Shown here piece after piece: positions 1 to 64,000 of a DNA stretch of 64,000 bases. The translations under genes were made by a program, and so were the position numbers. The DNA lies in assembly GCA_033344895.1 (NCBI GenBank), contig JAWPMN010000001.1, forward strand, positions 1,922,001 to 1,986,000. The letters run 5' to 3'. Position 1 is the first letter of the stretch; each line of letters begins with the position of its first letter. A model generated the notes under the pieces. The model was not told the origin of the DNA. It made no database searches and saw only the letters and a list, made by a program, of their open reading frames with translations. The DNA is from Alphaproteobacteria bacterium. Its GTDB lineage: Bacteria > Pseudomonadota > Alphaproteobacteria > UBA8366 > Aestuariispiraceae.

Positions 1-1188
1 CCGCGGCGGCAGGGTCATTTTGGCGATGGCGGTGTAAATCACCTGTGTCATGTCGCCGACCACGATGCCGTCATCCGGCAGGGCCGCTTCGATCTGTTTG
101 AGCACGGTGATATGGCGGGGCTCCAGGTCCGGCAGGAAACCGTAGAAATCGGCATTGCGGTAGGAATCCGCCCGTTCGGCGCCGTCCCGCTCGTCCGCCA
201 TCGGTCCTAGCGCATTCAGCAGCGCCTCCGCCGCCAATCCCGCGTCGGCCCGGATCGCAACAGCGGTTCGATAACGCTGATCGAATTCCGACGGGTCGAT
301 GTCGATACGGATCAGTTTCCCCGGCAGGGAGAACTGGTCGTTATAGGTGTCGTTGCCGGACAGTTCCGTGCCGATGGCCAGGACCACGTCGGCATCGGCG
401 ATGATCTGCTCGCCGATCGAGGACAGCATCAGGCCGCCCAGGAACAGCGGATGATTGGACGGCAGGACATCTTTGCCCGCGACGGTTCCGACCACGGGGC
501 TGTCCAGCCGTTCCGCCAGGCGGGTGATTTCGATCGCCGCGCCCCGCGCGCCGCCGCCGACCAGGATCAACGGGCGCGCCGCTTCGGACAGCAGGGTCGC
601 GGCCTCCTCGATATTTTCCGGGTCCGGGCCCGGTTTGACGGCAAGCCGGCGCGGCTGCCAATCGTCCCGCGTGCGCTCCGCCAGCATATCCAGCGGCAGC
701 GACAGATGAACCGGGCGCGGACGCGCGGATTCAAAGACGTTGAAGGTCCTTTCGACCAGCGCGGGGATTTCTTCGGGATCGCGGGGTGTCTCGGAAAAGG
801 CGCAGAGCGGACGGGTTACCGCCGCCTGATCCGTGATCTCGTGCAGGCAGCCATAGCCCTTGCCCAGGGTGTCACGCGGATTTTCGCTGCTGACCACCAG
901 CAACGGTACACTGTCGCTGAAGGCCTGGCCCATTGGGGTCGCGCAATTTGTTACGCCGGCGCCGGTGATCAGGAAGCAGACGCCGGGCCTGCCGGTGACC
1001 CGCGCATAGCCGTCGGCCATGAAACCGGCGCCCTGTTCGTGGCGGGGCAGGACATGGCGGATCTTGCTGCCCGCAAAACCGCGATAGAGCTCCAGATTGT
1101 GGACGCCCGGGATGCCGAAGACCGTGTCGACGCCATAATCTTCCAGCAGGCGGACAATGGCCTCGCCGCAGGTCGGTCGGAATTTCAT
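1..1188 (-). CDS. Thiamine-diphosphate-binding enzyme, acetolactate synthase-like (3' end beyond window)
   Basis: This is the N-terminal 396 codons of a ThDP-dependent enzyme of the acetolactate synthase/decarboxylase superfamily; the gene runs off the left edge. The start is ATG preceded by GGGGAGACC. The N-terminal PYR domain carries the activating glutamate in RHEQGAGFMADGYARV, followed by ITGAGVTNCATPMGQA and the central domain (PLILVGGGARGAA, near residues 190-200). The C-terminal ThDP pyrophosphate-binding GDG motif would lie outside the window. The sequence feels closest to proteins annotated as 5-guanidino-2-oxopentanoate decarboxylase (AruI-like, arginine transamination pathway), but benzoylformate decarboxylase-like activities are possible. 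It is divergent from the flavoenzyme at 1472. Family is certain; substrate is inference. Confidence 0.85.
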   Translation of the reverse strand, partial: MKFRPTCGEAIVRLLEDYGVDTVFGIPGVHNLELYRGFAGSKIRHVLPRHEQGAGFMADGYARVTGRPGVCFLITGAGVTNCATPMGQAFSDSVPLLVVSSENPRDTLGKGYGCLHEITDQAAVTRPLCAFSETPRDPEEIPALVERTFNVFESARPRPVHLSLPLDMLAERTRDDWQPRRLAVKPGPDPENIEEAATLLSEAARPLILVGGGARGAAIEITRLAERLDSPVVGTVAGKDVLPSNHPLFLGGLMLSSIGEQIIADADVVLAIGTELSGNDTYNDQFSLPGKLIRIDIDPSEFDQRYRTAVAIRADAGLAAEALLNALGPMADERDGAERADSYRNADFYGFLPDLEPRHITVLKQIEAALPDDGIVVGDMTQVIYTAIAKMTLPPR

Positions 1189-1251
1189 GATGGTCTCCCC
1201 CGCGCATTCCGTTCTTGAGGGGCAGACTCTATCCGCATCGTGGGCCGGTTT

Positions 1252-1273
1252 CCAAGCGCCTTCCGGCGCCTGG
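1252..1273. repeat. Inverted repeat in the divergent promoter region
   Basis: CCAAGCGCC and GGCGCCTGG flank a four-base TTCC loop, pairing except for one central mismatch. It lies in the leader of the ThDP enzyme gene (minus strand) and far upstream of the gene at 1472. Neither side has a convincing T-run, so this could be a leader hairpin rather than a terminator. Confidence 0.35.
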
Positions 1274-1382
1274 TTTCAAGGATCGAACCGTTTCGGCGCG
1301 GCGGATGAAACCTGTTTTCCCATTGGTAAATCCAGCTCACATGATGGTTTGAATATAGAAATTAGATCAATGGCTTAGAGAT

Positions 1383-1394
1383 GTTGACGTCAAC
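1383..1394. promoter_or_regulatory. Perfect 12-bp palindrome, candidate operator
   Basis: GTTGACGTCAAC is a perfect palindrome about 78 bases upstream of the flavoenzyme start and within the shared divergent region, followed by TGTTGTCAGGCG. The placement suits a dimeric repressor or activator site controlling one or both divergent catabolic genes. No regulator gene adjoins it, so the cognate protein is unknown. Confidence 0.3.
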
Positions 1395-1471
1395 TGTTGT
1401 CAGGCGTCGTCACAATCTCCTAGCATCCGGGCATCATAAGCCCATGGCGGGAAGTGGAGGCGAGTCGGACG

Positions 1472-3895
1472 ATGCGGGAACATGCGCGGGTAGTGGTGAT
1501 CGGCGGCGGTATGATGGGCTGCGGCCTGCTTTATCATCTGGCGGAAGAGGGCTGGACCGACAGCCTGCTGATCGAAAAGGGCGAACTGACTTCCGGCTCC
1601 ACCTGGCACGCGGCGGGGCAGTGCCCCAGTTTCATCGCCGATTACAACATGGCCAAGATCCATCATTACGGGAACACGCTCTATCCCAGGCTGGAGGAGA
1701 TGACCGGGCAGTATGTCTCCTGGCACGGCTGTGGCGGGCTGCGGTTCGCGACCAATCAGGCGGAACTGGACTATTTCAAGAAGGTTGAAGGGGTTTCGAA
1801 GCTGATCGGATTCCGCATGCAGGTCATCGGCCCGGACGAGGCGCGGAAGATCAATCCGCATGTCGATATGACCGGGGTGCTGGCCGCCGCCTGGACCCTG
1901 GATGACGGTCATGTGGATCCCGCCGGCTGCTGCAACGCGCTGGCCAAGGGCGCGCGCGACATGGGCGCGGAGATCGAACGTCACAATCGCGTGCTGGACG
2001 TGAAGCAATTGCCGAGCGGCGAATGGCAGGTGGTAACCGAGAAGGGCACCGTGACCTGTGAGCATGTCGTCAATGCGGGCGGCTGTTATGCCCGCCTGAT
2101 CAACCAGTGGGTCGGATCCGACGTGCCGATCACGAATATGAAGCATCACTACATCGTCACCGAACCGATCCGGGAATTCCTGGAATCGGATACGGAAATG
2201 CCGGTGATGCGCGACCCCTATCCGTCCGCCTATTACCGGCAGGAGCAGAAGTCAGGCCTGATCGGCATCTACGAGACGGAAGGAGCCGAGGAAGCCTGGG
2301 CCGATCGCGGCGGCCATCCCGAATGGGAAAGCGAGAACGAACTGTTCACCGACGAGCTGGACCGCATCAGCCCATGGATCGAACGGACCCTGGAGCGGAT
2401 GGGCATCTGGGCCGAAAGCGGCATCAAGCGCGTCGTCCATGGCGCCATTCCGCATACGCCGGATGCCAATCCACTGTTGGGGCCGACCGGTGGATTGCGC
2501 AATTTCTGGCAATGCTGCGGCTCTTCCATCGGGATCGCCCAGGGCGCCGGTTGCGGCAAGTATCTGGCGCAGTGGATCGTCCATGGCGAGAGCGAGATCA
2601 ACATGGCGGGGCTCGACCCGCGCCGCTTCGGACGGTGGGCCGATGCAGATTATGTCCGTGCCCGGTCGATCGAGGATTACGAGCATATGTACATCCTGCA
2701 CCTGCCCGGCGAGGAACGTCCGGCGGGACGGGGCAAACGGAAGTCGTCGCTTTACGACACGCTGAAACGGGCTGGCGGCCTCTACACCACCGCCTCCGGC
2801 TGGGAGCGGGTGAAATACTATTCCGCCGACGGCACGGAGGAAGAGGCCGGGTTCCGCCACAACAACGCCTTTGACGCGGTTGCGGCCGAGTGCCGGCTGG
2901 TTTCGGAAGGCGTGGCGCTGGCCGATCTGTCGTCCTTTGCGAAGTTCGATGTCACCGGCCGGGACGCGGGCGCAATGCTGGACCGCGTCTTCGCCAACCG
3001 CATGCCGCGCAAGACCGGGGGGATCGCGCTGGCCCATATACTGAACGACGATGGCGTGATCGAGGGCGAGGCGACGGTGACGCGGCTGGCCGACGATCGC
3101 TACTATGTTCTGTCCGCCGCCGCCGCGGAGGTGCGCGATATGGACTGGCTGACCCAGCATGTCGCGCCGGGCGAGGATGTGAGCGTCACCAACATTTCGG
3201 ATGATTACGGCAATCTGGTCATTGCGGGGCCGAAATCGCGCGACGTGCTGGCGCGGGTCACCGACGCGGATTTGTCGAATGCCGGGTTCCGCTGGCTGAC
3301 CGCGCAGGAGATCGAGATTGCCGGTGTTCCGGTCCGGGCCCTGCGGGTCAACTATATCGGAGAGTTGGGCTGGGAACTGCACTGCCCGATGGCGGGCATG
3401 CCGGCGGTATACGAGGCCCTGATGGCAGCGGGCCAGGCTGACGGGATCGGTCATTTCGGCACTTATGCGGTCAACGCCATGCGCATGGAGAAGGGTTACA
3501 AGGGCTGGGGATCCGAACTGACCAACGAGATCACCCCGGTCGAGGCGGATATCGAACGCTTCGTGAAGCTGGACAAGGATTTCATCGGCAAGGCCGCGGT
3601 GCTTCAGCGCAAGCAGGACGGCGCCCAGGGTAAGATCGTCTATCTGGAACTGGAAACGGGCGACAACGATACGACCGGCGGGGAAGCGATTACCGTCGGG
3701 GAGACGGTGATCGGTCTGACCACGTCCGGCGGATACGGTCACCGAACCGGCAAGAGCCTCGCTTTCGCCTATGTCCAGCCGGACTATGCCGCGCCTGGAA
3801 CGGAAATGACCTGCTGGCTTCTGGGGGAGGCCCGCAAGGCAAAGGTTCTCGCCGATCCGGTTTATGATGCCGGAAACGAGAAACTGCGGCTTTAG
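1472..3895 (+). CDS. FAD-dependent oxidoreductase with GcvT domain (sarcosine/dimethylglycine dehydrogenase family)
   Basis: An 807-residue flavoenzyme expected to demethylate an N-methylated amino acid (dimethylglycine, sarcosine or similar), passing the one-carbon unit to tetrahydrofolate. The N-terminal DAO domain opens with a Rossmann motif VVVIGGGMMGCG, then GSTWHAAGQ, whose histidine matches the covalent FAD site of DMGDH-type enzymes. After the linker domain (from about residue 370) come the GcvT aminomethyltransferase folds, including VNYIGELGWELH and MRMEKGYKGWGSEL. ATG 1472 is chosen because GGAGG lies 11 bases upstream; a GTG at 1454 would add six residues. It ends six bases from the convergent kinase gene. 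Exact substrate cannot be told from sequence. Confidence 0.88.
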   Translation: MREHARVVVIGGGMMGCGLLYHLAEEGWTDSLLIEKGELTSGSTWHAAGQCPSFIADYNMAKIHHYGNTLYPRLEEMTGQYVSWHGCGGLRFATNQAELDYFKKVEGVSKLIGFRMQVIGPDEARKINPHVDMTGVLAAAWTLDDGHVDPAGCCNALAKGARDMGAEIERHNRVLDVKQLPSGEWQVVTEKGTVTCEHVVNAGGCYARLINQWVGSDVPITNMKHHYIVTEPIREFLESDTEMPVMRDPYPSAYYRQEQKSGLIGIYETEGAEEAWADRGGHPEWESENELFTDELDRISPWIERTLERMGIWAESGIKRVVHGAIPHTPDANPLLGPTGGLRNFWQCCGSSIGIAQGAGCGKYLAQWIVHGESEINMAGLDPRRFGRWADADYVRARSIEDYEHMYILHLPGEERPAGRGKRKSSLYDTLKRAGGLYTTASGWERVKYYSADGTEEEAGFRHNNAFDAVAAECRLVSEGVALADLSSFAKFDVTGRDAGAMLDRVFANRMPRKTGGIALAHILNDDGVIEGEATVTRLADDRYYVLSAAAAEVRDMDWLTQHVAPGEDVSVTNISDDYGNLVIAGPKSRDVLARVTDADLSNAGFRWLTAQEIEIAGVPVRALRVNYIGELGWELHCPMAGMPAVYEALMAAGQADGIGHFGTYAVNAMRMEKGYKGWGSELTNEITPVEADIERFVKLDKDFIGKAAVLQRKQDGAQGKIVYLELETGDNDTTGGEAITVGETVIGLTTSGGYGHRTGKSLAFAYVQPDYAAPGTEMTCWLLGEARKAKVLADPVYDAGNEKLRL

Positions 3896-3901
3896 AAGAG
3901 G

Positions 3902-6900
3902 TCAGGGCGCCGCCGAACGGTCTTCGATGGCGCCTTTCGCGGCCAGAACAGTTTTCTTCAGAACCCGGCCCAGATCGGTCAAGTCTTTCGCAATCCGTTC
4001 CGGGTCGGCGGCGGGGTCCTTTGCCCGCACCTCCAGATCGGCGCAGGCGCCGGCCAGTCGCGCGAATCCCATATTGGCTGACATTCCTTTGAGGGAGTGA
4101 ACCGCCTGCGCCGGAAACTCGGCCCCGTTGCCCCCTTGGGACGCATCGATCTCGGCCATGATCTCGCGCGATTTCCGGGCAAACATGGTCAGGAGTGCGT
4201 CCGAACCTGCCATGACTTCGTTGAATCGCGGCAGGTCGACCAGGGGCAGTTCCGCATCCGCCACAGGTTCCGGAACCGGCTTTGCGACCGGCTTCGGGTC
4301 AGGCACATCAACGGTAACCCGGGCCGTATCGATCGTGCTATCCGCCTTGTCCAGATTGCGCAGGATTTTCGACAGGGCTTTCATGTTGAAGGGCTTGGGG
4401 CAGTAATGGTTCATACCCGCATCGAGGCAGGTCTGAATGTTGGAACTGGCGATGTCGGCGGTTAGGGCGATGATCGGGACGGCGCGCCGGACCGGGTCTT
4501 CCAGCTGGCGTATCGCAGCCGTCGCGGCCAGCCCGTCCATGACCGGCATGTGAACATCCATCAGCACGGCGTCGAATTGATCCTTCTCGACCTGCTCGAC
4601 AGCCACCGCCCCGTTTTCGGCGGTCGCGACGCGATGGCCGGCATTTTCCAGCATCATCTGTGCCATGATGCGGTTGACCTCGATGTCCTCGACGACCAGC
4701 AGAGACATGGGCGGAACGTCCAGCTCTTCCTCGTCTTCGGCCTCCTGTTCCGGGTCCTGCGGCTCGGCCTTGAGCAGCGTGATCTCGAACCAGAATTCAC
4801 TGCCGATCCCCTCCTTGCTCCACAGGCCGATTTCGCCCCCCATCGCCTTGACCAGTTGCTTGTTGATCGCGAGACCGAGGCCGCTGCCGCCGTATTGCCG
4901 CGTCGTCGACAGATCGGCCTGGGAAAAGGCGTCGAAGATTCCGGCTTGTTTATCCGCAGGGATGCCGATTCCGTCATCGACGATCGAGAAGCGCAGGCGC
5001 ATCTCGCGATCATCTTCGCTCTTGCGGGCGATCCGGACCTCGGTCGTGCCGTTGTCGGTGAACTTCACGGAATTCGACAGGAAGTTCATCAGGACCTGAC
5101 GCACGCGCACCGGGTCCCCGGTGACCCAGCGATGCAGGTTGTCCGGAACCTCGAGCCTCAGGGTGTTGTTCCTTTCATCGGCGGGAAGCGCCATGATGGA
5201 CACCAGTTCATCGATCACCTGACGCAGGTCGAAGGCGATGCGCTCCAGCGACATCTGACCGGCCTCGATCTTTGACAGGTCGAGAATGTCGCCGATCAGA
5301 GAGAGGAGATGACGGCCCGAACTCATGATCGTCTCGACATGGGTCCGGGTTCGTTTCGGGTCCTCGTGCAGAGGCGGGCCCTTCAGGAGGAGATCCGCAT
5401 ATCCGAGGATTGCATTCAGGGGCGAGCGCAACTCATGGCTCATATGGGCCAGAAATTCCGACTTGGCCCGGCTCGCAAGCTTGGCCTGGCGCATCGCCTC
5501 CTCGGCTTCCCGCTTGGTCGATTCCAGCAGTTGGGTGCGCTCTTCGACCAGACGCGCGATCTGTGCCTCGGTGCGTGTCAGCGACAGCAGGTAGAAGGCC
5601 AGTATTCCGCTCAGAATGCTGCCGAAAACCAGGACCGCCCAGGGCTCCCAATGCCAGATCAGATTGAAGGATCCGGCGTTCGGCTCCGCAACGATGGTCC
5701 AGCGCCGCGCCCCGAAGGATAGCTCCCCGGTCGCGCCGCCGCCTGATTCAGCAACCCGATCCGCGGTGCGACGGATCTGGTTCGGCGCAAGCCCGGTGCT
5801 GGAGTAGATCTGTGCGCGATCATCGGACGCTCCCGCATCCACGACATGGATCGCGACGTCGTCAGGAATGGCGGATCGCCGGTGGACGGTCTTCAGGAGG
5901 TCGTCCAGACGATAGACCCCCAGGGCAAACCCCAATACCTGATCGAGATCGCCTCCGTAGGCGGGCAGCATCACCAGGACGCCAAGCCTGGTTCCGCCGT
6001 CCTGCACCAGCTGAATCGGTTCGGTCATGGCGGCATCGCCATAGGCGATGGCCGCCTGCAAGGCATCGTACCGTTCGGGGCTGGATGCCAGGTCGAACCC
6101 GACGACCGCCTCGTTACCGCGCAGCGGTACCACGTACCGAACGGGATAATAGGTCGGGCGCTCTGCGGCGGATACCAGCGCCCCCTCACGTCTCTCCCGG
6201 ATGTCGAAATCCGGCCGTTCCGCGCTTCGCACTTCGGCGGTGAAAGCCGTCCTGTCCGCGCTGCTGACCGAGGGAAGCCATTCCAGAGCCAGAAGCGTGT
6301 CATTGCGCGACAGCCAGGGCGTGACCATCGCGTCGAAAGTCTCGCTGGACATGTCGTCCTGGTTCTCGAAGAGCGATTTGATGGCGAAAAGCGGGTCGAC
6401 CGAATCCTCCAGGGTGAGTCGAAGGTTGGATTCGAATGACAACACGAACCGCTCAAATTCAAGCTGCGTCGTGCGATTCAGTTGATCATGGGTGACCGTT
6501 GCCGCGGCGATCGATAAGGCCAGACCGAAGGCACCGGCGGTGATCGCGAAGGCAATGCGCAACCGCGTCAGCCTGCGGGAGACAATGTCGCCGGCCTCGG
6601 CTCCCTGACGCGCCATCAGGGATTCGATCGCGCCCGCCAGGATCAGGCCGCCGCAGCCCACGACGCTGAAATAGCCGTAGAATCTGACCAGGTTGTCCTG
6701 CTGGTCGCCCTGCAGAAAGAAACTGGCGCCGACGGTCAGGAACGCGATGGCGACGGTCGAGACGCACAAGTTCACGATGGCGGCGCCCAGAACACCAAAC
6801 CGCAGCGCCCCCCACAGGGCGAAGGGAACCGACACGAAGATGAACAGGAATTCCTGCCGCGCGAGGATGTCGGTGCTGTGGACCAGACCGGACAGGGCGA

Positions 6901-7474
6901 TGGCGCCGAGGGCGAGCAGCATCAGCTCCGCGTGCCAATGGAGCGGTTTCCCCTTCCAGGGTTGCTTCGCAATCTGCAGCAAGGGGGGCGCAAACAGCAG
7001 GACGCCCATCAGATCGCCGACCCACCACCCCCACCAGACGTCCCGGAATCCCGACCAGTCGCCACTCAGGGTCAGGCTGATGGTAGCCGCACCGTTCAAC
7101 GAACTGACAAGCGGGCTGGCCGCAACCCCGAACACCAGGAACAGGGCAAGGGATTTCAGGGAATTCAGGTGTCGGCCGGCTGAGAACTCTCTGATGAGAT
7201 ACGCACCGGTCGCGCCGCACAGCGTGTTGCCGATGCTGATCAGGATGACCGTTTCCAGTGGAACGCCGGTGGTCAGATTCACCGCGAACGCGCCCATAGC
7301 GACGCCGGGCCAGACCCGCATGCCCCAGCACAGCAACGCCGCGAGGGCGATGCCGGTAGGCGGCCAGATCAGGGTGACCGTGCTTTCGAAATAGGGAAAT
7401 TTCAGACCGATATAGCCAGCGGCGAAATAGGCCGCTGCAAGGATAAGAATCCGTTCGTAGTCGCGATTCTTCAT
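3902..7474 (-). CDS. Hybrid sensor histidine kinase: MASE1-CHASE-HisKA-HATPase-REC-HPt
   Basis: About 1190 residues. A multi-pass MASE1-type membrane region fills residues 10-300 (YIGLKFPYFESTVTLIWPPT is its signature), followed by a TM helix, a periplasmic CHASE-like sensor (about 330-600), another TM and a short coiled coil. HisKA has AHMSHELRSPLNAILGY with the phospho-histidine near residue 677. The HATPase has NFLSNSVKFTDNG, DDGIGIP and GGSGLGLAI. REC has VLMDVHMPVMDG with Asp near 974, and a C-terminal HPt has VHSLKGMSANMGF with His near 1125. The whole phosphorelay is therefore on one chain. No partner regulator adjoins it. Start uncertain: in-frame ATGs at 7546 and 7531 would add 24 or 19 residues; 7474 places the first TM helix nearest the N-terminus. 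Confidence 0.9.
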   Translation of the reverse strand: MKNRDYERILILAAAYFAAGYIGLKFPYFESTVTLIWPPTGIALAALLCWGMRVWPGVAMGAFAVNLTTGVPLETVILISIGNTLCGATGAYLIREFSAGRHLNSLKSLALFLVFGVAASPLVSSLNGAATISLTLSGDWSGFRDVWWGWWVGDLMGVLLFAPPLLQIAKQPWKGKPLHWHAELMLLALGAIALSGLVHSTDILARQEFLFIFVSVPFALWGALRFGVLGAAIVNLCVSTVAIAFLTVGASFFLQGDQQDNLVRFYGYFSVVGCGGLILAGAIESLMARQGAEAGDIVSRRLTRLRIAFAITAGAFGLALSIAAATVTHDQLNRTTQLEFERFVLSFESNLRLTLEDSVDPLFAIKSLFENQDDMSSETFDAMVTPWLSRNDTLLALEWLPSVSSADRTAFTAEVRSAERPDFDIRERREGALVSAAERPTYYPVRYVVPLRGNEAVVGFDLASSPERYDALQAAIAYGDAAMTEPIQLVQDGGTRLGVLVMLPAYGGDLDQVLGFALGVYRLDDLLKTVHRRSAIPDDVAIHVVDAGASDDRAQIYSSTGLAPNQIRRTADRVAESGGGATGELSFGARRWTIVAEPNAGSFNLIWHWEPWAVLVFGSILSGILAFYLLSLTRTEAQIARLVEERTQLLESTKREAEEAMRQAKLASRAKSEFLAHMSHELRSPLNAILGYADLLLKGPPLHEDPKRTRTHVETIMSSGRHLLSLIGDILDLSKIEAGQMSLERIAFDLRQVIDELVSIMALPADERNNTLRLEVPDNLHRWVTGDPVRVRQVLMNFLSNSVKFTDNGTTEVRIARKSEDDREMRLRFSIVDDGIGIPADKQAGIFDAFSQADLSTTRQYGGSGLGLAINKQLVKAMGGEIGLWSKEGIGSEFWFEITLLKAEPQDPEQEAEDEEELDVPPMSLLVVEDIEVNRIMAQMMLENAGHRVATAENGAVAVEQVEKDQFDAVLMDVHMPVMDGLAATAAIRQLEDPVRRAVPIIALTADIASSNIQTCLDAGMNHYCPKPFNMKALSKILRNLDKADSTIDTARVTVDVPDPKPVAKPVPEPVADAELPLVDLPRFNEVMAGSDALLTMFARKSREIMAEIDASQGGNGAEFPAQAVHSLKGMSANMGFARLAGACADLEVRAKDPAADPERIAKDLTDLGRVLKKTVLAAKGAIEDRSAAP

Positions 7475-7615
7475 AATGCCTGTCGATCGGCCCCCGCTGC
7501 CCGATACTGCATGTAGCAGGAAACCGCTCATCCCTCCACAGATCATATCCCTGTGGAAAGACTAACCGCCGCTGTTTAGGGAATGGTTAATGCCGTGGAG
7601 GTCGCGGCGACCCGC

Positions 7616-8497
7616 TCACGCGCGGCCCGCGGCGGGACTGGCGTTTGCGCCTGAACCTTCGCGCAGGAAGCTGACAATCAATCTGGCGATTTCTTCCGGC
7701 CGGTCCTCCATGGCGAAGTGGCCGCAATCAGGGATGATGTGGAGGGCGGATCCCGGGATGGCGGCATGCAGCTTTTCCGCCCAATTGGTTGTTTGCCAGG
7801 CATCCTCCGCCCCCCACAGGATCTGGACCGGACGGTCGCCCAACCGGTGCAGCTCGGGCGTCAGTTCGTCGGTGTAGCGAGGGTCGTAATGGCCGACCTG
7901 GTGGGCGAACAGGCTGGCCTGGCCGATGATGCCGGAAATGATGTCGACATAGGCGTCCAGCGGCCCGTCGCTCAGCTTCTTTCTGTCGACGACAGTGCTC
8001 AGCAGCCAGTCGCGGAAATGGGCGCGGTGGTCGATGTCGGGGCTCCGGATCAAGGCCTCGAGACCGTCGCGCATCTGTTGCCGGGTTCGCTCCGACGGCC
8101 AGGAATCGAAGCTGACGGAATCGATCAGGGTCAGGGTGCGAACCATGTCGGGATTTTCCAGCGTGAATCGCTGCGCCACCGCGCCGCCGATGTCATGGGC
8201 GACGATATGGGCGTGGTCCAGACCCCAATGGCCCATCAGGCCCCTCAGAATGGGAACCTGCCCGGCAACGGAGGTGTCCACGGCAGGGGACCAGGGGCGC
8301 TCCGACAGGCCGAAGCCGAGTAGATCGAACAGATGAACGGCGTATCCGGCGGCGTTCAGGACCGGCACGACCTCCCGCCAGATCAGGGACGAAGACGGCG
8401 TGCCGTGGATCAGAATGACCGGGTCCCCCTCGCCATAGGTGGCACAGGCAATGCGGCATTCGTCGATCAGGACATTCTGGTGAGCAAGCGAGTACAT
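7616..8497 (-). CDS. Alpha/beta hydrolase with Asp nucleophile (haloalkane dehalogenase/epoxide hydrolase-like)
   Basis: A 293-residue alpha/beta hydrolase. It has the oxyanion motif HGTPSSSLIW, a nucleophile elbow VAHDIGGAVAQ in which the nucleophile is Asp rather than Ser, an acid region LWGAEDAW and the catalytic His in PDCGHFAMED. The Asp nucleophile points to dehalogenase or epoxide-hydrolase chemistry on a small substrate rather than esterase activity. ATG 8497 is preceded by AGGAGG at six bases, so the 27 extra upstream codons are not used. It is divergent from the LysR gene at 8605, which is its most likely regulator. Substrate unknown. Confidence 0.85.
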   Translation of the reverse strand: MYSLAHQNVLIDECRIACATYGEGDPVILIHGTPSSSLIWREVVPVLNAAGYAVHLFDLLGFGLSERPWSPAVDTSVAGQVPILRGLMGHWGLDHAHIVAHDIGGAVAQRFTLENPDMVRTLTLIDSVSFDSWPSERTRQQMRDGLEALIRSPDIDHRAHFRDWLLSTVVDRKKLSDGPLDAYVDIISGIIGQASLFAHQVGHYDPRYTDELTPELHRLGDRPVQILWGAEDAWQTTNWAEKLHAAIPGSALHIIPDCGHFAMEDRPEEIARLIVSFLREGSGANASPAAGRA

Positions 8498-8559
8498 GGC
8501 GACCTCCTTGAGTGGAACGTCCCATACGTAACTCGAAAACATCTCATGACAGAAACGAT

Positions 8560-8578
8560 ATGAATGAATAGACTTCAT
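8560..8578. promoter_or_regulatory. Inverted repeat, candidate LysR operator
   Basis: ATGAA and TTCAT arms separated by nine bases sit in the 107-base region between the divergent hydrolase and LysR genes, close to the LysR start. LysR regulators usually bind dyads in such regions. Length and composition are suggestive only. Confidence 0.3.
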
Positions 8579-8604
8579 CGATTTTTGGCATGCGGTGGAC
8601 GATT

Positions 8605-9480
8605 ATGCGCAGCAAGGTGGATATTGACGGCCTGTTGACCCTTTCCGCGGTGGCGGCCCATGGCGGGGTCACCCGCGCCGCCACGGCACTGGCGCTCAGC
8701 CAATCGGCCGTCAGCCACAAGATTCTTCGCCTGGAGGAACGCCTTTCCTGCAAGCTTCTGACACGCCGGGCCGGCGCACCGATCCTGACCGACGCCGGGG
8801 AGCGGCTGCTGGGCTATGCCGATCGGATACTGGCACTGCATGACGAGGCCGTGGCCGCGCTCAGCGGCAAGTCGATCGCCGGGGAAATACGCCTCGGCGT
8901 GACGGAAGATACGACGACGCTGGGCCTGTCACGCATCCTGGCGCGCTTCGCCAATCTGCACCCCAAGGTCGATATCCGCACCCATGTGGCACAGAGCCTG
9001 ACCCTGGCACGGCAGATTGCGGATGCCGCCATCGATCTGGCCGTCATGCAGATCTTTGCGCGCGAGACCCTGCCGGACGATATGGTTCTGGACCGGGAAC
9101 GTCTGGTTTGGGTTCATTCGCGGGATTTCGATCCGAATCCGGATGCGCCGCTGCCCTTCATCTCCTTCGATCCCAACTGCTTCTACCGCCACTGGGCCTA
9201 TGAAGCTGTGACGGAGACGCCCTATCGCCTGCGCACCGTGCTGGAATGCGCCAGCATCGGCGGTGTCCGCAGTGCGGTTTCCGCTGGCATGGGGCTCGCC
9301 CTGTTGAACGAGCGTCATATCGGGCAGGACATGGTGCCGGCCCGAACCGGTCTGCCCGAACCGCCCGATGTGGCCTATGTCGTCCGCGCGCCTGCCATTC
9401 CGATGCGCAGTGCAGTCGTCGCCCTGCGGCGGGAGATCGAGACCGAAATCGTTCAGCCGACGGTAGCGCCCCGGATGTAG
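8605..9480 (+). CDS. LysR-family transcriptional regulator
   Basis: A 291-residue LysR regulator. The N-terminal winged HTH includes LLTLSAVAAHGGVTRAATAL and LSQSAVSHKILRLEERL, followed by a periplasmic-binding-protein-like effector domain (from about residue 90). It is divergent from the alpha/beta hydrolase, suggesting it controls that gene in response to the hydrolase substrate or product. An earlier ATG at 8590 is possible; 8605 is preferred because GGTGGA lies just upstream. Its 3' end overlaps the convergent SHMT-like gene by 28 bases. Confidence 0.88.
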   Translation: MRSKVDIDGLLTLSAVAAHGGVTRAATALALSQSAVSHKILRLEERLSCKLLTRRAGAPILTDAGERLLGYADRILALHDEAVAALSGKSIAGEIRLGVTEDTTTLGLSRILARFANLHPKVDIRTHVAQSLTLARQIADAAIDLAVMQIFARETLPDDMVLDRERLVWVHSRDFDPNPDAPLPFISFDPNCFYRHWAYEAVTETPYRLRTVLECASIGGVRSAVSAGMGLALLNERHIGQDMVPARTGLPEPPDVAYVVRAPAIPMRSAVVALRREIETEIVQPTVAPRM

Positions 9481-10787
9481 TGCAGCCGGTCGAACCGGGC
9501 ACGCAGCGCAGCGGTTTCCGCGGCGAGGCTTGCCGGATCGTCGCTGCTCAGCGCCCGGGCCAGCAGATCGGCCAGGTCAGGCACATCCTTCGGCGTAACG
9601 CCCCAGCGTACGAGTTCCGGCGTGCCGATGCGCAATCCGTTCATGTCGCCGTCGACCGATGGGCGCGGAAGGCCGATGCCGCAGGCCAGGAATCCGGCTT
9701 TGCGGATATGCCGGGATGCGGCCTGACCGCCGCCGAACCGCGCGGCCTCCACCGCGAACTGGTGCGACCCTGTGAACCCCCTGGCTGTCTTGAACACAGG
9801 CACACCCTGATCGGACAGACCCTGGGCCAGAGCGCTGGCGAGCGCGATCATGGCCGCCGCGTAGTCGGTCCCATGATCACGCCAGTCCAGCAGGCTCAGC
9901 GCCAGGGCCGCCGACTTTGCGGCATCGAAATTTGCCGTCATACCGGGGAACGCGATGCGATCCAGCGCTTCGGCGATATCCGCCTCGTTCGTGACGATCA
10001 GGCCGCCCGCCGGGCCGCCCAGACTCTTATAGGTGCTCATCGTCATCAGATGCGCGCCCTCCTGCAGCGGGTTCGGCCAGGCACCCCCTGCGATGATGCC
10101 GCATTGATGGGCGGCGTCGAACAGGACCTTCGCGCCGATCTCGTCGGCAATGGCGCGTATCTCGCGTACCGGATGCGGTTCCAGGTTCAGGCTGCCGCCG
10201 ATGGTGATCAGGCTCGGCCGTTCCTTGAGCGCCAAATCCCGCAGGGCTTCGATGTCGACGGTATAGCCATCGGCAGCGACCGGTGCCGGAATCGTGTTCA
10301 GGCCATAGAGCCCGGCACAACCGTCAGCGTGGTGCGTCACGTGGCCGCCGATATCGGCCGGAGGCGCGATAATGGTGTCGCCCGGTCGGCACAGGGCCAT
10401 GAAGGTGTAAAGGTTGCCCATCGCGCCGGATGCGACGCGGATTTCGGCGAAACGGGCCTGAAAGATCTCGGCCGCCAATTCGGCGCAGATGACCTCGATC
10501 TCCTCGATCGCCTCCAGGCCCATCTCATATTTGTCGCCGGGATAGCCGAGCGACGGGCGACTTCCGATGCCGCTCGATAGCAGGGCTTCCGCGCGGGGAT
10601 TCATGACATTCGTCGCCGGGTTCAGGTTGAAGCAGTCCCGCTCGTGGATCTGCCGGTTCTGCGCCGCCAGCGCATGCAGACGGTGGTCGATGGCGGCGGA
10701 TCCTGCCGTGGACGCGACTGTTGCGATGGACTGGACGCGGGTCTCGCAATCGGCGGGCACCCATTGGCGCTGGGCGAGTATCGGCAT
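9453..10787 (-). CDS. Serine hydroxymethyltransferase-like PLP-dependent enzyme
   Basis: A 444-residue fold-type I PLP enzyme of the glycine/serine hydroxymethyltransferase family. It shows LGYPGDKYEMG near the N-terminus, VASGAMGN (cofactor phosphate loop), LFDAAHQCG (Asp contacting the pyridine nitrogen) and the PLP lysine in TMSTYKSLGGPAGG. The N-terminal region differs from housekeeping GlyA, so a related reaction such as alpha-methylserine or beta-hydroxy amino acid cleavage is possible. ATG 10787 has GGAGG at six bases; the 57 codons further upstream are rejected. It is divergent from a GcvA-like LysR gene, its probable regulator. Confidence 0.85.
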   Translation of the reverse strand: MPILAQRQWVPADCETRVQSIATVASTAGSAAIDHRLHALAAQNRQIHERDCFNLNPATNVMNPRAEALLSSGIGSRPSLGYPGDKYEMGLEAIEEIEVICAELAAEIFQARFAEIRVASGAMGNLYTFMALCRPGDTIIAPPADIGGHVTHHADGCAGLYGLNTIPAPVAADGYTVDIEALRDLALKERPSLITIGGSLNLEPHPVREIRAIADEIGAKVLFDAAHQCGIIAGGAWPNPLQEGAHLMTMSTYKSLGGPAGGLIVTNEADIAEALDRIAFPGMTANFDAAKSAALALSLLDWRDHGTDYAAAMIALASALAQGLSDQGVPVFKTARGFTGSHQFAVEAARFGGGQAASRHIRKAGFLACGIGLPRPSVDGDMNGLRIGTPELVRWGVTPKDVPDLADLLARALSSDDPASLAAETAALRARFDRLHYIRGATVG

Positions 10788-10872
10788 GGCATCCTCCTGA
10801 ACCGGCATGACTTGATGGGCGACTATGGCCGCGCTTCCCGGATGGCTGCAACGCAGATAAAATAAAAATCGG

Positions 10873-10887
10873 CATAGAAAATCTATG
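10873..10887. promoter_or_regulatory. 15-bp dyad, candidate LysR operator
   Basis: CATAGA and TCTATG are perfect inverted arms around AAA, five bases before the LysR start codon and in the 104-base divergent region with the SHMT-like gene. The position suggests autoregulation and control of the divergent enzyme gene by the adjacent LysR protein. Confidence 0.45.
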
Positions 10888-10891
10888 GTGC

Positions 10892-11767
10892 ATGATGTCG
10901 ATCCAACCGCCTCGACCTCGGGGTCCCTCCCTGAACGCCTTGCGCGCCTTCGAGGCATCAGCCCGCCTGGGTGGATTCACCGCGGCGGCGGAAGAACTGA
11001 ATGTGACACCCGGCGCGGTCGCGCAGCAGATCAAGAAACTGGAAGACTGGCTGGGGGAGCCGCTGTTTCAGCGCACCAGCCAGGGCGTCCGGCTCACCGA
11101 TCTGGGGCTGGCGACGGCCGGACGGTTCTCTGACGCCTTCGACCTGCTGGGGGAGGCGGTCGGCCATCTGCGCGCCCGGGCCAGCACGCCCAGGATTTCC
11201 GTGGCGGCCCTGCCCAGCCTGGCGCAATGCTGGTTGATGCCGCGCCTGCCGTCGCTGCGCCGGGCCCTGCCGGATCTCGTCATCTCCGTAACGGCGCTGG
11301 AGAAGCCGCCGAACCTGATCCGGGAGGCTTTCGATGTCAGTCTGTTCTTTTCGCAGACGCCGCCGGGCGAGGATGAAGTGAGACTCGCCGAGGACCGGAT
11401 ATACCCGGTTTGCAGCCCGGACATCGCGCGGTCGATCTCGACAATCGACGATCTGACAACGGTGCCCTGTCTGCGGGACGGCCACTGGCAGGCGGATTGG
11501 ACGAACTGGCTGCGCGGTGCCAGCCCGAACCGTCCCATCGCCGTGACAGGGCCGCAATATTCACTCTACAGCATGGCGCTGGACGCGGCACGGTCGGGCG
11601 GCGGCGTGCTGATGGGGCACGACTGTCTGGTCGCGCCGCTGATCGACAAGGGCGAACTGGTGCGTCTGTTCGACCTCACGGTTTCGACCGGCCAATGGCT
11701 GACCCTGCGTTCTGTACGCCCGGTCCATCCGGCCCTGCGGCAGGTGATCGACCTTCTGTCGGCCTAG
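10892..11767 (+). CDS. LysR-family regulator, GcvA-like
   Basis: A 291-residue LysR protein of the GcvA subgroup. The HTH is LNALRAFEASARLGGFTAAA followed by LNVTPGAVAQQIKKLE and the wing LFQRTSQGVRLT. The effector domain begins near residue 95. GcvA proteins control glycine-cleavage and related amino-acid genes, which suits the divergent SHMT-like neighbour; that link is inference. ATG 10892 and ATG 10895 are adjacent and equivalent candidates. It ends six bases before the convergent permease gene. Confidence 0.88.
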   Translation: MMSIQPPRPRGPSLNALRAFEASARLGGFTAAAEELNVTPGAVAQQIKKLEDWLGEPLFQRTSQGVRLTDLGLATAGRFSDAFDLLGEAVGHLRARASTPRISVAALPSLAQCWLMPRLPSLRRALPDLVISVTALEKPPNLIREAFDVSLFFSQTPPGEDEVRLAEDRIYPVCSPDIARSISTIDDLTTVPCLRDGHWQADWTNWLRGASPNRPIAVTGPQYSLYSMALDAARSGGGVLMGHDCLVAPLIDKGELVRLFDLTVSTGQWLTLRSVRPVHPALRQVIDLLSA

Positions 11768-11773
11768 GGCGGG

Positions 11774-12970
11774 CTACTTGTAGGGATCTGCAGCATCGCG
11801 CAGGCCGTCGCCCAGGAACTGGAAGGCCAGTACCACCATGATCACCGGCACGGCCGGCCAGAGCAGCCAGGGGTACAGCGCCACGGCGTTGAAGTTCTGC
11901 GCCTCATTCAGCAACACGCCCCAGCTCGTGATCGGCGGCTTGAGGCCGAGCCCCAGGAAACTCAGCGCCGTTTCGCCCAGGATCATGCTGGGCACGGCCA
12001 GCGTCACCGAGGCGATCAGGTGGCTGGTGAAACTGGGCAGCAGATGCTTGCCGATGATCCGGCTCGGCTTCGCGCCCATCAACTGGGCGGCGACCGCGAA
12101 ATCCTCTTCCCGCAGGGACAGCAGCTTGGACCGCACCGCACGGGCCAGGCCGGGCCAGTCCAGCAGGCCCAGGATTACCGTGATCCCGAGAAAGACCAGG
12201 ATGGGGGACCAGTTCACGGGCATGGCGGCGGAAAGCGCCATCCACAGCGGCAGGGACGGGAAGGACCGGATGACCTCGATCGCGCGCTGCACGCACCAAT
12301 CGGCAAACCCGCCGAAATAGCCGGCGATCCCGCCCAGCGTGACGCCCAGCAGGAAGCTGATCGTCACCCCGATCAGCCCGACCGTCAGTGAGATTCGTGC
12401 GCCCTGGATGATGCGCGACTGGATGTCCCGGCCCAGCCTGTCTGTCCCCAGCAGGAAGAAATGCGACCCTTCCGCCGGGCAGACGAAGTGAAAGCTCATC
12501 TCGACGGCGTCCCAGTATTCATAGGTCGCGCCATCATAGTCGTTCTGCGTGCAGAAGAAGCGCAGCGGCTTCGGTTCCGCCGTGTTTTCGGTATAGACCC
12601 AGCGCAACTCCTCGAGATCCAGACGCACGTCATAGGGATAGACGAAGGGTCCGACAAAATCGCCCTCATGGAACAGGCGGACTTCCTGCGGCGGCGCATA
12701 GATGTAATCGGTATGGCGATGGGTGAAACTGTAGGGCGCCAGCATCTCGGAAATCAGGATCGAAAAATAGACCAGCAGCAGATAGATGCCGCTCCATACC
12801 GCCAGCTTATGGCGCCGGAACTTCAGCCACATCAGCCGCCATTGGGACGACAGATAGAACTTCTCCTGATCCGGGGTCAGGCGTGTCGCGGAATGCGGAT
12901 CGAACGGCGCCTCGTTGACGTAGTGATCCAGGGGCTTTCGGGCGGAATCGGACATCGGCGTATCGCTCAT
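11774..12970 (-). CDS. Peptide-type ABC transporter permease (DppC/OppC family)
   Basis: A 398-residue inner-membrane permease, distal gene of the ABC importer operon. The cytoplasmic N-terminus carries an OppC-type motif before TM1 (SQWRLMWLKFRRHKLAVWSG). Between TM1 and TM2 is an unusually long periplasmic segment (about residues 75-190) with two cysteines, ending at LGTDRLGRDI, the usual OppC hallmark. The EAA loop is VAAQLMGAKPSRIIGKHLLP. The start overlaps the upstream permease stop as ATGA, indicating translational coupling. The long insertion recalls YejE-type permeases. Confidence 0.9.
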   Translation of the reverse strand: MSDTPMSDSARKPLDHYVNEAPFDPHSATRLTPDQEKFYLSSQWRLMWLKFRRHKLAVWSGIYLLLVYFSILISEMLAPYSFTHRHTDYIYAPPQEVRLFHEGDFVGPFVYPYDVRLDLEELRWVYTENTAEPKPLRFFCTQNDYDGATYEYWDAVEMSFHFVCPAEGSHFFLLGTDRLGRDIQSRIIQGARISLTVGLIGVTISFLLGVTLGGIAGYFGGFADWCVQRAIEVIRSFPSLPLWMALSAAMPVNWSPILVFLGITVILGLLDWPGLARAVRSKLLSLREEDFAVAAQLMGAKPSRIIGKHLLPSFTSHLIASVTLAVPSMILGETALSFLGLGLKPPITSWGVLLNEAQNFNAVALYPWLLWPAVPVIMVVLAFQFLGDGLRDAADPYK

Positions 12971-13968
12971 TTCGTCGCCTCCGCACCCAGTCGTATCCGG
13001 GGGTCGAGCGCCGCGAGCGCCAGATCGGACAGCAGGTTGCCCAGTACGGTCAGCAGCGCCAGCACCATCAGGAAGGACCCGGCCAGATACATGTCCTGGG
13101 TCTCGAGCGCCCGCAGCAGCATCGGCCCGGTGGTCTCCAGGCTGAGGACGATCGAGACGATGGCGGATCCGGAGATGATCTCGGGCAGCAGATTGCCGAT
13201 ATCGGCGATGAACGGGTTCAGCGCCATGCGCAACGGGTATTTGAACAGCGCCTTTTTCGGCGGCACGCCCTTGGCCCGGGCGGTGACGACATACTGCTTG
13301 TGCAGCTCGTCCAGCAGGTTGGCGCGCAGCCGGCGGATCATGCCCGCCGTGCCCGACGTGCCGATGACGATGACCGGAACCCAAAGGTGCTGCAGGACGC
13401 TGACGAATTTCTCCCAGCTCATCGGCGCGTCGCGCAGATCGTCATCCACCAGACCGCCGATCGACGCGCCGGTCCATTCATTGGCCAGATACATCAGGAT
13501 CAGCGCCAGCAGGAAGTTCGGCGTGGCCAGACCGATGAAACCGATGAAGGTCAGGGCATAATCGCCCGGTGAGTACTGGTTGACCGCGGAATAGACGCCG
13601 ATGGGGAAGGCGACGACATAGACGAAGATGATGGTCACGAAGCTGACCAGGATGGTCAGGAACATGCGGTCGCCGACAACTTCGGACACGGGCAGTTCAT
13701 ATTCGAAGGAATAGCCCAGATTGCCTTCCAGCAGGATGCCCTTCATCCACAGCAGATACTGCTTCCACATCGGTTCGCCGAAGCCGTAATTCTCACGGTA
13801 GAAGGCCAGGACCTCCTCGCCGATCTGCTCGCCGCGGTCCTGATATTCCTGAATGAGCGTGGTCAGATAATCGCCGGGTGGCAGCTGGATGATCACGAAG
13901 ACCAGGATGCTGATGACCAGCAGGGTCGGGATCATGACCAGAAGGCGGCGGACGATGTAATCCAACAT
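12967..13968 (-). CDS. Peptide-type ABC transporter permease (DppB/OppB family)
   Basis: A 333-residue inner-membrane protein with six predicted TM helices, starting MLDYIVRRLLVMIPTLLVIS as in the OppB family. The EAA loop is VTARAKGVPPKKALFKYPLR. It pairs with the downstream OppC-type permease to form the transmembrane channel. It follows the solute-binding protein gene by 28 bases and overlaps the next gene as ATGA. Confidence 0.92.
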   Translation of the reverse strand: MLDYIVRRLLVMIPTLLVISILVFVIIQLPPGDYLTTLIQEYQDRGEQIGEEVLAFYRENYGFGEPMWKQYLLWMKGILLEGNLGYSFEYELPVSEVVGDRMFLTILVSFVTIIFVYVVAFPIGVYSAVNQYSPGDYALTFIGFIGLATPNFLLALILMYLANEWTGASIGGLVDDDLRDAPMSWEKFVSVLQHLWVPVIVIGTSGTAGMIRRLRANLLDELHKQYVVTARAKGVPPKKALFKYPLRMALNPFIADIGNLLPEIISGSAIVSIVLSLETTGPMLLRALETQDMYLAGSFLMVLALLTVLGNLLSDLALAALDPRIRLGAEATK

Positions 13969-13996
13969 GCTGCGTAAACCCTCTTCCCGCGTCCGC

Positions 13997-15925
13997 TTAC
14001 TGGTCCGCCTGGGCGGTCACGGCGTCCTTGTCCCAATACACGTAATCCAGACCATAGAGCCCGAAATGGGCCCCGGGGTCCCAGTTCCACAGCCCCTCTT
14101 CCGGCAGGTTGCGCAGACCGTTGGCGACCACGATGGGCTGCAGCACCCCGGCGATCAGGCCGATGGTGGGCAACTGGTCGGCATGCATCTGCAGCATTTC
14201 GTGCCAGATCTCCGCTCTCTCGTCGCGGGTCTCGGCCAGATACCAGTCGCGCCGAAGGTTCATCAGATTGATGCCCATTTCCATATCCGGCGCCGCGCCG
14301 CCGGTCTTGTTGGTCTCGTAATACTCGCCCCATTCCGACCACTGATACTGGACCTGTGTGACGGGGGCGAGGTCATGCGGCGCCATGTCCGGTGTCGCCA
14401 GCCCGTTCTCGAATCCGGACTCGATCGTCATCTGCGTCTGGCCGGAGAAGATGCGCCGACGCAGGGTCTCCTTGCCCAGCGGCTTGATGTAGAGCTTGAT
14501 TCCCAGTTCCCACCAGCTGTCGGCGACCAGTTCCAGGATGTCCGCCTGCTCCGTCGATCCGCCCGTCTCCACGATGATCTCGACCGGTTCCCCGTCCGGT
14601 CCGATCCGGGCGCCGTCCCAGCGCCGCTTCAGGCCCATTTCGTCCAGCAGGGCATTGGCGGTCTTGAGGTCGAACTGGGCGTAGGACGTGCGGTATTCCT
14701 CGCGGTAGAGCGGGCTCTTTGGGAGCATCGTATTCTGGCCTTCCAGGGCCAGGCCGAAATAGATCACCCGGTTGATTTCGCGCCGGTTGATGGCCAGTGA
14801 CAGGGCGCGGCGGAACCGGACATCGCGGATCAGCTTCCGGAAGACCGGGTCCTTGGCGGTCAGATTGGGATAGAGCGCCATATGCGACCCTTTGGCGATG
14901 CGCCAGAGAAAGGTCGAATATCCGTGATCCTTTTCGTTCCGCTTCAGCAGCGTGACATCGTCGAAGCGCAGATAGCGCCCCTGAAAGTCGACATCCCCCG
15001 TCGCGGATTTGCCGGAGATCAGCTTCTCCTCGGCAATGTTGAAGATGACCTCGTCGGCATAGGGCAGTTGAAGGCCGTTTCGGTCGACCTTGTGATAATA
15101 CGGGTTGCGCTTGAAGACGAACCGGTCGGCAGGGGCTTCATTGGTGACATACCAGGGCTGCAGCGTCGGCAGCTCCTTGTCCTCCATCCGGTAATAGCGG
15201 TTCGCCTTGATATGGACCGCCGCCCAGTTCCGTTGCCCCGCTTCCTCAGCCGCCCGCTGCAGGTCCTCGATCGGGACGTAATTCGGGTGAAACTGGCTCA
15301 GATAGTGTTTCGGCGCGTAGATCTGGTTCGGCCGTGCTTGGGCCAATCCGGGCAGGAAATCCGGATTCGGTACCGGGAAGGAATAGCGGATGGTGGTCTC
15401 GTCCAGGGCTTCCACCTTCGGATAATGCCCCATGATCTTCATGTGCGATGGCGGGCCGGACGCGAAAAGGTCATCGTTATGGGCCATGTCCTCCCAGAAA
15501 TAGAGGAAGTCTTCCGTGGTGAACGGGTGTCCGTCGGACCAGCGATGCCCCTCGCGCAGATGCAGCGTGAAGGTCCGGCCGCCGTCGGATACCTCAAAGT
15601 CCTTGAGGATGTCCGGAACCAGATTGAAATCCAGATCGTATTTCACCAGCCGCGCATAGCCATAGACATACATGTAGCGGGTGTCTTTGGACCGGTGCAT
15701 CAGTGTGACAAGATTGCCGCCATGCCGGCCCGCCGTCTGTCCCCGTGCTTCCAGATCGACGACCAGCGGTTCCTTCGGCAGGCGGTCCTCGACCGGCGGC
15801 AGCTTGCCCGCCGCGACGTCCGCATCCAGGGACGGCGCGCCGACATAGTCCATCGCATCGGCGGACGGGGGCGCAAATCCCGCAAGGGCGGCGAGGGTCA
15901 GCGCGAAGAGTACTCGCGGCATCAT
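13997..15925 (-). CDS. Extracellular solute-binding protein, family 5
   Basis: A 642-residue periplasmic binding protein with a Sec signal peptide (hydrophobic LFALTLAALAGFA, probable cleavage after SADA). Family 5 features include FEVSDGGRTFTLHLREGHRW, FTTEDFLYFWEDM and RFRRALSLAINRREIN. It delivers an oligopeptide or peptide-like ligand to the permease pair. At 642 residues it is longer than DppA (about 535), nearer YejA-like proteins. The start ATG overlaps the stop of the ATPase gene as ATGA; a second ATG follows immediately. Ligand unknown. Confidence 0.92.
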   Translation of the reverse strand: MMPRVLFALTLAALAGFAPPSADAMDYVGAPSLDADVAAGKLPPVEDRLPKEPLVVDLEARGQTAGRHGGNLVTLMHRSKDTRYMYVYGYARLVKYDLDFNLVPDILKDFEVSDGGRTFTLHLREGHRWSDGHPFTTEDFLYFWEDMAHNDDLFASGPPSHMKIMGHYPKVEALDETTIRYSFPVPNPDFLPGLAQARPNQIYAPKHYLSQFHPNYVPIEDLQRAAEEAGQRNWAAVHIKANRYYRMEDKELPTLQPWYVTNEAPADRFVFKRNPYYHKVDRNGLQLPYADEVIFNIAEEKLISGKSATGDVDFQGRYLRFDDVTLLKRNEKDHGYSTFLWRIAKGSHMALYPNLTAKDPVFRKLIRDVRFRRALSLAINRREINRVIYFGLALEGQNTMLPKSPLYREEYRTSYAQFDLKTANALLDEMGLKRRWDGARIGPDGEPVEIIVETGGSTEQADILELVADSWWELGIKLYIKPLGKETLRRRIFSGQTQMTIESGFENGLATPDMAPHDLAPVTQVQYQWSEWGEYYETNKTGGAAPDMEMGINLMNLRRDWYLAETRDERAEIWHEMLQMHADQLPTIGLIAGVLQPIVVANGLRNLPEEGLWNWDPGAHFGLYGLDYVYWDKDAVTAQADQ

Positions 15926-17805
15926 GCGGCGCTCCTGCCGAAGGAGGCGTCTTCCCGCGCCCGGACGATATGGCCGTCGCCGAGGTCGTGGAATACGGCA
16001 TCGACGCTGCCGTCATCGGTGAACGGCATGGGCCAGAGGGCCGGGTTCGATGCCTTCTCGTCCATCAGCCGGGCGAAATCCAGCTGCCGGTCCGGATTGG
16101 GGTCCGGCACGGCCCGCAACAGACCCTGCGTGTAGGGATGCATCGGATTCTTGAAGAGCACCTCACGCGGCGCCATCTCGACCAGCCGGCCGCGGCACAT
16201 CACCGCGATCCGGTCGGCGATATAGTCGACGACCGCCAGGTTGTGGCTGATGAAGATATAGGTCAGCCCCAGATCACGTTGCAGATCCTTCAACAGATTC
16301 AAGATCTGGGCCTGGATCGATACGTCCAGGGCCGAAACAGGCTCATCGCAGATGATGATTTCCGGGTTCAGCGCCAGTGCCCGCGCGATCCCGATACGCT
16401 GCCGCTGGCCGCCGGAGAAGCTGTGCGGATAGCGCTTCAGGTGGCGCATATCCAGGCCGACCAGTTCCATCAAGGTGGCGGCTTTCTGACGCCGCTCTTC
16501 GATCGTGCCGACCCCGTGGATGGACAGCGGCTCGGTCAGGATGTCCAGCACCGTCATGCGCGGGTTCAGCGACGAGAACGGGTCCTGGAAAATGAACTGC
16601 ATCGTTCGTCGGAAATCGAACAGGGCCCCGCCGGTCAGGTCCAGCAGGTCGGTCTCCGTCTGTCCGTCGTAATAGGTGACGTCGCCGCTATCAGGCGTCA
16701 GCGCGCGCATCAGAATTTTCGACAGGGTCGTCTTACCGCAACCGCTTTCGCCGACCAGGCCCAGGCATTCGCCGCGCTTCACGTCGAAGGAGACGCCGTC
16801 TACGGCGCGGATCGGCGTGGAGGTGCCGATCAGGCCGCCCTTGCGGATCGTGAATGTCTTGGTGACGTCGCGGACGGTGAGGATCGGCTTGTTCGGATCG
16901 GCGACCTTTCGGGCCGGCCGGTCTTCGCGCAGGGTGTCGGCATTGGCCTCGATCTCGCGGATCGGAATCAAGCGCTCGCCGGGCTTCATGTCGAAGCGCG
17001 GCACGGCGTGCAGCAGCGCCTTGAGATAGGGGTGGCGCGGGTCACGGAAAATATGGTCCAGGGTCCCGTGCTCCATGACCTCGCCGTGATACATGACGAC
17101 GATTTCCTCCGCCATGTTCGCGACCACGCCAAGGTCATGGGTGATCATCAGGACGGCCATGCCCAGTTCCTTCTGCAGGTCGCGCATCAGCTTCAGGATC
17201 TGGGCCTGGATCGTCACATCCAGGGCCGTCGTCGGCTCGTCGGCGATCAGCAGCGCCGGGTGGCAGACCAGGGCCATCGCGATCATCGCGCGCTGACGCA
17301 GTCCGCCGGACAGTTCGAACGGATAGGTCTTCATGGCCCGGTCGGGGTCCGGGAAGCCGACCATGCGCAGCATGTCGCGGCTCAGGTCCTGGACTTCCGC
17401 CATGCTGCAATCGCGGTGGAGTTCCACCGCCTCGCCGATCTGGTTGCCGACGGTATGCAGCGGCGACAGGGCCGTCATCGGCTCCTGAAAGATGATCGAT
17501 ATTCGACCGCCGCGGATTGCCCGCATCTCCGCACCGTCACGATCCAGCTTGGCGATGTCGATCGGTCCGCCCGGTTTTCTGGGGTCGTCGAACAGGATCG
17601 ACCCGCCGGTGATCTGGGAGATTTTCGGCAGGATGCCCATGATGGCCTGGCTGACCACCGATTTGCCGGAGCCGGATTCGCCGACCAGCGCGACCGTTCC
17701 GCCCGGCGGTACACGGAAGGACACGCCTTTCACGGCCTCGACCGACCCCTCCAGAAGACGGAAGCCGATCCGTAGGTCTTCGACCTTCAGCAGATCCCCG
17801 GCCAT
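15922..17805 (-). CDS. Double-ATPase ABC transporter subunit (fused DppD/DppF-like)
   Basis: A 627-residue protein with two complete ABC nucleotide-binding domains in tandem. Domain one has Walker A GESGSGKS (about residue 42), signature LSGGLRQR and Walker [13 protein letters not shown]. Domain two has GESGCGKT (about 350), FSGGQRQR and [12 protein letters not shown]. Both keep the C-terminal extension typical of oligopeptide importers (HPYLKALL and HPYTQGLL). It energises the permease pair encoded downstream and is the first gene of the four-gene operon, an order with ATPase before binding protein. Confidence 0.93.
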
Positions 17806-17873
17806 ATAACCCAGCGTCCCCCAAACGCGCCCGGTGAGTTACTTCCCGCCGATCCTTCCCCCGGGCGACCTGA

Positions 17874-18365
17874 CTACCGTCGGATCGGCGCTCCCATTGC
17901 CTCGAAATTGTGCATCGTCGCGGGATCGACGTCGATGCCCTGCCGGGTACACAGACCCGCCACGAACTCCGCGAGCCTATCAAACTCCCTGAGCGAAGAC
18001 TCGACAACGATTTTCGTGCCCTTCCCCCGCAAGGTCAGGGACAGGATGCCGCTGCCCTGCCGTGACCGCGCCGATGCATAGTAGGACAGCCGGACGGCGG
18101 TCAGGTCCGACCACTGCAGACTGCGCCGTCGCAGGGGGTTGGATACGGCGATCGCATCTTCCGACAGATGGATTTCCGTTTTGTGGCGCAGGCCGGTGCG
18201 CAGCAAAAAGACCGCAAAAATCGCCGCCAGACCCCAGCAGACGATTTCTATCGGGCGCAGAATATCCTCCACCAGCAGCGCCGGCCCCGCGGTCGCCGCC
18301 AGTCCGGCAATCCCGCGCAGGGCGTCCCGGATCAGGGCGCCGCGGTCGAATTGCAGCGTTTTCAT
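17874..18365 (-). CDS. Small membrane protein with PH-like C-terminal domain, function unknown
   Basis: A 163-residue protein. Two hydrophobic helices (about residues 13-55) precede a soluble stretch containing TEIHLSEDAIAVSNPLRRRS and LQWSDLTAVRL, which reads like a bacterial PH-type membrane-associated fold. The start overlaps the upstream deacetylase-like stop as ATGA, making it the last gene of the seven-gene glycan operon. No enzymatic motif is visible. ATG 18365 is chosen over an in-frame upstream start because of the coupling. Confidence 0.75.
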   Translation of the reverse strand: MKTLQFDRGALIRDALRGIAGLAATAGPALLVEDILRPIEIVCWGLAAIFAVFLLRTGLRHKTEIHLSEDAIAVSNPLRRRSLQWSDLTAVRLSYYASARSRQGSGILSLTLRGKGTKIVVESSLREFDRLAEFVAGLCTRQGIDVDPATMHNFEAMGAPIRR

Positions 18366-19117
18366 CGCGCCGTCAGGCCCTTGCGCGCGCTTACCCATTC
18401 GAAGTCATCCCATTCCGCAATGTCACTCAGGAAGTCCCAGCACCCGTCATCATGCTCCAGGTGGTGGGTCAGAAGGCCCACAGGTTCGGCCGGGTCAGTC
18501 CCTTCGGCGGCCGTGCGGCGCCGTTGAAACGCATCGGTCAGAAGGTCGAAGGCCGCAGTCTCACCGATAAAGGCGGCCTGTCCGGTTTGCCGCTTGTGCT
18601 TCCAGTCCAGGATGTCGACATGGGTGTTCAGGCTGGGCACGGAGCCGCCGGGCGGCCGGTCGTTATAGGTGGACAGGCCGGCCAGACCGATGTCTGTCGC
18701 CAGTGCCGCTACTTCCGGCGCAATCCGGTTCCAGGGCGGCACGAACAGCGGAAAGAAGGCACCGTCAAATGCCTGGGACAAGGTGTGAATGCCGCTGCGG
18801 ATTTCCCGGCGTGCTTCCTCCGGATCGCGGGCGGCACCGAATTCCGCCTTTTTGCGGTCCGCCGGTTCGTGGTTCCGATGTGCATAGCCGTGCGGCAGGA
18901 CGGTTACATTGTCGGGCACCGCGCCGGCCAGAGCGTTCTCCAACCCTTCAGGAATGACGGCCAGGGCCAGCGGGCGCCCGTTCGCTGCGCTGAACAATCG
19001 ACCCAGCGCCCCCGTCGGCCGCACCGCGTCGTCATCGCGCCACCACAGGCGCGGCGGGCGCGGCAGGTCGCGCCAGGCTTCCAGCTCCTCCAGCAGGCGT
19101 GTGCGTGCATCGGTCAT
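18362..19117 (-). CDS. Polysaccharide deacetylase-like protein
   Basis: A 251-residue protein with a circularly simplified NodB-type barrel. Visible motifs are WWRDDDAVRPT (metal and catalytic Asp), LPHGYAHRNH (metal His pair), FVPPWNRIAPEV (groove motif) and LLTHHLEHDDG near the C-terminus (catalytic His). This suggests hydrolysis of N- or O-acetyl groups from a glycan. ATGA overlaps link it to genes on both sides, so it probably edits the product of the glycosyltransferases in this operon. Related proteins are often annotated only as polysaccharide deacetylase family; the substrate is unknown. Confidence 0.8.
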   Translation of the reverse strand: MTDARTRLLEELEAWRDLPRPPRLWWRDDDAVRPTGALGRLFSAANGRPLALAVIPEGLENALAGAVPDNVTVLPHGYAHRNHEPADRKKAEFGAARDPEEARREIRSGIHTLSQAFDGAFFPLFVPPWNRIAPEVAALATDIGLAGLSTYNDRPPGGSVPSLNTHVDILDWKHKRQTGQAAFIGETAAFDLLTDAFQRRRTAAEGTDPAEPVGLLTHHLEHDDGCWDFLSDIAEWDDFEWVSARKGLTAR

Positions 19118-20283
19118 GTTCGTGTGCCTTCCGGAACGAGGTCCAGCAGGATCTGGGCCGAGCGTCTGGCACCGTCGGTGCGGTACGGCGCATCCGTGCG
19201 CCGCGGCAGGGCCGCCGCCCGGTCCACCGCATCGGCCAGACTTTCGGGGGTCAGCTCTGCCTCCGCAACCGCGACGGCGCGGCCGGCCCGCTCCAGCAGG
19301 CGGGCCCGGGTCGGTTGTTCGGTTTCCTGCCGTGTCGGACCCGCGAAGGGAATCAGGACCGCCGGGCACCCCGTCACGGCCAGGTCGGCCACCGTATTAT
19401 ACCCAGCCTGGCTGATCGAGAGGGCGGCGACGGCGAGCAGATTGGGAAAATCCGGCCGGGACGGTTCCGCGACGATGCCCGGTGGCGGGTTTTCCAGAAC
19501 CACCCGGTCTTCCGGCGGCAGATTGGGTCCGATCAGGATGCGCCAGGTTCTGTCGGCGAGCCCGGTTCGGGGTTTGGCGGCCAGGGCCGCGCGGATCAGC
19601 GCTCCGCCGGTCGCGCCGCCGCCGGCCGAGACGATGACCTCGCCATGCCCATCCTTCCCGGCGGCGACCAGCGGCGGAGAGACGATTCCGGTGTAGATCA
19701 GGCGGTCTGCCAGGCTGGGCGCGGCGGTAAAGCTGTCGGCCAGTTGCGCGAAGGTCGGGTCGCCATGGATCAGAACCCGATCGAAGTTTTCGCGGGCGGT
19801 TTCGGCAATCTGGGCGGTCTTCAGGCGGTCCGGTCTGGCGACCAGAATGTCCCGGATCGACACGGCGGCCTTTGCCCCCATGCGATGGGCTTCCGCGATC
19901 AGCGGCAGCAGTTCGAACCGGAAGGCGCGGCGGGCGAAGGGGAAACCCTCGACCAGCAGAATGTCCGGCCGCGTTGCACGAAGGGCGTTCAGGCTCGCGG
20001 CGGCGCGCCGATCCCGCCACGCATCATCGATCGGCCTGTCCGTATCGGCGTCGATCACGGCGGAGAATGCGGCATCCGCCGCCCGGGCCGGCGGAAGTTG
20101 AATGCGCGTCAGGCGATCCGCCTCGCCATCCGGGACCTGTCCCGCCACCCCGCCTTCGAGCAACGTGACCTCGAACCCCGCCTCCGCGCAGGCGCAGGCG
20201 ATACGTTCGGCCCGGACGCGATGCCCGATGCCCAGCATGTGCTGAACATGGAACAACAGTTTCGGGGCGGATCGGGTGGCCAT
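19114..20283 (-). CDS. Glycosyltransferase, COG4671/MurG-like GT-B fold
   Basis: A 389-residue GT-B type glycosyltransferase. The N-terminal domain opens HVQHMLGIGHRVRAERIA, the same plan as the FGLGHLRRCRAIAHHL start of the gene at 23288. The C-terminal nucleotide-sugar domain has VIVSAGGGATGGAL and AALSISQAGYNTVADL, where family 28-like enzymes bind UDP-sugar. It sits in the middle of the coupled operon, six bases after the phosphatase gene. Donor and acceptor are unknown. Two enzymes of the same subfamily in one operon suggests two successive transfers of related sugars. Confidence 0.82.
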   Translation of the reverse strand: MATRSAPKLLFHVQHMLGIGHRVRAERIACACAEAGFEVTLLEGGVAGQVPDGEADRLTRIQLPPARAADAAFSAVIDADTDRPIDDAWRDRRAAASLNALRATRPDILLVEGFPFARRAFRFELLPLIAEAHRMGAKAAVSIRDILVARPDRLKTAQIAETARENFDRVLIHGDPTFAQLADSFTAAPSLADRLIYTGIVSPPLVAAGKDGHGEVIVSAGGGATGGALIRAALAAKPRTGLADRTWRILIGPNLPPEDRVVLENPPPGIVAEPSRPDFPNLLAVAALSISQAGYNTVADLAVTGCPAVLIPFAGPTRQETEQPTRARLLERAGRAVAVAEAELTPESLADAVDRAAALPRRTDAPYRTDGARRSAQILLDLVPEGTRT

Positions 20284-20289
20284 GGCGGG

Positions 20290-20895
20290 TCAGGGGGTCC
20301 GGGGATCAGGCTGCAGGGGAAGGTTCAGGTGGTGGATTCGGATCGCGGAATCCGGCTCGATCCGGAAGATATGGGCAGCATCCCAGCGCAGCTTGTCCGG
20401 GGCCCGACCCGTCATATTCCATTGCGCCGCCGCGGCATAGACCGCGCGGATGACCCCCTTGTGGGTGATGGCGATCCGGTTGCGTCCTTCCAGACCCCAG
20501 CGGATGAGCAGGGGCGCTACCCGGTCCAGTACCATGCGCGGGCTCTCGCCCCCTGGCGGCGTGAAATCCAGCCCGCGATCCTCGTTCTCCTGCATCGTCG
20601 ACCCCAACTCGGCACGAAGGTCCGGCAGCCGGCGGCCTTCCCAGTCACCATAGCTCATTTCGATCAGTGCGGGTTCCCGCTCGACCTCCCGGTCCATCAG
20701 AATGCGGGCGGTTTCCACTGTTCGGCGCAGCGGGCTGCAATGGGGCTCGAACTCCGCGATGTCGGGCGGCAGTCGCCATGTCGCGACCGCTGCACGCCCG
20801 GCCTCGCTCAACGGCTGGTCGCTGCGACCCTGCAGCCGCTTCTCGCCGTTCCAGCCCGTCGGCCCGTGACGGATGAAGGCCACCAGCGCGGTCAT
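20290..20895 (-). CDS. Histidine phosphatase family protein
   Basis: A 201-residue branch-1 histidine phosphatase. The phospho-accepting histidine is in FIRHGPTGWN, followed by LQGRSDQPLSEAGRAA, CSPLRRTVETA, MSYGDWEGRR and the second catalytic histidine in ITHKGVIRAVY. Within a glycosyltransferase operon it may remove phosphate from a sugar phosphate intermediate, as GmhB- or CobC-like members do in other pathways; the actual substrate is inference. Start ATG 20895 overlaps the upstream glycosyltransferase stop as ATGA. Confidence 0.88.
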   Translation of the reverse strand: MTALVAFIRHGPTGWNGEKRLQGRSDQPLSEAGRAAVATWRLPPDIAEFEPHCSPLRRTVETARILMDREVEREPALIEMSYGDWEGRRLPDLRAELGSTMQENEDRGLDFTPPGGESPRMVLDRVAPLLIRWGLEGRNRIAITHKGVIRAVYAAAAQWNMTGRAPDKLRWDAAHIFRIEPDSAIRIHHLNLPLQPDPRTP

Positions 20896-22034
20896 CGGTT
20901 CCGCCCGTCGATCAAGGGCTGCAGACATGTCCGAAGGCGCTCTGCAGCCCCGGCGATATCGTGGTTCTCCATGACATGACGATGGGCCGCGTCGGACATT
21001 GCCGCAAGGCGTTCCGGCGCGTCGAGCAGGCTGCGGACAGCCAGTCGCAGGGCATCCGGATCGCCTTCGGGAGTCAGCAGTCCGGTCTCGTCCGGCCGAA
21101 CCATGGCGCGGGTACCGGGCCGATCGCCCAGCACGACCGGCAGGCCGGCGGCCTGTGCTTCCAGCGGGGCCATGCCGAAGGCTTCGTCGATGGCGGGCCA
21201 GACAAACAGGTCCGCGGCCGCGTTCAGTTGCGATAACGCCCGGGCAGGCAGTGCGCCGGTGAACCGGACGCGGCTGTCGCCGCTGAAATCCCGTTCGATT
21301 TCCGGCCGTTCCGGGCCGTCCCCGACCATGAGCCAGTGGACGTCCTGGCGGTCCAGAGTGCCGATCGCCCGGGCAAGAACGCGGTAGGATTCCCGTTTGG
21401 CCCCGGGCCGCATCATGCCGGTCGATATCAGCCAGGGCCGATCCGGGTTCAGGCCGAAGTGCGCTGCGAATTCCGAGCGGTATCGCCCGCGGTGCCGCCG
21501 TTCCCGGGTTTCGCGCCCGGCATCGAGAAACGGCGGGAGGCGCACGACAGGGGCGCCCGGACCCAGAAACGCCGTCACCTCCGGCAGGTCTTTCGGGTTC
21601 GGCTGCAGAATGAGGTCGGCCTGTCTCAGCGCCTCATCGGTCAGTGCATGACCGCGTTGCCAGGGACCATCGGCGCGCCGGGCCGCGCGGCTCGCTTCGG
21701 CAATGACATAGGGGATGTTCAGGGCCCTGGCGACCGGCGGTCCCAGAAGGTCCGGTGCCTTGTAATAGACGTGATAGGTGAGCCAGACGGCCGGGCGATC
21801 GTCGCGGTAGCGCTGCAACAGGCGGTCGACGATTGTGTCCGCCCGTTTCTCCAGACGCCGTTGGAACTCGGTATCTCCGTCGGGATTTCGGCTGCGCAGG
21901 GTGCTGGCCGTCCGGGCATCGAACCCTGCCCGGCGCAGAGCCTGCAGCAGCAGCCTGGCAAATCGCCGGTCTCCGGATGGTGTCGGATGGCTCGGCGGTT
22001 TCAGTGGGGCGTAGAAGGCGACATGATCGGTCAT
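20892..22034 (-). CDS. Glycosyltransferase, GT4-like
   Basis: A 380-residue GT-B glycosyltransferase. The N-terminal domain begins VAFYAPLKPPSHPTPSGDRR, a pattern seen in glycosyltransferases acting in cell-surface glycan synthesis. The C-terminal domain has PWLISTGMMRPGAK, WLMVGDGPERP and the GT4 donor motif DEAFGMAPLEAQAAGLPVV (E-x7-E). Start ATG 22034 follows AGGGGAC; the longer open frame upstream overlaps the previous gene and is rejected. It lies ten bases after the GT gene at 22045. Cytoplasmic or membrane-peripheral. Confidence 0.88.
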   Translation of the reverse strand: MTDHVAFYAPLKPPSHPTPSGDRRFARLLLQALRRAGFDARTASTLRSRNPDGDTEFQRRLEKRADTIVDRLLQRYRDDRPAVWLTYHVYYKAPDLLGPPVARALNIPYVIAEASRAARRADGPWQRGHALTDEALRQADLILQPNPKDLPEVTAFLGPGAPVVRLPPFLDAGRETRERRHRGRYRSEFAAHFGLNPDRPWLISTGMMRPGAKRESYRVLARAIGTLDRQDVHWLMVGDGPERPEIERDFSGDSRVRFTGALPARALSQLNAAADLFVWPAIDEAFGMAPLEAQAAGLPVVLGDRPGTRAMVRPDETGLLTPEGDPDALRLAVRSLLDAPERLAAMSDAAHRHVMENHDIAGAAERLRTCLQPLIDGRNR

Positions 22035-22044
22035 GCTGTCCCCT

Positions 22045-23280
22045 TCACAATGCCTCGGTATCCGCAGGCCCCGGCAGTCCGAAACGGCGCGCCAGGCTGT
22101 CCAGCTCCCGCTCCGCATCGAAATGCGCCCGGACACGGTCGGCGCCGGCCTGGCCCAGTGCCCGGCGCAGGTCCGGATCACGCAGAACCCGCTCCAGCGC
22201 CTGGGCCAGGGCATCGGGATCGCCCGGTGGTACCAGAAGCCCGGTCCGGTCCGCGTCGATCAGTTCCGGAATGGCGGAGACCGCTGTCGCAACCGTCGCC
22301 AGACCCTGGCTCTGTGCTTCCATCAGCACATTCGGCAGGCCGTCCCGGTCGCCGTCGGCGGCAATCTTGCTTGCCAGGACGAAAACATCAGCCGACCGCA
22401 GGGCGGCCAGCACCGCCTCCTGAGGCAGGGCGCCCCGCCAGTCGATGCGGTCGCCGATACCGGCGTCGCGCGCCTGTTCCTTCAACTGTTTCAGCAGGGC
22501 GCCGCCACCGATATGGACCAGACGCCAGTTGAGGTCCTGCGGCAGCGCCGCCAGCGCGGCGATCAGGTCGTCATAGCCCTTTTTCGGAACGGCGCGGCCG
22601 ACGGACAGGATCGTGACGGGACTGCCCTTTGACCCTATGTCGGAGGGAGGAGGCGCGAAGCGTGTGAGGTCGATTCCGTGATACTGCAGCGCGACCCGTT
22701 CCGGATCGTCGGCCAACCCGCGCAAATGGTCGGCGCCGCTGGCGGTGCAGGTTACCAGCCAATCCATCTCCGCCAGCTTCTCGCGGATTTCCCAATCGGG
22801 CGACGTCCAGATATCCTTCGCATGGGCCGATCCACTCCACGGCAGGCCGCGCAGAATGGCGGCATAACGCGTGACAGAGGCCGGGGTGTGCAGGAAATGG
22901 AAGTGCAGGCGCCCGACGCCCGGCGGCAGTTCTTCGGCAAGGACGCAGGCCTGGCCCCAGCGCCGGATCCGGTTGCGTGTCGGGTCGCGCTTCAAGTCCC
23001 TCAGCCAGGCCTGCCGCGCTGCAGAATAGCCCGGCATTCGCCGCGCCGCGCGCACACCGCGCAGGACGCGCAGCGGCTCCTGATGCAGGTATTCCGGCAG
23101 ATACAGAACCGGCGCCCGGATTTCGCGATGAATCGGATGCGTCGCCTTGTCGGTGGGGTGACGCAGGGACACCAGCCTTATGTCCAGCCCACGGCGCTCC
23201 AGGCCCAGGATTTCCTGGGCGATAAAGGTCTCGGACAGGCGCGGATAGCCTTTAAGAACGAACGCGACAGGATCGGACAT
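22045..23280 (-). CDS. Glycosyltransferase family 4 protein
   Basis: A 411-residue GT4 enzyme. The start VLKGYPRLSETFIAQEI matches colanic-acid/exopolysaccharide GT4 proteins (WcaL/AmsK-like). The donor-binding domain has ILSVGRAVPKKGYDDLI and DGLPNVLMEAQSQGLATV. It transfers a hexose from a nucleotide sugar to a lipid- or glycan-linked acceptor. It is the second gene of the operon, seven bases after the COG4671 gene. Confidence 0.9.
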   Translation of the reverse strand: MSDPVAFVLKGYPRLSETFIAQEILGLERRGLDIRLVSLRHPTDKATHPIHREIRAPVLYLPEYLHQEPLRVLRGVRAARRMPGYSAARQAWLRDLKRDPTRNRIRRWGQACVLAEELPPGVGRLHFHFLHTPASVTRYAAILRGLPWSGSAHAKDIWTSPDWEIREKLAEMDWLVTCTASGADHLRGLADDPERVALQYHGIDLTRFAPPPSDIGSKGSPVTILSVGRAVPKKGYDDLIAALAALPQDLNWRLVHIGGGALLKQLKEQARDAGIGDRIDWRGALPQEAVLAALRSADVFVLASKIAADGDRDGLPNVLMEAQSQGLATVATAVSAIPELIDADRTGLLVPPGDPDALAQALERVLRDPDLRRALGQAGADRVRAHFDAERELDSLARRFGLPGPADTEAL

Positions 23281-23287
23281 GAACCGG

Positions 23288-24520
23288 TCAGGCTCTCTTT
23301 TCGGCCAGGGTCAGCGGGCGGCGCTGACGCTTGATCCATCGCCGCGTCAGGCGGTCGACATTGTCGAGGCCGTCCATCAGGCCGGGCACCACGACTTCCG
23401 ACGGGCGCGGCTGCTGCGGCAGATGGCGCAAGGCCGTGGCCATGGCCCGCGTATCCGGCATTTCCTCGTCACCCAGCATGGAGACAAGTCCCATTTCCTG
23501 GAACCGGGCGGCGCGGATGAACTGTTCCTTGCGCGGCCGGGTGCGCGGCACGATCAGCGCCCGCTTGTCGAAGCTCATGATTTCGCAGAACGTGTTGTAT
23601 CCGCCCATGGCGACGACACCGACGGCATTCTGCATCAGGCTTTCCATATGGGCGTCGAAAGTGATGACCTCGACATCGTCCAGTCGGGATGCGCGTTCCA
23701 TGAATTCGACCTGCGTATCGGTCTGCATGAACGGTCCCAGCACGACCAGGGCCGGATAGGGCTGTCGCCGGTCTTCCTCATAGGCGCGGATGACCCAGTC
23801 GACCATCATTTCGCCATCGCCGCCACCGCCTGGCGTCACCAGGATATAGGGGCTGCGGATCTTCACTGTCTGATGCGCCACGGCATCGTCGGACACCTCG
23901 CGGCGCAGATAGCCGGTGTAAGTCATCTTCCGGCGCACGGAATCGGGAACCGAAATGCCGGCCAGCGGGTCATGAATCTGCGGCAGCCCATAAATCCATA
24001 TGTCGTCATACAGATCCTTCAGCGCCGGCATGGCCTTCTTGCGTTCCCATTCCGGCTCCAGCAGGTCCGGATCGTCCATGACGTCGCGCAGACCGAGAAC
24101 TGTCGGAACGCCGCGTTCCTGCAGCATCTTGAGGGTCTCCTCGACCTCGCCACGCAGGCCCAGCGGTTCCTTGTCGACGATGAAGAGGTCCGGATCGAAC
24201 ATGCTGGCGGTGTGCCGAATGATGGATTCGCGCAAGGCCAGGGTATCGTCGATGTCGATATGCAGCTGCAGCGGCGTGTAGTCGCCATTGCGCAGTTTGA
24301 TGACCCCGGGGACGCGCACGAAGTCGACGCGGCTGCGGAAATCGAAACTGCCGATGATCGGCGATCCTGTCAGGATGAGGACCGTCAGATCCTTGTTCAT
24401 TTCGACCAGATGATGCGCGATTGCGCGACATCGCCGCAGATGGCCCAGGCCGAATGTGTCGTGGGAATAGATCAATACACGCGCGTTGCGTCCGCGCGGT
24501 CCCCCCGGTGCACAATCCAT
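23288..24520 (-). CDS. Glycosyltransferase, COG4671 (GT28-like), first gene of the glycan operon
   Basis: A 410-residue predicted glycosyltransferase. It has VLIYSHDTFGLGHLRRCRAI at the N-terminus, ILVTPGGGGDGEMM and VVAMGGYNTFCEIMSF in the sugar-nucleotide domain, and IVPRTRPRKEQFIRA, a pattern typical of COG4671. The start follows AGGAGGGG at seven bases. It heads the seven-gene operon running to 17874; no promoter consensus was recognised in the 164-base region upstream. Confidence 0.85.
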   Translation of the reverse strand: MDCAPGGPRGRNARVLIYSHDTFGLGHLRRCRAIAHHLVEMNKDLTVLILTGSPIIGSFDFRSRVDFVRVPGVIKLRNGDYTPLQLHIDIDDTLALRESIIRHTASMFDPDLFIVDKEPLGLRGEVEETLKMLQERGVPTVLGLRDVMDDPDLLEPEWERKKAMPALKDLYDDIWIYGLPQIHDPLAGISVPDSVRRKMTYTGYLRREVSDDAVAHQTVKIRSPYILVTPGGGGDGEMMVDWVIRAYEEDRRQPYPALVVLGPFMQTDTQVEFMERASRLDDVEVITFDAHMESLMQNAVGVVAMGGYNTFCEIMSFDKRALIVPRTRPRKEQFIRAARFQEMGLVSMLGDEEMPDTRAMATALRHLPQQPRPSEVVVPGLMDGLDNVDRLTRRWIKRQRRPLTLAEKRA

Positions 24521-24684
24521 ATAAAGCCCCTCCTGGACCCGTCGGGCCGCTCAAGGTCTCGTTTCTCGTTTCCGACCCGGCGCCGCTGGCGGTCGGGCTT
24601 CTCGAGGGCCTGTCCGTTTCGCAACGCAACACGGATTATGGCACAAAACCGCGTCGCTGGAAAACGGATGTTGTAACGCGGGGT

Positions 24685-25875
24685 TCAGTCGGGCTCTTCG
24701 CCGGTCTTGTCGGACGGCGCGTCCGATTCCTCGTCGAGGACCTCGACCTCGACATCCTCGACGTCGGACGAAAGCAACTGCTTCTTCGCCGCCGGACGTT
24801 TGAGTTTCGACTCTTCCCGCTCCTCCAGGGCCAGCTTGTTGGCCTCCTGAAAATCGCGACTGACATATTGCAGTCCGGCGGAATTGCGCAGGAACTTTGC
24901 GTTGGCGCGCTGCAACTCATCCAGCAGCTCGCGCCCGATCATGCCGCCGTCTCCCTTGATCTTGTCCCGGACGACGGCCTTCAGGATGCGAACATGCTCC
25001 CCGATCAGGTCGCAGCAGGAATCCGACCGGTCCAGATTGTGAAGCGTCAGGTCGAACAGCGATCGGGCAACCTGGCTGACCAGCGGATAACCGAATGTTC
25101 CACCCTGGCCGCGCATCTCGTGGGCCAGGAAGTTGATCCGATTGAACGGTTTGCGGCGGTCGGCCGTCTGCGATGCGCGGCAGGCCTCCAGCGCGGCGTC
25201 GATCTGCTTGATGAAATCCAGCGTCCAGTCCCGGAAATCCTCGGCCCAGTTGTCCATCTCCCGCTGGACGTCCAGAACCTTCTGAATGTCGATCGTGGCG
25301 TTTGCCATGCGTCGTCGCAGATCCTGCGGCGGATCGTAGAAGGTGACGCCCTTCGCCTCGTCGGATTGCTCCGCATCGCGCCGTTCTTCCGGGCTGAGGG
25401 CCTCACGGCGGCGGCGGTCGGGACCGAAGAAGCTGCCGATCTTCACATAACGGCGCTTGTCCTTCAGCGCCGCCATCAGATGGATCGCAACCGATTGGGC
25501 CGAAAACGGCTTGCTGAGGAATTCCGACACGCCGAGATCGCGGGCCAGCTGCACGCGCGCCGGATCGGAAAATGCCGTGATCATCACGAAGGGCAGGAAA
25601 CGGTTCGGCGATTCCTTGTGCTTGCGCACCCAGCGCAGCAACATTGCGCCGTCGACCGGATGCATCACCCAGTCGGACAGAATGGCGTCGACCCGGCTGG
25701 CCCCGGCCGCGGCCGGGTCGCGCGAAACGGTGCGCAGAAGATCGATCGCCTCCGCCCCATTGGATGCCCGCAGGATGTTCCCGACGCCGAAAGTCCTCAG
25801 GACCGAGGCCAGCAGGCCCCGAATCTGCATCTGATCCTCGACGATCAGGATCGTGGTATGTTTCAGACCGCTCAT
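24685..25875 (-). CDS. Response regulator with GPDRRR linker and possible HPt-like domain
   Basis: A 396-residue protein. The REC domain (residues 7-135) has acidic residues in IVEDQ, phospho-acceptor Asp68 in LSDWVM, Thr100 and Lys122 in LSKPF. A basic linker GPDRRRRE follows at 151-158. A helical region around residue 252 reads NFLAHEMRGQGGTFGYPL, resembling the histidine segment of an HPt domain, and the tail is acidic. It could therefore accept and pass on phosphate. No DNA-binding domain or catalytic output is seen. It shares the GPDRRR tail with the regulator at 35997. Partner kinase unknown; the hybrid kinase at 3902 is only a guess. Confidence 0.8.
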   Translation of the reverse strand: MSGLKHTTILIVEDQMQIRGLLASVLRTFGVGNILRASNGAEAIDLLRTVSRDPAAAGASRVDAILSDWVMHPVDGAMLLRWVRKHKESPNRFLPFVMITAFSDPARVQLARDLGVSEFLSKPFSAQSVAIHLMAALKDKRRYVKIGSFFGPDRRRREALSPEERRDAEQSDEAKGVTFYDPPQDLRRRMANATIDIQKVLDVQREMDNWAEDFRDWTLDFIKQIDAALEACRASQTADRRKPFNRINFLAHEMRGQGGTFGYPLVSQVARSLFDLTLHNLDRSDSCCDLIGEHVRILKAVVRDKIKGDGGMIGRELLDELQRANAKFLRNSAGLQYVSRDFQEANKLALEEREESKLKRPAAKKQLLSSDVEDVEVEVLDEESDAPSDKTGEEPD

Positions 25876-25975
25876 CGTTCAATCGGACTTTAACCGGGTT
25901 CCCGATCGAAGCCATGCAGTTTCTGTGCCTTCGACGGCATTTCCGCCGACCCCGCCTTCCGTCGGTGCGCGCCCG

Positions 25976-26941
25976 TCACCCGGCGGCCTTCTTCTGCGCC
26001 ATAAGGCACAGCCAGTCATGCCCGATCGTCGCTGCCGCGATGGCGGTGATCTCGGCATTGTCATAGGCGGGGGCAACTTCAACCACATCCGCCCCGACCC
26101 AGTCTATGCCGCCCAGATTTCGAACGATCTCCAGGGCCTGGGCGCTGGACAGGCCGCCTGCCACCGGTGTGCCGGTGCCCGGCGCGAAGGCCGGGTCCAG
26201 ACAGTCGATATCGAAGGTCATATAGGCCGGTCCGTCTGTACCGACGATTTCCAAGGTGCGATCGATCACCGCCTGAACGCCGTTCTTGTGAACCCAGGGT
26301 GCGTTCAATTCGGTAAACCCGTAATCGTCGTCATTCCAGGTCCGCAGGCCGATCTGGACGGATTTTTCGGGAATGACGATGCCCTCCTTGGCGGCCCGCG
26401 CAAACATCGATCCGTGATCCAGACGCTTGCCGTCGTCCGGCCAGGTATCGCAATGCGCGTCGAAATGGACCAGCCGGACCGGACCGTACTTTTCCGCATA
26501 GGCCCGCAGGATCGGGTAGGTCACGAAGTGGTCGCCGCCGAGACACAGGGTGGCCGTATCCTGGGCCAGGATACCGGCAATGTCCTTGGTGATCACGTCG
26601 GGCGCCTCGACGCCGTAACCCCAGTCGAAATAGACGTCGCCCCAGTCGACCACGGCCAGCGTGTCGAACGGGTCGAAGCCGAAGGGAAACGCCTTCAGTT
26701 CGGCCAGTTGCACCGATCCGGCCCGGATCGCGCGCGGGCCCAGCCGGGCACCGGGCCGATAGGAGGTCGCCAGGTCGAAGGGAATGCCGACAACCGCGAC
26801 ATCCGCATGCGTCAGATCGCGCGTATACTTGCGTCGCAGGAAACTCAGGGCCCCGGAATAGGTGCCGTCCAGGCCGCGGCCGGTGGCCGATTCCGCTCGG
26901 AACGCCTGATCCCCGTCGATTTCCACCGAATGCGATGGCAT
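25976..26941 (-). CDS. speB: Agmatinase (ureohydrolase family)
   Basis: A 321-residue arginase/agmatinase-family metallohydrolase, expected to split agmatine into putrescine and urea. Manganese ligands are visible in CLGGDHFVTYP, HFDAHCDTW and FDIDCLDPAFAPGTGTPVAGG. The length and GGDHF/DAHCD pattern favour agmatinase or guanidino-acid hydrolase over arginase. A GGGGGAGA Shine-Dalgarno precedes the ATG. It stands alone, divergent from the RND efflux operon. Substrate within the ureohydrolase family is not certain. Confidence 0.85.
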   Translation of the reverse strand: MPSHSVEIDGDQAFRAESATGRGLDGTYSGALSFLRRKYTRDLTHADVAVVGIPFDLATSYRPGARLGPRAIRAGSVQLAELKAFPFGFDPFDTLAVVDWGDVYFDWGYGVEAPDVITKDIAGILAQDTATLCLGGDHFVTYPILRAYAEKYGPVRLVHFDAHCDTWPDDGKRLDHGSMFARAAKEGIVIPEKSVQIGLRTWNDDDYGFTELNAPWVHKNGVQAVIDRTLEIVGTDGPAYMTFDIDCLDPAFAPGTGTPVAGGLSSAQALEIVRNLGGIDWVGADVVEVAPAYDNAEITAIAAATIGHDWLCLMAQKKAAG

Positions 26942-27053
26942 GCGCCGTCTCCCCCAAAAAAAACCTGTGCAAACAACAAGGTCGCGAGTGTGCGTCCCTA
27001 ACCGACGGTTCGCAAGGGACTAACAACGTGGGAAAAGTTTGATGAGGGTCTTT

Positions 27054-27066
27054 TTTGCAGTGCAAA
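27054..27066. promoter_or_regulatory. Dyad upstream of the RND efflux operon, candidate repressor site
   Basis: TTTGC and GCAAA arms around AGT, 57 bases before the efflux start codon, in a region richer in A and T than its surroundings. RND operons are commonly controlled by TetR-type repressors binding such dyads, but no regulator gene is adjacent. Short and therefore weak evidence. Confidence 0.25.
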
Positions 27067-27122
27067 GGACACTATCTAGTTTACTTCCTTTTTTGAGCGC
27101 GGTTTCCGAGAGGACGAGGACG

Positions 27123-28301
27123 ATGGGGAAAACGGCTATGGCGGCTTTGGCCGCCGTCTTGCTATTGGCGACGGCCTGTGACGATGCGAGCCAGCAGAGC
27201 CAGGGCGGCGGCGGTGGTGCGCCGCCACCTCCAGCGGTCACGGTTTCCGCGCCGCTGGTCCAGCCGCTGATCGAATGGGACGAGTTCACCGGCCGTTTCG
27301 AGGCGGTCGAGGATGTCGTTGTCCGGGCGCGGGTCACCGGCTATGTCCAGGAAATCCACTTCGACGACGGGCAGCTGGTCGAAAAGGGCCAGCTGCTGTT
27401 CACCATCGATCCGCGCACCTATGAAGCCGACGTGGCCGCCGCCAATGCCGCTCTCGTGTCGGCACAGGCGGCCCAGCGCCTCGCGACGGACAATCTGAAC
27501 AGATCCGAGAAACTGGTCTCCGGCCGGACGATCTCGGAATCCACGCTGGATCAGGCGCGACAGGAAAAGGCGTCTGCCGATGCCGCGGTCCAGGCGGCGC
27601 GCGCCACGCTGGCACGGGCCCGGCTGGATGTCGAATTCACTGAGGTTCGGTCCCCGATTTCCGGGCGGATTTCGGATGCGCGCGTCGATGTCGGCGACCT
27701 CGTGATCGGCGACAACAACCCGACCGAACTGACCCGTGTCGTTACCATCGATCCCATGTATTTCACGTTCGAACTCAGCGAACGCGATTACCTGGGCTAC
27801 CAGCGCTCACGGCTGAAGGGCGACATGGCCCAGGCCCGCGACGGCTCGGTCCAGGTCGAACTGCAATTGTCCGATGAGGATGACTGGACCCGCGCGGGGG
27901 CGATCGACTTTGTCGATAACACGGTCAATCGCGGAACGGGGACGATCCGGCTGCGTGCCGTCGTGCCGAATGCGGATGGGGTCATCACCCCCGGGCTGTT
28001 CGGCCGTCTTCGGTTGCCGGGATCGCCGATCTATGACGCGATTCTGGTGCCGGATTCGATCATTCTCAGCGACCAGTCTCAGAAGCTGGTTCTGGCGGTC
28101 AATCAGGACAATGTCGTCGAGGCGGTACCGGTTCGCCTGGGCCCGCGTGAACTGGGGCTGCGCATCATCCGCTCCGGACTGACGCCGGAACACCGCATCA
28201 TCATCTCCGGTGTCCAGAAGGCCCGCCCGGGCATGACGGTGGCGCCGCAGGACGGCCGGATCGAGCTCCCGAAACCTCAGGGCGCCGGCGGCGATCAGTA
28301 A
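27123..28301 (+). CDS. RND efflux periplasmic adaptor (membrane fusion protein)
   Basis: A 392-residue MFP. A lipoprotein signal peptide ends in LLLATAC, then a Gly/Pro-rich linker. The lipoyl half-motifs include ARVTGYVQEIHFDDGQLV and TEVRSPISGRISDARVDVGD flanking a coiled-coil hairpin (about 100-180), followed by the beta-barrel and membrane-proximal domains. It bridges the inner-membrane pump encoded 13 bases downstream to an outer-membrane channel. No TolC-like gene is present here. Start ATG 27123 has GAGAGGA at eight bases; the 28-codon upstream extension is rejected because it would bury the signal peptide. Confidence 0.93.
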   Translation: MGKTAMAALAAVLLLATACDDASQQSQGGGGGAPPPPAVTVSAPLVQPLIEWDEFTGRFEAVEDVVVRARVTGYVQEIHFDDGQLVEKGQLLFTIDPRTYEADVAAANAALVSAQAAQRLATDNLNRSEKLVSGRTISESTLDQARQEKASADAAVQAARATLARARLDVEFTEVRSPISGRISDARVDVGDLVIGDNNPTELTRVVTIDPMYFTFELSERDYLGYQRSRLKGDMAQARDGSVQVELQLSDEDDWTRAGAIDFVDNTVNRGTGTIRLRAVVPNADGVITPGLFGRLRLPGSPIYDAILVPDSIILSDQSQKLVLAVNQDNVVEAVPVRLGPRELGLRIIRSGLTPEHRIIISGVQKARPGMTVAPQDGRIELPKPQGAGGDQ

Positions 28302-28313
28302 GGCTGAGCGACA

Positions 28314-31300
28314 ATGAAAATCTCGCATTTCTTTATCGACCGGCCGATCTTCTCGGCGGTCCTGTCGATCCTGCTGCTCGTGCTCGGCGGGATATCGATG
28401 CTGGGTCTGCCGATCTCGCAGTATCCGGAAGTCGCGCCGCCGACCATCCAGGTCACGGCCAGCTATCCGGGCGCGTCGGCGGAAACCGTTGCCGAAACCG
28501 TCGCCGCCCCGATCGAGCAGGAAATCAACGGGGTGGAGAACATGCTCTACCTCACCTCCCAGGCGACCGGGGATGGAAATGTCACGATCACGGTGACATT
28601 CGAACTGGGCACCGATCTGGATGCCGCGCAGGTCCTGGTGCAGAACCGGGTCGCGGTCGCGCTGCCGCGCCTGCCGCAATCGGTGCGCAATCTGGGCGTC
28701 ACGACGCGCAAGAATTCGCCGAACCTGATGATGGTCGTCCATATGCTGTCGCCGGACGACTCCCTGGACCAGCTCTATATCTCCAACTACGCCTTCCTGC
28801 AGGTGAAGGACGTGATCGCGCGCCTGGACGGTGTCGGCGACGTGCGCATCTTCGGTGCGCGGGAATATTCCATGCGGGTCTGGCTGGATCCGGAACGGAT
28901 GGCGTCGCTGGGCCTCATCGTCGAGGACGTGATCGCCGCGGTGCAGAACCAGAACGTCCAGGTGGCGGCCGGGGTGGTCGGGGAGGAACCGCTGCCCAAT
29001 GCGGTCGATTTCCGCCTGAACGTCGAAACCCAGGGGCGGCTGGTCGAGCCGAAGGAATTCGAGAAGATCATCGTCAAGCGTGGGGAGGACGGCAGCGTCA
29101 CCCGGATGCGCGATATCGGCCGGGTGGAAATTGGTGGATACGACTATTCCACCAACTCCTATCTGGATGGAAAGCCGGCGGTTGCCATCGCCATCTTCCA
29201 GCGCCCGGGCAGCAACGCCCTCGCGACGTCGGATGCGGTGATTCAGAGCTTCGAGGAATTGAGCGAGGCCTTCCCGAAGGGCATGGCTTACAGCATCGTC
29301 TACAACCCGACGGAATTCATCGAACAGTCCATCGACGCCGTCGTCGAGACGATCTTCGAGGCGGTCGTACTGGTCGTGATCGTGATCGTGCTGTTCCTGA
29401 AGACCTGGCGTGCGGCGATCATCCCCATCGTTGCGATCCCGGTCTCGCTGATCGGCACTTTCCTGGTCATGGCGATGATCGGCTATTCGCTGAACAGCCT
29501 GTCGCTCTTTGCCATGGTCCTGGCCATCGGGATTGTCGTCGACGACGCCATTGTCGTGGTCGAGAATGTGGAACGGAACCTGCGCCGGGGCCTGTCGCCG
29601 CGTGAGGCCGCGCGCCAGACCATGACCGAGGTTTCGACCGCGCTGATCGCGATTTCCCTTGTCCTTCTGGCGGTCTTCATCCCGACCGCCTTCGTCCCGG
29701 GAATCGCCGGGCAGTTCTATGCCCAGTTCGCGGTCACCATCGCGACCTCGACGCTGATCTCGCTGATCGTGTCGCTGACCCTGTCGCCGGCACTGGCGGC
29801 GCTGCTGCTGCGGGAGGAGGATGCCTCGGAGAAGCCGTCGCTGATCATGCGGCCCGTGCACGCCTTCTTCCGGCTGTTCGACAAGGGCTTCGATTCCCTG
29901 GCCAACGGCTATGGCGCGATGGTCGGCAAGCTGGTGCGCATCCCGATCATCGTGTTGATCATCTATGGCGGCCTGATCTACGCCGCGGTCGACATTTTCC
30001 GCACGACGCCGGGCGGTTTCGTGCCGGAAATGGACCAGGGCTACTTCATCGTCGTGGTGCAGACTCCGTCCGGCGCCGCCTTGAGCCGAACCGATACGGT
30101 GGTCCAGGATCTCAGCACGAAACTGCGTGGAATCGACGGCATCTCCCATACCGTTGCCTTTGCGGGGTTCGATGGGGCGACCTTTACCAATGCGTCGAAT
30201 GCCGCGGCGATCTTCACCCCGCTGCTGCCGTTCAAGGAGCGGATTGAAAAGGGTATCGACGCGAACGCGATCTACGGTCAGATGTGGGGGATCGCCTCGC
30301 AGGTCCAGGACGCGGTCGTTTTCGTAATCAAGCCTCCGCCGATCCAGGGCATTGGCACCGGGGGCGGGTTCAAGATGTATGTGCTGGATCAGCGCGGGCG
30401 AGGGCCGGAGGCGCTGGAAGCCGCGGCACAGCAGCTCGCGGGCGCCGCGAATGCCGACCCGGGGCTGACGCAGGTCTTTACCTTCTTCAATACGCGTACG
30501 CCCAAGATCTACGCCGATATCGACCGGCATAAGGCGGAAATCCTGAACGTGCCACTGGAACGTGTCTTCTCGACCCTGGAGACGTTCCTGGGCTCGTCCT
30601 ATGTGAACGACATCAATCTGTTCGGCCGCACCTTCCGTGTGCGCGTACAGGCCGATGCGGAATTCCGTGACGATCCGTCCGATATCGGGAAATTGTGGAC
30701 CCGGAACCTGGATGGCGACATGGTGCCGCTGTCCGCCCTGGCGAAGCTTGAGGACCGGACGGGCCCGTATCGCGTCGCGCGCTACAATCTTTTCCCTGGC
30801 GCCGCGGTGCAGGGGGCGACCGTGCCCGGGGTCTCCACCGGTGAGGCCATTGTCCGGATGGAAGCGCTGGCGGATCAGGTCCTGCCGGACGGGTTCAGCT
30901 ATCAGTGGACGGAACTGGCCTATCAGGAGAAGCAGGCCGGGGATACCGCGATCTATGTCTTCGCGGCGGCCGTCCTGTTCGTCTTCCTGCTGCTGGCGGC
31001 ACAGTATGAAAGCTGGCTGCTGCCCCTGGCGGTGATCCTGATCGTGCCGATGTGTCTGCTGGCAGCGATGTACGGCGTCACCTGGCGCGACATGTCCAAT
31101 GACATCCTGGTTCAGATCGGGCTGGTCGTGCTGGTCGGACTGGCGGCCAAGAACGCCATTCTGATCGTCGAATTCGCCAAGCAGGCGGAAGAGGAAGGCA
31201 TGAACCGGTTCGAAGCCGCCGCCGATGCCGCCCGGGCCCGCCTGCGGCCGATCCTGATGACGGCCTTTGCCTTCATCCTGGGGGTGACACCGATGGCGGT

Positions 31301-31484
31301 CGCCACCGGGGCGGCTGCGGAAATGCGCCAGGTTCTGGGGACCGCGGTGTTCTCCGGCATGGTCGGCGTGACCTTCTTCGGTCTGATCTTCACCCCGGTG
31401 TTCTACACGGTGTGCCGCAAGCTGGCGAAGGATACCCGGCAGAAGGAAGCGGCCGCCCGGACGGTCAAGGCCGGCGAATCGTGA
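28314..31484 (+). CDS. RND multidrug efflux transporter, HAE1 (AcrB) family
   Basis: A 1056-residue proton-driven inner-membrane pump. It starts ISHFFIDRPIFSAVLSILLL like AcrB/MexB. TM4 contains the proton-relay aspartates in MVLAIGIVVDDAIVVVENVE, and TM10 the lysine in LVGLAAKNAILIVEFAKQ. Two large periplasmic loops with the expected repeat symmetry are present. It forms an operon with the adaptor gene. Substrate range cannot be predicted; the length and motifs are complete. Confidence 0.95.
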   Translation: MKISHFFIDRPIFSAVLSILLLVLGGISMLGLPISQYPEVAPPTIQVTASYPGASAETVAETVAAPIEQEINGVENMLYLTSQATGDGNVTITVTFELGTDLDAAQVLVQNRVAVALPRLPQSVRNLGVTTRKNSPNLMMVVHMLSPDDSLDQLYISNYAFLQVKDVIARLDGVGDVRIFGAREYSMRVWLDPERMASLGLIVEDVIAAVQNQNVQVAAGVVGEEPLPNAVDFRLNVETQGRLVEPKEFEKIIVKRGEDGSVTRMRDIGRVEIGGYDYSTNSYLDGKPAVAIAIFQRPGSNALATSDAVIQSFEELSEAFPKGMAYSIVYNPTEFIEQSIDAVVETIFEAVVLVVIVIVLFLKTWRAAIIPIVAIPVSLIGTFLVMAMIGYSLNSLSLFAMVLAIGIVVDDAIVVVENVERNLRRGLSPREAARQTMTEVSTALIAISLVLLAVFIPTAFVPGIAGQFYAQFAVTIATSTLISLIVSLTLSPALAALLLREEDASEKPSLIMRPVHAFFRLFDKGFDSLANGYGAMVGKLVRIPIIVLIIYGGLIYAAVDIFRTTPGGFVPEMDQGYFIVVVQTPSGAALSRTDTVVQDLSTKLRGIDGISHTVAFAGFDGATFTNASNAAAIFTPLLPFKERIEKGIDANAIYGQMWGIASQVQDAVVFVIKPPPIQGIGTGGGFKMYVLDQRGRGPEALEAAAQQLAGAANADPGLTQVFTFFNTRTPKIYADIDRHKAEILNVPLERVFSTLETFLGSSYVNDINLFGRTFRVRVQADAEFRDDPSDIGKLWTRNLDGDMVPLSALAKLEDRTGPYRVARYNLFPGAAVQGATVPGVSTGEAIVRMEALADQVLPDGFSYQWTELAYQEKQAGDTAIYVFAAAVLFVFLLLAAQYESWLLPLAVILIVPMCLLAAMYGVTWRDMSNDILVQIGLVVLVGLAAKNAILIVEFAKQAEEEGMNRFEAAADAARARLRPILMTAFAFILGVTPMAVATGAAAEMRQVLGTAVFSGMVGVTFFGLIFTPVFYTVCRKLAKDTRQKEAAARTVKAGES

Positions 31485-31542
31485 TCGGTCGGGCGCTGGT
31501 GACGCTTGAGTGGCGGGCGATTCTGGGATAGGACCCGCCGCC

Positions 31543-32901
31543 ATGACCACTGCGCCCAAATCCGATACCCGGGTCACACCCGGAAAAGTCGGCTTCGTCA
31601 GCCTCGGCTGTCCGAAGGCTCTGGTTGATTCCGAACGCATTCTGACCAGCCTTCGGGCCGAGGGCTACGACCTGTCGCCCTCCTATGAAGGCGCCGACGT
31701 TGTCGTGGTGAATACCTGCGGTTTCCTCGACAGCGCCAAGGCGGAATCGCTGGAGGCGATCGGCGAGGCCATGGCGGCAAACGGCCGTGTCGTGGTGACC
31801 GGCTGCATGGGGGCCGACGAGGCGGCAATCCGGGCCGTCCACCCCAATGTCCTGTCGGTCAGCGGCCCGCAGCAATATGAACAGGTGGTTGGCGCAGTAC
31901 ATGATGTCTTGCCGCCGCTGCACGATCCGAAGTTCGATCTGATTCCGCCGCAGGGCGTGAAGCTGACGCCGCGTCATTACGCCTATCTGAAGATTTCGGA
32001 AGGCTGCAATCACGCCTGCAAATTCTGCATCATCCCCTCGATGCGCGGGAAGCTGGTGAGCCGCCCGGCCGCCAAGGTGCTGTACGAGGCCGAACGCCTG
32101 GTGAAGGCCGGGGTCAAGGAACTGCTGGTCGTCAGCCAGGACACATCGGCCTTCGGCATCGATCTGAAAGGGGCGGAAAGCCGCTGGAACGGCCGCGAGG
32201 TTCGTGCCGACATCGAGACCCTGTCCCGCGAACTGGGGTCGTTGGGCGCCTGGGTTCGGCTGCATTACGTCTATCCCTATCCGCATGTCGACCGGCTGAT
32301 CCCGCTGATGGCGGAAGGATTGATCCTGCCCTATCTCGACATTCCGTTTCAGCATGCCAGCCAGAAGGTCCTGAACCTGATGCGCCGCCCGGCCCATCAG
32401 GAAAAGACCCTGGGCCGCATTCATGCCTGGCGTGAGACCTGCCCGGATATCGCCATCCGCTCCACCTTCATCGTCGGTTTCCCTGGCGAGACGGAAGAGG
32501 ATTTCCAGTTCCTGCTGGACTGGTTGAAGGAAGCGCGGTTGGACCGCGTCGGCTGCTTCAAATACGAGAATGTCGACGGCGCCGCCGCCAATGATCTGCC
32601 GGACCATGTGCCGGACGAGGTCAAGGAAGAGCGCTGGAACCGCTTCATGGCGGCCCAGGCGGAGATCAGTGCCGAAAAGCTTCAGGAAAAGGTCGGCCGT
32701 ACGCTGGACGTCCTGGTCGACGAAGCAATGGACGAGGACGGATTCGTCACCGCGCGCTCCTATGCCGACGCGCCGGAGATCGACGGTCTGGTCCATGTCG
32801 AAGGTCCGGGCACGGAAAGCCTGAAACAGGGCGACATCGTCCGGGTCGCAGTTCGCGAAGCCGACGAATACGACCTCTATGCCGAGCCCGTCACGGGCTG
32901 A
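31543..32901 (+). CDS. rimO: Ribosomal protein S12 methylthiotransferase RimO
   Basis: A 452-residue radical-SAM methylthiotransferase that adds a methylthio group to an aspartate of ribosomal protein S12. The N-terminal UPF0004 domain has [22 protein letters not shown] and VTGCMG, supplying the auxiliary cluster cysteines. The radical-SAM motif is CNHACKFC at residues 155-162. [11 protein letters not shown] and a C-terminal TRAM domain follow. The S12-specific [12 protein letters not shown] string separates it from MiaB. ATG 31543 is preferred; a GTG at 31510 would add 11 residues. It is followed by an intrinsic terminator at 32918. Confidence 0.96.
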
Positions 32902-32917
32902 GGGGCATCTGAACTCC

Positions 32918-32941
32918 AGGGCAAGTCTTCATTGCCTTTTT
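32918..32941 (+). terminator. Intrinsic terminator after rimO
   Basis: A seven-base-pair stem (AGGGCAA with TTGCCTT, one G-T pair), a seven-base loop and a run of T at 32937-32941, 17 bases after the rimO stop. It would end the efflux/rimO-direction transcript before the Nudix gene. Confidence 0.65.
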
Positions 32942-32990
32942 GACTCATCCGAATCGTGCGTTAAACACTGTTGCACTTTTGTGACGGGGC

Positions 32991-33497
32991 ATGCCCGTGC
33001 ACAGGGCTGACGATCGGTGGTTCATGCTGCTGCAGGCGAAATCTGTACAACAAGTCGCTTCGCTCCCCTTCGTTTTCGTGGGGGGCGAGCCCCTTGTGCT
33101 GTTGATCACGTCGCGCGAACGCAAGCGCTGGATCATCCCCAAGGGCTGGCCGGTCAAGGGCCGGTCGACCGGCGCCGTGGCCGCCCAGGAAGCGGCAGAG
33201 GAAGCCGGCGTGATCGGAGTCATCGCCCCGGAACCGATCGGCTATTTCGACTACAGGAAACGGATGGCGGCCGGGTACGAGGTGCCGGCATCGGCAGTCG
33301 TGTACCCGTTGCTGGTGCTGGAGCAGCGGCTGACCTGGGAAGAGCGCAAGCAGCGCAAACAGCGCTGGTGCACATTGGAAGAGGCCGCGCGACGCGTGGA
33401 TGACAAGAAACTCGCGGCCCTGATCACGGCGCTGCGGCAAAACGGCTTCGGCGCCCTGACGGCGCTGGCGGAAGGTATGATGGATGGCGCGCCTTAA
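32991..33497 (+). CDS. Nudix hydrolase with degenerate Nudix box
   Basis: A 168-residue Nudix protein. The box region reads PKGWPVKGRSTGAVAAQEAAE then EAGV: the REUXEEXGU half is nearly intact (QEAAEEAGV), but the first conserved Glu of GX5E is replaced by Arg and the Arg by Gln. This KGWPxKG form is common in Alphaproteobacteria and resembles diphosphoinositol/dinucleotide polyphosphate hydrolases. Its last 14 bases overlap the PiT transporter gene, implying coupled translation and a link to phosphate metabolism. Start could also be ATG 33024; 32991 has GACGGGG just upstream. Confidence 0.8.
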   Translation: MPVHRADDRWFMLLQAKSVQQVASLPFVFVGGEPLVLLITSRERKRWIIPKGWPVKGRSTGAVAAQEAAEEAGVIGVIAPEPIGYFDYRKRMAAGYEVPASAVVYPLLVLEQRLTWEERKQRKQRWCTLEEAARRVDDKKLAALITALRQNGFGALTALAEGMMDGAP

Positions 33498-34962
33498 GGT
33501 TTCTCTCGACAAAGACCTCGAAAAAATCGTCCACGTGGAATCCGCGACCCGAACCGTGTCGGGAAGTTACGCGGCCCTCGGGGTGGCGATCATCTTCCTC
33601 GGCCTGTCCGGCGTCATTGCGGGATCGGTCTCCGGCGTGTCCAGCGACGCCGCCATCGTCGTCTTCGCGGCGATCCTGGGCGGATACATGGCGCTGAACA
33701 TCGGCGCGAACGATGTCGCGAACAATGTCGGGCCCGCGGTCGGGGCCCGCGCGTTGACCATGGTCGGCGCGCTGGCGATCGCGGCCATTTTCGAAAGCGC
33801 GGGCGCCCTGCTGGCGGGCGGCGACGTGGTCAACACCATTTCCAAGGGCATCATCGACCCGTCCCTGGTCCCGGACAGCGAAACCTTTGTCTGGGCCATG
33901 GTGGCCGCGCTGGTGTCGTCTGCCCTCTGGGTCAATCTCGCGACCTGGATCGGGGCCCCGGTTTCAACGACCCACGCCGTTGTCGGCGGGGTGATGGGGG
34001 CCGGCATCGCCGCCGTCGGCTTCCAGCTGGTCAATTGGGGCACGATGGGGGCGATTGCCGCCAGCTGGGTCATATCGCCGGTGCTGGGGGGAATCATCGC
34101 GGCGGCCTTTCTGGCCTTCGTGAAGACCTATGTCATCTATCGCGACGACAAGATCGCGGCGGCCCGCCGCTGGGTGCCGCTGCTGGTCGCGATCATGGCG
34201 GGGGCCTTTGCCTGGTATCTGTGCATCAAAGGGCTGAAGCGGATCTGGCGCCCGGATGACCTGACCATTCTGGCCGTTTCCGGCGGCACCTTCCTGGCGG
34301 TCTGGCTGACCATGCGACCGCTCATCCGGCGTCAGTCGGAAGGCATGGAAAACCGGAACCAGTCATTGCGCATCCTGTTCCGGATTCCGCTGATCTGCGC
34401 CGCGGCACTGTTGTCCTTCGCACATGGTGCCAACGATGTGGCCAACGCGATCGGCCCCCTGGCCGCGGTTCTGCACAGCGTGCAGGCCGGTGCGATCGCC
34501 GGCAAGGTCGCGATCCCCAGCTGGGTCATGATGATCGGTGCCTTCGGGATCAGTCTCGGCCTGTTCCTCTATGGCCCGAAACTGATCCGGATGGTCGGCG
34601 CGAAGATCACAAAGATGAACCCGATGCGGGCCTATTGCGTGGCGCTGTCGGCCGCCATCACGGTGATCATTGCGTCCTGGCTCGGATTGCCGGTCAGTTC
34701 GACCCATATCGCGGTCGGTGCCGTCTTCGGCGTCGGGTTCTTCCGGGAATACTATACCCGGCGCAGCCGCAAGCGGCGGCAGATGGAACAGCGCAATACG
34801 CAGTCGGAACCGGAAGTCGAGACCCCGCCAGCCGAGATTGCACATCGAAAGCTGGTACGACGGTCCCATTTCCTGACCATCATCGCGGCCTGGGTCGTGA
34901 CCGTTCCGGCAGCGGCGTGTCTGTCGGCGGTGGTGTTCTACCTCACACTGATGCTGCATTGA
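33484..34962 (+). CDS. Inorganic phosphate transporter, PiT family
   Basis: A 492-residue multi-pass membrane protein importing phosphate with a cation. It carries both PiT signature repeats, NIGANDVANNVGPAVGARAL in the N-terminal half and HGANDVANAIGPLAAV in the C-terminal half, plus PVSTTHAVVGGVMGAG and PVSSTHIAVGAVFGVG. A hydrophilic loop lies near residues 430-455. It overlaps the Nudix gene by 14 bases. No phoU-like gene adjoins it. Confidence 0.95.
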   Translation: MARLKVSLDKDLEKIVHVESATRTVSGSYAALGVAIIFLGLSGVIAGSVSGVSSDAAIVVFAAILGGYMALNIGANDVANNVGPAVGARALTMVGALAIAAIFESAGALLAGGDVVNTISKGIIDPSLVPDSETFVWAMVAALVSSALWVNLATWIGAPVSTTHAVVGGVMGAGIAAVGFQLVNWGTMGAIAASWVISPVLGGIIAAAFLAFVKTYVIYRDDKIAAARRWVPLLVAIMAGAFAWYLCIKGLKRIWRPDDLTILAVSGGTFLAVWLTMRPLIRRQSEGMENRNQSLRILFRIPLICAAALLSFAHGANDVANAIGPLAAVLHSVQAGAIAGKVAIPSWVMMIGAFGISLGLFLYGPKLIRMVGAKITKMNPMRAYCVALSAAITVIIASWLGLPVSSTHIAVGAVFGVGFFREYYTRRSRKRRQMEQRNTQSEPEVETPPAEIAHRKLVRRSHFLTIIAAWVVTVPAAACLSAVVFYLTLMLH

Positions 34963-34968
34963 GGCCGG

Positions 34969-35058
34969 TCACAGGTCGCCGCTGATTTCGGGTACGATGT
35001 CGTTCGCCGGCCCGTTTTTCCGGTCGCCGACGCGGCCCTGGCGGCCTTCGCCTTGGGG
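34969..35058 (-). pseudogene. Decayed remnant of a response-regulator 3' end
   Basis: The minus strand reads PQGEGRQGRVGDRK then NGPANDIVPEISGDL and a stop. It aligns with the C-terminal tail of the intact regulator at 35997 (PEGMEDRRGRAGDRK, GGPTEGIVFEISDDE): 13 of the last 21 positions from R-GDRK onward are identical, with one gap upstream. There is no start codon, the frame meets a stop at 35110-35112, and no REC sequence precedes it. I read it as what is left of a duplicated copy. It lies on the far side of the lipoprotein gene from the intact regulator. Confidence 0.7.
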
Positions 35059-35123
35059 ACACCCGGATTGGGAACGTGCATCCAGGGCAGGGTCTGCGGG
35101 AGTACCGGGCTAGGACCGGTGTC

Positions 35124-35163
35124 TCAGAAACGAAAACGGCGCCCGGATCTCTCGGGCGCCGTT
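35124..35163 (-). terminator. Intrinsic terminator of the lipoprotein gene
   Basis: A perfect 11-bp stem, AACGGCGCCCG at 35135-35145 with CGGGCGCCGTT at 35153-35163, around a seven-base loop. On the minus strand the stem runs into TTTTCGTTTCTG. It begins 25 bases after the stop of the lipoprotein gene. Confidence 0.85.
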
Positions 35164-35187
35164 CCGTTATCCGCTGCCGTGAACGGC

Positions 35188-35814
35188 TTAGCTCGTCGGC
35201 GCGTCCTGTAGGGCTTCGAGCACCTGCGGCATCGCGATGGAGAGCGATGTCTCCAGCGCCTCTTTTAGGGCCGCGGCTTTCAGCGATCCGGTGCCGACGA
35301 GGCTGCGCTCCGAGATGTCGGCGCTGTAGGTGACCGGGATCGTCGCGACGACGGCGCCGTTCGACTTCACCGTGAGCTCGTAGAACAGCGTCGAAATGGC
35401 GCCGATCGTCATCATGCCGGTATCCTGGTCGGTGAAAACCTTGGTCACCTTCACTTCGATGGCGCGGGCGGCGTCGTCCACTACGGTGCTTCCGGATTTC
35501 TCGACGGTGTATCCGGCGAGCTCGAGCTCCGAGGCGATTGCATTGGCGATCCAGATCGCGGGGTCGTTAACCGGCACGACGTCCGCGGTACGGGCGCCGA
35601 AACCGTTCTTGACGGTGCCGATGATCAGCCGGCCTTCCGGATTGAGGTCGTTCGTGTAAGCGGCTTTCGGTGCGGCGGCGACGACGGTGCCGCTGCCCTT
35701 CGGCTCGTATCCCTGTGGCGTGTAGCCGAGTTCGATTTCCTGATCGACAAAGGCGCAGGCCTGGAGGGCGAGCAGCCCAAGGCCCAGAAAAATCCCTTTC
35801 AACACAGATTTCAT
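35188..35814 (-). CDS. Lipoprotein of unknown function, YajG-like
   Basis: A 208-residue protein with a lipoprotein signal peptide ending LLALQAC (lipobox), so probably anchored in the outer or inner membrane. The rest has GTVKNGFGARTADVVP, an alternating helix/strand region (IANAIASELELAGYTV) and ALEVKVTKVF-like strands. This layout is seen in YajG-like lipoproteins. No catalytic motif is visible. It has its own strong terminator and lies between an intact response regulator gene and a remnant of the same gene, which suggests local duplication or insertion. Confidence 0.7.
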   Translation of the reverse strand: MKSVLKGIFLGLGLLALQACAFVDQEIELGYTPQGYEPKGSGTVVAAAPKAAYTNDLNPEGRLIIGTVKNGFGARTADVVPVNDPAIWIANAIASELELAGYTVEKSGSTVVDDAARAIEVKVTKVFTDQDTGMMTIGAISTLFYELTVKSNGAVVATIPVTYSADISERSLVGTGSLKAAALKEALETSLSIAMPQVLEALQDAPTS

Positions 35815-35996
35815 GATGGTCCCACCCGATTGAATTGATACCGCGACGCGCGACGCGCTCAGGTCGGATACGAAGCACGCGTGGCCCTGTCAACCGCTGG
35901 TTGCCGGACCTGTCGCTCTTCAGCAGGTTTTTGACATTGTCCTGGGAAAGGCCTCTTTCCACCTCGCCAATGTCGTACGTGTGGCCCGTCTTCCGG

Positions 35997-36545
35997 TCAC
36001 TCGTCGTCGCTGATTTCGAACACGATGCCCTCTGTCGGCCCGCCTTTCCGATCGCCGGCGCGGCCCCGGCGGTCCTCCATGCCTTCCGGCAGGGTGATCT
36101 GTTTCCGGCGCCGGTCGGGTCCGTGATAGGTCCGCGTGTCGATGAAGGCACGTGGCCGCTCGATGACCGACTGCAGGCGTGCGTACATGGCGCTCGCGGA
36201 GACCGGTTTCGCAAGATACTCGTTCACCCCGGAATCGCGCGCCTGTTCGACCCGGCGGCGTTCGGTATGCCCCGTCAGCATGATGATGGGGACGGTGCGG
36301 ACGATCTTGTTCTTCAGGATCCGGATGTTGCGGGCAAAGGCCAGGCCGTCCATCGGTTCCATCATCCAGTCCGCGATGACGATGTCCGGTCTGCTTTCAG
36401 TGATTTCCCGAAGGGCGTCCTGCGCATTGTTGAACTCCTCGATACGGCCGACTTCGAAGGCCTGCAGGAGCTGCTTGATCAGATTCCGCATCGCCAGATC
36501 GTCTTCGACCAGCATGATTTTCAGTTGGCTCAGGTCGATCGGCAT
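35997..36545 (-). CDS. Single-domain response regulator with GPDRRR tail
   Basis: A 182-residue protein. The REC domain (about 8-128) has MLVEDD, phospho-acceptor Asp59 in IADWMMEPMDG, Thr91 and Lys113 in LAKPV. The C-terminal tail includes TYHGPDRRRKQ and a charged GDRKGGP stretch, without a DNA-binding or enzymatic domain. Such regulators probably act by protein contact. The tail is shared in part with the regulator at 24685 and with the remnant at 34969. No kinase gene adjoins it. Confidence 0.88.
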   Translation of the reverse strand: MPIDLSQLKIMLVEDDLAMRNLIKQLLQAFEVGRIEEFNNAQDALREITESRPDIVIADWMMEPMDGLAFARNIRILKNKIVRTVPIIMLTGHTERRRVEQARDSGVNEYLAKPVSASAMYARLQSVIERPRAFIDTRTYHGPDRRRKQITLPEGMEDRRGRAGDRKGGPTEGIVFEISDDE

Positions 36546-36731
36546 TCCTGTCGCGGCTCCGGTTTCCGTGATTCGCCCTCAGCACGAACATTGCCAAGAG
36601 TTTCGTCGCTTGCCAATTGTGCTGCTCCTGAGCGGCTGAAAACGGCCTGCGGGATTGCCCGTCCGCCGGTCAGCGGTTAAGTAGCGGGCCGAAGGAAAAT
36701 TGCGGACAGCCCCCGGGAAAGGACCAAATTC

Positions 36732-37727
36732 ATGACGGAAACGCGGTATGATGTTGTCGGAATCGGCAATGCGCTGGTTGATGTGCTGGTCGAGGTCGAT
36801 GACGATGCGATCGCCGCGGCAGGAATGGCGAAGGGCGGCATGACCCTGGTCGAACGGGACCAGTCCGATGCTCTCTACGATACGCTGCCGCCCGGAATCG
36901 AACGATCCGGCGGGTCCTGCGGCAATACCATGGCCGGACTGTCGGCGCTGGGCGGCAAGGGCGCCTATATCGGCAAGGTCCGCGACGACCAGTTCGGCGA
37001 CGTCTTCCGTCATGACATGAAGGCCATCGGGGTCGACTTCGTCGCGGCGCCGGCGGTCGAAGGGCCCGGTACCGGAAAATGCCTGGTGATGGTCACTCCG
37101 GACGCTCAGCGTACCATGGTGACCTATCTCGGGACGGCGTCCGATTTCACTGCCACGGATGTGACCGCTGACACCATCGCAGCCGGCAAGGTGGTGTATC
37201 TGGAAGGCTATCTTTTCGACCGCGATGCTGCGAAAGAGGCCTTCGCCGCCGCGGCGGATGCCGCCCATGCGGCCGGCCGGGAAGTCGCGCTGACCCTCAG
37301 CGACAGCTTCTGCGTCGACCGGCATCGCGATGCCTTCCTGACGCTGGTGAAAAACCACGTCGACATCCTGTTCGCCAATGAGGACGAAATCGTCTCGCTG
37401 TATCAGGCTGAGAATTTCGACGACGCCCTGCAGCACGCCCGGCGGGATTGCCGCATCGCCTGTCTGACCCGTTCCGAGAAGGGATCCGTCGTGATTTCAC
37501 GGGACGAAGTGCATGTCGTCGATGCCGAACCGGTGCAGAAGGTGGTCGATACGACCGGCGCCGGCGATCAATACGCGGCGGGCTTCCTCTACGGGTATAC
37601 GCAGGGGCACAGCCTCGCCGATTCCGCACGGATTGGCGGCATCATGGCTGCGGAGGTGATTTCGCATTACGGCGCACGGCCGGAAGTAGACGTTGCCGCG
37701 CTCGTCCGCGACAAGCTCGGCGTCTGA
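36732..37727 (+). CDS. PfkB-family sugar kinase, probable adenosine kinase
   Basis: A 331-residue ribokinase-fold enzyme. It has the N-terminal motif VVGIGNALVDVLVEVDDD, the substrate motif GGSCGNTMAGLSALGG, and the C-terminal PfkB signature VDTTGAGDQYAAGFLYG, which holds the catalytic Asp and anion hole. The GNALVD start and spacing match bacterial proteins annotated as adenosine kinase (adenosine plus ATP to AMP plus ADP). Other nucleoside or sugar substrates are possible. AGGACC lies nine bases before the ATG. It is followed by the AEC transporter gene 12 bases on. Confidence 0.87.
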   Translation: MTETRYDVVGIGNALVDVLVEVDDDAIAAAGMAKGGMTLVERDQSDALYDTLPPGIERSGGSCGNTMAGLSALGGKGAYIGKVRDDQFGDVFRHDMKAIGVDFVAAPAVEGPGTGKCLVMVTPDAQRTMVTYLGTASDFTATDVTADTIAAGKVVYLEGYLFDRDAAKEAFAAAADAAHAAGREVALTLSDSFCVDRHRDAFLTLVKNHVDILFANEDEIVSLYQAENFDDALQHARRDCRIACLTRSEKGSVVISRDEVHVVDAEPVQKVVDTTGAGDQYAAGFLYGYTQGHSLADSARIGGIMAAEVISHYGARPEVDVAALVRDKLGV

Positions 37728-37739
37728 CCCGGCCCGGCA

Positions 37740-38615
37740 ATGCTCGCTGATCTGTTCGCGGTCCTTGCCCCCGTCTTCGTGACGGCCGGCATCGGGTTTG
37801 CCTGGATCAAGGCCGGGCGAACACTGGATACCAATCAGTTCACGCCGATCATCGTCTTTGTCGGCAGCCCCTGCCTCGTCTTTTCGACGCTGATGGAATC
37901 CGGCGTCGATATCGCGTTGCTGGGCCAGATCGCCGGTATTGCGATTCTGGCTCACGCGGCCGCAATGGCGATGGGGTTTGTGGTGCTGAAGGCGGGACGT
38001 TACCCCGTTCGCGCCTTTCTGCCGTCGCTCATGCTGCCCAATACGGGCAATATGGGGTTGCCGCTCTGCCTGTTTGCCTTCGGCGATATCGGGCTGGCCT
38101 TGGGCATTGCCTATTTCACGATCTCGGCCCTGCTGCAGTTCACGGTGGGAATTTCGATCGCGGCGGGCGGCATGTCGGTCAAGCGGGCCTTGTCGTCGCC
38201 GCATATCTACGTCGTCTCCTTGGCGATCCTGCTGCTTTGGACGGATACCACCCTGCCGGAATGGGTATCGAACACGGTCCAGTTGATTGGGCAGTTCACC
38301 ATTCCCCTGATGCTGCTGTTCCTCGGCGTCTCGCTGGCCCGTCTTACGGTGCAGGGGGTCGGGCGGGCCGTCATCCTGTCCTGTGTCCGGATCGGCGGGG
38401 GCCTGTCGGTCGGGATCCTGCTGGTCTGGGCTTTCGGCCTCACCGGCCCGGCGGCGGGTGTGGTTCTGATCCAGTCGGCGATGCCGGTCGCGGTGTTCAA
38501 CTATCTCTTCGCACAGTATTACGACAACAGCCCTGCCGAAGTTGCCGGCCTGGTCGTCGTTTCCACCGCGATCAGTTTCGCGACGCTGCCCTTCCTGCTG
38601 GCCTTCGTGCTCTAG
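37740..38615 (+). CDS. AEC-family (auxin efflux carrier-like) permease
   Basis: A 291-residue inner-membrane protein with about ten TM helices. It has the AEC halves with LPSLMLPNTGNMGLPLCLF and VVLIQSAMPVAVFNYLFAQ. Bacterial members export or import dicarboxylates such as malate or malonate, but the substrate here is unknown. It is co-directional with the adenosine kinase-like gene and overlaps the convergent methyltransferase gene by four bases. Confidence 0.88.
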   Translation: MLADLFAVLAPVFVTAGIGFAWIKAGRTLDTNQFTPIIVFVGSPCLVFSTLMESGVDIALLGQIAGIAILAHAAAMAMGFVVLKAGRYPVRAFLPSLMLPNTGNMGLPLCLFAFGDIGLALGIAYFTISALLQFTVGISIAAGGMSVKRALSSPHIYVVSLAILLLWTDTTLPEWVSNTVQLIGQFTIPLMLLFLGVSLARLTVQGVGRAVILSCVRIGGGLSVGILLVWAFGLTGPAAGVVLIQSAMPVAVFNYLFAQYYDNSPAEVAGLVVVSTAISFATLPFLLAFVL

Positions 38616-39925
38616 GCGTCGCGGCTCAGCACCGCGACAGCTTCGACATGGCCGGACCAGGTGAACTGGTCGACCGGCACGGCGTTGGTCAGGGTATATC
38701 CGCCGTCGACCAGGCTGCGCAGGTCGCGGGCCAGCGTGGCGGGGTTGCAGGAAACGGCGACAATTGTCGCAACGTCGCTGGCGGCCAGCATTTCCGCCTG
38801 CGGCGCGGCCCCGGCGCGAGGCGGGTCGAAGACGACAGCCTGAAAGCGGTTCAGTTCGGCGGCGCTCAGGGGATTGCGCGCCAAATCACGGCATTCGGCC
38901 TGCAGGCGCAATCCGGCGGCGCCGCGCCGCAACGCCGCGACGGCGGGTTCCGACCCTTCGACGGCGACGACATTGGCACCGCGCCTGGACAGAGGGATCG
39001 AGAAACTGCCGCAGCCGGCATACAGATCGGCGACGCTGTCCGCCCCTTCCGGGACACCCGACAGCACCAGATCGGTCAGGATGTCCTGACCCTCGCGGCT
39101 GGGCTGCAGAAAACCGCCGATCGGCAGGTCCACCGGCACGCCCGCGAAGACGGTGCGCGGCGTCCTGCGTGCGGCCAGCGGCTCGGCAATGCCTTCGGTT
39201 TCCCAGCCGATCCGGGCGATGTCATGAAGCTCTGCGAATTCCACGAGCGTCTGGCGTTCGTCCAGGGACGGGTCGCCGCCGGCGGCGGGCACCAGCAGGA
39301 TTTCGATACCGGTGTCGCTGAGCGTGAGCTGAAGATCCGCGCCGCGGCCGAGGGAGCCGAGTCCGCCGACCAGATCCCGCAAGGCCGGCAGCAGGCCGGT
39401 CAGTTCCGGCCGCGCCACGGGACATTCCTGGACATCGATCACCTTGCTGCTGGCCCGTTCGTTGAAGCCCAGCACGGTCCGGCCGGAGAGCCGCAACGCC
39501 GTCAGCCGAAGGCGCCGACGGGCACCGGGCGGGACCGTCCGCGTCGGTTCGACGCAATCGACGGGCAGATTCTTGCGCGCCAGTGCCTCGACCAGCTGGT
39601 CCCGTTTCAGATCGGCAATCAGCGCATCCGACGCATGCTGTAATGTACAGCCGCCGCAATGGGCGGCGTGGCGGCAGACCGGCTCTACCCGGCCGGGCCC
39701 GGCCTGCAGCAGCGCCTTCAGGGTGGCGGCGCGGCCGTCCCCTCTCGACGGGCCGGGGATGGCTTCCACCCGATCGCCGGGAACGGTTCCCGGGACATAG
39801 ATCGGCCCGTCCAGTCCGGCCGCGATACCGTCGCCGCGGGCGCCGATCCGGTCGATGGTCAGTTCAATCGGGTCGGCCGGGCGAGGCGGGGCGGACCGGG
39901 ATTTGCGGCGGTGTCGGTGGCGCAA
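38612..39925 (-). CDS. Class I SAM-dependent RNA methyltransferase (RumA/RlmD-like, uracil-5)
   Basis: A 437-residue TRAM-domain methyltransferase. The TRAM domain (IELTIDRIGARGDGIAAGLD) is followed by an iron-sulfur cysteine set CRHAAHCGGCTLQHA, then the SAM domain with DLYAGCGSFSIPLSRRGANV, VFDPPRAGA and the catalytic nucleophile region VAVSCNPATLARDL. It probably converts a uridine of 23S rRNA to 5-methyluridine; a tRNA target cannot be excluded. It is convergent with the AEC gene. Confidence 0.9.
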   Translation of the reverse strand: MRHRHRRKSRSAPPRPADPIELTIDRIGARGDGIAAGLDGPIYVPGTVPGDRVEAIPGPSRGDGRAATLKALLQAGPGRVEPVCRHAAHCGGCTLQHASDALIADLKRDQLVEALARKNLPVDCVEPTRTVPPGARRRLRLTALRLSGRTVLGFNERASSKVIDVQECPVARPELTGLLPALRDLVGGLGSLGRGADLQLTLSDTGIEILLVPAAGGDPSLDERQTLVEFAELHDIARIGWETEGIAEPLAARRTPRTVFAGVPVDLPIGGFLQPSREGQDILTDLVLSGVPEGADSVADLYAGCGSFSIPLSRRGANVVAVEGSEPAVAALRRGAAGLRLQAECRDLARNPLSAAELNRFQAVVFDPPRAGAAPQAEMLAASDVATIVAVSCNPATLARDLRSLVDGGYTLTNAVPVDQFTWSGHVEAVAVLSRDA

Positions 39926-39985
39926 GGTGAACTCCTGCCCTCGGCAAGGGCGACTTTTCTTGTGTTCTCAGAGATTCGGCGACCA

Positions 39986-39999
39986 TAGTTGGCCAACTA
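39986..39999. promoter_or_regulatory. 14-bp perfect palindrome upstream of motAB
   Basis: TAGTTGGCCAACTA lies in the 176-base region between the divergent methyltransferase and motA-like genes, 103 bases before the motA start. It is a possible operator. A palindrome of this length is expected a few times by chance in a window of this size. Confidence 0.3.
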
Positions 40000-40101
40000 G
40001 TTGCGGTCGACATCGAACGAATCGCGCATACTGTCGCACATTTGCTTGGGCGTGGCAGCCCGGATATCAGGCTGAGTTCACGGGGGAGTCAGTCACAGCC
40101 T

Positions 40102-40890
40102 ATGTCTATCAATACCTTATTCGCTTTTATCCTGGCCTTCGGCCTGTTCGTATTTGCGGTGGTATCCTCCACCGACAATTACTTCATCTTTGTCGACGTG
40201 TTCAGCGCGGTCATGGTCATTGGTGGAACGCTGGCCGCGACCTTTCTGGGCCAGGAATACCGCTATGTCATGCTGTCCCTGCGGGCGATCTTCAGCATGT
40301 TCGCGGTGCATCGTGCCGGACGAAACATCCTCAATCAGGAAGTCGGCCGCATCATTCAGTGGGGCTATCTGGCGCAGCAGAAGGGTCTGATCGGCCTGGA
40401 ACAGGAAATGGGCAAGATCGAGGCTGACGATTTCCTCAGTTTCGGCGTCGAGAACCTGCTGAGCGGCTATACCGGCGAGGAACTGCGCGAATCCATGGAG
40501 ATCGCAGCGGAGAAGACCTTCGAGCGCAACATGGTGCCGGCCAATATCCTGAAAGCCATGGGCGCGACGGCGCCCGCCTTCGGCATGATCGGAACCCTGG
40601 TCGGTCTGATCATCATGCTGTCCAATCTCAGTGAAGATCCCAAGTCGCTGGGGACCGGCCTGGCCGTGGCGCTGAACACTACGCTCTACGGCGTGCTGTT
40701 CGCCCGGTTGATCCTGATTCCGGCCTCTACGAAGCTTACGCAGCGGCAGCAGATACAGCGCTTTCGTCACGAATTGATCACGGAAGGGCTGGTCATGCTC
40801 GCGGAACGCCGCTCACCTCGGTATATTGCGGATCGAATGAACAGTTTCCTGGACCCCAATATCCGCTTCGACATCGACAAGCAGTCCTAG
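40102..40890 (+). CDS. motA: MotA-type stator protein (proton/ion channel subunit)
   Basis: A 262-residue MotA/PomA-family membrane protein with four TM helices: one at the start (TLFAFILAFGLFVFAVV), a second with VDVFSAVMVIGGTLAATF, and a pair around MGATAPAFGMIGTLVGLIIM and LAVALNTTLYGVLFARL. Between them is a large cytoplasmic domain that would touch the rotor. It pairs with the MotB-like gene 26 bases downstream. No other flagellar gene is nearby, so it may be a second stator or drive another machine. GGGGAGT lies 13 bases upstream of the ATG, which fixes the start. Confidence 0.88.
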   Translation: MSINTLFAFILAFGLFVFAVVSSTDNYFIFVDVFSAVMVIGGTLAATFLGQEYRYVMLSLRAIFSMFAVHRAGRNILNQEVGRIIQWGYLAQQKGLIGLEQEMGKIEADDFLSFGVENLLSGYTGEELRESMEIAAEKTFERNMVPANILKAMGATAPAFGMIGTLVGLIIMLSNLSEDPKSLGTGLAVALNTTLYGVLFARLILIPASTKLTQRQQIQRFRHELITEGLVMLAERRSPRYIADRMNSFLDPNIRFDIDKQS

Positions 40891-40916
40891 GTTGCGGCGG
40901 TACGGGGAGCGAGACG

Positions 40917-41597
40917 ATGGCGAGACGACGCAGATCCAGCCCCGCGGCTTCCGATGATGAAGGCGAAGACTGGATGGTGACCTACGCGGACGCCATCACC
41001 CTGCTGATGGCGTTCTTTGTCATGCTTGTCTCTTTCTCGAAAATCGAACTGCCGGTTTTCGAACAGGTTCAGGCCGGGATTGCCGAAAAGATCGGCGGGA
41101 CGACGGACAAGGACACGCCGATCTTCTCGCTGGAAGCCAAGATGAACTCCGTCATGTCCGAGGCCAGTACGTTCCCGCCGGACGCGGTGAATGTCGGCTT
41201 TGACGACGAGGGGTTGGTCATCGACTTCGCGGCCGGTTACTTCTTCGAACCCGGAACGACGGTTCTGACGCCGGGGGCGGTCGACGTTCTGGATGCCGTT
41301 CGGCGCGAACTGGAAGAGCCGCCCTATGACGTGTTCTTCGTCGATGTCGAAGGTCACACGTCGGACCTGCCGCCCGCCAACGGCAGTTTTCCGAGCAATT
41401 GGGAACTGTCCGCCGCCCAGGCGGCGCGGGTCGTCCGTGCCTTTATAGAGCTGGGGATGCAGCCGAAATGGCTCAACGCATCCGGATATGCGGATACCGA
41501 ACCGAAAGTGCCGAACCGGGACGTGGCGCAGCAGCCGATCCCGGCCAACCAGAAAAAGAATGAACGCATTACCCTGCGTCTCTATCCAAAGTTCTGA
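40917..41597 (+). CDS. motB: MotB-type stator protein with OmpA domain
   Basis: A 226-residue protein with a short basic N-terminus, one TM helix (YADAITLLMAFFVMLVSFSK, with the ion-conducting Asp25) and a periplasmic OmpA-like peptidoglycan-binding domain (VDVEGHTSDL, SNWELSAAQAARVVRAF). MotA and MotB together form an ion-driven stator. It is shorter than E. coli MotB (about 308 residues), and its PEM linker is compact. The OmpA half retains LNASGYADTEP and NERITLRL. Confidence 0.88.
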   Translation: MARRRRSSPAASDDEGEDWMVTYADAITLLMAFFVMLVSFSKIELPVFEQVQAGIAEKIGGTTDKDTPIFSLEAKMNSVMSEASTFPPDAVNVGFDDEGLVIDFAAGYFFEPGTTVLTPGAVDVLDAVRRELEEPPYDVFFVDVEGHTSDLPPANGSFPSNWELSAAQAARVVRAFIELGMQPKWLNASGYADTEPKVPNRDVAQQPIPANQKKNERITLRLYPKF

Positions 41598-41723
41598 ACT
41601 GACAGGAAGAATTTTGGTTAAAAAAATAGACAAATTTGGCTCAAATCGCTCTTATGCGATGAAGCGAATGAGGCTGGGGCGGCGGTGCGTGATTGAAGCC
41701 GGGGGCGGAAGAAAGGTTTAGGA

Positions 41724-42551
41724 ATGGCGTTCAAGGTTAAGTTCTGGGGCGTTCGTGGATCCATAGCATGTCCGTCGCCGCGCCATATCGGTTTCGGCGG
41801 CAATACAAGCTGCATCGAAGTCGCGGCCGGCGGGGAACGGATCATCTTCGATGCCGGCACCGGCATCCGCTCGCTCGGCCAGTGGATGCTGAAAAAGGAC
41901 GTGAAACACGCCCATCTGATGCTGTCCCACACCCATTGGGATCATATCAATGGCTTCCCCTTCTTCACCCCGGCCTTCCTGCCGGACCGGTCTTTCGAGA
42001 TCATGGCCGGCCATGTCGAGGCCGATCAGGGTGGCATCCGCAAGGTGTTGTCCGGCCAGATGGCGCAGCCCTTCTTCCCGGTGCCGCTCGAAGCGATGCG
42101 CGGATCCCTGACTTTCTCGGATTTCAGCGCCGGTGATACCTTCAACCTGTCGGAAAATGTCCGCGTGCGAACGGCGCCGCTGAACCATCCGAACGGCGCG
42201 ACCGGCTATCGCATCGAACATCGCGGAAAATCGGTGTGCTATGTCACCGATACCGAACATGTCCCCGGCGAACCCGATCAGAACATTCTGGGCCTGATCG
42301 AGGGGGCGGATCTGGTGATCTATGACAGCACCTATACCGAGGAGGAGTTCCCGGAAAAGGTGGGCTGGGGGCATTCGACCTGGGAGGAAGGCATCCGTCT
42401 GTGCCGCGCGGCCAATGTCCGGATGCTGGCGATCTTCCATCACGATCCGACCCATGACGACGCCTTCATGGAGGCGCTGGAGCTTCAGGCACGCGAAGTC
42501 TGGTCCGGCGCCATCGTGGCGCGTGAGAACATGCGAATCAATCTGCTGTAG
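41724..42551 (+). CDS. MBL-fold metallo-hydrolase
   Basis: A 275-residue metallo-beta-lactamase-fold protein. The metal motif is LSHTHWDHINGFPFF (HxHxDH), followed by LNHPNGATGYRI and CYVTDTEH (bridging Asp) and the final metal histidine in FHHDPTHDD. It begins VKFWGVRGSIACPSPRHIGF, the start seen in MBL proteins often found with signalling genes (PhnP/cAMP phosphodiesterase-like group). It may act as a cyclic-nucleotide or phosphodiester hydrolase, notable because a cyclase lies 3 kb downstream; that is inference. It is an isolated unit between motB and the TPR gene. Confidence 0.85.
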   Translation: MAFKVKFWGVRGSIACPSPRHIGFGGNTSCIEVAAGGERIIFDAGTGIRSLGQWMLKKDVKHAHLMLSHTHWDHINGFPFFTPAFLPDRSFEIMAGHVEADQGGIRKVLSGQMAQPFFPVPLEAMRGSLTFSDFSAGDTFNLSENVRVRTAPLNHPNGATGYRIEHRGKSVCYVTDTEHVPGEPDQNILGLIEGADLVIYDSTYTEEEFPEKVGWGHSTWEEGIRLCRAANVRMLAIFHHDPTHDDAFMEALELQAREVWSGAIVARENMRINLL

Positions 42552-42744
42552 CCCCCCTGGTTCGGCGGGTATTTCCCTACCGCGACGCCCCTCATTCGGG
42601 AGTTTGGGGCAATTTTGCAACAAAAGGGCTCCCGGTCGCGGAATCCCGGCATTTATGCTTTGTCTGAAGCGCGACGCTTGATAGTTTTGCTATAGTTGCA
42701 GATCGGCGTATGTGTCGTCGGTGGGGAGTTACGGGGGAAGCTTT

Positions 42745-44268
42745 ATGGGCACTCGGTTTGTTCAAAAGGCGGTTGTCGGCGCGACGGGCGCCGCGCTGAG
42801 TGCATTCCTTCTGCTCCAGGGAGCCGGCGCACAGCAGGTGTCTCCCGAACAGGAAGTCGAGAAGGCCGAGACGCGTCAGGCGGATTTCGAATCCTCAATC
42901 CGCGCCGCGAGCGAGGCGAGCCGCGCCCTGGCGACCGAGGAATGCCCGCCGGTGTCCTTCGCCGATATCCTGTCTGACCCGGACAACATATCGCTGAACG
43001 TCTGCTATGCCCGATCCCAGATCGATCGCGGGGATGTGCGCGGCGCAGCCGCCACGCTGGAACGTATTCTGCTGATCGCCCCGGACGCGCTGGATGTTCG
43101 GTACTATTATGCCCTGGCGCTGTATCGACTGGACAGCATCGACGAGGCGGAACGCGAATTCCGCGCGGTTGAGCGCGCCGAAGGCATCCCGACGGAAGTC
43201 CGGGCGCAGGTTCAGGATTACCTCGCGGAGATCGAGCGGCGTCGGCAGCGCACCAAGCATTCCGTGACGGTTGGTCTGGGGACCTATTACGATACCAACC
43301 GGAACTCGGCGCCACACTCCGGCGAACTGGAAGCGGCCGGCGTCCGCGCATCGATCAACAATACCGAGGATCGCCAGAAAGGCATGCTCGGGATCCTGAC
43401 GATCATGAATTACGATTTCACGCATGATCCCGGGTTCCAGAACCAGCATGAAATCTTCGGCGGCGTCGATCTCTACGCCGACACCCTGACGGAACAGAGC
43501 CGCCTGGACGTTCACGCGGCGACCTTCGATCTGGGTATGCGCCTGCGGTTCCCGACCTTGACCTTCTCGCCCCGTGTATTCGTGCGCACCATGCGGCTGG
43601 ACTGGGCGAAATTCTATCAGTCGGAGGGCCTCGAACTTCGGGTCGATCACAAGCACCGGCTTGTCGGCCTCGAGGAACTGCCGCGGCTGGACACTTTTGC
43701 GTCCTTCACCATCCAGGATGAGGATTACCACAATACCCCGAATTTCGGCACACTGACCCTTCGGTCCGGAAACAAGTACACGACCATGGCCGGGGCGGGG
43801 ATGCGGGTTGATCCCGACCACTATCTGCGCCTGACCGGAACGGCCGAGTTCAAGTCCGCCGCGCCGGACCAGACGAATGGCGGTGCGCGCATTTACTCCT
43901 ATAAGGACTATCGCGCCGAGGCGAGCCACACCTGGCTCTTGGGCGGCGAGCATTATCTGCTCAGCAGCCTGATGATGGGGGTGCGCCAATACAAGGCGTC
44001 TGATGTGCTGGTCGTCGGCGGCGGCGGTGAAAGGCGCATCGAACGTCCGTTCCGTGCCCGCATGACCTACGGCATGCCGCTGGTCGATCTGATTGGCGAT
44101 GACTATCTGCAGCGGTCGGTGAACATCAACGATTCGATCCAGGACTTCCTGAACGGCACGAATATCGCGTTCTCGGGTGAGTACAAATTCGTGCGTTCGA
44201 ACATCACGAACTTTCAGTATGACAGCAGGCGCGTCTCGGTCTTGCTGACCCGAAAGCTGGATTTCTGA
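42745..44268 (+). CDS. TPR plus outer-membrane beta-barrel protein (Slam/DUF560-like)
   Basis: A 507-residue exported protein. A signal peptide ends near QGAGAQQ, followed by a tetratricopeptide region (about 65-165: NVCYARSQIDRGDVRGAAAT, YYYALALYRLDSIDEAEREF) and a C-terminal beta-barrel with SVTVGLGTYYDTNRNSAP, the start motif of surface lipoprotein assembly modifier-like barrels. The last residue is Phe (LTRKLDF), typical of outer-membrane barrels. It is the first gene of a likely operon with the FecR gene and cyclase. ATG 42745 follows GGGGGAAG. It may export or display a surface protein. Confidence 0.78.
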   Translation: MGTRFVQKAVVGATGAALSAFLLLQGAGAQQVSPEQEVEKAETRQADFESSIRAASEASRALATEECPPVSFADILSDPDNISLNVCYARSQIDRGDVRGAAATLERILLIAPDALDVRYYYALALYRLDSIDEAEREFRAVERAEGIPTEVRAQVQDYLAEIERRRQRTKHSVTVGLGTYYDTNRNSAPHSGELEAAGVRASINNTEDRQKGMLGILTIMNYDFTHDPGFQNQHEIFGGVDLYADTLTEQSRLDVHAATFDLGMRLRFPTLTFSPRVFVRTMRLDWAKFYQSEGLELRVDHKHRLVGLEELPRLDTFASFTIQDEDYHNTPNFGTLTLRSGNKYTTMAGAGMRVDPDHYLRLTGTAEFKSAAPDQTNGGARIYSYKDYRAEASHTWLLGGEHYLLSSLMMGVRQYKASDVLVVGGGGERRIERPFRARMTYGMPLVDLIGDDYLQRSVNINDSIQDFLNGTNIAFSGEYKFVRSNITNFQYDSRRVSVLLTRKLDF

Positions 44269-44302
44269 ATTTGGCCGAACGGGCCATCGGCGGGAGGACA
44301 TC

Positions 44303-45559
44303 ATGAACCGCATTGCCAAGTCCCTGATCACCGCGTTGCTCGGTTCGACCCTTTGTTCCGGACTTGCCGCGGCGCAGGACGCTGCTCAGGCTGGGGTCTC
44401 GGCTGCGGTGCGCGGCCAGGTCGAACTGGCGCGGTCGAACGCGGTCGGGCGGCAAATCGTCAGCGCCGAGCCGATCTTTCTCCAGGATCAGATTTCGTCC
44501 GGGGTTGATTCCGGCATGCAGATCCTGCTGCTGGATGAAACGGTATTCACGATCGGCCCGGAAAGCGAGATGACCATCGACGAGTTCGTCTATGATCCGG
44601 CAACCGGCGAGGGGTCGTTGGCCGCGTCGATGGGCAAGGGCGTCATGCGGTTCGTCACGGGCAACATCTCCGACGGCACGCCGGAGAACATGACCATCAA
44701 ACTGCCCGTCGGCACGATCGGGATTCGTGGCACGATCGGCGTCGCGGCGGTGTTGAGCCCGGATCAGGCACAACAACAGTTTCCCGGGCAGGCCCCGCAA
44801 TTGAACGCCGGTCCGGGGCAGCCCGTGATCTTTGCTGCGCTTGCCGGTCCGGGGCCGCTGACCCAGACCAATTCGAATACAGGCTCGTTCAATTTCAGCT
44901 CTCCGGACGGCAGTGTCGATCTGAACCGCCCGGGCGGTGCCGTCCTGGCGACTCCCGGACAGCCGCCGGTCTTCTTCATCGCGCCTCCTGGGGCCATCCA
45001 GCAGGTCTCCGCATCCCTTGGCGGGCGCGGACAGCAACAGCAAGGATCACAGCAACAGGGGTCACAGCAACAGGGCGGCGACAGTCAGTCCACTCAGTTG
45101 AGCAATGCCAACGAGAATTCTGGCGCCGGGAAAGACGTTGTGCTGGTTCAATTGGAGAGCAATGCCCCGTCGACGCCGCTGCCGGCCCCGGAAAGCCCGT
45201 CATCCGAATCGACAACGTTCAGCGATCTCGCCGGGATATTCGGCAGCAGCGGATCGGCATCCGCCAGCGTACCGTTGAGCGGGATGGCCTCGGCGCCCAA
45301 TGCGACGGCGTCCGTTTCGATCAGTTTCAGTGCCCGGCATATGAGTTTGAGCGGCAGCAACATGCCCGGTGGTTCCTTCAGCACGATCAGCGGACAGGAA
45401 GCCCAGTTGAACGATTCTTCGACAGGCGCGTCGTTCTCTGACAGCCAACTGAACTGTACCAATTGCAGCGGGACTGTCGCGTTCACCGGCGGTACGGGTA
45501 TCAATGTCTCCGTGACAGAAGGCGGTCAAACCGGGTCGGGGAGCGGCAATCTGAACTGA
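44303..45559 (+). CDS. Secreted FecR-domain protein
   Basis: A 418-residue exported protein with a signal peptide cleaved near GLAAAQ. The FecR domain occupies about residues 30-145 (VRGQVELARSN, ETVFTIGPESEMTIDEF, LPVGTIGIRGT). After a Pro/Asn linker is a short Q-rich repeat (GSQQQ, residues 245-258) and a Ser/Thr-rich C-terminal tail with CTNCSGTVAFTGGTG. FecR domains here are not next to a FecI sigma gene; instead a CHASE2-cyclase follows 52 bases on. FecR plus CHASE2-cyclase pairs occur in other Alphaproteobacteria, so it probably acts in periplasmic or surface sensing. Ligand unknown. Confidence 0.85.
   Translation: MNRIAKSLITALLGSTLCSGLAAAQDAAQAGVSAAVRGQVELARSNAVGRQIVSAEPIFLQDQISSGVDSGMQILLLDETVFTIGPESEMTIDEFVYDPATGEGSLAASMGKGVMRFVTGNISDGTPENMTIKLPVGTIGIRGTIGVAAVLSPDQAQQQFPGQAPQLNAGPGQPVIFAALAGPGPLTQTNSNTGSFNFSSPDGSVDLNRPGGAVLATPGQPPVFFIAPPGAIQQVSASLGGRGQQQQGSQQQGSQQQGGDSQSTQLSNANENSGAGKDVVLVQLESNAPSTPLPAPESPSSESTTFSDLAGIFGSSGSASASVPLSGMASAPNATASVSISFSARHMSLSGSNMPGGSFSTISGQEAQLNDSSTGASFSDSQLNCTNCSGTVAFTGGTGINVSVTEGGQTGSGSGNLN
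45031..45073 (+). repeat. 15-base in-frame tandem repeat in the FecR gene
   Basis: Two 15-base units (45044-45058 and 45059-45073) differ at one base and are preceded by a partial unit with ACAGCAACAG at 45031. They encode the SQQQG pattern. Copy number could vary between strains and alter the linker length. Confidence 0.7.
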
Positions 45560-45611
45560 GCCATCGGATGTAGCGGGCTTCGATCCGGATTGGTCGTAAC
45601 CCGGCGCTGCC

Positions 45612-47891
45612 ATGAAACATATCGGACGATATTCACCGATCTGGGCGCCGCTGCTGATTCTGGCAGCGGCGCTCTATGTTCGGGCGACCCAGCCGGCCTG
45701 GCTCGAACAGCTTCAGTTCTTCGTATTCGACACAATGCAGCGGGAATATCCGCGCGAGTATGTGCCGGATGCCGACATTCCGGTTCGAATCGTCGATATC
45801 GATGAAGACAGCCTGACGGCGCTGGGGCAATGGCCCTGGTCGCGTATCAAGATCGCGCAGCTCATCGTGAATCTGCGTCAGGCTGGCGCCGCCGTCGTCG
45901 CCTTCGACGTGGTGTTCGCCGAGCCGGATCGGATGTCACCGCCGAATGCCGCCGCGGAATGGTCCGTCCTGGCCGGGGCGGACGATCTGATCGAACAGGT
46001 CCGGCAACTGCCCGACTTCGATGCGGCCTTCGCGCAATACCTCCAGGCTTACAATCCCGTGGTGCTCGGCTTCGTCCTCAGCCAGGACGGCCGACTGCCG
46101 CATGTCCCGAAATTCGGCGGCACCTTCGCCACCAAGGGCCTGAGCGCCGGCGATGTGCGCCGGAAACTGGTACCGGTCTATGACGGTGCCGTCACAAACC
46201 TGCCGATCTTCGAGCAGGCGGCATCGGGCAACGGGACGTTCAGCCTGCGCCTGGAACAGGATGGTCTGGTGCGCCGGGTTCCGGTCGTCTTTCAGCTCGA
46301 CAAGGGCGATGGTCAGGAGACCAATCTCTATCCTTCTCTGGTGGTTGAGGCATTCCGCACGGTGCAGGGCGTGGAGACGATGATTGTCCGGGCGGCCGGA
46401 ACGGAAGGTGTTTCACTACTGGAACAGGGGAATGTCAGGGGTCTGGCCAATATCCAGGTCGGCGCGAAGACCGTGCCGACGGATGCGTTCGGACGCCTGT
46501 GGCTGCATTCCACCGGTCACAAGCCGCAACGGTATCTGTCCGCCAAGGATGTTCTGACCGGGGAATTCGATCCGGCAATGGTGGCGGGTGGCATCGTGTT
46601 CGTCGGCACCAGCGCCGCGGGACTGCTGGATTTGCGGTCGACGGTGATGCAGTCACAGTATCCGGGCGTCGAAATTCATGCCGAGATCGCGGAACAGATC
46701 ATCGCCGACCACTATCTTCAGCGGCCCAGCATTGCGTTTCTCTACGAACTCGCCTTCATCCTGGGCCTCGGTCTTGTCCTGATAGCAGCCATGCCGAAAC
46801 TGGGCGCGACGAAATCCGCCCTTCTGGGCGCAACCTGCGTAGCAGGCGCGTTCTACTTCTCCTGGTTCCGGTTCACGGAGGAACTGCAGCTCTTCGACCC
46901 GGTCTTTCCCAGCCTGTCATCCCTGGCGATCTACCTTACCGGCACCGTCATCCTGTATACTCGTGAGGAAGTGCAGCGGCGCCAGGTGCGCGGCGCCTTC
47001 GCGCAGTATCTTTCCCCGGCGCTGGTGGAACAACTGGCCGAACAACCGGAACGCCTGACCCTGGGGGGCGAGACCCGGACCCTGACCTTCCTGTTCTGCG
47101 ATGTCCGCGGTTTCACGACGATCTCGGAGAGCTTCAAGGGCAATCCGCAGGGGCTGACGATCCTGATCAATCGCTTCCTGACGCCGTTGACGAACTGCAT
47201 TCTGGAGCGGCAGGGGACGATCGACAAATATATGGGCGATTGCATCATGGCGTTCTGGAACGCGCCACTGGATGTTCCGGGGCACCCCCGCATCGCGTGC
47301 GACGCGGCGTTGTCGATGTTCGAGGCGCTTCATGACCTGAACGAGACCCGGCGTCGGGAAGCCGAGGCAGACGGCGTGCCCTTCCTGCCGCTCAATATCG
47401 GGATCGGCCTGAATACCGGCGAATGCGTTGTCGGCAATATGGGATCCGAGCAGCGATTCGACTACTCGGTGCTGGGCGACGCGGTCAACCTGGCGTCGCG
47501 ACTTGAAGGGCAATCGAAAGGCTATGGCGTCGGCATTGTCATCGGGGAGGACACCCAGTCCGAAGCGGCGGCCGATTTCGCGACGCTGGAGCTCGACCGG
47601 ATCGCGGTGAAGGGCAAGGTGGAGGCCGTTACGATCTTTACGTTGCTGGGCCGGAAAGACATGCGGCAGGGTCAGGATTTCGTCGATCACGCCCGGCGGC
47701 ATGAAGAATTGCTGGATGCCTATCGCGGCCAGCACTGGACCAGGGCAACGGATCTGCTGGGCCAGGTCACCGGCGGGCTGGCCGGGGCGATGGACGGCTA
47801 TTATGCCATGCTTGGTGCCCGTATTGCGGAGTACATGGTCGATCCGCCGCCCCGGGACTGGGACGGTGTCTATGTGGCGACCAGCAAGTAG
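45612..47891 (+). CDS. CHASE2-domain class III adenylate/guanylate cyclase
   Basis: A 759-residue membrane cyclase. An N-terminal TM helix precedes a periplasmic CHASE2 domain (about 30-330: RIVDIDEDSLTALGQWPWSR, VVAFDVVFAEPDRMSP). A cluster of TM helices follows (about 370-450), then the cyclase domain with LFCDVRGFTTISESF (metal Asp near 496), LERQGTIDKYMGDCIMAFW (Lys and second Asp) and GLNTGECVVGNMGS. The catalytic residues look intact and the Lys favours ATP. It would make cAMP in response to the periplasmic signal, possibly through the FecR protein upstream. Confidence 0.93.
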   Translation: MKHIGRYSPIWAPLLILAAALYVRATQPAWLEQLQFFVFDTMQREYPREYVPDADIPVRIVDIDEDSLTALGQWPWSRIKIAQLIVNLRQAGAAVVAFDVVFAEPDRMSPPNAAAEWSVLAGADDLIEQVRQLPDFDAAFAQYLQAYNPVVLGFVLSQDGRLPHVPKFGGTFATKGLSAGDVRRKLVPVYDGAVTNLPIFEQAASGNGTFSLRLEQDGLVRRVPVVFQLDKGDGQETNLYPSLVVEAFRTVQGVETMIVRAAGTEGVSLLEQGNVRGLANIQVGAKTVPTDAFGRLWLHSTGHKPQRYLSAKDVLTGEFDPAMVAGGIVFVGTSAAGLLDLRSTVMQSQYPGVEIHAEIAEQIIADHYLQRPSIAFLYELAFILGLGLVLIAAMPKLGATKSALLGATCVAGAFYFSWFRFTEELQLFDPVFPSLSSLAIYLTGTVILYTREEVQRRQVRGAFAQYLSPALVEQLAEQPERLTLGGETRTLTFLFCDVRGFTTISESFKGNPQGLTILINRFLTPLTNCILERQGTIDKYMGDCIMAFWNAPLDVPGHPRIACDAALSMFEALHDLNETRRREAEADGVPFLPLNIGIGLNTGECVVGNMGSEQRFDYSVLGDAVNLASRLEGQSKGYGVGIVIGEDTQSEAAADFATLELDRIAVKGKVEAVTIFTLLGRKDMRQGQDFVDHARRHEELLDAYRGQHWTRATDLLGQVTGGLAGAMDGYYAMLGARIAEYMVDPPPRDWDGVYVATSK

Positions 47892-48060
47892 CTCCGGACC
47901 GAAATCCACCGACGGATACAAAGTGGTGGCGCGATCGGCGTCTGACGCTATGGTTTGATGGAATCGGCGATGTCGACGCTTCCGTAAGGGCGTGAAACAC
48001 TCTAGACTGAGGCGTTAACATTTTCAGACGCACGGATTCCGCGTTCGGGCGTCGCGCGGC

Positions 48061-49881
48061 ATGGGTAATATTCAGGTACCAATGGAGACCGGCCTAGACC
48101 AAGGATCCGAAGCGATCCAGGACAACAGCGACGACCGGCGGTATTCGCCGTTCGGCCGGCGCGCAGGCGAGAAGATGATCCATCGTCTCGTGGAGTTGGG
48201 CATCGCCCTGTCCTCGGAGCGCAACCATGACCGCCTCATGGAGATGATTCTCCTCGAGGCGAAGACCATCTACAACGCCGATGGCGGAACGCTGTATCTG
48301 GTCACGGAGGACGAGACCGGGCTGTCCTTCCAGATTATGCGGAACGATACGCTGAACATCGCCATGGGCGGGACGACCGGGAAGAAGATCCCGTTCCCCC
48401 CGGTGCCGCTGTATCGCGAAGACCAGTCGAAAAACATGAACAATGTCGCCTCGGCGGTCTATCACCAGGCCGAGGCGAGCAATATACCCGACGCCTATGA
48501 GGCGGAGGAGTTCGATTTCTCCGGCACCAAGAAGTTCGACGAGACCACCGGCTACCGCTCCCAATCCTTCCTGACGGTGCCGATGATCAATACCGAACGC
48601 GAGGTTATCGGCGTTCTGCAGTTGATCAATGCGCGGTCTCCGAAGGGCGATACGGTTTCCTTCGACGCGTCGATGCAGCCGATGATCGAGGCCTTGACCA
48701 GCCAGGCGGCGGTCGCGCTCGAGAACCAGTTGCTGATCCAGCAGCAGCGCATGCTGTGGCACTCGCTGATCGAGATGATCGCCGCGTCGATTGACGACAA
48801 GTCGCCCTATACCGGCGGTCACTGCCAGCGCGTGCCGGAGATCACCAAGCTCTTGGCGAAGGCGGCCTGTGAGAGCGAGGAAGGCATCTTCGCCGGTTTC
48901 GACCTGAACGACGACCAGTGGTACGAACTGCATGTGGCGGCGTGGCTGCACGATTGCGGCAAAGTGACGACACCCGAATATGTCGTCGACAAGGCATCGA
49001 AGCTGGAGACGATCTACAACCGGATTCATGAAATCAGAACCCGGTTCGAGGTTCTGCGCCGGGATGCCGAGATCGCCTGCCTGAAGCGAAAGCTGGCGGG
49101 AGAGGACCCGGATACCTGCGACCGGGATTTCGAGTTCGACTGCGCGCGCCTGAACGAGGAATACGCCTTTGTGGCAACCGCCAATGTGGGCGGCGAGTTC
49201 ATGGACGACGAGGATATTGAACGCCTGCACGAGATCGGGGCACAGACCTGGACGCGGCATTTCGACAAGACCCTGGGCCTGAGTCCGCCCGAGGCGATGC
49301 GCGTCGAGAAGAATCCGCCCCCGCCGCCGCCGGCTGTCGAGCCGCTGCTCGGCGATCTGCCGGAACACAAGGTCGGCAATTACAATGCCGGTGAGCTGTA
49401 CAATCTATCGATCCGGCGCGGTACGGTGACCGCGGAGGAACGGGAGAAGATCAACGACCATATCGTCGTGACGATCAAGATGCTGGAACAGCTGCCCTTC
49501 CCGAAGAAGATGAAGCGCGTTCCGGAATATGCCGGCGGCCACCACGAAAAGATGGATGGGACCGGGTATCCGCGCGGCTTGAAGAAGTCCGACATGTCGA
49601 TCCCCGCGCGGATCATGGCGATTGCCGATATCTTCGAAGCGCTGACCGCCGCCGACCGGCCGTACAAGAAAGCGAAGACGATCAGCGAGTCGCTGAAGAT
49701 CATGAAATTCATGTGCCAGGACCAGCATATCGATCCGGATCTGTTCGACCTGTTCCTGCGGACCGGGGTCTGGAAACAATATGCCGAGGAATTCCTGGAC
49801 CCTGCGCAGATCGATCCCGTCAATATCGAGGATTATCTGCCGGCGGAGAACCTGCTGACCGCCCGCAAAGCGGCGGAATAG
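48061..49881 (+). CDS. GAF plus HD-GYP domain phosphodiesterase
   Basis: A 606-residue cytoplasmic protein. A GAF domain (about 45-230: IYNADGGTLYLVTEDE, VPMINTEREVIGVLQLIN) precedes an HD-GYP domain. HD is WLHDCGKVTTPEYVVDK near residue 297, and the GYP part is GGHHEKMDGTGYPRGL near 493. Between them is a roughly 130-residue insertion, so HD and GYP are about 200 residues apart instead of about 60. Function is probably cyclic di-GMP or related dinucleotide hydrolysis. It ends at the strong terminator at 49911. Start ATG 48061 lacks a clear SD; ATG 48082 is an alternative. Confidence 0.88.
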   Translation: MGNIQVPMETGLDQGSEAIQDNSDDRRYSPFGRRAGEKMIHRLVELGIALSSERNHDRLMEMILLEAKTIYNADGGTLYLVTEDETGLSFQIMRNDTLNIAMGGTTGKKIPFPPVPLYREDQSKNMNNVASAVYHQAEASNIPDAYEAEEFDFSGTKKFDETTGYRSQSFLTVPMINTEREVIGVLQLINARSPKGDTVSFDASMQPMIEALTSQAAVALENQLLIQQQRMLWHSLIEMIAASIDDKSPYTGGHCQRVPEITKLLAKAACESEEGIFAGFDLNDDQWYELHVAAWLHDCGKVTTPEYVVDKASKLETIYNRIHEIRTRFEVLRRDAEIACLKRKLAGEDPDTCDRDFEFDCARLNEEYAFVATANVGGEFMDDEDIERLHEIGAQTWTRHFDKTLGLSPPEAMRVEKNPPPPPPAVEPLLGDLPEHKVGNYNAGELYNLSIRRGTVTAEEREKINDHIVVTIKMLEQLPFPKKMKRVPEYAGGHHEKMDGTGYPRGLKKSDMSIPARIMAIADIFEALTAADRPYKKAKTISESLKIMKFMCQDQHIDPDLFDLFLRTGVWKQYAEEFLDPAQIDPVNIEDYLPAENLLTARKAAE

Positions 49882-49910
49882 CCCCCAGTTTGATTCCCAG
49901 AGAATGCAGG

Positions 49911-49938
49911 CCGCGCGGCGAATGTCGCGCGGATTTTT
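49911..49938 (+). terminator. Intrinsic terminator after the GAF-HD-GYP gene
   Basis: A perfect seven-base-pair stem, CCGCGCG at 49911-49917 with CGCGCGG at 49926-49932, an eight-base loop and TTTTT at 49934-49938, 29 bases after the stop codon. Confidence 0.9.
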
Positions 49939-49950
49939 CGCTGCCTCTGG

Positions 49951-51905
49951 TTACCCGCCGACCTTTCCGCCGTTCTGTCGGGTGATCTGAACGACGGACG
50001 GGCGCGGGGGCATGCCGTTCCGGAAATCCGGCCAGCGCGTGGCAGGGTCATCAAAGGTGGAGGCGCGCTCAAAGCCGGGAAAGTGCTTCGTGCCGTCTGA
50101 CGCCGGGTGCTGGACCGCCACGAACAGGGCCTTGCCGTCCGGCGCGAAAGCGGGTCCGCACAGTTCCGCGCCGATCGGCACCCGAAAGAACATGCGTCCG
50201 GTGCCGCGCCGCGGCCCTTCCGTTTCCATCGCCCAGAGGCCATCAGCCGTGCCGGACCTGGCCCAGGCGCTGCCCTGATCGGTGCTGATCCACAGACGGC
50301 CGTCGGGATCGACGGTGCAATTGTCCGGGGAGGCAAACCAGCCATCCTCGCTGGTGGCGGCATTCCACTTTGCGCCAACCTCCGAGTCTGCCGGATTGCC
50401 GCATACGACCAGGAGATCCCAGAAAGCGCGTCCGGACCCATGGTCGGCATCTGCCGGGGTCAGTTCGATGATCTGGCCGAAGGCATTCGCCGCCCGCGGG
50501 TTGGGGCCGTCGACCTGATCCGGTTCGCGCTTGGTATTGTTGGTCAACATCACATAGACCTTGCCGGTCCGCGGGTTGGCCTGCACGTCTTCGGGCCGAT
50601 CCATCCTGGTGGGCCCAGGAGATCCGCCGCCAGCCGGGTGGAAATCAGCACGTCCCCCTGGTCCCGGAAGCCGTTCTCGGCGGTCAGGGGGCCGGTGCCG
50701 TGGACCAGCGGCAACCAGTCCAGCGAGCCGTCTTCGTTGAACCGGGCAACCGACAGGATGCCTTCATCCAGAAGGTCGCGGTTGGCCGCTCGGTTCTCCG
50801 GATCGTAGGGGTGTTTGGTGACGAACCGGTAGAGATAGTCGAACCGCTGGTCGTCCCCCATATAGATGACGACACGCCCGTCGCCGCTGACGATGGTTTC
50901 GGCGCCCTCGTGCTTGAAGCGGCCCAGCGCCGTTCGCTTCACCGGCATCGATGTCGGGTCCATCACATCGACCTCGACCACCCAGCCGAAACGGTTCGCC
51001 TCGTTCGGTTCTTTGGCAATGTCGAAGCGGTCCTCGAACCGGCCCCAGGCATACCACTCCCCCGGCACACCATAGCGTTTCAGGATCGCCGCTTCGGGAT
51101 GGGCGTCGGCTGCATCCTTACCCCAGAAGTAGCCGTTGAAATTCTCCTCGGCCATAAGGTAGGTGCCCCAGGGGGTGATCCCGCCGGCACAGTTGTTGAT
51201 CGTCCCCAGAACCGTCCTGCCGGCCGGATCGGACTTGGTTCTGACACGGTCATGGCCGGCCGCCGGCCCGGACAGCCGCATCGGGGTCTGCGCCGTGATT
51301 CGCCGGTTCAGCCTACCCCCCACATCGACTCGCCACCGGCCGTCGTCCCCGCGTGCAATCTCAACGATGGTGCCGCCATGGGCGGCCATTTCAATGGCGA
51401 CCAGATGGGCGGTCATGTCCGCGAACCCCGCCTTGTCCTGGCGGCTGAGGCCCGGGAACATCAGCTCCTCGTTGGTGTATTCGTGATTGACGCAGAGAAC
51501 CGCGCGATCGGTCGACAAGGGAACGATCCCGATGAAATCGCAATTGTAGCCGAACTGTCGGCGTTGCGCCTCGGTGGTTTGAAAGAGGGGGTCGAAATCC
51601 GGTGAATCCGGGAACAGCGGATCACCCCAGCGCAGCAGGACGTCCGCATCATGGCCCGGTGCGACATGGTGGGTTTCGTCGACGCCGTGCCGTATTTCCT
51701 GGAAATCGAAGGGGGTGCCGAGCGCTGCGTCGGCGGCGGCGTATCGGCCGCCGACGGCAAGTGACGTTCCGGCCATCAGGGCGCCTTTCAGGATGCTCCG
51801 CCGGGAAAGCCGTCGCATGTTGATGGCGTCGAAGGTCTCGTTGCCACTCGGGTTGCTGGGAATGTCGTCGGCGTCTTCCATCGCCTGTTCGCGCGTCCGT
51901 TCCAT
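49951..51905 (-). pseudogene. phoX: PhoX-family alkaline phosphatase, split by a one-base frameshift
   Basis: Two open frames (51905 to 50550, and 50604 to 49951) are the N- and C-terminal parts of one PhoX protein. The first has the Tat motif SRRSILKGALMAG, the N-terminal SNPSGNETFD pattern and PhoX strands (VLCVNHEYTNEELMFPGL, NCAGGITPWGTYLMAEENFN). At GTRLAADLLG the frame breaks; the second resumes TRMDRPEDVQ, which should follow directly. One extra C in the GGGCCC run at 50611-50616 would restore a 651-residue phosphatase. PhoX is a Tat-exported calcium/iron phosphatase that releases phosphate from organic esters. This is either a true pseudogene or a base missing from the assembly. Start could be ATG 51881. 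Confidence 0.85.
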
Positions 51906-52016
51906 CCGGGTTGTTTCCTGCCTGTGAAGATCGGGAACGTGTACTGAATCTCACTACTCTTTGATGGTTGCCACCGCGTGTACCGGCCAGGACAGATCGG
52001 TGACAGACCCCCACAA

Positions 52017-52045
52017 TGATCCACCGTGACCGTCGCCGCGTATCG
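52017..52045 (+). promoter_or_regulatory. Candidate ECF sigma (RpoE/ChrR-type) promoter of the DUF6134-photolyase operon
   Basis: TGATCC at 52017-52022, then 16 bases, then CGTATCG at 52039-52045, 35 bases before the start codon at 52080. TGATCC is the -35 element associated from memory with RpoE-ChrR-type ECF sigma factors; the -10 is not an exact match to a consensus I can quote. The identical arrangement recurs at 62420. The operon content (photolyase, lipid enzymes) fits a photo-oxidative stress regulon. Confidence 0.6.
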
Positions 52046-52079
52046 CACAGTGTACCGATTCACAAATCATGGGTAAGTC

Positions 52080-52745
52080 ATGCCGTCCGCAATTGATCGC
52101 CGCACCATTCTTTTGGGCCTGACCGGATTAGCCCTATCGGGCGGGATCGGTGCCGCTCGGGCCGGTCTGACCACGCCGGATGCCGATCGGACCTTTGCGG
52201 TCTTTCGCAACGGCGACCCGATCGGGCATCACAAGATCGATATCCGGGCTGAGGGCGAAAGGACGGTGGTCGATATCGATATATTGCTGGAAGTCGGAAT
52301 CGGTCCGCTGATCCTTTACCGGTACACTCATCGAAATCGCGAAATCTGGCAGAACGGCGCGTTCCAAAGCTTCGAATCCGAAACAGATGACGACGGTGAC
52401 ACCTACCGGATAAGGGCCGAGCGGGATGGCGACGTGATCCGTGTGAGCCGCAGCCGGGGTGACGATTACGAGACCGGCGACCTTTCCCTCCTGCCCACGA
52501 CCTATTGGAACCCGGAAACGGTCAACCGCCCCCGGATGATCAATACCCAGGACGGCGAGATCGTCGAGGTGCAGATCGATGCTGGTGACTGGCAGGCCGT
52601 GGAAACCGCCGCCGGCCAGGTTGACGCCCGCCGCTTCGATGTCCGGGGCGATATGACCCTCAGTCTCTGGTACGATCGCGCCGGAAACTGGACAAAACTG
52701 TCCTTCCCGCTGAAGGGGGACGAGTTCGAGTATCAGCTGGCCTGA
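52080..52745 (+). CDS. Exported protein of unknown function, DUF6134-like
   Basis: A 221-residue protein with a twin-arginine-like start (DRRTILLGLTGLALSGG) and a probable cleavage near AARA. The mature part is a beta-rich lipocalin-like pattern (FAVFRNGDPIGHHKIDIR, REIWQNGAFQSFESETDDDG, MTLSLWYDRAGNWTKLSF) resembling the DUF6134 family by memory. It is the first gene of the plus-strand stress operon, followed one base later by the photolyase. Possibly a lipid-handling periplasmic protein; that is a guess. Confidence 0.7.
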   Translation: MPSAIDRRTILLGLTGLALSGGIGAARAGLTTPDADRTFAVFRNGDPIGHHKIDIRAEGERTVVDIDILLEVGIGPLILYRYTHRNREIWQNGAFQSFESETDDDGDTYRIRAERDGDVIRVSRSRGDDYETGDLSLLPTTYWNPETVNRPRMINTQDGEIVEVQIDAGDWQAVETAAGQVDARRFDVRGDMTLSLWYDRAGNWTKLSFPLKGDEFEYQLA

Positions 52746-52746
52746 C

Positions 52747-54282
52747 ATGTCGACTGCGCGCGGGACGTTGCGTCTGGTTCTCGGCGATCAGCTGTCGCCG
52801 GGTCTGTCGGCTCTGGAAGATATCGATGTCGAAAACGATGTCGTGCTGATGGCCGAGGTAGCGGAAGAGGCGACCTATGTGCGGCACCATCCCAAGAAGA
52901 TCGTCTTTCTGTTCTCCGCAATGCGTCATTTCGCCGAAACGCTACGCGAGCGCGGTGTTCGCGTATGGTACGTGCAGCTCGGTGACCCGGATAACAGCGG
53001 CAGCATTCCAGGCGAGCTCAGGCGCGCCGTCGCGGCCCTGGACGTTCAACGCGTGGTTACCACCGAGTGCGGGGAGTGGCGCCTGCAGCAGGCGATCGCG
53101 GATTGGTCTGGACCGGTATTGCTTGAAACGCGTGAGGACACGCGATTCATCGCCAGCCGCCGCGACTTTGCGCAATGGGCCGAAGGACGCAAGCAGCTTC
53201 GCATGGAGTATTTCTATCGCGAAATGCGCAAGCGGACCGGGCTTCTAATGCAGGATGACGGATCGCCGGCAGGCGGTCAGTGGAACTTCGACAAGGACAA
53301 CCGTCAGCCGCCGGATGACGGCCTTTTCCGACCCCCGGCCGTTCCTGAAATCGCGCCGGACGAGATTACGAAATCGGTAATCGACGTGGTCCGCGACCGC
53401 TTCCCGGATCACTATGGATCCCTGGACCCCTTCACGATCGGAACGTCCGCCGGGGATGCGGAGCGATGCGCCGACTTCTTCATTCGGGAGCGGCTGGCCC
53501 TGTTCGGCGACTATCAGGACGCCATGCTGACCGGCGAGCCGCAGATGTATCATTCCCTGCTGTCGCAATATCTGAATGCCGGATTGCTGGATCCGCTGGA
53601 CCTGTGCCGACGGGCGGAGAAGGCATGGCAGGACGGCGCAGCACCGTTGAATGCCGTCGAAGGGTTCATTCGCCAGATCCTGGGATGGCGGGAGTTTGTT
53701 CGGGGTCTCTACTGGCTGAAAATGCCGGATTATGCAGAGAGCAACTTCCTCAATGCAAAGCGGCCGCTGCCGGAGTTCTTCTGGACCGCCGAAACCGAGA
53801 TGAACTGCCTGCATCAGTGCATCGGACAGACCCTGGGTGACGCATACGCGCATCACATACAGCGTCTTATGGTGATCGGAAACTTCGCGCTGCTGGCGGG
53901 GCTGACGCCAAAGGCCGTATGCGAATGGTATCTATGCGTCTATATCGATGCGTACGAATGGGTGGAACTGCCGAATACCCATGGCATGGCCCTGTTCGCG
54001 GATGGCGGGCAGATGGGGTCGAAACCCTACGCCGCCAGCGGCAAATATATCGACCGGATGTCGGACTACTGCGCAGCATGCCGGTTCGACCCGAAGAAGC
54101 CTGCCGGAAAGGACGCGTGTCCCTTCAACTACCTGTACTGGGACTTCATGGAGCGTCACGCCGATACCCTGTCCGGCAACCCGCGCATGGCAATGATGTA
54201 CAAATCCCTGTCCCGTATGGCCGATGACAAGCGCGCGGCCATCGCGGACTCGGCAGCCCGATTCTTGAAGGAACTGAAATGA
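52747..54282 (+). CDS. Iron-sulfur bacterial cryptochrome/photolyase (FeS-BCP, PhrB/CryB-like)
   Basis: A 511-residue member of the FeS-BCP photolyase clade, which repairs (6-4) photoproducts with light. It opens LRLVLGDQLSPGLSALEDID. The four cluster cysteines are at residues 354, 442, 445 and 458, and the spacing 88-3-13 equals that of Agrobacterium PhrB (350, 438, 441, 454, from memory). CAACRFDPKKPAGKDAC holds the last three. FAD contacts lie in the C-terminal helical half (ILGWREFVRGLYWLKMPDY). It is coupled by ATGA to the SDR gene. A photoreceptor role, as for CryB, is an alternative. Confidence 0.93.
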   Translation: MSTARGTLRLVLGDQLSPGLSALEDIDVENDVVLMAEVAEEATYVRHHPKKIVFLFSAMRHFAETLRERGVRVWYVQLGDPDNSGSIPGELRRAVAALDVQRVVTTECGEWRLQQAIADWSGPVLLETREDTRFIASRRDFAQWAEGRKQLRMEYFYREMRKRTGLLMQDDGSPAGGQWNFDKDNRQPPDDGLFRPPAVPEIAPDEITKSVIDVVRDRFPDHYGSLDPFTIGTSAGDAERCADFFIRERLALFGDYQDAMLTGEPQMYHSLLSQYLNAGLLDPLDLCRRAEKAWQDGAAPLNAVEGFIRQILGWREFVRGLYWLKMPDYAESNFLNAKRPLPEFFWTAETEMNCLHQCIGQTLGDAYAHHIQRLMVIGNFALLAGLTPKAVCEWYLCVYIDAYEWVELPNTHGMALFADGGQMGSKPYAASGKYIDRMSDYCAACRFDPKKPAGKDACPFNYLYWDFMERHADTLSGNPRMAMMYKSLSRMADDKRAAIADSAARFLKELK

Positions 54283-55034
54283 GCGATAGCGAAAGACGTG
54301 TCATCTGGATCACCGGCGCGAGCATGGGGATCGGGGCGGCCGTGGCCCGGCGCGCGGCGCGCGAGGGCTGGATCGTGGCCATCAGCGCGCGGTCTCGCGA
54401 CAAGCTTTCGGAACTGGAGGCGGAACACGACGCGATCCATGCCTATCCGCTGGACGTGCTGGATCGTGACGAGAATGCCTCCGTGCTGGACCGGATCGAG
54501 AAGGATCTGGGGCCGGTGGACACGGTCGTCCTGAATGCGGGGACCCATGCCGAGATGGCGGCGGACGAGTTCGACTCCGCGGCTGCGGCCCGGGTCTTCG
54601 ATTTGAATCTCACCGGTTTGGCGAACGGGATAGAACCGGTCCTGAAGCGGTTTCTGGGCCGTGGGCACGGGCGCCTCGCCCTGACGGCAAGCGTTGCCGG
54701 TTATCGCGGCCTGCCGCGTGCTGCGGCCTACTGCGCCAGCAAGGCGGGGGTCATTGCGATGGCCGAATCCCTTGCGGCCGAGATCGGCCATCGCGGGGTT
54801 CGTGTCCAGGTCATCTGCCCCGGTTTCGTGCGCACGCCGTTGACCGACAAGAACGATTTCCCGATGCCGTACCTGATGGAGCCTGACGACGCGGCCGAAC
54901 GGGTCATCCAGGGCCTGAAGAGCGATCGGTTCGAGATTGCCTTCCCGCGTCGCTTCGTATGGCAGCTCAAACTCTTGCGGCTGCTGCCTGCCGGCCTCTA
55001 TTTTCGACTGATCCGGAAAGCGACAGGCCACTGA
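54279..55034 (+). CDS. Short-chain dehydrogenase/reductase
   Basis: A 251-residue SDR. It has the NAD(P) motif TGASMGIGAAVARRA, NAG in VVLNAGTHAEM, the catalytic Ser in LTASVAGYRGLP, and the Y-x3-K pair in AAYCASKAGVIAM. The C-terminus (FEIAFPRRFVWQLKLLRLLP) is basic and hydrophobic and may touch the membrane. The start overlaps the photolyase stop as ATGA. An SDR is a regular member of photo-oxidative stress clusters in other proteobacteria; the substrate may be a lipid or pigment oxidation product. Confidence 0.88.
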   Translation: MSDSERRVIWITGASMGIGAAVARRAAREGWIVAISARSRDKLSELEAEHDAIHAYPLDVLDRDENASVLDRIEKDLGPVDTVVLNAGTHAEMAADEFDSAAAARVFDLNLTGLANGIEPVLKRFLGRGHGRLALTASVAGYRGLPRAAAYCASKAGVIAMAESLAAEIGHRGVRVQVICPGFVRTPLTDKNDFPMPYLMEPDDAAERVIQGLKSDRFEIAFPRRFVWQLKLLRLLPAGLYFRLIRKATGH

Positions 55035-55035
55035 C

Positions 55036-55494
55036 ATGACGGAAAACTTCCTGCTGGACGGCACCCGGCGCTGGGCCGAGGCATTTGCCAGCCCGATGCC
55101 GGAGGGCATCGAACCGCTCCTCGCGCTGGCGGCGCCGGATATCCGTTTCACCGATCCGTTCAGTGATGTGACCGGCAGGGAAGGGCTGAGGGCGGTACTG
55201 GTGGATATGTCCGAACGGTGCACGCAGGCGCGCTTCGACATTCTGGACGTCGCCGCTTCGCAGCGCGCCGGCTACATCCGCTGGCACTTCCGGTTTGTGC
55301 CCAGGGGGCGGGACGGCAAGGCGTGGGAGTTTCAGGGAATGAGTGAAATTCTCTTCGCTGACGACAGGTTGGTGCGCCACCATCTGGACCACTGGGACAG
55401 CGCATCGCAGCTCTATGCCAGGCTGCCCGTGCTGGGCTGGCCGGTGCGCCGGATGCGCGCCGCCCTGGCGGTCACTACTCCGCCGCCTGAGTAA
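55036..55494 (+). CDS. NTF2-like/SnoaL-fold protein
   Basis: A 152-residue protein with the NTF2 fold pattern: an N-terminal helix (DGTRRWAEAFASPMPEGI), APDIRFTDPFSDVTGREGL and the curved-sheet strands RAGYIRWHFRFVP and WEFQGMSEILFADDRLV. It begins one base after the SDR stop and ends overlapping the convergent DUF3833 gene by 20 bases. NTF2-like proteins in this context may act as isomerases or small-molecule binders. Last gene of the plus-strand stress operon. Function unknown. Confidence 0.75.
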   Translation: MTENFLLDGTRRWAEAFASPMPEGIEPLLALAAPDIRFTDPFSDVTGREGLRAVLVDMSERCTQARFDILDVAASQRAGYIRWHFRFVPRGRDGKAWEFQGMSEILFADDRLVRHHLDHWDSASQLYARLPVLGWPVRRMRAALAVTTPPPE

Positions 55495-56068
55495 CCAACG
55501 CCTGATCAACTTGCGGCGCGCCGGCCTGGCTTAACGCGTCGGTCTTGCTGAAAGAGATTACGGCCGTTCCCAGCTCGATCCCCCATTTGGAGATGGTGGC
55601 GCGGTTGATGACCGTACCGTTCGGCTGCAGGAACATCCAGTCATCGAAGACCACCCGCAGGGTTCGGTCCTTCATCTTCAGATCGAACGTGTACTCCCAA
55701 TGGAAGGCGTTTCCGGCGATCTGGCCTCGGGCCTTGCCGACAACGCCGTCGGCAGTGCCCTCGTACCGTGTCTCGTCGAGGCGGGTGAGGGTCCAAATGC
55801 GGCGTTCCGTTTCGCCGTCGTCATAGGTGAAATCTTCCACGAGCGTCAGCTGGTCGCCGTCGACCCGACCCTCGATATCGACAATGAACTGGCGGCGGAC
55901 ATCCCCAAATCGGTCGTAGAAGATGCCCGACGCCTCGGTCGTTCCCGCGAAGAAGGTTTCCAGCTCAAATTTCGGTTCTTGGTTCTCGAAATCCGATATT
56001 TTCATCCCGCTACATCCCATCAATGTCAGCAACGCCAGGATCGCTGCCGTGGATTTTCCAGCTCTCAT
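55475..56068 (-). CDS. DUF3833-family lipoprotein
   Basis: A 197-residue protein with a lipoprotein signal ending LLTLMGC. The body has the DUF3833 layout: MKISDFENQEPKFELETFF, SGIFYDRFGDVRRQF, ARGQIAGNAFHWEYTFDL and TVINRATISKWGIELG. DUF3833 proteins are lipocalin-like and often encoded with cyclopropane synthase and FAD oxidoreductase, as here, so a role in presenting or shielding modified lipids is likely but unproven. The start overlaps the MFS gene stop as ATGA; the stop overlaps the convergent NTF2-like gene by 20 bases. Confidence 0.85.
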   Translation of the reverse strand: MRAGKSTAAILALLTLMGCSGMKISDFENQEPKFELETFFAGTTEASGIFYDRFGDVRRQFIVDIEGRVDGDQLTLVEDFTYDDGETERRIWTLTRLDETRYEGTADGVVGKARGQIAGNAFHWEYTFDLKMKDRTLRVVFDDWMFLQPNGTVINRATISKWGIELGTAVISFSKTDALSQAGAPQVDQALVTQAAE

Positions 56069-57417
56069 TCATCCGACCCTTCAATGCGGACGCGCAGGGC
56101 ATCCTGTGTCTCGGCGTTGAGCGGGAACCGCCACATCAGGGCGATCGCCGCCAGCTTGAAAGCAATCGGCACCGCCCCGTAGAGCAACGCCAGGACCAGG
56201 GTCCCATCGCCTTCCGGAATTGCCGACGCATCCGTATCCAGCCCCGCCGCGTCGAGCAGCGGAAAGGCAATTCCCACGGCCAGCGCCAGGGCCAGTTTCG
56301 TGGCCATGCCCCACAGGGCGAAGTACACACCGGTCCGAGCCGGGCCGCCCTGCTGCGCCGTGTCGACATCCACGACATCCGCCTGCATGGATGGCGGCAG
56401 GGCCAGGTCGGCGCCCAACGCCAGACCGGTGCCGATGCACAAGGCCATGTAGGCCACCGAGTCGCCCTGCCCCAGGAAGGGCGCCAGAGCGAACCAGCCG
56501 CAGGCCCAGATCATGGCCACACACCAGGTTCGGTGCTTGCCGATCTTTCCCGCCAGCCACAGCCAGAGGGGCAGGCCCGCGATGGCTACAAGGAAATACG
56601 TTGAAAGGAAGAGGCCGGATTGCTCCGGCTGGCCAAGAATCGCACCCACATAGAGAAGAAACAGTGTCGCGGGCAGACCATTGGCGATCCCGTTCAGGAT
56701 CCAGGCGAACAGGAGCCGGATGAACGGTTTGTTGCCGGCCATGCGACGCAAACCGTCGCGCCATTCGGACCGTCCGGTTGGGCCGCCGGATCGGACGATG
56801 ATGGGGTCGGGGAGTAGCAGGAGCGCGGGTCCCACCGCAAGCGGCAGCCCGATTGCCAGGACAAGTCCAACCGTCGCCAGAGCCTCGGCCCGGGTTTCCG
56901 GAGAGCCGGCTGCGGCGACAAGGCCGCCGGCCACAAGCGTGCCGATCACGACGAAGCCTTCCCGCCATGCGGTGATGCGGTTGCGTTGATTATAGTCGCC
57001 GGTGAGCTCCGCGCCCCAGGCCTGATAGGGCAGCATGACCAGCGTCCAGCCCAGATGCAGAACCATCCCGGCAAACAGCAGATGGAGAAGACCCGCATCC
57101 GAGGGGGGGCGGAACAGCATCCAGCCGCCGATGACCGCCACAGGCAGCCCGATGGCGACCCATAGGCGCCGGCGCCCGTAGCGCCCGCCGATCCGGTCGG
57201 ACAGGATGCCGACCAGCGGATCCGTGACGACATCCCACAGCCGCATGGCCAGCACGACCAGCCCGACCAGCCCCAGCCCGAGGCCAAGGTCGACGGCGTA
57301 AAAATTGGGGATATGGATATAGAGCGGCAGCGTGACCGCCGCGAGCGGCAATCCCGGCAGACCATAGAGTACGAGGGTGCGAAGCCCGATTGTCGGGCCG
57401 CCTTCTCCGGACGACAT
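56065..57417 (-). CDS. MFS transporter (GPH/MelB-type)
   Basis: A 450-residue membrane protein with 12 predicted helices. MRLWDVVTDPLVGILSDR is the GPH-family hallmark after TM2, followed by GRYGRRRLWVAIGLPVA. Members of this family in photo-oxidative stress clusters are annotated MFS but their substrates are unknown; sugar transport is not implied. It lies between the DUF3833 and CFA-like genes, coupled to the former, with 15 bases to the latter. Confidence 0.88.
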   Translation of the reverse strand: MSSGEGGPTIGLRTLVLYGLPGLPLAAVTLPLYIHIPNFYAVDLGLGLGLVGLVVLAMRLWDVVTDPLVGILSDRIGGRYGRRRLWVAIGLPVAVIGGWMLFRPPSDAGLLHLLFAGMVLHLGWTLVMLPYQAWGAELTGDYNQRNRITAWREGFVVIGTLVAGGLVAAAGSPETRAEALATVGLVLAIGLPLAVGPALLLLPDPIIVRSGGPTGRSEWRDGLRRMAGNKPFIRLLFAWILNGIANGLPATLFLLYVGAILGQPEQSGLFLSTYFLVAIAGLPLWLWLAGKIGKHRTWCVAMIWACGWFALAPFLGQGDSVAYMALCIGTGLALGADLALPPSMQADVVDVDTAQQGGPARTGVYFALWGMATKLALALAVGIAFPLLDAAGLDTDASAIPEGDGTLVLALLYGAVPIAFKLAAIALMWRFPLNAETQDALRVRIEGSDE

Positions 57418-57432
57418 CGCGCGGTCTCCCGG

Positions 57433-58671
57433 TCAGGCGCGGGCCAGGGTCACGCGTTTGACATCGATATTGTCGGCGCGGAATCCAGCCTCGCAATAGG
57501 CCAGATAGTACTCCCACATGCGCTTGAACCGGGTGTCGAAACCCTGCTCGCGGATATCCTGCCACGCGTCCTGGAAGCGGATGTTCCATTCCGCCAACGT
57601 TCGGGCATAGGACAGCCCGAAGCCCTCGCTGGATACCTGCCGCAGACCGGATTGCTCCGCACATTTCCGCAGCACGGTGGGGGAAGGCAGCATGCCGCCC
57701 GGGAAGATGTAGCGCTGAATGAAGTCGGGACGGCGCCGGTAATTGTCGAAATGCTTCTCGCCGATCGAGATGATCTGCAGGGCCGCCCGTCCACCATCGA
57801 CCAGCCGTTCGCGCAACGTGTCGAAAAAGACCGGCCAGTACTTCTCTCCAACCGCCTCGAACATCTCGATGGAAGCGATGCCGTCGAACTTGCCTTCCAG
57901 ATCCCGGTAGTCGATCAGGCGGATATCGACCTTCTCGTTCAACCCCTCCCGCTGCATCCGGGCCTTCGCGTAATCGTGTTGTTCGCGCGAAATCGTGATG
58001 CCGGTGACATGCGCCCCGCGCTCCTTGGCGACTCGCTCCGCGAATCCGCCCCAGCCGCATCCGATTTCGAGAATCCGCGCTTCCGGTCCCAGATCCAGAC
58101 GATCCGCCAGCAGATCGTATTTGAGTGCCTGGGCGCTGCTGAGGTCCGGTGCGCGGTCGGCATACTGGGCCGAAGAGTATGTCATGCTGGGATCGAGCCA
58201 GCGCTCGTAGAAATCGTTCCCGAGATCGTAGTGATGCGCAATATTGCGGCGGCTGCCTTCCCGGGAATTGCCGTTGAAGCGGTTGTGGACCAGCCGGTTG
58301 AACGCCCGATAAATCGCACTGCCGTTCAACGTGTCGTCCAGTGCCTCGTAATTCATGGCGCCGACGGTCAGGAAATCCGCCAGATTGGGACTGTCCCAAT
58401 CCCCGTCCATATAGCTCTCACCCAGACCGACATTGCCGCCCAGTATCATGCGTCGGATGAACCGGTTGTTGCGGATGAAGAGACGGCCGACCGGGCCCGG
58501 CGCCTGACCGCCGAACCGGCGCGTGACGCCTTCGGGCACCGTGATTTCGAACGTTCCGAAGCGAATGCGCTCGGCAATCGCGAAGGTCAGTCTGCTGGCC
58601 AGGGAAAGCCGGCCGGAGCCATTATCGGTTTCCATATCCGTAAAGGCCGTGCTGCGGTCGATATGCGTCAT
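57433..58671 (-). CDS. Cyclopropane-fatty-acyl-phospholipid synthase family methyltransferase
   Basis: A 412-residue SAM-dependent methyltransferase of the CFA synthase type. It has NIAHHYDLGNDFYERWLDPS (substrate and bicarbonate region), the SAM motif LEIGCGWGGFAERVA, GVTISREQ-type GITISREQHDYAKAR, SIEMFEAVGEKYW and IFPGGMLPSPT. It methylates unsaturated chains of membrane phospholipids. In Rhodobacter sphaeroides a related enzyme (UfaM) makes methylated trans fatty acids on the way to furan fatty acids, a plausible activity given the FAD oxidoreductase upstream; cyclopropanation is the alternative. ATG 58671 is chosen by family alignment; ATG 58728 would overlap the DUF1365 gene. Confidence 0.9.
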   Translation of the reverse strand: MTHIDRSTAFTDMETDNGSGRLSLASRLTFAIAERIRFGTFEITVPEGVTRRFGGQAPGPVGRLFIRNNRFIRRMILGGNVGLGESYMDGDWDSPNLADFLTVGAMNYEALDDTLNGSAIYRAFNRLVHNRFNGNSREGSRRNIAHHYDLGNDFYERWLDPSMTYSSAQYADRAPDLSSAQALKYDLLADRLDLGPEARILEIGCGWGGFAERVAKERGAHVTGITISREQHDYAKARMQREGLNEKVDIRLIDYRDLEGKFDGIASIEMFEAVGEKYWPVFFDTLRERLVDGGRAALQIISIGEKHFDNYRRRPDFIQRYIFPGGMLPSPTVLRKCAEQSGLRQVSSEGFGLSYARTLAEWNIRFQDAWQDIREQGFDTRFKRMWEYYLAYCEAGFRADNIDVKRVTLARA

Positions 58672-58714
58672 GGGATCACCAGGATGTTTCGCTGTCAATT
58701 GACTCGGGGACCTG

Positions 58715-59488
58715 TCATCGCGTGACATGTTGCGCGGGACGGGGCGGTTTGGAATGGAAACGCGCACCCTTCAGCCAGAGCCGCAGGGCCTCCCAATGAA
58801 TTCCGGCAAAGACCTTTGCCGTCATCAACGGATGACGTGCGATAGCGGTGGCAATGGCGCCGTCTGTCATGGCGCGGCCGCGGCCGGTATGCCGGGCGAC
58901 CAGAAGTGGCGAGTCGGATGCATCGGACTGGCGGATCTGCACGGCCAGCTTCCCGTCCGGCGGACGCACGGCGAAACGATACCGGCAATCCATCCCGATA
59001 AAGGGGGAGACGTGAAACACCTTGCGGGTTTCCTGATGCACGACATCCGATCCCGGCCCGTCGACGGGGATCAGGTAGCCGTGGGATTCGCCGAAAGTGT
59101 TCGATACCTCGTACAGGATTGCGCGCAGGACCTCGTCCCGATCATAACAGAAATGCAGCGACAGCGGATTGAACGCATAGCCCCAGAGGCGCGGGAATGT
59201 AAGCAGTCGAAGCGGACCGCCCTGCAGGTCGATGCCTTGAGCCGATAACGAGGCTTCGACCCAGGACCGAATCGTCGATCCGTCGCGATGACCGTAGTCG
59301 CGGTCGTGAATGCTGACCGGCGCCCAGCGATTGTGACCGAAGAGCGAAAGGTCGCGGCCCATGTCCGGCAATCGGTCCGGGTCGACCAGCACCGAAAAGA
59401 CCGAATAGGTCAGTTCGTGCGTGACCGGCTTCAGGCGCTTGTGCATCACCTTGCCGAAATAGAGGGTCGCGTCCGGAATGGCGGTCAT
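58715..59488 (-). CDS. DUF1365-family protein
   Basis: A 257-residue DUF1365 protein. It has ATLYFGKVMHKRLKPVTHEL, FPRLWGYAFNPLSLHFCYD (the family hallmark), VSNTFGESHGYLIP and FHVSPFIGMDCRYRF. It is encoded between the FAD oxidoreductase and CFA-like genes, its constant partners, and is thought to work with them in making modified membrane fatty acids; the chemical step is not known to me. The start overlaps the oxidoreductase stop as ATGA. Confidence 0.92.
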   Translation of the reverse strand: MTAIPDATLYFGKVMHKRLKPVTHELTYSVFSVLVDPDRLPDMGRDLSLFGHNRWAPVSIHDRDYGHRDGSTIRSWVEASLSAQGIDLQGGPLRLLTFPRLWGYAFNPLSLHFCYDRDEVLRAILYEVSNTFGESHGYLIPVDGPGSDVVHQETRKVFHVSPFIGMDCRYRFAVRPPDGKLAVQIRQSDASDSPLLVARHTGRGRAMTDGAIATAIARHPLMTAKVFAGIHWEALRLWLKGARFHSKPPRPAQHVTR

Positions 59489-60843
59489 GCTGCGGCCTCA
59501 ATGATGTCTCGAACTGCCGTTCCGCCCAGCGGATCGGCGCTGCGCGAGACCGCGCGCATCGCATGGACCGGATGATGACCCCAGGGAGCATCGACGCCCA
59601 AGGCGCGGGCGACGGCCACTGCGGATCCCAAACCGTCTTCGTGGAACCCGTAACCGCAATAGCTGCCGCAGTACCACACGCCGCCGCTACCCTGGATGTC
59701 GGGCAGGCGGGTTTGGGCGGCCATGGCGCCGTGATCGAAGACCGGGTGGTCGTAGTCGAACTCCCTCACGATGTGGTCCGCCCGGACCTCCTGAATGGGG
59801 TTCAGGGTCACGAAAAGCGGACGCGCCGGGTCGAGGGACTGCAGATTGTTCATCCAGTAGGTGACGGAAACGCGGCTCTCGTCCTGTGCACCGCCGCGTT
59901 CCGTCAGATAGTTCCAGCTGGACCAGACCCTGCGGCGCAGCGGCATCTGGCCGGGATCGCTATGCAGGACGGCACGGTTCCGCTGGTAGCCGAAACTGGA
60001 CAGGATCGACTGTTCCTGTGCCGATTGTCCCTCCAGCAGGGCGGCTGCCTCGTCCCCGTGACAGGCGAAGACGACGCGGTCATAGACTGCCTGAGACCCA
60101 TCCTGAAGATGCACGGTCACGCCGTTCGGACCGCGTCGCACGGCGCGGACTCCGCAACCGGTGCAGATGTCCCGCCGCAGGTCGGCGCGCAGTCGGGAAA
60201 CATAGCTTCGACTGCCGTTCCTGACGGTCCACCATTGCGGCCGGTCGTTGACCTGAAGCAGCCCGTGATTGTCGAAGAAGCGGATGAAACTGGCGGCGGG
60301 GAAGGCGCCCATCGTGCTGACCGGACAGGACCAGATGGCGGCCGCCATCGGCAGAAGGTGGTCGTCGATGAAGCTTTGGGAATAGCCGTCGCGTTTCAGC
60401 AGATCGTCCAGCGTCAGGGCGGCACATCCTTCGTCGGCCAGCAGATCGGGTGCTGCCTTGTAGAAGCGCAGGATGTCCCGGACCATGCGCAGGAACCGGG
60501 GGGAGACGATGTTCCGCTTCTGCGCGAACAGGCTACGCAGATCGCTGCCGCCATACTCCAGGCGACCCTGATCCGCGGATACCGCAAAGGACATGTCGGT
60601 CTTGATACGCTCGACGCCCAGCGTGTCCAGCAGGCCGATGAGATTCGGGTAGGTTCGTTCATTGTAGACGATGAAGCCGGTGTCGACCGGTATCGACCCG
60701 CCGTCCTGCGTCGGGGCGTCCACGGTGTTGGAATGTCCGCCGGCATAGCCGTTGCGCTCATAAACCGTAACGTCATGCTGCCGGTTCAGGAGCCAGGCCG
60801 ATCCAAGGCCCGCAACGCCACTGCCGATTACCGCGATTTTCAT
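59485..60843 (-). CDS. FAD-dependent oxidoreductase (amine oxidase/desaturase-like)
   Basis: A 452-residue flavoprotein. It opens with the dinucleotide motif IAVIGSGVAGLGSAWLL and VYERNGYAGGHSNTV (FAD ribose acid), then DTGFIVYNERTYPNL, and ends with a second FAD contact in GVWYCGSYCGYGFHEDGLGS. It is the family found with DUF1365 and CFA-like proteins across proteobacteria. In Rhodobacter-type furan fatty acid synthesis a flavoprotein (UfaD) is reported as a desaturase of methylated acyl chains; this is a candidate for such a step. It follows the class I photolyase by three bases. Confidence 0.9.
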   Translation of the reverse strand: MKIAVIGSGVAGLGSAWLLNRQHDVTVYERNGYAGGHSNTVDAPTQDGGSIPVDTGFIVYNERTYPNLIGLLDTLGVERIKTDMSFAVSADQGRLEYGGSDLRSLFAQKRNIVSPRFLRMVRDILRFYKAAPDLLADEGCAALTLDDLLKRDGYSQSFIDDHLLPMAAAIWSCPVSTMGAFPAASFIRFFDNHGLLQVNDRPQWWTVRNGSRSYVSRLRADLRRDICTGCGVRAVRRGPNGVTVHLQDGSQAVYDRVVFACHGDEAAALLEGQSAQEQSILSSFGYQRNRAVLHSDPGQMPLRRRVWSSWNYLTERGGAQDESRVSVTYWMNNLQSLDPARPLFVTLNPIQEVRADHIVREFDYDHPVFDHGAMAAQTRLPDIQGSGGVWYCGSYCGYGFHEDGLGSAVAVARALGVDAPWGHHPVHAMRAVSRSADPLGGTAVRDIIEAAA

Positions 60844-60846
60844 GTT

Positions 60847-62295
60847 TCAGGCCGCCCCCTTGATTTCATCATATGCACTCAACGCCCTCTCCCGCGCACG
60901 CTTGTGTTCGACAATCGGCTTTGGATAGGTCCGGCCCAGATCGATGCCGGCCTCGTCCAGAACGCTGTCGGGCGCGGTCCAGGGCTCATTCAGGTATTTG
61001 TCCGGCAGCGCAGCGATCTCCGGGATCCAGCGCCGGATATAGGTCCCGTCGGGGTCGAACTTTTCGCCCTGTCCGATCGGGTTGAAGATTCGGAAATAGG
61101 GGGCGGCGTCGGCGCCGCAGCCCGCGACCCATTGCCAGTTCGCAACATTGTTGGCCAGGTCCGCATCCACCAGCGTGTCGCGGAACCATGCCTCGCCGTG
61201 CCGCCAATCGATCAAGAGGTGCTTCACCAGGAAGGACGCCGCGACCATCCGCACACGATTGTGTATGAAACCGGTATGCCAGAGCTCCCGCATGCCGGCG
61301 TCGACCATCGGATAGCCGGTCCGGCCTTTCTGCCAGCGTTTCAGCGCGTCCTCATTGTCCAGCCAGGGAAAGGCGTCGAATTTTTCATTGTAGTTCCGCA
61401 CCGGCATTTCCGGATTGTGGAACAGCAGGTTGTGGTTGAAGTCCCGCCAGCCGATTTCACGCAGGAAAGACCAGATTCCGGACTCGGCCTGGCCGCCCTC
61501 GCGGTGGGCCGCGTCGCGGGCAATGTGCCAGATTTCCCGGGGGCTGAGTTCACCGAAGGCCAGATGCGGGCTGAGGCGTGACGTGCCGTCCAGGTCGGGA
61601 CGGTTCCGCCTGTCGCCATATCGGGCGACAGAGGATTCCAGAAAATCCGACAGCCGCGCGCGTGCCCCGGACTCACCCGGCGACCAGCTTTCCTGAAGGC
61701 CGCCGGACCAATCCGGCTTGGTCGGCAGCAGCGACCAGTCTTCCAGGTCGTCCCCGGACCTGTCTGTGGGCAGGCCTGGTAGAACGTCCGGCGCCGCGAC
61801 CGGCCTGGGCGGGTCGCCCATGGCGCAAAGGGCCTTCCAGAAAGGCGTGAAGACGCCATAGGCTCCGCCAGCCTTGGTCTTGACCTCCAACGGTTCGCGC
61901 AGCAGCGAGCCGTTGAAGCTTTCGACGTAGAATCCGCGATCCTTCAGATCGGTTTTCAGGTTCATGTCGCGGGCGACCGCTTCGGGCTCGTAGCATCGGT
62001 TCCAGAAAACGGCTTCGATGTCGAATTCCCTGCAAAGGTCGGGAATGATCGTGGGGGGCTCGCCCGATTTCAGGATGAACGTTCCGCCACGCGCAGCGAT
62101 GTCGTCCGCCAGTGCTGCAAGACTGTGGTGAAGCCACCAGGCGGCGGCCCCGCCGACCGGAAGGGCACCGCTTGTCGCCTCATCGCGAATGAACACGCAG
62201 ACCACGGGTCCACCGCGCGCAATGGCGGCCTGAAGAGCAGGGTTGTCAGAGAGGCGCAGGTCCTTGCGAAACCATACGAGGCTTGGGCCGGTCAT
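60847..62295 (-). CDS. phr: Class I CPD photolyase
   Basis: A 482-residue deoxyribodipyrimidine photolyase that repairs cyclobutane pyrimidine dimers with blue light. The N-terminal antenna domain starts SLVWFRKDLRLSDNPALQAA. The FAD domain has DGTSRLSPHLAFGELS, WQKGRTGYPMVDAGMREL, HNRVRMVAASFLVKHLLIDW and NVANWQWVAGCGADAAPYFR. ATG 62295 follows GGAAAG at five bases; a GTG at 62301 is an alternative. It heads the six-gene minus operon running to 55475. Confidence 0.95.
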   Translation of the reverse strand: MTGPSLVWFRKDLRLSDNPALQAAIARGGPVVCVFIRDEATSGALPVGGAAAWWLHHSLAALADDIAARGGTFILKSGEPPTIIPDLCREFDIEAVFWNRCYEPEAVARDMNLKTDLKDRGFYVESFNGSLLREPLEVKTKAGGAYGVFTPFWKALCAMGDPPRPVAAPDVLPGLPTDRSGDDLEDWSLLPTKPDWSGGLQESWSPGESGARARLSDFLESSVARYGDRRNRPDLDGTSRLSPHLAFGELSPREIWHIARDAAHREGGQAESGIWSFLREIGWRDFNHNLLFHNPEMPVRNYNEKFDAFPWLDNEDALKRWQKGRTGYPMVDAGMRELWHTGFIHNRVRMVAASFLVKHLLIDWRHGEAWFRDTLVDADLANNVANWQWVAGCGADAAPYFRIFNPIGQGEKFDPDGTYIRRWIPEIAALPDKYLNEPWTAPDSVLDEAGIDLGRTYPKPIVEHKRARERALSAYDEIKGAA

Positions 62296-62384
62296 ATACA
62301 CTTTCCAAACGGGCTTACCGAACGATGTGTCGGCGAGATTTTTTCATCACACTAATCGGTACGCGCGGGCGCCGCATTTTGGAT

Positions 62385-62413
62385 TACGACGCCACCGGCA
62401 ATTTTTTTGATCA
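62385..62413 (-). promoter_or_regulatory. Candidate ECF-type promoter of the photolyase operon
   Basis: On the minus strand TGATCA (62413-62408), 16 bases, then CGTCGTA (62391-62385). The layout matches the TGATCC-N16-CGTATCG elements at 52017 and 62420 but differs in the last base of the -35 and within the -10. It would start transcription about 80 bases before the photolyase start codon. Its -35 begins only six bases from the divergent element at 62420. Confidence 0.4.
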
Positions 62414-62419
62414 TTTCGG

Positions 62420-62448
62420 TGATCCGGCTCAGATCGGGCGGCGTATCG
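62420..62448 (+). promoter_or_regulatory. Candidate ECF sigma promoter reading away from the photolyase operon
   Basis: TGATCC at 62420-62425, 16 bases, then CGTATCG at 62442-62448: all 13 specified bases and the spacing equal the element at 52017. No protein-coding gene follows on this strand; instead a terminator stands about 100 bases on. It is the likely promoter of the candidate small RNA at 62455. Confidence 0.6.
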
Positions 62449-62454
62449 AGTGTA

Positions 62455-62553
62455 CGAACCGGTTCGACCGGTCGTCTACGGTAGACCCCTCCCCCCCACA
62501 TCTACCGATGGCAGGAGCGGGCCGGAATCGAGAGATTTCGGCCCGTTTCCGTT
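62455..62553 (+). ncRNA. Candidate stress small RNA with anti-Shine-Dalgarno loop
   Basis: About 100 bases between the ECF-type promoter (62420-62448) and an intrinsic terminator (62518-62553). A perfect seven-base-pair stem, CGGTAGA at 62479-62485 with TCTACCG at 62501-62507, exposes a 15-base loop containing CCCCTCCCCCCC (62486-62497), which could pair with GGAGG ribosome-binding sites. This recalls the alphaproteobacterial cuckoo (CcsR) RNAs, which carry CCUCCUCCC in hairpin loops and are induced by oxidative stress in Rhodobacter. The transcription start is estimated from the promoter, not seen. An alternative hairpin GTCTA-CGG-TAGAC (62474-62486) competes with the main stem. Confidence 0.5.
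62518..62553 (+). terminator. Intrinsic terminator, plus strand
   Basis: A 12-bp stem with one G-T pair, CGGGCCGGAATC at 62518-62529 and GATTTCGGCCCG at 62534-62545, a GAGA loop and TTTCCGTT directly after. The T-rich side is on the plus strand, so it does not fit as the terminator of the convergent pdeM gene, whose stop lies at 62553. Confidence 0.8.
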
Positions 62554-63242
62554 CAGGCAACCTTTCGCAGACGGGATCGTGGGACCCGAAGGACACCGCG
62601 CCGCATGGTAAGGTGGACACAAAATCCCTTTGGAAAGAGATCGGCTATGGCCGGATTCCAGACGGACAGACCCCCGGTATAGGCGCCGAACGACGGCAGG
62701 ATCAGGCGCCGGGCATCCTCGACGAAACACCGCGCGGACAGGCGTCTGGCGCGGGTCTCAATCGACGCCTTGGGGTGAAAGTGGCCGGAAACCTCCCCGG
62801 CGCCGGCCTGCGGTACTGCTTCGTGCCGAAACACCAGTGGCCCGTCGACCAGTTCTTCCTGGACGGTGCCGCCCAATTCCGCGGGCGGGGCGGGGTCGTG
62901 ATTGCCCGCAATCCAGATCCATTCCGTGGATTGGGTCAGATCGGAAAGGCAATTGCGATCCTGCGCGGTCAGTCGCCGCGCCGCGTCGCTGTCGTGAAAG
63001 CTGTCACCAAGGCAGATGACCCGGCGCGGCCTTGCCGCTGCGATGGCTTCGCGCAACGCCGTCAGGGTGGCACGGCTGTCATAGGGCGGCAGCATCTGGC
63101 CGGTGACCGATGCATAGGCGGAGCCCTTTTCAAGGTGAAGGTCGGCAACGATCAGCGTGTCGCGATCCGGCCAGTACAGGGCACCGTCGGACCGGGCATG
63201 CAGACGCGCACCATTCAGGAGAATCGGGCTTTCCACGGACAT
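62553..63242 (-). CDS. pdeM: Ligase-associated DNA damage response endonuclease PdeM
   Basis: A 229-residue calcineurin-like metallophosphoesterase. Metal ligands are in IVADLHLEKGSAYA, VICLGDSFHDSDAA, IAGNHDPAPP and VSGHFHPKASI. The LHLEKGSA string and length match PdeM, the nuclease encoded with an ATP-dependent DNA ligase and an Lhr-like helicase in bacterial repair operons. Here the helicase gene ends six bases upstream, supporting the name. The ligase gene would lie beyond the right edge. Confidence 0.92.
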   Translation of the reverse strand: MSVESPILLNGARLHARSDGALYWPDRDTLIVADLHLEKGSAYASVTGQMLPPYDSRATLTALREAIAAARPRRVICLGDSFHDSDAARRLTAQDRNCLSDLTQSTEWIWIAGNHDPAPPAELGGTVQEELVDGPLVFRHEAVPQAGAGEVSGHFHPKASIETRARRLSARCFVEDARRLILPSFGAYTGGLSVWNPAIADLFPKGFCVHLTMRRGVLRVPRSRLRKVA

Positions 63243-63248
63243 GGCCCG

Positions 63249-64000
63249 TTATAGCGGAAGTCCGCCCTGAGGGTCCATGTGCATTGCCTCGTCGATCAGG
63301 TCCTGGGCCAGTTCGTCGAACAACTGATCCTCTGCGTCGCCGTAGACCGCCTCTTTCCCGACTTCCAGCAGGATCGGCACGGCCAGGGGCGATACCCGAT
63401 CAAGCCGGCGATGGCGGATACCCTGTTTCGCGCGGCGCAGAAACTCGGCCAGTCGCTCGACATCGATCATGCCGGTGCGCGCATCGGCGCGGGTCGCACG
63501 TAGCAGGACATGGTTCGGCTCGTGACGCCGCAGCACGTCATAGATCAGATCGGAGTTGAAGGTTACCTGGCGGCCGGTCTTCTCCTGGCCCGGCTGACGG
63601 CGCTCGATCAATCCGGCGATCACGGCGACATTGCGGAAGGTCCGGCGCATCAGGGAACTTTCCTCCATCCACGCTTCCAAATCGTCGCCCAGCATGTCCT
63701 CGTCGAACAGGGTCTCCATGTCCTTTGCCGGATGCAGGCTCCAGACGGCGATGACATAATCGCTGGCGACGAATCCCAGTGGCGCCAGACCCATGCGCTC
63801 CATCCGCCGGGTCAGTAGCATTCCCAGGGTCTGGTGGGCGTTCCGACCGGCAAAGCTGTAGGCGACCAGATATTCCTTTCCTCCGCGCGGGAAGGTTTCG
63901 ACCAACAGGCCGTCCGGGCCCGGCAGCACCGAGCGCCATTGCTGCAGGCGCAGCCATTCCTGCACCTGATCCGGAAGGCCCTGCCACGATTTCGGATCGG
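63249..64000 (-). CDS. Ligase-associated DEXH-box helicase (C-terminal part only)
   Basis: The last 250 codons of an Lhr-like superfamily 2 helicase; the gene continues beyond the right edge. The piece includes GGKEYLVAYSFAGRNAHQTL, LGFVASDYVIAVW, LMRRTFRNVAVIAGLIERR, VTFNSDLIYDVLRRHEPNH and a helical C-terminus, all typical of the C-terminal domain of the ligase-associated helicase. Walker motifs are outside the window. It forms an operon with pdeM six bases downstream, so it probably acts in nucleic acid unwinding during repair. Confidence 0.9.
   Translation of the reverse strand, partial: DPKSWQGLPDQVQEWLRLQQWRSVLPGPDGLLVETFPRGGKEYLVAYSFAGRNAHQTLGMLLTRRMERMGLAPLGFVASDYVIAVWSLHPAKDMETLFDEDMLGDDLEAWMEESSLMRRTFRNVAVIAGLIERRQPGQEKTGRQVTFNSDLIYDVLRRHEPNHVLLRATRADARTGMIDVERLAEFLRRAKQGIRHRRLDRVSPLAVPILLEVGKEAVYGDAEDQLFDELAQDLIDEAMHMDPQGGLPL

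Follow-up and report, generated by a model that had tools for sequence, protein, structure and literature searches.

A conserved locus for a predicted noncoding RNA with an RpoE-type promoter between the phr and pdeM genes of Aestuariispiraceae

Within the window, by which we mean the whole 64,000-nucleotide stretch of DNA analysed, positions 62420–62553 probably encode a small RNA (sRNA) of about 100 nt on the plus strand. This noncoding RNA would be driven by an RpoE promoter, ended by its own terminating hairpin and able to pair with G-rich mRNA through a cytosine-rich loop. From sequence, the analysis establishes that the unit is conserved, structured and apparently noncoding, with no contained open reading frame (ORF), and that it lies on the plus strand and follows a promoter of the RpoE type. 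We regard the sRNA family as real, conserved and, as far as our searches reached, undescribed, its function being proposed by analogy. The features of the locus are collected in Table 1.

Table 1. Features of the sRNA locus and of the second promoter copy, in positions of the window.
Feature	Positions	Strand	Remarks
Second exact promoter copy	52017–52045	+	Upstream of a row encoding DUF6134, photolyase-related, SDR and SnoaL-like proteins
phr, DNA photolyase	60847–62301	−	Left neighbour, first gene of the RpoE-regulon-like row; Pfam PF03441 and PF00875
Variant ECF-like promoter for phr	62359–62386	−	TAATCC-N17-CGTAC; divergent from the sRNA promoter
RpoE(ECF)-type promoter of the sRNA	62420–62448	+	−35 TGATCC (62420–62425), 16-base spacer, −10 CGTATCG (62442–62448); exact match
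Predicted noncoding sRNA	62453–62553	+	Start placed by means of the −10 element and end by the terminator-like hairpin, both as predictions
5′ hairpin	62454–62475	+	Variable in sequence; predicted for nine of the ten RNAs when folded singly, missing from G001
C-loop hairpin	62479–62507	+	Stem 62479–62485/62501–62507; loop 62486–62500 (CCCCTCCCCCCCACA), proposed target-binding site
Terminator-like hairpin	62518–62553	+	Stem 62518–62529/62534–62545 with interrupted T-tract
pdeM, ligase-associated DNA damage response endonuclease	62553–63242	−	Right neighbour; NCBIfam TIGR04123 over cut-off

Promoter type and genomic neighbourhood

The initial annotation had pointed to two exact copies of TGATCC-N16-CGTATCG in the window. 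Both are present on the plus strand, and the pattern did not occur in any of 100 dinucleotide shuffles of the window. The first copy lies upstream of the photolyase operon at 52080, as had been proposed, with 35 bases between the end of the promoter and the start codon. The second had been described as pointing away from the other photolyase operon with no gene in front of it, and it does face away from phr and has no same-strand gene downstream, pdeM being encoded on the minus strand.

Throughout the genome, the looser pattern TGATCC-N15..17-CGTA has 16 sites, compared with 1 for a reversed-pattern control. One of these sites starts 35 nt upstream of the earliest possible start codon in the ECF sigma factor ORF of an ECF-chrR pair, although translation of this gene may in fact begin at a later in-frame ATG; another precedes rpoH, and a further one is the copy at 52017. 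The chrR gene downstream of the ECF gene matches TIGR02451. For comparison, 14 genomes of the same family (Aestuariispiraceae) were analysed, with the window's genome as G000. Thirteen of them carry chrR, G006 being the exception, and in all 13 a relative of the ECF gene adjoins chrR and TGATCC-N16-CGTA lies upstream of the pair, always with a spacer of 16. The promoter of Pos19 in Rhodobacter sphaeroides is given as TGATCC(N15)GCGTA and as RpoE-dependent in excerpts of PMC5036791. Based on the ECF-chrR and rpoH sites and on the match to Pos19, the sRNA promoter is therefore assigned to the RpoE/ChrR type. The two features by which we recognise an RpoE/ChrR regulon, namely the promoter TGATCC-N16-CGTA and an ECF-chrR pair with the same promoter, are found together in this genome. 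The earlier proposal of an ECF-type promoter is thus supported, and the promoter type narrows the sigma factor to the RpoE of the RpoE/ChrR pair. In the ten homologous sRNA loci the spacer is invariably 16, and the −35 element reads TGATCC in eight of them, TGATCT in G013 and TAATCC in G001.

Leftwards from phr, the row continues with genes for an amine oxidase, a DUF1365 protein, a cyclopropane-fatty-acid (CFA) synthase, an MFS_2 transporter and a DUF3833 protein. In R. sphaeroides, the RpoE regulon lists phrA, cfaS, RSP_1091 to RSP_1087 and rpoHII (excerpts of PMC7074977). When matched by product names, the phr row and the SDR gene of the 52017 operon resemble this regulon. A variant promoter, T[AG]ATCC-N15..18-CGTA[TC], is located upstream of phr in 7 of the 14 loci, all seven of them sRNA-bearing, with a spacer of 17 in six loci and 16 in one; this suggests a differently tuned RpoE site. 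On the other side, pdeM adjoins phr in 11 of the 14 family loci, that is, in G008 and in all ten sRNA loci, where it consistently lies beyond the sRNA. In the stretches examined of G006, G009 and G010, a search next to phr gave no pdeM relative.

Structure and conservation of the predicted RNA

Positions 62454–62555 (102 nt) fold into three hairpins with an energy of −48.7 kcal/mol and a z-score of −4.72, which is better than 200 of 200 shuffles. The perfect 7-bp hairpin of the initial annotation was confirmed; it encloses a 15-base loop, in which the C-run stretch has a mean unpaired probability of 1.00 in the window and of 0.80–1.00 across the ten genomes. The 12-bp terminator with a plus-strand T-run that had been described next to it holds for the stem, which comprises 12 bp including one G-U pair, but less well for the T-run: the stem is followed by TTTCCGTT, an interrupted tract, and a strict terminator scan listed no site at 62518–62553. 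The former wording was thus slightly overstated, and the element is called terminator-like here. In none of the ten homologues does the transcript wholly contain an ORF of at least 10 aa.

A phr match was obtained in all 14 family genomes. The promoter and the RNA are situated between phr and pdeM in ten of them (G000–G005, G007, G011, G012 and G013), including Marivibrio halodurans (G012) and Hwanghaeella sp. (G013), which NCBI places in the Aestuariispiraceae, Rhodospirillales. In the other four (G006, G008, G009 and G010), the sRNA was not found upstream of phr, in the case of G008 even though phr adjoins pdeM there. G006 has neither chrR nor the sRNA, while G008, G009 and G010 have chrR and lack the sRNA at the locus. 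A promoter-plus-C-run pattern matched 9 of the 14 genomes, with 0 in the control, at ten places in total; the additional place, in G007, precedes an apparent rpoH start.

Folded singly, all ten RNAs form both the C-loop hairpin and the terminator hairpin (z-scores of −4.4 to −6.5). The C-run of the loop comprises six or seven cytosines in nine genomes (seven in the window), and CCYUCCCCCC is kept in the same number of the ten loops. The deviating sequence is G001, which, besides its −35 element, differs by a run of only four cytosines and by the absence of the 5′ hairpin. Conservation of the loop and of both stems in related genomes, on which the initial annotation had made its proposal depend, was accordingly observed in 10 of the 14 family genomes, with G001 deviating in its loop.

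Covariation was evaluated in two alignments. The plain MAFFT alignment (A3) contains six of the ten sequences; it omits G000, G001, G011 and G013, whose stems are out of register in MAFFT or whose sequences diverge. In A3, 94.6% of the cells are paired and 18 of 31 pairs show changes on both sides, and in controls with slid partners the pairing falls to 30–43% (at most 43.2%). Further pair types were not above those of shuffles (178 of 500 as high), and pair 32–62 of the middle helix is unpaired in three of the six sequences. In the model-fitted alignment of all ten sequences (A4), which leans towards structure, 96.3% of the cells are paired, 23 pairs have two-sided changes, and RNAalifold returned the same three hairpins. 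The terminator-like hairpin is paired in 100% of the cells of both alignments. G-U cells are far more frequent than A-C cells (32 versus 2 in A3 and 41 versus 2 in A4), and this wobble asymmetry indicates that the folding RNA is that of the plus strand.

Relation to known RNAs and range outside the family

The comparison with Rfam models recommended by the initial annotation returned no family at the gathering threshold in the window (Rfam 15), and the permissive matches of the window RNA and of loci L001, L012, L015 and L017 were all below threshold. Likewise, among the papers listed from an open-licence library, which lacks most subscription papers, none described the sRNA in its title or in the opening of its abstract. 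Among singlet-oxygen sRNAs, SorX and SorY (Rfam RF02784 and RF02651) had no match in the window RNA or in L001, L012 and L015 in a four-locus search. The L017 homologue reached 18.6 bits against SorX (gathering threshold 46.6; E of 1.9 over four loci and 0.02 over 171 bases) and 15.8 bits against SorY (gathering threshold 111); these matches were not counted because many unrelated families score equally high there.

GsrN of Caulobacter may serve as the closest working model for the sRNA, with a different promoter and different neighbours. According to excerpts of PMC5869019, six tandem C in the GsrN loop pair with G-rich mRNA, as shown by compensatory mutations, and GsrN activates katG; its promoter is of the sigmaT/EcfG type (GGAAC, CGTT), and its homologues typically lie near nepR-ecfG-phyR, C. 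crescentus excepted. GsrN is also processed to a 5′ isoform. The sRNA shares with GsrN a promoter type that would serve a stress ECF sigma factor and, except in G001, a run of at least six C in an exposed hairpin loop, but unlike GsrN its promoter is RpoE-type and its neighbours are phr and pdeM. The pattern GGAAC-N15..18-CGTT was found in none of the ten loci in a search that began 200 bases ahead of the −35 element and ended 150 bases past the RNA. A search of the window's genome for NepR (PF18557), which belongs to the core of the general stress response in Alphaproteobacteria, gave no match at E 0.001; the same check gave a match in Caulobacter among 14 control genomes. As there is no EcfG promoter in the ten loci and no NepR was found in the genome, membership of the GsrN family was rejected. 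Pos19 (RSs0019) of R. sphaeroides, which is located between cxp and fadB, is 219 nt long, encodes a peptide and is induced by singlet oxygen (excerpts of PMC5036791). Its promoter is the same element as that of the sRNA, with equal spacing, whereas the sRNA is about 100 nt long and has a C-run loop; identity with Pos19 was rejected because all ten homologues are devoid of a contained ORF of at least 10 aa.

Outside the family, covariance model R1 matched 9 of 43 genomes of the order at E 0.1, namely eight family members and G032. Among 385 genomes of the class, R1 matched 18 and a second model, R2, matched 20 at E 0.05, two of them belonging to the family in each case. Within the resulting loci (L058–L078 for R1 and L144–L150 for R2), the promoter is present solely in L059, a family member, and some of the R1 loci have the C-run alone. 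With strict filters R1 missed G011 and G013, which were found unfiltered, so the sensitivity is limited; within this sensitivity, the R1 and R2 searches gave no convincing homologue of the sRNA outside the family among the 43 order and 385 class genomes.

A promoter-plus-loop pattern was also applied to the 385 class genomes, of which nine matched, with 0 for the control among the matches listed. Two of the nine are the family sRNA. The match in G267 is an rpoH leader, the one in G380 precedes, as judged by eye, an apparent photolyase start, and the rest of the seven non-family matches, L133 aside, lie in or at open frames. As a separate observation, rpoH genes with TGATCC-N16-CGTA occur in the window's genome, in G267 and, by eye, in G007 (L043, L127 and L143), and the rpoH leader in G267 and G007 holds a C-run (CCTCCCCC) that resembles the sRNA loop.

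The same kind of scan over 84,980 named species returned 18 stretches, comprising eight of the family, two look-alikes and eight others. The eight others are taken as chance matches, each being spanned by an open frame of 161 aa or longer; this test is weak, as such frames reach up to 521 aa at the same place in family members. The first look-alike, from Emcibacteraceae, is intergenic (L082, 3624–3755, plus strand) and consists of TGATCC-N16-CGTA, a long hairpin with a C7 loop and a second strong hairpin. The z-score of this unit is about −7.5 and the longest open frame over it is 36 aa; no photolyase or pdeM was noticed among the L082 ORFs listed. The second, from Hyphomicrobiales (L090, 4230–4392, minus strand), lies beside an apparent hisG and has an RpoE-type promoter, a C-run between two hairpins and a hairpin followed by T6. 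Its z-score is likewise about −7.5, and a 497-aa frame is open over the unit, so that coding is possible there. Both match R1 poorly at the place of the RNA (11.7 bits for L082 and 11.6 bits for L090), and L082 scores 22.4 bits just upstream of its promoter, away from the RNA. L082 fits well and may be an RpoE-driven C-run RNA, for which L090 is the weaker candidate. In the same scan, CP051228.1 (L083), titled Mesoflavibacter sp., is identical in sequence to G004 over the stretch compared; Mesoflavibacter is a name from Bacteroidota, whereas G004 belongs to the window's own genus, and the label looks wrong.

Proposed function and alternative explanations

The following scheme is inferred as regards transcription and its induction by stress, base pairing through the loop, the targets reached and a possible requirement of the sRNA for Hfq. 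Under stress by singlet oxygen or peroxide, the anti-sigma factor ChrR would be removed and its ECF partner RpoE would be free to act. RpoE would then transcribe the sRNA together with the photolyases, the row containing the cyclopropane-fatty-acid synthase, and RpoH. The transcript would be ended by its own hairpin, and the middle hairpin would keep the cytosine run open in its loop. Modelled on the C6 loop of GsrN in Caulobacter, the loop would most likely pair with G-rich mRNA leaders or ribosome-binding sites and thereby alter translation or stability.

The initial annotation had described this hairpin as complementary to Shine-Dalgarno (SD) sequences. What stands of that description is the exposed C-rich loop; strict CCUCC complementarity does not, because CCUCC is found only in the loops of the window and G004, while seven loops have CCUUCC and that of G001 is different. 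Pairing with G-runs is consequently the safer statement. G-run ribosome-binding sites (GGGGGARGG-N3..12-RTG) number 25 in the window's genome compared with 14 in a reversed control, and only some of them look like true starts after translation; this weak excess is counted as no evidence for any target.

Several other explanations of the unit were considered. There is a small chance that the sRNA titrates a protein, either a binder of C-rich RNA or Hfq, instead of pairing with mRNA. The short loop of low complexity and the merely weak excess of G-run start sites would agree with this, but GsrN does pair with mRNA through its six tandem C, as compensatory mutations demonstrate (excerpts of PMC5869019). 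It is unlikely that the main role is an antisense one, in which transcription would interfere with the convergent pdeM and the hairpins would be only terminators. The promoter is indeed aimed at the 3′ end of pdeM, the hairpin ends at the pdeM stop codon, the same arrangement recurs at all ten sRNA loci, and the imperfect terminator makes read-through possible; a mere terminator, however, would not account for a C-run that hardly varies and sits in a covarying hairpin of its own ahead of the terminator. We consider it very improbable that the hairpins form a cis-regulatory element on the minus strand, as a pdeM 3′ UTR or a phr leader. Although both flanking genes, pdeM and phr, read in the direction of such an element, the wobble asymmetry in both alignments argues for folding of the plus strand, and the candidate phr promoter lies between the hairpins and the gene in 7 of the 14 loci.

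The likeness to the cuckoo (CcsR) RNAs put forward by the initial annotation turned out to be shallow. CcsR1–4 are stress sRNAs with C- or pyrimidine-rich hairpin loops, and a CCUCC-type anti-SD loop is a defining feature of the members. The C-rich loop of the sRNA and a promoter of the type found in the photooxidative stress response are in line with such an assignment. Against it, the sRNA has an RpoE-type promoter of its own, whereas CcsR1–4 are described in published excerpts as processed from the ccaF1 3′ UTR, and no Rfam family matched at threshold. The gene upstream of the sRNA is phr on the opposite strand, and the four plus-strand ORFs scanned around the site gave no Pfam match at E 0.1, DUF1127 included, in agreement with the earlier remark that this neighbour is lacking. 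Hence, a CcsR/cuckoo-type RNA is highly improbable, and an RpoE-driven sRNA acting through its C-run loop is the reading we prefer.

The promoter and the structure of this sRNA are sharp enough for direct testing, and the ten aligned homologues together with the covariance model can serve to define a family of the Rfam type and to map targets. The RpoE/ChrR response has been studied mainly in Rhodobacter; if transcribed, the sRNA would add a noncoding arm to this response in another alphaproteobacterial lineage. It is possible, though rather doubtful, that a GsrN-like C-run sRNA arose independently or was re-wired under RpoE, the singlet-oxygen sigma factor, in a lineage in which the window's genome gave no NepR match, and that other orders of Alphaproteobacteria likewise have C-run RNAs driven by RpoE. 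If this were true, the C-run loop would be a general effector module into which different stress sigma factors have plugged. Placed side by side, GsrN under EcfG and, if transcribed, the present sRNA under RpoE suggest that stress sigma factors of Alphaproteobacteria have repeatedly used a hairpin loop with a C-run as their output device.
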